This document shows, piece by piece, positions 1-10,000 of a stretch of 10,000 bases of DNA. This stretch comes from Candidatus Hydrogenedens sp. (GTDB taxonomy: Bacteria > Hydrogenedentota > Hydrogenedentia > Hydrogenedentales > Hydrogenedentaceae). Position 1 is the stretch's first letter, and each line of letters starts with the position of its first letter. A program made the translations under genes and the position numbers. The notes under the pieces are model-generated. The model worked only from the letters and a program-made list of their open reading frames with translations. It was not told the DNA's origin and did no database searches. The DNA lies in contig JAIWNQ010000179.1 of the NCBI GenBank assembly GCA_020216745.1, positions 1-10,000 on the forward strand, written 5' to 3'.

Positions 1-399
1 TAATACGAGTGTATTATCACTTTGACTTAAAAACCCATGAGCAAAACCTATAGGGACCCAAAGTAAACTCAAATCATCAGAAGATAAATGGAACCCTTCC
101 CATTGTCCAAATGTAGGTGAACCTTTTCGTAGGTCGACAATAACGTCGTATATTTTTCCTGAGAGACAGCATACAAGTTTGCCCATACCATGAGGGTCTA
201 ACTGGTAGTGCATGCCTCTCAAAACGCCCTTTTGCGATTTACTTAAATTGTCTTGAACAAAGTCTTCATGAAACCCTACTTTTTTTAATTCTTCCAGATG
301 ATATAATTCGGTGAAGAATCCACGGGTATCATTGAAGGTACCAATTTTAAAGAGAATAGCCCCTTTTAGCCTGCTATTTTCAATACCTTTTATAATCAT
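1..399 (-). CDS. rfbC: dTDP-4-dehydrorhamnose 3,5-epimerase, 3' end beyond window
   Basis: RmlC/RfbC epimerises C3 and C5 of dTDP-4-keto-6-deoxyglucose in the cytoplasmic dTDP-L-rhamnose pathway, which feeds O-antigen and other surface polysaccharides. The frame is open from an ATG at 399 to base 1 (133 codons); the family is usually about 180 residues, so the last quarter is off-window. Visible family signatures are FNDTRGFF (22-29), FVQDNLSKS (47-55), GVLRGMHYQ (58-66), KLV..LSGKIYDVIVDLR (74-91), GSPTFGQW (93-100) and LWVPIGFAHGF (113-123). H64 in RGMHYQ is the expected catalytic base. The catalytic Tyr normally follows GFAHGF by a dozen or so residues and would lie just past the edge. An AAGGA ribosome site at 406-410, 6 nt from the ATG, supports the start. 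The gene is divergent from the beta-galactosidase gene. Other rml genes would have to lie outside the window. Confidence 0.95.
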   Translation of the reverse strand, partial: MIIKGIENSRLKGAILFKIGTFNDTRGFFTELYHLEELKKVGFHEDFVQDNLSKSQKGVLRGMHYQLDPHGMGKLVCCLSGKIYDVIVDLRKGSPTFGQWEGFHLSSDDLSLLWVPIGFAHGFLSQSDNTLVL

Positions 400-436
400 A
401 AGCAATCCTTTTTTATATTAGTAGTTGAATATTTAC

Positions 437-455
437 TATTAAAAGCCTTTTAATA
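437..455. repeat. 19-bp perfect inverted repeat in rfbC/lacZ divergent region
   Basis: TATTAAAAG-C-CTTTTAATA: two 9-bp arms around a single C, with no mismatch. It lies between the divergent rfbC and beta-galactosidase genes and overlaps the proposed rfbC -10 by four bases, a plausible place for a dimeric repressor to bind. It is not followed by a T-run in either direction, so a terminator is unlikely. The operator role is inference. Confidence 0.45.
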
Positions 456-460
456 TATCA
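452..460 (-). promoter_or_regulatory. candidate extended -10 promoter for rfbC
   Basis: Read on the minus strand this is TGATATATT, a TGn element followed by a five-of-six match to TATAAT. No good -35 is visible 17 bp upstream. It would start transcription near 445 and give a leader of roughly 45 nt before the rfbC ATG. It abuts the inverted repeat at 437-455. AT-rich background makes chance matches common, so this is tentative. Confidence 0.35.
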
Positions 461-500
461 AAATTTTTATATGTGTAGTATTTTAACATTGATTAACTGA

Positions 501-3719
<3,219 letters not shown>

Positions 3720-3739
3720 TTATGAAGAAAACAGAAACT

Positions 3740-5239
3740 TTATTTTGAGTATACTTTCCTCTCAAATGCGTTTGGAATATTCATTTCTTCTCGATATTTG
3801 GTTACGGTTCTTCGTGCTATTTTAATGCCTTCTTGTTTTTGAACCTGTTCGGCTATTTGCTGGTCGCTCAATGGTTTTGATTTGTCTTCTTCATCAATGA
3901 TTCGTTGAATGATTGTTTTGATAGTCCGTGATGAAATTTCTTTCTCGCTGGTTTCAGATTTTTTACCCCCTGTGAAGAAGTATTTTAATTCAAAGATTCC
4001 TTGAGGGGTAGACATATATTTTTTCGCAATGCATCTTGAAATTGTGGATTCATGGATTCCTAATCGGCTGGAAATATCTTTGTATGTCATTGGTTTTAAG
4101 TGTTCAACACCATTTCTGATAAAATCTTCCTGTAGGGTCACGATTTCTTTGGCAACTCTGTAAAGGGTAGAGTTTCTTAAATCGATACACCTTTTGAGGC
4201 GTATGGCAGACTCTTTATATTTGCGAAGTTGAGCCTTATCCTCACTGGGTAAACGTTTTATTTGTTCCTTAGGTATTGTTTCTACGATTTTGATACTCGG
4301 GGTGATTTTATCTTCCAGTTCAATAGTAATCTCGTCTTCTTCATTTATCTTTACTATAATATCTGGAATGATATATTCAGGTTCCTCGGCAAATTCATGT
4401 CCAGGATAAGGATTTAATGTGTCTCGGAGTAGTTTAATGAGTTCTTCGACCTCATGGGGTTTTATATTCAATCCTTTTGCAATTTTCAATATTTGCCGAT
4501 GAATAATCTCATCATGATATTCTTCAATCAGTTTTTGTAAGAAGGGATTATCAGGGAAAAGACGTTTTACTTGAATTAAAAGGCATTCTTTTAAATCTCT
4601 GGCACCTACGCCAGGAGGGTCAAAACTCTGGATTTTTTTAAGTATTTTTTCTATGTCCTCCGTTGAGGTATTGAATGCTTTTGCAATTTCTTCAATATCA
4701 CCAACAAAATAACCTCTTTGGTCGATGCTCGCTATAATGCTTTCGCCAATTTCAATCTCTTTCTCGTTGTCTGTATCTATTCTTAGTTGTTTTATTAGAA
4801 AACTTCTTAATGACTCATGATATTTTTGGTTTGCAAAGCGTTTTTCTGCCCACTCGTCTATATCGGGGTTATAACTTAAATTTGTGGGATTTTTGTATCT
4901 ATCATCATCTTTTTCTAAATCAAAATATTTCTGATTGGCTTCTTCTTGTTCATATTCATAATCATTTTCATCATCGATATCAGGTTCGTCACGAGTATGA
5001 ATAGGTGTAGTTTCGGTAATGGTTGAGGTATTTTCTGTCTCAAATAAATCGTCTGTTGTTGGCGTTTCTACCAGATCGTGATATTCTAATTCGATAAGTG
5101 GGTTTCCATCTGCCTCTTGATGAATATATTGTTCTAATTCATAAATTGGCATTTGTAAAATTTGTAAGGATTGAGTCTGAAATAGGGATAATTGAAGTTC
5201 CTGTCGTTGTTGTAATGTTTGTCTGGCTTCTAACTTCAT
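3740..5239 (-). CDS. rpoN: RNA polymerase sigma-54 factor RpoN
   Basis: Sigma-54 directs core RNA polymerase to -24/-12 promoters and needs an AAA+ enhancer-binding activator to open DNA. The 499-residue protein has normal family length. Region I (1-50) is rich in Gln and Leu, with the typical QSLQILQMPIYELEQYI...NPLIE pattern that contacts the activator. Region II (about 51-120) is strongly acidic, with runs of Asp and Glu. The core-binding domain follows (about 125-330). The helix-turn-helix lies at about 384-408, followed by TPQGIFELKYFF (411-422). The diagnostic RpoN box ARRTVTKYRE is at 475-484, 15 residues from the end. The start ATG has a modest AGGGA about 8 nt upstream. The gene stands alone, without the lptB or hpf partners common beside rpoN, and converges on lacZ. 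Candidate targets or activators are not visible in the window. Confidence 0.97.
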   Translation of the reverse strand: MKLEARQTLQQRQELQLSLFQTQSLQILQMPIYELEQYIHQEADGNPLIELEYHDLVETPTTDDLFETENTSTITETTPIHTRDEPDIDDENDYEYEQEEANQKYFDLEKDDDRYKNPTNLSYNPDIDEWAEKRFANQKYHESLRSFLIKQLRIDTDNEKEIEIGESIIASIDQRGYFVGDIEEIAKAFNTSTEDIEKILKKIQSFDPPGVGARDLKECLLIQVKRLFPDNPFLQKLIEEYHDEIIHRQILKIAKGLNIKPHEVEELIKLLRDTLNPYPGHEFAEEPEYIIPDIIVKINEEDEITIELEDKITPSIKIVETIPKEQIKRLPSEDKAQLRKYKESAIRLKRCIDLRNSTLYRVAKEIVTLQEDFIRNGVEHLKPMTYKDISSRLGIHESTISRCIAKKYMSTPQGIFELKYFFTGGKKSETSEKEISSRTIKTIIQRIIDEEDKSKPLSDQQIAEQVQKQEGIKIARRTVTKYREEMNIPNAFERKVYSK

Positions 5240-5267
5240 TAAATTTGTCCCTATCGAATCGCTCTTG

Positions 5268-5296
5268 TTTATAATTGAAATTAGTGATTTACAAAA
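5268..5296 (-). promoter_or_regulatory. weak candidate promoter for rpoN
   Basis: On the minus strand, TATAAA (5273-5268) could be a -10. Upstream lies TTGTAA (5294-5289, 15-bp spacer) or TTTTGT (5296-5291, 17-bp spacer). Neither pairing is strong. It is suggested because the position, about 30 bp before the rpoN ATG, is suitable and nothing better is seen. Confidence 0.25.
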
Positions 5297-5353
5297 TTAC
5301 ATAAAATATTTTACCAAAAAAGTGAAAATTTGATACTAATTAATTCATATTTG

Positions 5354-5371
5354 TGTTATAATATTATAACA
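5354..5371 (+). promoter_or_regulatory. extended -10 inside an 18-bp perfect palindrome
   Basis: TGTTATAATATTATAACA is fully self-complementary. Its first half contains TGT-TATAAT (5354-5362), a perfect extended -10 for the gene starting at 5394, giving a leader of about 24 nt. The best -35-like hexamer, TTGATA at 5330-5335, sits 21 bp away, which is too far to be convincing. The core TTATAAT-ATTATAA resembles a Fur/PerR-type box without the usual central base. Because the palindrome covers the -10, a bound dimer would block the promoter; this is inference. Confidence 0.5.
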
Positions 5372-5393
5372 AGAGAAGGTAAGAGGCTAAATA

Positions 5394-5843
5394 ATGAAAT
5401 TTAGTTTACATGTGTTGATTATATTAGTATTGATTATTTATTCGCTATCAGGGATAAATTTAAATAGCAAAACGAATGTGGTCGCATGGCAGGCTGTATT
5501 AACATCAATTCTCACTCAAACGAATGGATTAGATGTTACTATATTAAATAACGATGTTAATGGGGACACAAAGGTTGATGTATGTGACTTGTGTGTGATT
5601 GTGAACAAGATGAAACAGAATGATGGGAACGTTCCAAAATCCAGAAATATTAAGAACCAGTATGTGTGTTTACATATACGATATGAGGATATAAACAAAA
5701 GTGTAAATGAAAGTAAAGAAACGAACAGTTTTGATGAAAACGAATTTGAAGAAATACAGATGTTACGTGTATTAAAAAATTATTTGGAGAGAAATGTTAA
5801 GACAGTTGATATCCTGTATATATCCCCGCCTTTACGATGTTAA
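5394..5843 (+). CDS. small exported protein with dockerin-like repeat
   Basis: A 149-residue protein of no recognised family as a whole. Residues 1-20 form a signal peptide (Lys2, then a Leu/Ile/Val core). Right after it, residues 22-40 read NLNSKTNVVAWQAVLTSIL, which aligns in register with a type I dockerin half-repeat but lacks most acidic calcium ligands. After 32 residues, the usual dockerin spacing, comes a good half-repeat DVNGDTKVDVCD (54-65) followed by the expected hydrophobic helix. Residues 74-149 are hydrophilic, with an acidic stretch, and match nothing I recognise. Dockerins normally bind cohesins or dock enzymes to scaffolds, but none is visible here. AAGAGG at 5381-5386, 7 nt from the ATG, supports the start. 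The next gene begins 83 bp downstream behind its own promoter-like sequence. The cysteine near the C-terminus is not in a known sorting motif. Confidence 0.75.
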   Translation: MKFSLHVLIILVLIIYSLSGINLNSKTNVVAWQAVLTSILTQTNGLDVTILNNDVNGDTKVDVCDLCVIVNKMKQNDGNVPKSRNIKNQYVCLHIRYEDINKSVNESKETNSFDENEFEEIQMLRVLKNYLERNVKTVDILYISPPLRC

Positions 5844-5862
5844 ATAAAAATTAATTTTCCAG

Positions 5863-5889
5863 TTGTTTATAACTTTTATGTGGTACAAT
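5863..5889 (+). promoter_or_regulatory. candidate promoter of the large EF-hand/PEG-repeat gene
   Basis: TGG-TACAAT at 5881-5889 is an extended -10 with one mismatch. TTGTTT at 5863-5868 could be a -35 with a 15-bp spacer, somewhat short. A start near 5896 would leave a leader of about 30 nt that holds the AAGGAG ribosome site (5912-5917, 9 nt before the ATG). It implies the large gene can be transcribed independently of the gene upstream. Confidence 0.45.
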
Positions 5890-5926
5890 TTAAAGAAATT
5901 AAAATTAATAGAAGGAGAATAAAAAA

Positions 5927-8900
5927 ATGAATAACAGGAAGTTAAATTTGAAGAAAGTACGTTGGATTTTATGGGCTTTATTAATTAGTTGTTTTATTTA
6001 TATATGCCCAGCAGGAGCACAAACAGACGCAGAGGTAGATTATTGTAATATTCCTAATTGCAGTAATTTAATACCAGGTCCTCTGTATACAGAAAGTTTT
6101 GAAAATTCAATGCGGGAATTATATGCCAAAATTCCATTGATTGGAGGAAATCCTGATAATCTTGATTTGGACTTTGATGGGATGAAGGATACCGCTCAGG
6201 CTCGTTTATTCGATACGATTATGGAAAGTTTTTCATTGATTGGTGGGATACCTACCCGTAATTGTATTTATTGGGCTTATGTAGGCAATCGTTTGAAGGT
6301 TGAAGCGTTGGCTCTTGCTATACAAGCAGGCTGGCCTACTCAATATTTAGGCGAACCACCAGACCTTGAGGGTATGAAAACCTTCTTTGCAGCACTGGCG
6401 ACAATGGGAAATACTGCAATTATAAATACGATTTTATCTGCATTAAATTGGATTATTCCTGACCTACCTGACTTATCCTTGTTAGAATTAGATGGTTCAA
6501 ATATTGTTTACTTAAATGCCAAAGGTGATGCGGATTTGGACGGTGTCTGCAATATTGGTGAATACAAAGCATGGGTTTTAAATGGTTCTGTAGATTTTGA
6601 TGCTTTTGTAAATGCGGCGATTAACAGTAGTATTACGGACTACTATGGTGGATGTCCATCCTGTGGAACGGAAGGAACTGTTGAAGGAGAAGGCGAGGGT
6701 GGAGGTCCACCTCCTTGTGATATGCGTTCTGATGAAAATTACTTTGCATTATTAGTGATGTTTGGTGATACAAATGGTGATGGTAAATTAACAAAGAATG
6801 AATTAAAAGCCTTTGTTACAGGTTTCCTTTTAGATTTAGGATGGTGGTTGATTGATAAAGATGGTGATGGTTTTATGTCCTTTGATGAATTTGTCGCCAG
6901 TAATCGTTTGGGTGGACTTTTACCTGCAAACCTTGATTCAAATGGAGATAATCAGGTAACTCTAACAGAAATAAGACAATTAAGTTCAAAGATTACGCAA
7001 GACCAATTTAATCAGCATGATGTTGATGGTAATGGCTATCTTGACTGCATCGATATTATGGGTCCACTTCCAGAATCCTGCTATGCTGAATGGTGTTGGG
7101 ATACATGTAATCAGACCGCAGTAAGTGCGGGATTTGAAACTGCATTACGTAGTTTGTATGGACTTGCTACCTGGCTTGGATTAAATCCTGACACAGCTGA
7201 TATAGACGGAAATGGAATGTATGATGTGGCTCAGGCAAGGTTATTGGATTATATTCTTGCCCATCCGGAATTGCCTGTTTTCTGCTGTGTGAAGAACGCA
7301 TACATGAATAATCGTGTTGTGGCTCAAGGAAAATGGGAATCTATTCCCCTTATTGGACAGGTATTTACACCTACTACTTTTATTAATGTAATTGCTGGGG
7401 TTTTAACGACAGGGGAGCAGTCATTAATCAACTCCGTTGTAAGTATCATTGATACACTATTATTCTGGACAACATTTACCCTTAATGAATATGATCTAAC
7501 AGCTGGGCAATATCTTACATCAGCAGGTGACCCCGATTTTGATGGAGTTTGTAATGTGGGTGAATATAAAGCCTATGTGTCTGCACCTACAGATATAGAT
7601 ACCTTTATACTTGCATCTTTAGATATTAATCAGGCAGTAAATGGTGGTGGTTGCCCACTTTGTCCAGGTACTTATGAAGGCGAACCCCCTTGTAATATTG
7701 AGGATATTACGCATTATTATTATATCTTGATTATGTTTGGTGATACAGATGGAAATGGATTATTATCCAAGGAAGAACTTAAAGCCATTACAGGTTGGAG
7801 TGATACCGCTTTGTCATTGTGGGGGCTGGTTGATACAAATGGCGATAATCAGTTATCTCTTGAAGAGTTTTCTAAAGTAGAATGGTTGTATAACCTATTG
7901 CCAGGATTAGATGGGAATAATGATGGTGCCCTTACGCTTATAGAATTGCAAAACTTGAATTCAAATATAACAGTTGACCAATTAAATGCGGTGGATTTAA
8001 ATCAGAACGGTGCACTTGATTGTGAAGACTTTGTGTTTGCAGAAGGTGAAGGTGTGATTGAAGGAACTCCTGAAGGAACTCCAGAGGGTATTCCTGAGGG
8101 TACACCTGAAGGAATCCCAGAAGGTGAAGGCGCAGTCGAAGGAACTCCCGAAGGGACTCCAGAGGGTATTCCTGAGGGTACACCGGAAGGAACCCCAGAA
8201 GGTGAAGGTGTGATTGAAGGAATTCCTGAAGGGACTCCAGAAGGGGTTGTCGAGGGGGAACCACCTACATGTGATATAGATGATATTGAGCATTATTTCT
8301 TGTTAATGCTTATCTTTGGAGATACCAATGGTGATGGTTTGCTATCCAAGAGTGAATTTAAAGCCCTTACAGGTTGGAGTGATTGGATGATTTTCTTATA
8401 TTGGTATGTTGTTGATAAGAATCGTGACGATCAACTATCGTATGAAGAATTTACAACAGTAAGTACTATTTTTAATCTGTTACCTAAATTAGATTCTAAT
8501 GGTGATAATGTCCTGACTTTAAGCGAAGTGCGTGGTTTAAGTTCAGGTATAACACAACAACAGTTTGATGTAGCAGACAAAAATCATAATGGCGTAATAG
8601 ATTGCTCCGATTTTCTGTCTTCTCCCGAAGGTGAGGGTACACCAGAAGGTGTTCCTGAAGGACAACCAGAAGGAGTTGTAGAAGGCACGCCAGAAGGCAC
8701 GCCAGAGGGTGTTCCAGAAGGACAGCCAGAAGGAGTTGTGGAAGGCACGCCAGAAGGCACACCAGAGGGTGTTCCAGAAGGACAACCAGAAGGAGTTGTG
8801 GAAGGCACGCCAGAAGGCACACCAGAGGGTGTTCCAGAAGGACAGCCAGAAGGAGTTGTGGAAGGCACGCCAGAAGGCACACCAGAGGGTATTCCAGAAG

Positions 8901-9418
8901 GTACACCAGAAGGAGTTGTAGAAGGTACGCCAGAAGGTGTTCCTGAAGGACAGCCAGAAGGGGTTGTAGAAGGAACGCCAGAGGGTATTCCAGAAGGTAC
9001 ACCAGAAGGGGTTGTAGAAGGCACACCAGAGGGTGTTCCTGAAGGTACACCAGAAGGAGTTGTGGAAGGTACACCAGAAGGTACACCAGAAGGTGTTCAA
9101 GAGGGAGAACCGTTAATAGTTCCTCATAATATAGATACCAATGGAAATTGGAAAATTGAACTTACAGAGTTACTTCGTTTGATTCAATTATTTAACTCAT
9201 TTGGTTATCATTGTGACCCACAAGGTGAGGATGGATATAATCCAGGTAACAATCCAGATATGAGAGATTGCAAACCTCATGCAAGTGATTATGACCCTCA
9301 AAATTGGCGTATTGACCTCAATGAACTGTTAAGAGCAATACAGTTCTTTAATTCAGGTGGTTATCATGCATGCAGAGATGGTGAAACTTGCGAAGATGGT
9401 TATAATCCTGGTATTTAA
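5927..9418 (+). CDS. exported modular EF-hand protein with PEG-repeat linkers
   Basis: A 1163-residue exported protein, not assignable to a named family. A signal peptide (basic RKLNLKKVR, hydrophobic core) ends at AGA-Q (31/32). Module A occurs at 40-247 and 385-579; each copy has AQARL(F/L)D, two EF-like loops (D80 and D201; D425 and D535), DGVCN(I/V)GEYKA and a closing GGCPxC. Module B occurs at 264-379, 589-704 and 782-899; each starts with Cys and carries four EF-hand loops (starts 281, 310, 337, 365; 606, 636, 662, 690; 799, 830, 856, 884). Acidic Glu-Gly-x-Pro linkers lie at 248-263, 705-781 and 900-1064. The C-terminus (1065-1163) holds two related segments sharing N-W-(K/R)-I-(E/D)-L-x-E-L-L-R, each followed by a Cys-containing EDGYNPG tail. 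There is no transmembrane tail, LPXTG or PEP-CTERM motif. Calcium-stabilised surface, adhesion or scaffold function is inferred; no catalytic domain is seen. Confidence 0.92.
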   Translation: MNNRKLNLKKVRWILWALLISCFIYICPAGAQTDAEVDYCNIPNCSNLIPGPLYTESFENSMRELYAKIPLIGGNPDNLDLDFDGMKDTAQARLFDTIMESFSLIGGIPTRNCIYWAYVGNRLKVEALALAIQAGWPTQYLGEPPDLEGMKTFFAALATMGNTAIINTILSALNWIIPDLPDLSLLELDGSNIVYLNAKGDADLDGVCNIGEYKAWVLNGSVDFDAFVNAAINSSITDYYGGCPSCGTEGTVEGEGEGGGPPPCDMRSDENYFALLVMFGDTNGDGKLTKNELKAFVTGFLLDLGWWLIDKDGDGFMSFDEFVASNRLGGLLPANLDSNGDNQVTLTEIRQLSSKITQDQFNQHDVDGNGYLDCIDIMGPLPESCYAEWCWDTCNQTAVSAGFETALRSLYGLATWLGLNPDTADIDGNGMYDVAQARLLDYILAHPELPVFCCVKNAYMNNRVVAQGKWESIPLIGQVFTPTTFINVIAGVLTTGEQSLINSVVSIIDTLLFWTTFTLNEYDLTAGQYLTSAGDPDFDGVCNVGEYKAYVSAPTDIDTFILASLDINQAVNGGGCPLCPGTYEGEPPCNIEDITHYYYILIMFGDTDGNGLLSKEELKAITGWSDTALSLWGLVDTNGDNQLSLEEFSKVEWLYNLLPGLDGNNDGALTLIELQNLNSNITVDQLNAVDLNQNGALDCEDFVFAEGEGVIEGTPEGTPEGIPEGTPEGIPEGEGAVEGTPEGTPEGIPEGTPEGTPEGEGVIEGIPEGTPEGVVEGEPPTCDIDDIEHYFLLMLIFGDTNGDGLLSKSEFKALTGWSDWMIFLYWYVVDKNRDDQLSYEEFTTVSTIFNLLPKLDSNGDNVLTLSEVRGLSSGITQQQFDVADKNHNGVIDCSDFLSSPEGEGTPEGVPEGQPEGVVEGTPEGTPEGVPEGQPEGVVEGTPEGTPEGVPEGQPEGVVEGTPEGTPEGVPEGQPEGVVEGTPEGTPEGIPEGTPEGVVEGTPEGVPEGQPEGVVEGTPEGIPEGTPEGVVEGTPEGVPEGTPEGVVEGTPEGTPEGVQEGEPLIVPHNIDTNGNWKIELTELLRLIQLFNSFGYHCDPQGEDGYNPGNNPDMRDCKPHASDYDPQNWRIDLNELLRAIQFFNSGGYHACRDGETCEDGYNPGI
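8039..8269 (+). repeat. PEG-repeat linker 2, 78-bp higher-order repeat
   Basis: An in-frame low-complexity stretch coding for EG followed by TP, IP, VI, AV or EG pairs. The higher-order unit is 26 residues (78 bp): a VI-led block, then an AV-led block, then a shortened VI-led block ending in VVEGEPPT. It separates module B2 from module B3. The protein is acidic, proline-rich and predicted to be extended. Confidence 0.85.
8624..9112 (+). repeat. PEG-repeat linker 3 with 60-bp tandem copies
   Basis: The basic unit is a 12-bp tetrapeptide, EG plus TP, VP, IP, QP or VV. From 8641 to 8880 there are four 60-bp copies in perfect phase, each coding the same 20 residues. The copies at 8701, 8761 and 8821 differ from one to the next by one or two bases. 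The first copy differs from the second at five positions, all synonymous. A diverged fifth unit follows, then 48-bp (16-residue) variants. The G-rich Glu/Gly/Pro codons make this stretch visibly richer in GC than its surroundings. It is prone to copy-number change and to misassembly. Confidence 0.92.
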
Positions 9419-9439
9419 TTGAAAAAGCAGACCTAACAG

Positions 9440-9471
9440 TATCCGCCGAAATTTACGAATTTCGGCGGATA
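9440..9471 (+). terminator. strong rho-independent terminator after the EF-hand/PEG gene
   Basis: ATCCGCCGAAATT (9441-9453) pairs without mismatch with AATTTCGGCGGAT (9458-9470) around a TACG loop, a UNCG-type tetraloop sequence. An extra T-A pair at 9440/9471 extends the stem to 14 bp. A T-rich tail TTTATTTTA follows. It begins 22 bp after the stop codon at 9418 and separates this gene from the next one. Confidence 0.88.
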
Positions 9472-9480
9472 TTTATTTTA

Positions 9481-9489
9481 TGATATAAT
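9481..9489 (+). promoter_or_regulatory. candidate extended -10 promoter for the gene at 9545
   Basis: TGA-TATAAT is a perfect extended -10 lying 10 bp past the terminator stem. No -35 consensus is present at the right distance, where the terminator's right arm lies. A start near 9496 would give a leader of about 50 nt carrying the GGAG ribosome site at 9535-9538. Confidence 0.45.
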
Positions 9490-9544
9490 TTCTTCAATTT
9501 TATTGGTATGTTTCCCCTTCCAAAACTAAAGAGTGGAGAAATCT

Positions 9545-10000
9545 ATGTTATTGACATCTCTTCTAATGATTTTTGTAAGTTATCAATTGCCTGAATGGAT
9601 ATTTGATAATCCCGATATTTTGCAGAAATGGGTGCCGAATGGACAAGTCCAAGATGTAAAAATAGAGGATGGGAAATTGCATGGCAGGACACAGGGCACA
9701 GACCCATATCTTTTATGCGAAGGTATTGAATTTATCTCAACCCCTTATCAATACATACATATTCGCATGAAAACGAATCATGGCGGTATGGGGCAGATAT
9801 TCTGGTCTGGAACAAATGAAGGACAATATGGGGGACTATCGGGAGATAAATCTGTTAATTTTAATTTTGAAGAGAAGGATGATTGGCAAGATATTTATGT
9901 TTTTCCTTTCTGGCATAAAGAGGGGAAAATTATCAAAATACGATTGGATTTGTGTGATGCTCTGGAATTTGAATTAGAGAAAATTTCTGTAAAAACATGG
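9545..10000 (+). CDS. exported protein with beta-sandwich-like domain, 3' end beyond window
   Basis: The frame is open from the ATG at 9545 to the last base (152 codons) with no stop, so the gene continues off-window. GGAG at 9535-9538, 6 nt before the ATG, supports the start. Residues 1-14 (MLLTSLLMIFVSYQ) form a short hydrophobic leader with no positive charge, probably a signal peptide. Residues 15-152 begin with PEWIFDNPD and contain alternating hydrophobic strands, with KIEDGKLHGRTQGTDPYL, YIHIRMKTNHGGMGQIFW and a C-terminal strand pair around IKIRLDL. This resembles the concanavalin-like or carbohydrate-binding beta-sandwich domains often placed ahead of catalytic domains in secreted proteins of environmental bacteria. 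The family is not certain. Any enzymatic domain would lie downstream. It follows a strong terminator and is probably a separate transcription unit. Confidence 0.85.
   Translation, partial: MLLTSLLMIFVSYQLPEWIFDNPDILQKWVPNGQVQDVKIEDGKLHGRTQGTDPYLLCEGIEFISTPYQYIHIRMKTNHGGMGQIFWSGTNEGQYGGLSGDKSVNFNFEEKDDWQDIYVFPFWHKEGKIIKIRLDLCDALEFELEKISVKTW

Follow-up and report, generated by a model that had tools for sequence, protein, structure and literature searches.

The locus considered here raises the question of what an exported bacterial protein might do with some 18 calcium-type loops, and how such a protein might be held once it is outside the cell. Within the window (the whole stretch of 10,000 nucleotides from Candidatus Hydrogenedens sp. 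that was analysed), an intact open reading frame (ORF) beginning with ATG occupies 5927..9418 on the + strand and encodes an EF-hand mosaic protein of 1163 amino acids, which has EF-hand matches in Pfam and nine database homologues (P0001-P0009). Its first residues (approximately 1-31, 5927..6019, +) were recognized by eye as a probable Sec signal peptide, and a hydrophobic N-terminus is also seen in those aligned homologues that keep this end. The modules follow in the order A-B-A-B-linker-B-linker-twin, where the twin is a C-terminal pair of calcium-loop units. A sequence-only reading of this DNA had proposed the order A-B-A-B-B-PEG-twin; the modules themselves stand, but B2 and B3 are not adjacent, as an EG-rich linker of about 74 residues (8040..8260, +), with tandem repeats of 12- and 78-base periods in the DNA, lies between them. 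A second EG-rich linker, likewise made of tandem repeats, spans 8630..9112 (+).

The number of loops given by that reading (four in the A modules, twelve in the B modules, and two in the C-terminal pair) was confirmed by a motif count. The pattern D-x-[DN]-x-[DN] occurs 17 times in the mosaic (mean 1.5 and largest 7 in 1000 shuffles) and the strict form D-x-[DN]-x-[DN]-G in 12 places (0.2 on average in shuffles and never more than 4), and the irregular second loop of the twin brings the total to 18. The loops are located at residues 80 and 201 in A1, 425 and 535 in A2, 281, 310, 337, and 365 in B1, 606, 636, 662, and 690 in B2, 799, 830, 856, and 884 in B3, and 1070 and 1121 in the twin.

Each B module carries four EF-hand loops. 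B1 (residues 264-374; 6716..7048, +) has EF-hand profile matches and a fold match to EF-hand pairs, B2 (residues 589-699; 7691..8023, +) has both profile and fold matches, and B3 (residues 782-893; 8270..8605, +), which is recognized by Pfam, is present in homologues P0001, P0002, and P0008 and absent from P0003-P0007. Profile scores on the B modules reach 104.2 bits for EF-hand_1 (cut-off 25.4) and 87.2 bits for EF-hand_7 (cut-off 30), and their paired helix-loop-helix geometry was matched to EF-hand structures, including calmodulin, MCFD2, and calcineurin B. The EF-hand geometry expected by the sequence-only reading was thus found for the B modules, while module A lay outside the stretches covered by the fold match. 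A cysteine is situated at both ends of every B module (C264/C374, C589/C699, and C782/C893), which bears out the earlier remark on module-boundary cysteines for these modules; those of B1 and B2 are invariant columns in a 10-sequence alignment, and the two cysteines of each module are probably joined by a disulphide. The B modules share profile and fold with the EF-hand superfamily (PF00036, PF13499), but differ from it in being exported and in forming three four-loop blocks with end cysteines next to module A. In all 12 loops of the B modules, positions 1, 3, 5, and 12 are occupied by Asp, Asn, or Glu, and the modules would be expected to bind calcium after export. Such complete sets of ligand residues would also suit a calcium sensor or buffer, comparable to small periplasmic EF-hand proteins, in place of a scaffold; however, the long linkers, module A, the twin, and a small dockerin-type neighbour all point to an extracellular assembly of several parts, and we regard a sensor or buffer as very improbable.

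Module A, defined by alignment in A1 (residues 50-245; 6074..6661, +), which is helical in the model, and in A2 (residues 396-578; 7112..7660, +), is a mobile helical domain without a name that has two calcium-type loops and recurs in other exported proteins. Position 12 of the first loop is Gln in both A modules, so tight calcium binding at these loops is doubtful. None of 11 module A members gave an EF-hand row in Pfam at E values up to 1, and a comparison of the module with PDB sequences yielded no match (best row, E 0.1). Profile searches placed neither module A nor the B modules in an enzyme family at its cut-off, an outcome that the sequence-only reading had named as one to check; together with the EF-hand profiles and folds of the B modules, this supports its description of a secreted, calcium-loop-rich protein without an enzyme match. 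For the mosaic as a whole, EF-hands lie well over the Pfam cut-off and no other Pfam family does, and NCBIfam returned zero matches over cut-off. Rows for FliH, XopAW, and lanmodulin in NCBIfam (all far below cut-off) and for circumsporozoite and OCM3 entries in the PDB search were set aside as low-complexity or generic EF-hand matches.

The module order is unnamed in the libraries searched, in line with the sequence-only reading, but it is not unique, since the A-B design is common to all nine homologues, some of which are fragments. The nearest, from Candidatus Hydrogenedens sp., is 99% identical over residues 30-705, and the three homologues that are named each come from Candidatus Hydrogenedentota. 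In the alignment, complete homologues keep A-B-A-B and differ in the length of their EG-rich linkers, and across identities of 45-99% the loop, cysteine, and core positions are often invariant. Among literature titles and the beginnings of abstracts, no description of the mosaic protein or of its A and twin modules was found.

The interest of the locus rests on the C-terminal twin (9119..9415, +), not on the loop count. The sequence-only reading had treated this pair as an appendix; it is indeed present, but it is a very abundant module in its own right. Alignments and the predicted structure show two tandem units, each with a calcium loop and a helix followed by a beta hairpin, in a fold that may be dockerin-like, and the unit pattern in the alignments is HSADxNxDxxIxLSELLRVIQFFN...GYHC...EDGYxPG. 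In an alignment of 93 twins (92 drawn from 103 ORFs plus that of the window), the second loop has 13 residues instead of the canonical 12 in 91; the loop is thus irregular, as had been noticed, but its longer form is a conserved feature and not decay. Cysteines C37 and C56 are present in 91 of these twins, C90 in 84, and C101 in 83, and Tyr63 and Trp68 of the second loop are found in 93/93. Both helices likewise carry an unvarying Arg, Gln, and Asn throughout the alignment; this counts for little, because the collection patterns and the extraction motif both require E-L-L-R..Q..N-like helices and deviating copies exist (L204, L208, and L221).

With regard to fold, the AlphaFold2 model of the twin is confident (pLDDT 94), and every one of the 12 PDB entries reported as similar to it is a dockerin, at low Z scores of 2.1-4.0. 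In cellulosomes, a scaffoldin with several cohesins is combined with polysaccharide enzymes that bear dockerins, and the type I dockerins of these systems (PF00404) are the closest solved folds listed for the twin; both modules consist of tandem calcium-loop-plus-helix units and are found on many different exported proteins. In contrast to type I dockerins, the twin stays below the profile cut-off, has the 13-residue second loop, and adds a hairpin and a cysteine pair after each helix. Pfam recognizes at most single EF-hand loops in the twin, and none of 18 twins passes the cut-off of PF00404 (Dockerin_1), which is listed for 2 of them at E values up to 10 (best 0.027). A twin profile compared with six dockerins of the same genome aligned over one loop only (15 columns, probability 25%). 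The twin is therefore not filed as a dockerin, as the profile cut-off and loop-length tests fail. The low Z scores and the single-loop profile alignment are observations that speak against dockerin-like docking.

The twin is found at 23 places in its own genome at E 0.01 (22 at 1e-5) and in 22 of 30 genomes, its own included, with 1 to about 151 copies per genome, the largest counts being lower bounds (in G022, 150 of 238 candidates were scored). A wider search, in which at most 74 candidates were scored per genome and large counts are again lower bounds, detected it in 41 of the 68 Candidatus Hydrogenedentota genomes searched: family f5 has it in 2 of 25 genomes and the other families in 39 of 43, the four twin-less genomes outside f5 all belonging to f4. 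In a collection covering 84,980 species, 79 twin loci, which come from the best 80 of at least 514 matching stretches so that other phyla may also carry the module, are all titled Hydrogenedentes, Hydrogenedentota, or uncultured bacterium. According to source names (among 120 of 162 proteins), its carriers include C1 peptidases and PASTA, Ig-like, P-domain, and LRR proteins; further carriers are trypsin-like proteases, a zinc carboxypeptidase, an Ig-like protein, and a cohesin protein. A hydrophobic N-terminal stretch was recorded in 58 of 69 complete twin ORFs versus 4 of 65 internal controls, in a crude test on the longest frames, and an EG-rich stretch precedes the twin in 39 of the 69.

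What the twin does on these proteins can be approached through its position. In 96 of the 101 ORFs with a known end, 27-39 residues separate the last helix motif from the C-terminus, and this extreme placement of a single module on tens of exported proteins unrelated to one another would fit a C-terminal secretion or sorting signal, perhaps cleaved as type IX tails are, in place of a docking plug. Tails of the type IX and PEP-CTERM kinds occupy the extreme C-terminus, the latter also having a membrane helix and a basic end. The twin departs from these, since apparent N-terminal copies occur behind a signal peptide (C134 and C253, and also L137 with one motif), another is located inside a long frame (L096), and no membrane helix was seen by eye after the twin in the alignments. 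A sorting signal is thus unlikely, and the N-terminal copies are better accommodated by a module that works anywhere, as dockerins do, than by a signal that must come last.

If the twin is a docking module, a receptor should accompany it, and several candidates were considered. In the window's genome, seven matches to cohesin and eight to Dockerin_1 exceed the cut-off; among 14 control genomes, cohesins exceed the cut-off in one and Dockerin_1 in two. Cohesin and twin counts are related with a Spearman coefficient of 0.50 over 30 genomes and of 0.40 (p 0.05) in the 24 genomes at least 90% complete, and cohesin counts also follow genome size (0.55). Cohesins occur without twins in G007, G020, G025, and G029, and twins without a cohesin match in G023 and G027. 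Given this weak correlation of counts, cohesin is kept as a candidate but not claimed as the twin receptor. A trypsin-like protease that ends in a twin is a frequent carrier in twin-poor genomes; it was rejected as a general sorting partner because the protease part is unmatched in four genomes of the window's own genus among the matches listed. In the first 30 genomes, matches to module A fall in the ten with at least 18 twins; as a receptor, module A was nonetheless rejected in the role of obligate partner, because G047 (60% complete) contains 43 twins but not a single A match, and in the phylum search some genomes with few or zero twins also give weak A matches. No recurring receptor gene was noticed near twins in 20 stretches from 9 twin-poor genomes read with crude gene calling, in which the first motif found twins in 10 of the 20 stretches and some frames are probably on the wrong strand.

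As the protease and module A failed as candidates and no receptor was found, docking of the twin stands as an inference. The same outcome, together with the two calcium loops and two cysteine pairs, favours a twin that, stabilised by calcium and disulphides, would serve as an end cap or dimerisation unit and need no dedicated receptor. Conservation that extends beyond the calcium ligands, to Tyr63 and Trp68 in every aligned twin, argues against this, as does the near absence of the twin from family f5 while other families keep it; the invariant helix residues, having been demanded by the search patterns, add little. An end cap or dimerisation unit is accordingly considered quite unlikely, and docking of the twin remains the preferred reading.

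Additional clues come from the gene at 5394..5843 (+), the first of a conserved pair with the mosaic gene, which encodes a small secreted dockerin-type protein of 149 amino acids with one weak dockerin unit. Its PF00404 match is below cut-off (E 0.0094), another Hydrogenedens copy reaches 0.0051, and that of L098, the third, gave no PF00404 match; the small protein is called dockerin-type because it aligns with clear dockerins, among them L051 (50.8 bits), at 17-30% identity. The weakness of this unit in Hydrogenedens and the weak correlation of counts are observations against a cohesin/dockerin-type assembly. The distance from the last sense codon of the small gene to the mosaic gene downstream is 62-130 bases in seven distinct loci, which come from seven genomes, and the small gene is upstream again in L263. 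It adjoins 8 of the 8 loci in the 30 genomes with A followed by B and is present at a ninth A-B-type locus whose contig ends after A1 (G005:C200), while the A-A protein of L091/L232, which has no B module, lacks such a neighbour. The window, L081, and L098 show the order GH2 beta-galactosidase, rpoN (on the other strand), small gene, mosaic, and a further gene, which looks conserved; the identities derive from Pfam for GH2 and rpoN of the window and for the last gene of L081, a WbsX/GH99-like protein, and from inspection by eye for the rest. Downstream of the pair (5394-9418), a consensus scan marks a terminator-like hairpin of 16 pairs (9438..9473, +), such sites numbering 4 in the region against 2.6 expected, and sigma-54 promoter patterns, of interest beside rpoN, match 4 times in the window against 3.5 expected.

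Among the best 25 of 42 matches to the small-protein family, 11 have a cohesin match at no more than 9 kb (for 10, at no more than 2.3 kb) and 12 an EF-hand match at no more than 3.2 kb, one falling in both groups; 2 of the remaining 3 immediately precede a gene for a different kind of EF-hand array. These distance limits were set with the coordinates in view and without a random control, four EF-hand places exceed those needed, and one EF-hand place (C105) came from a separate search; with 0-7 cohesin matches per genome of roughly 3-7.5 Mb, chance vicinity of the small gene and cohesins nevertheless appears unlikely. The earlier suggestion of a rod or scaffold is plausible on this basis and partly supported, as small dockerin-type genes adjoin both mosaic genes and cohesin genes.

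Taken together, we give nearly even chances to the explanation that the mosaic is an exported, calcium-stabilised surface protein held by a phylum-specific dockerin-like module in a cohesin/dockerin-type assembly. Calcium would fold the exported B modules, closed by their end cysteines, into compact blocks, with the EG-rich linkers serving as flexible spacers between them. In the manner of a dockerin, the twin would plug the mosaic, like tens of further exported proteins, into one putative cell-surface receptor common to them all. The small dockerin-type protein would belong to the same calcium-dependent extracellular assembly, and it would probably be bound by cohesin proteins, of which at least some have a C-terminal twin themselves.

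More broadly, and somewhat more tentatively, Hydrogenedentota may run a surface display of their own, comprising a calcium-docking, dockerin-folded tag, a putative receptor, and a structural core of EF-hand arrays and small dockerin-type proteins. The tag in such a display might be attached to up to about 150 exported proteins per genome and resemble dockerins in sequence by its calcium loop only. Dockerins of Hydrogenedentes have been noted before as annotation counts (PMC9377139). A cohesin/dockerin system proposed for Cloacimonadota combines a large scaffoldin, which bears cohesins in tandem, with dockerins of canonical type (PMC8542988). There, too, exported enzymes of an uncultured phylum carry dockerins at the C-terminus, whereas Hydrogenedentota have a different tail module, present in many copies, and few cohesins. 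If the display reading is true, one unlisted module displays much of the secretome of an uncultured phylum, annotators obtain a family by which exported proteins can be recognized among many genes that now lack a clear name, and protein engineers a new calcium-dependent plug. How these bacteria hold their exported proteins would then become testable through the receptor, with the pair of EF-hand and small genes as a starting place.

A further parallel is offered by the adaptor scaffoldins of cellulosomes, which have one cohesin plus one dockerin. The cohesin-twin protein of C292 likewise combines one cohesin with one dockerin-like module, but its twin is not a Pfam dockerin and it belongs to another phylum. 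At this locus, two dockerin genes are followed by the cohesin-twin gene and by a gene whose cohesin match lies below threshold (E 0.05).

A second type of EF-hand array occurs at other loci examined (L051:981-4073, L214, L217, L223, L253, L254, and L257), and wherever its C-terminal end is in view (L051, L214, L217, and L223), that end is the twin, the dockerin-like pair of units, each comprising a calcium loop, a helix, and a beta hairpin, that also terminates the mosaic protein. At L051, L253, L254, and L257, a small dockerin-type gene lies upstream of the array. Among the small secreted dockerin-type proteins (members of the family alignment A7, together with those at L253-L258 and L242), many end in a short two-proline tail, such as NAPP, HAPP, or SPP, followed by a few residues.

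In twin-poor genomes, related proteins of 826-865 aa carry a C-terminal twin (L207, L208, L210, L216, and L220), among which those at L207, L208, and L220 match trypsin-like peptidases. In the window's own genome, the product of L056 (G000 C253:7719-8819) has a signal peptide followed directly by the twin and then by a domain that, judged by eye, is probably formylglycine-enzyme-like.

Also in this genome, a cluster at L055:1192-4499 (G000 C292) groups a pair of dockerin genes with one gene for a cohesin-twin protein and another that only weakly resembles cohesin, possibly representing a minimal adaptor scaffold. The single chain encoded at L069:857-5566 matches both cohesin and dockerin, shows a further, sub-threshold match to cohesin, and bears a membrane tail; it may serve as an anchoring scaffold. 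Its C-terminus, like those of the other exported proteins at L059:355-2841 and L069:9809-12514, is of a type distinct from the twin, with a Cys-Gly motif, a membrane helix, and a basic end, an arrangement that, judged by eye, resembles MYXO-CTERM or GlyGly tails.

Within the mosaic gene, the EG-rich linkers between B2, B3, and the twin are encoded by DNA repeats with periods of 12 to 78 (window 8040-9094); open frames on the reverse strand over these repeats are probably by-products.
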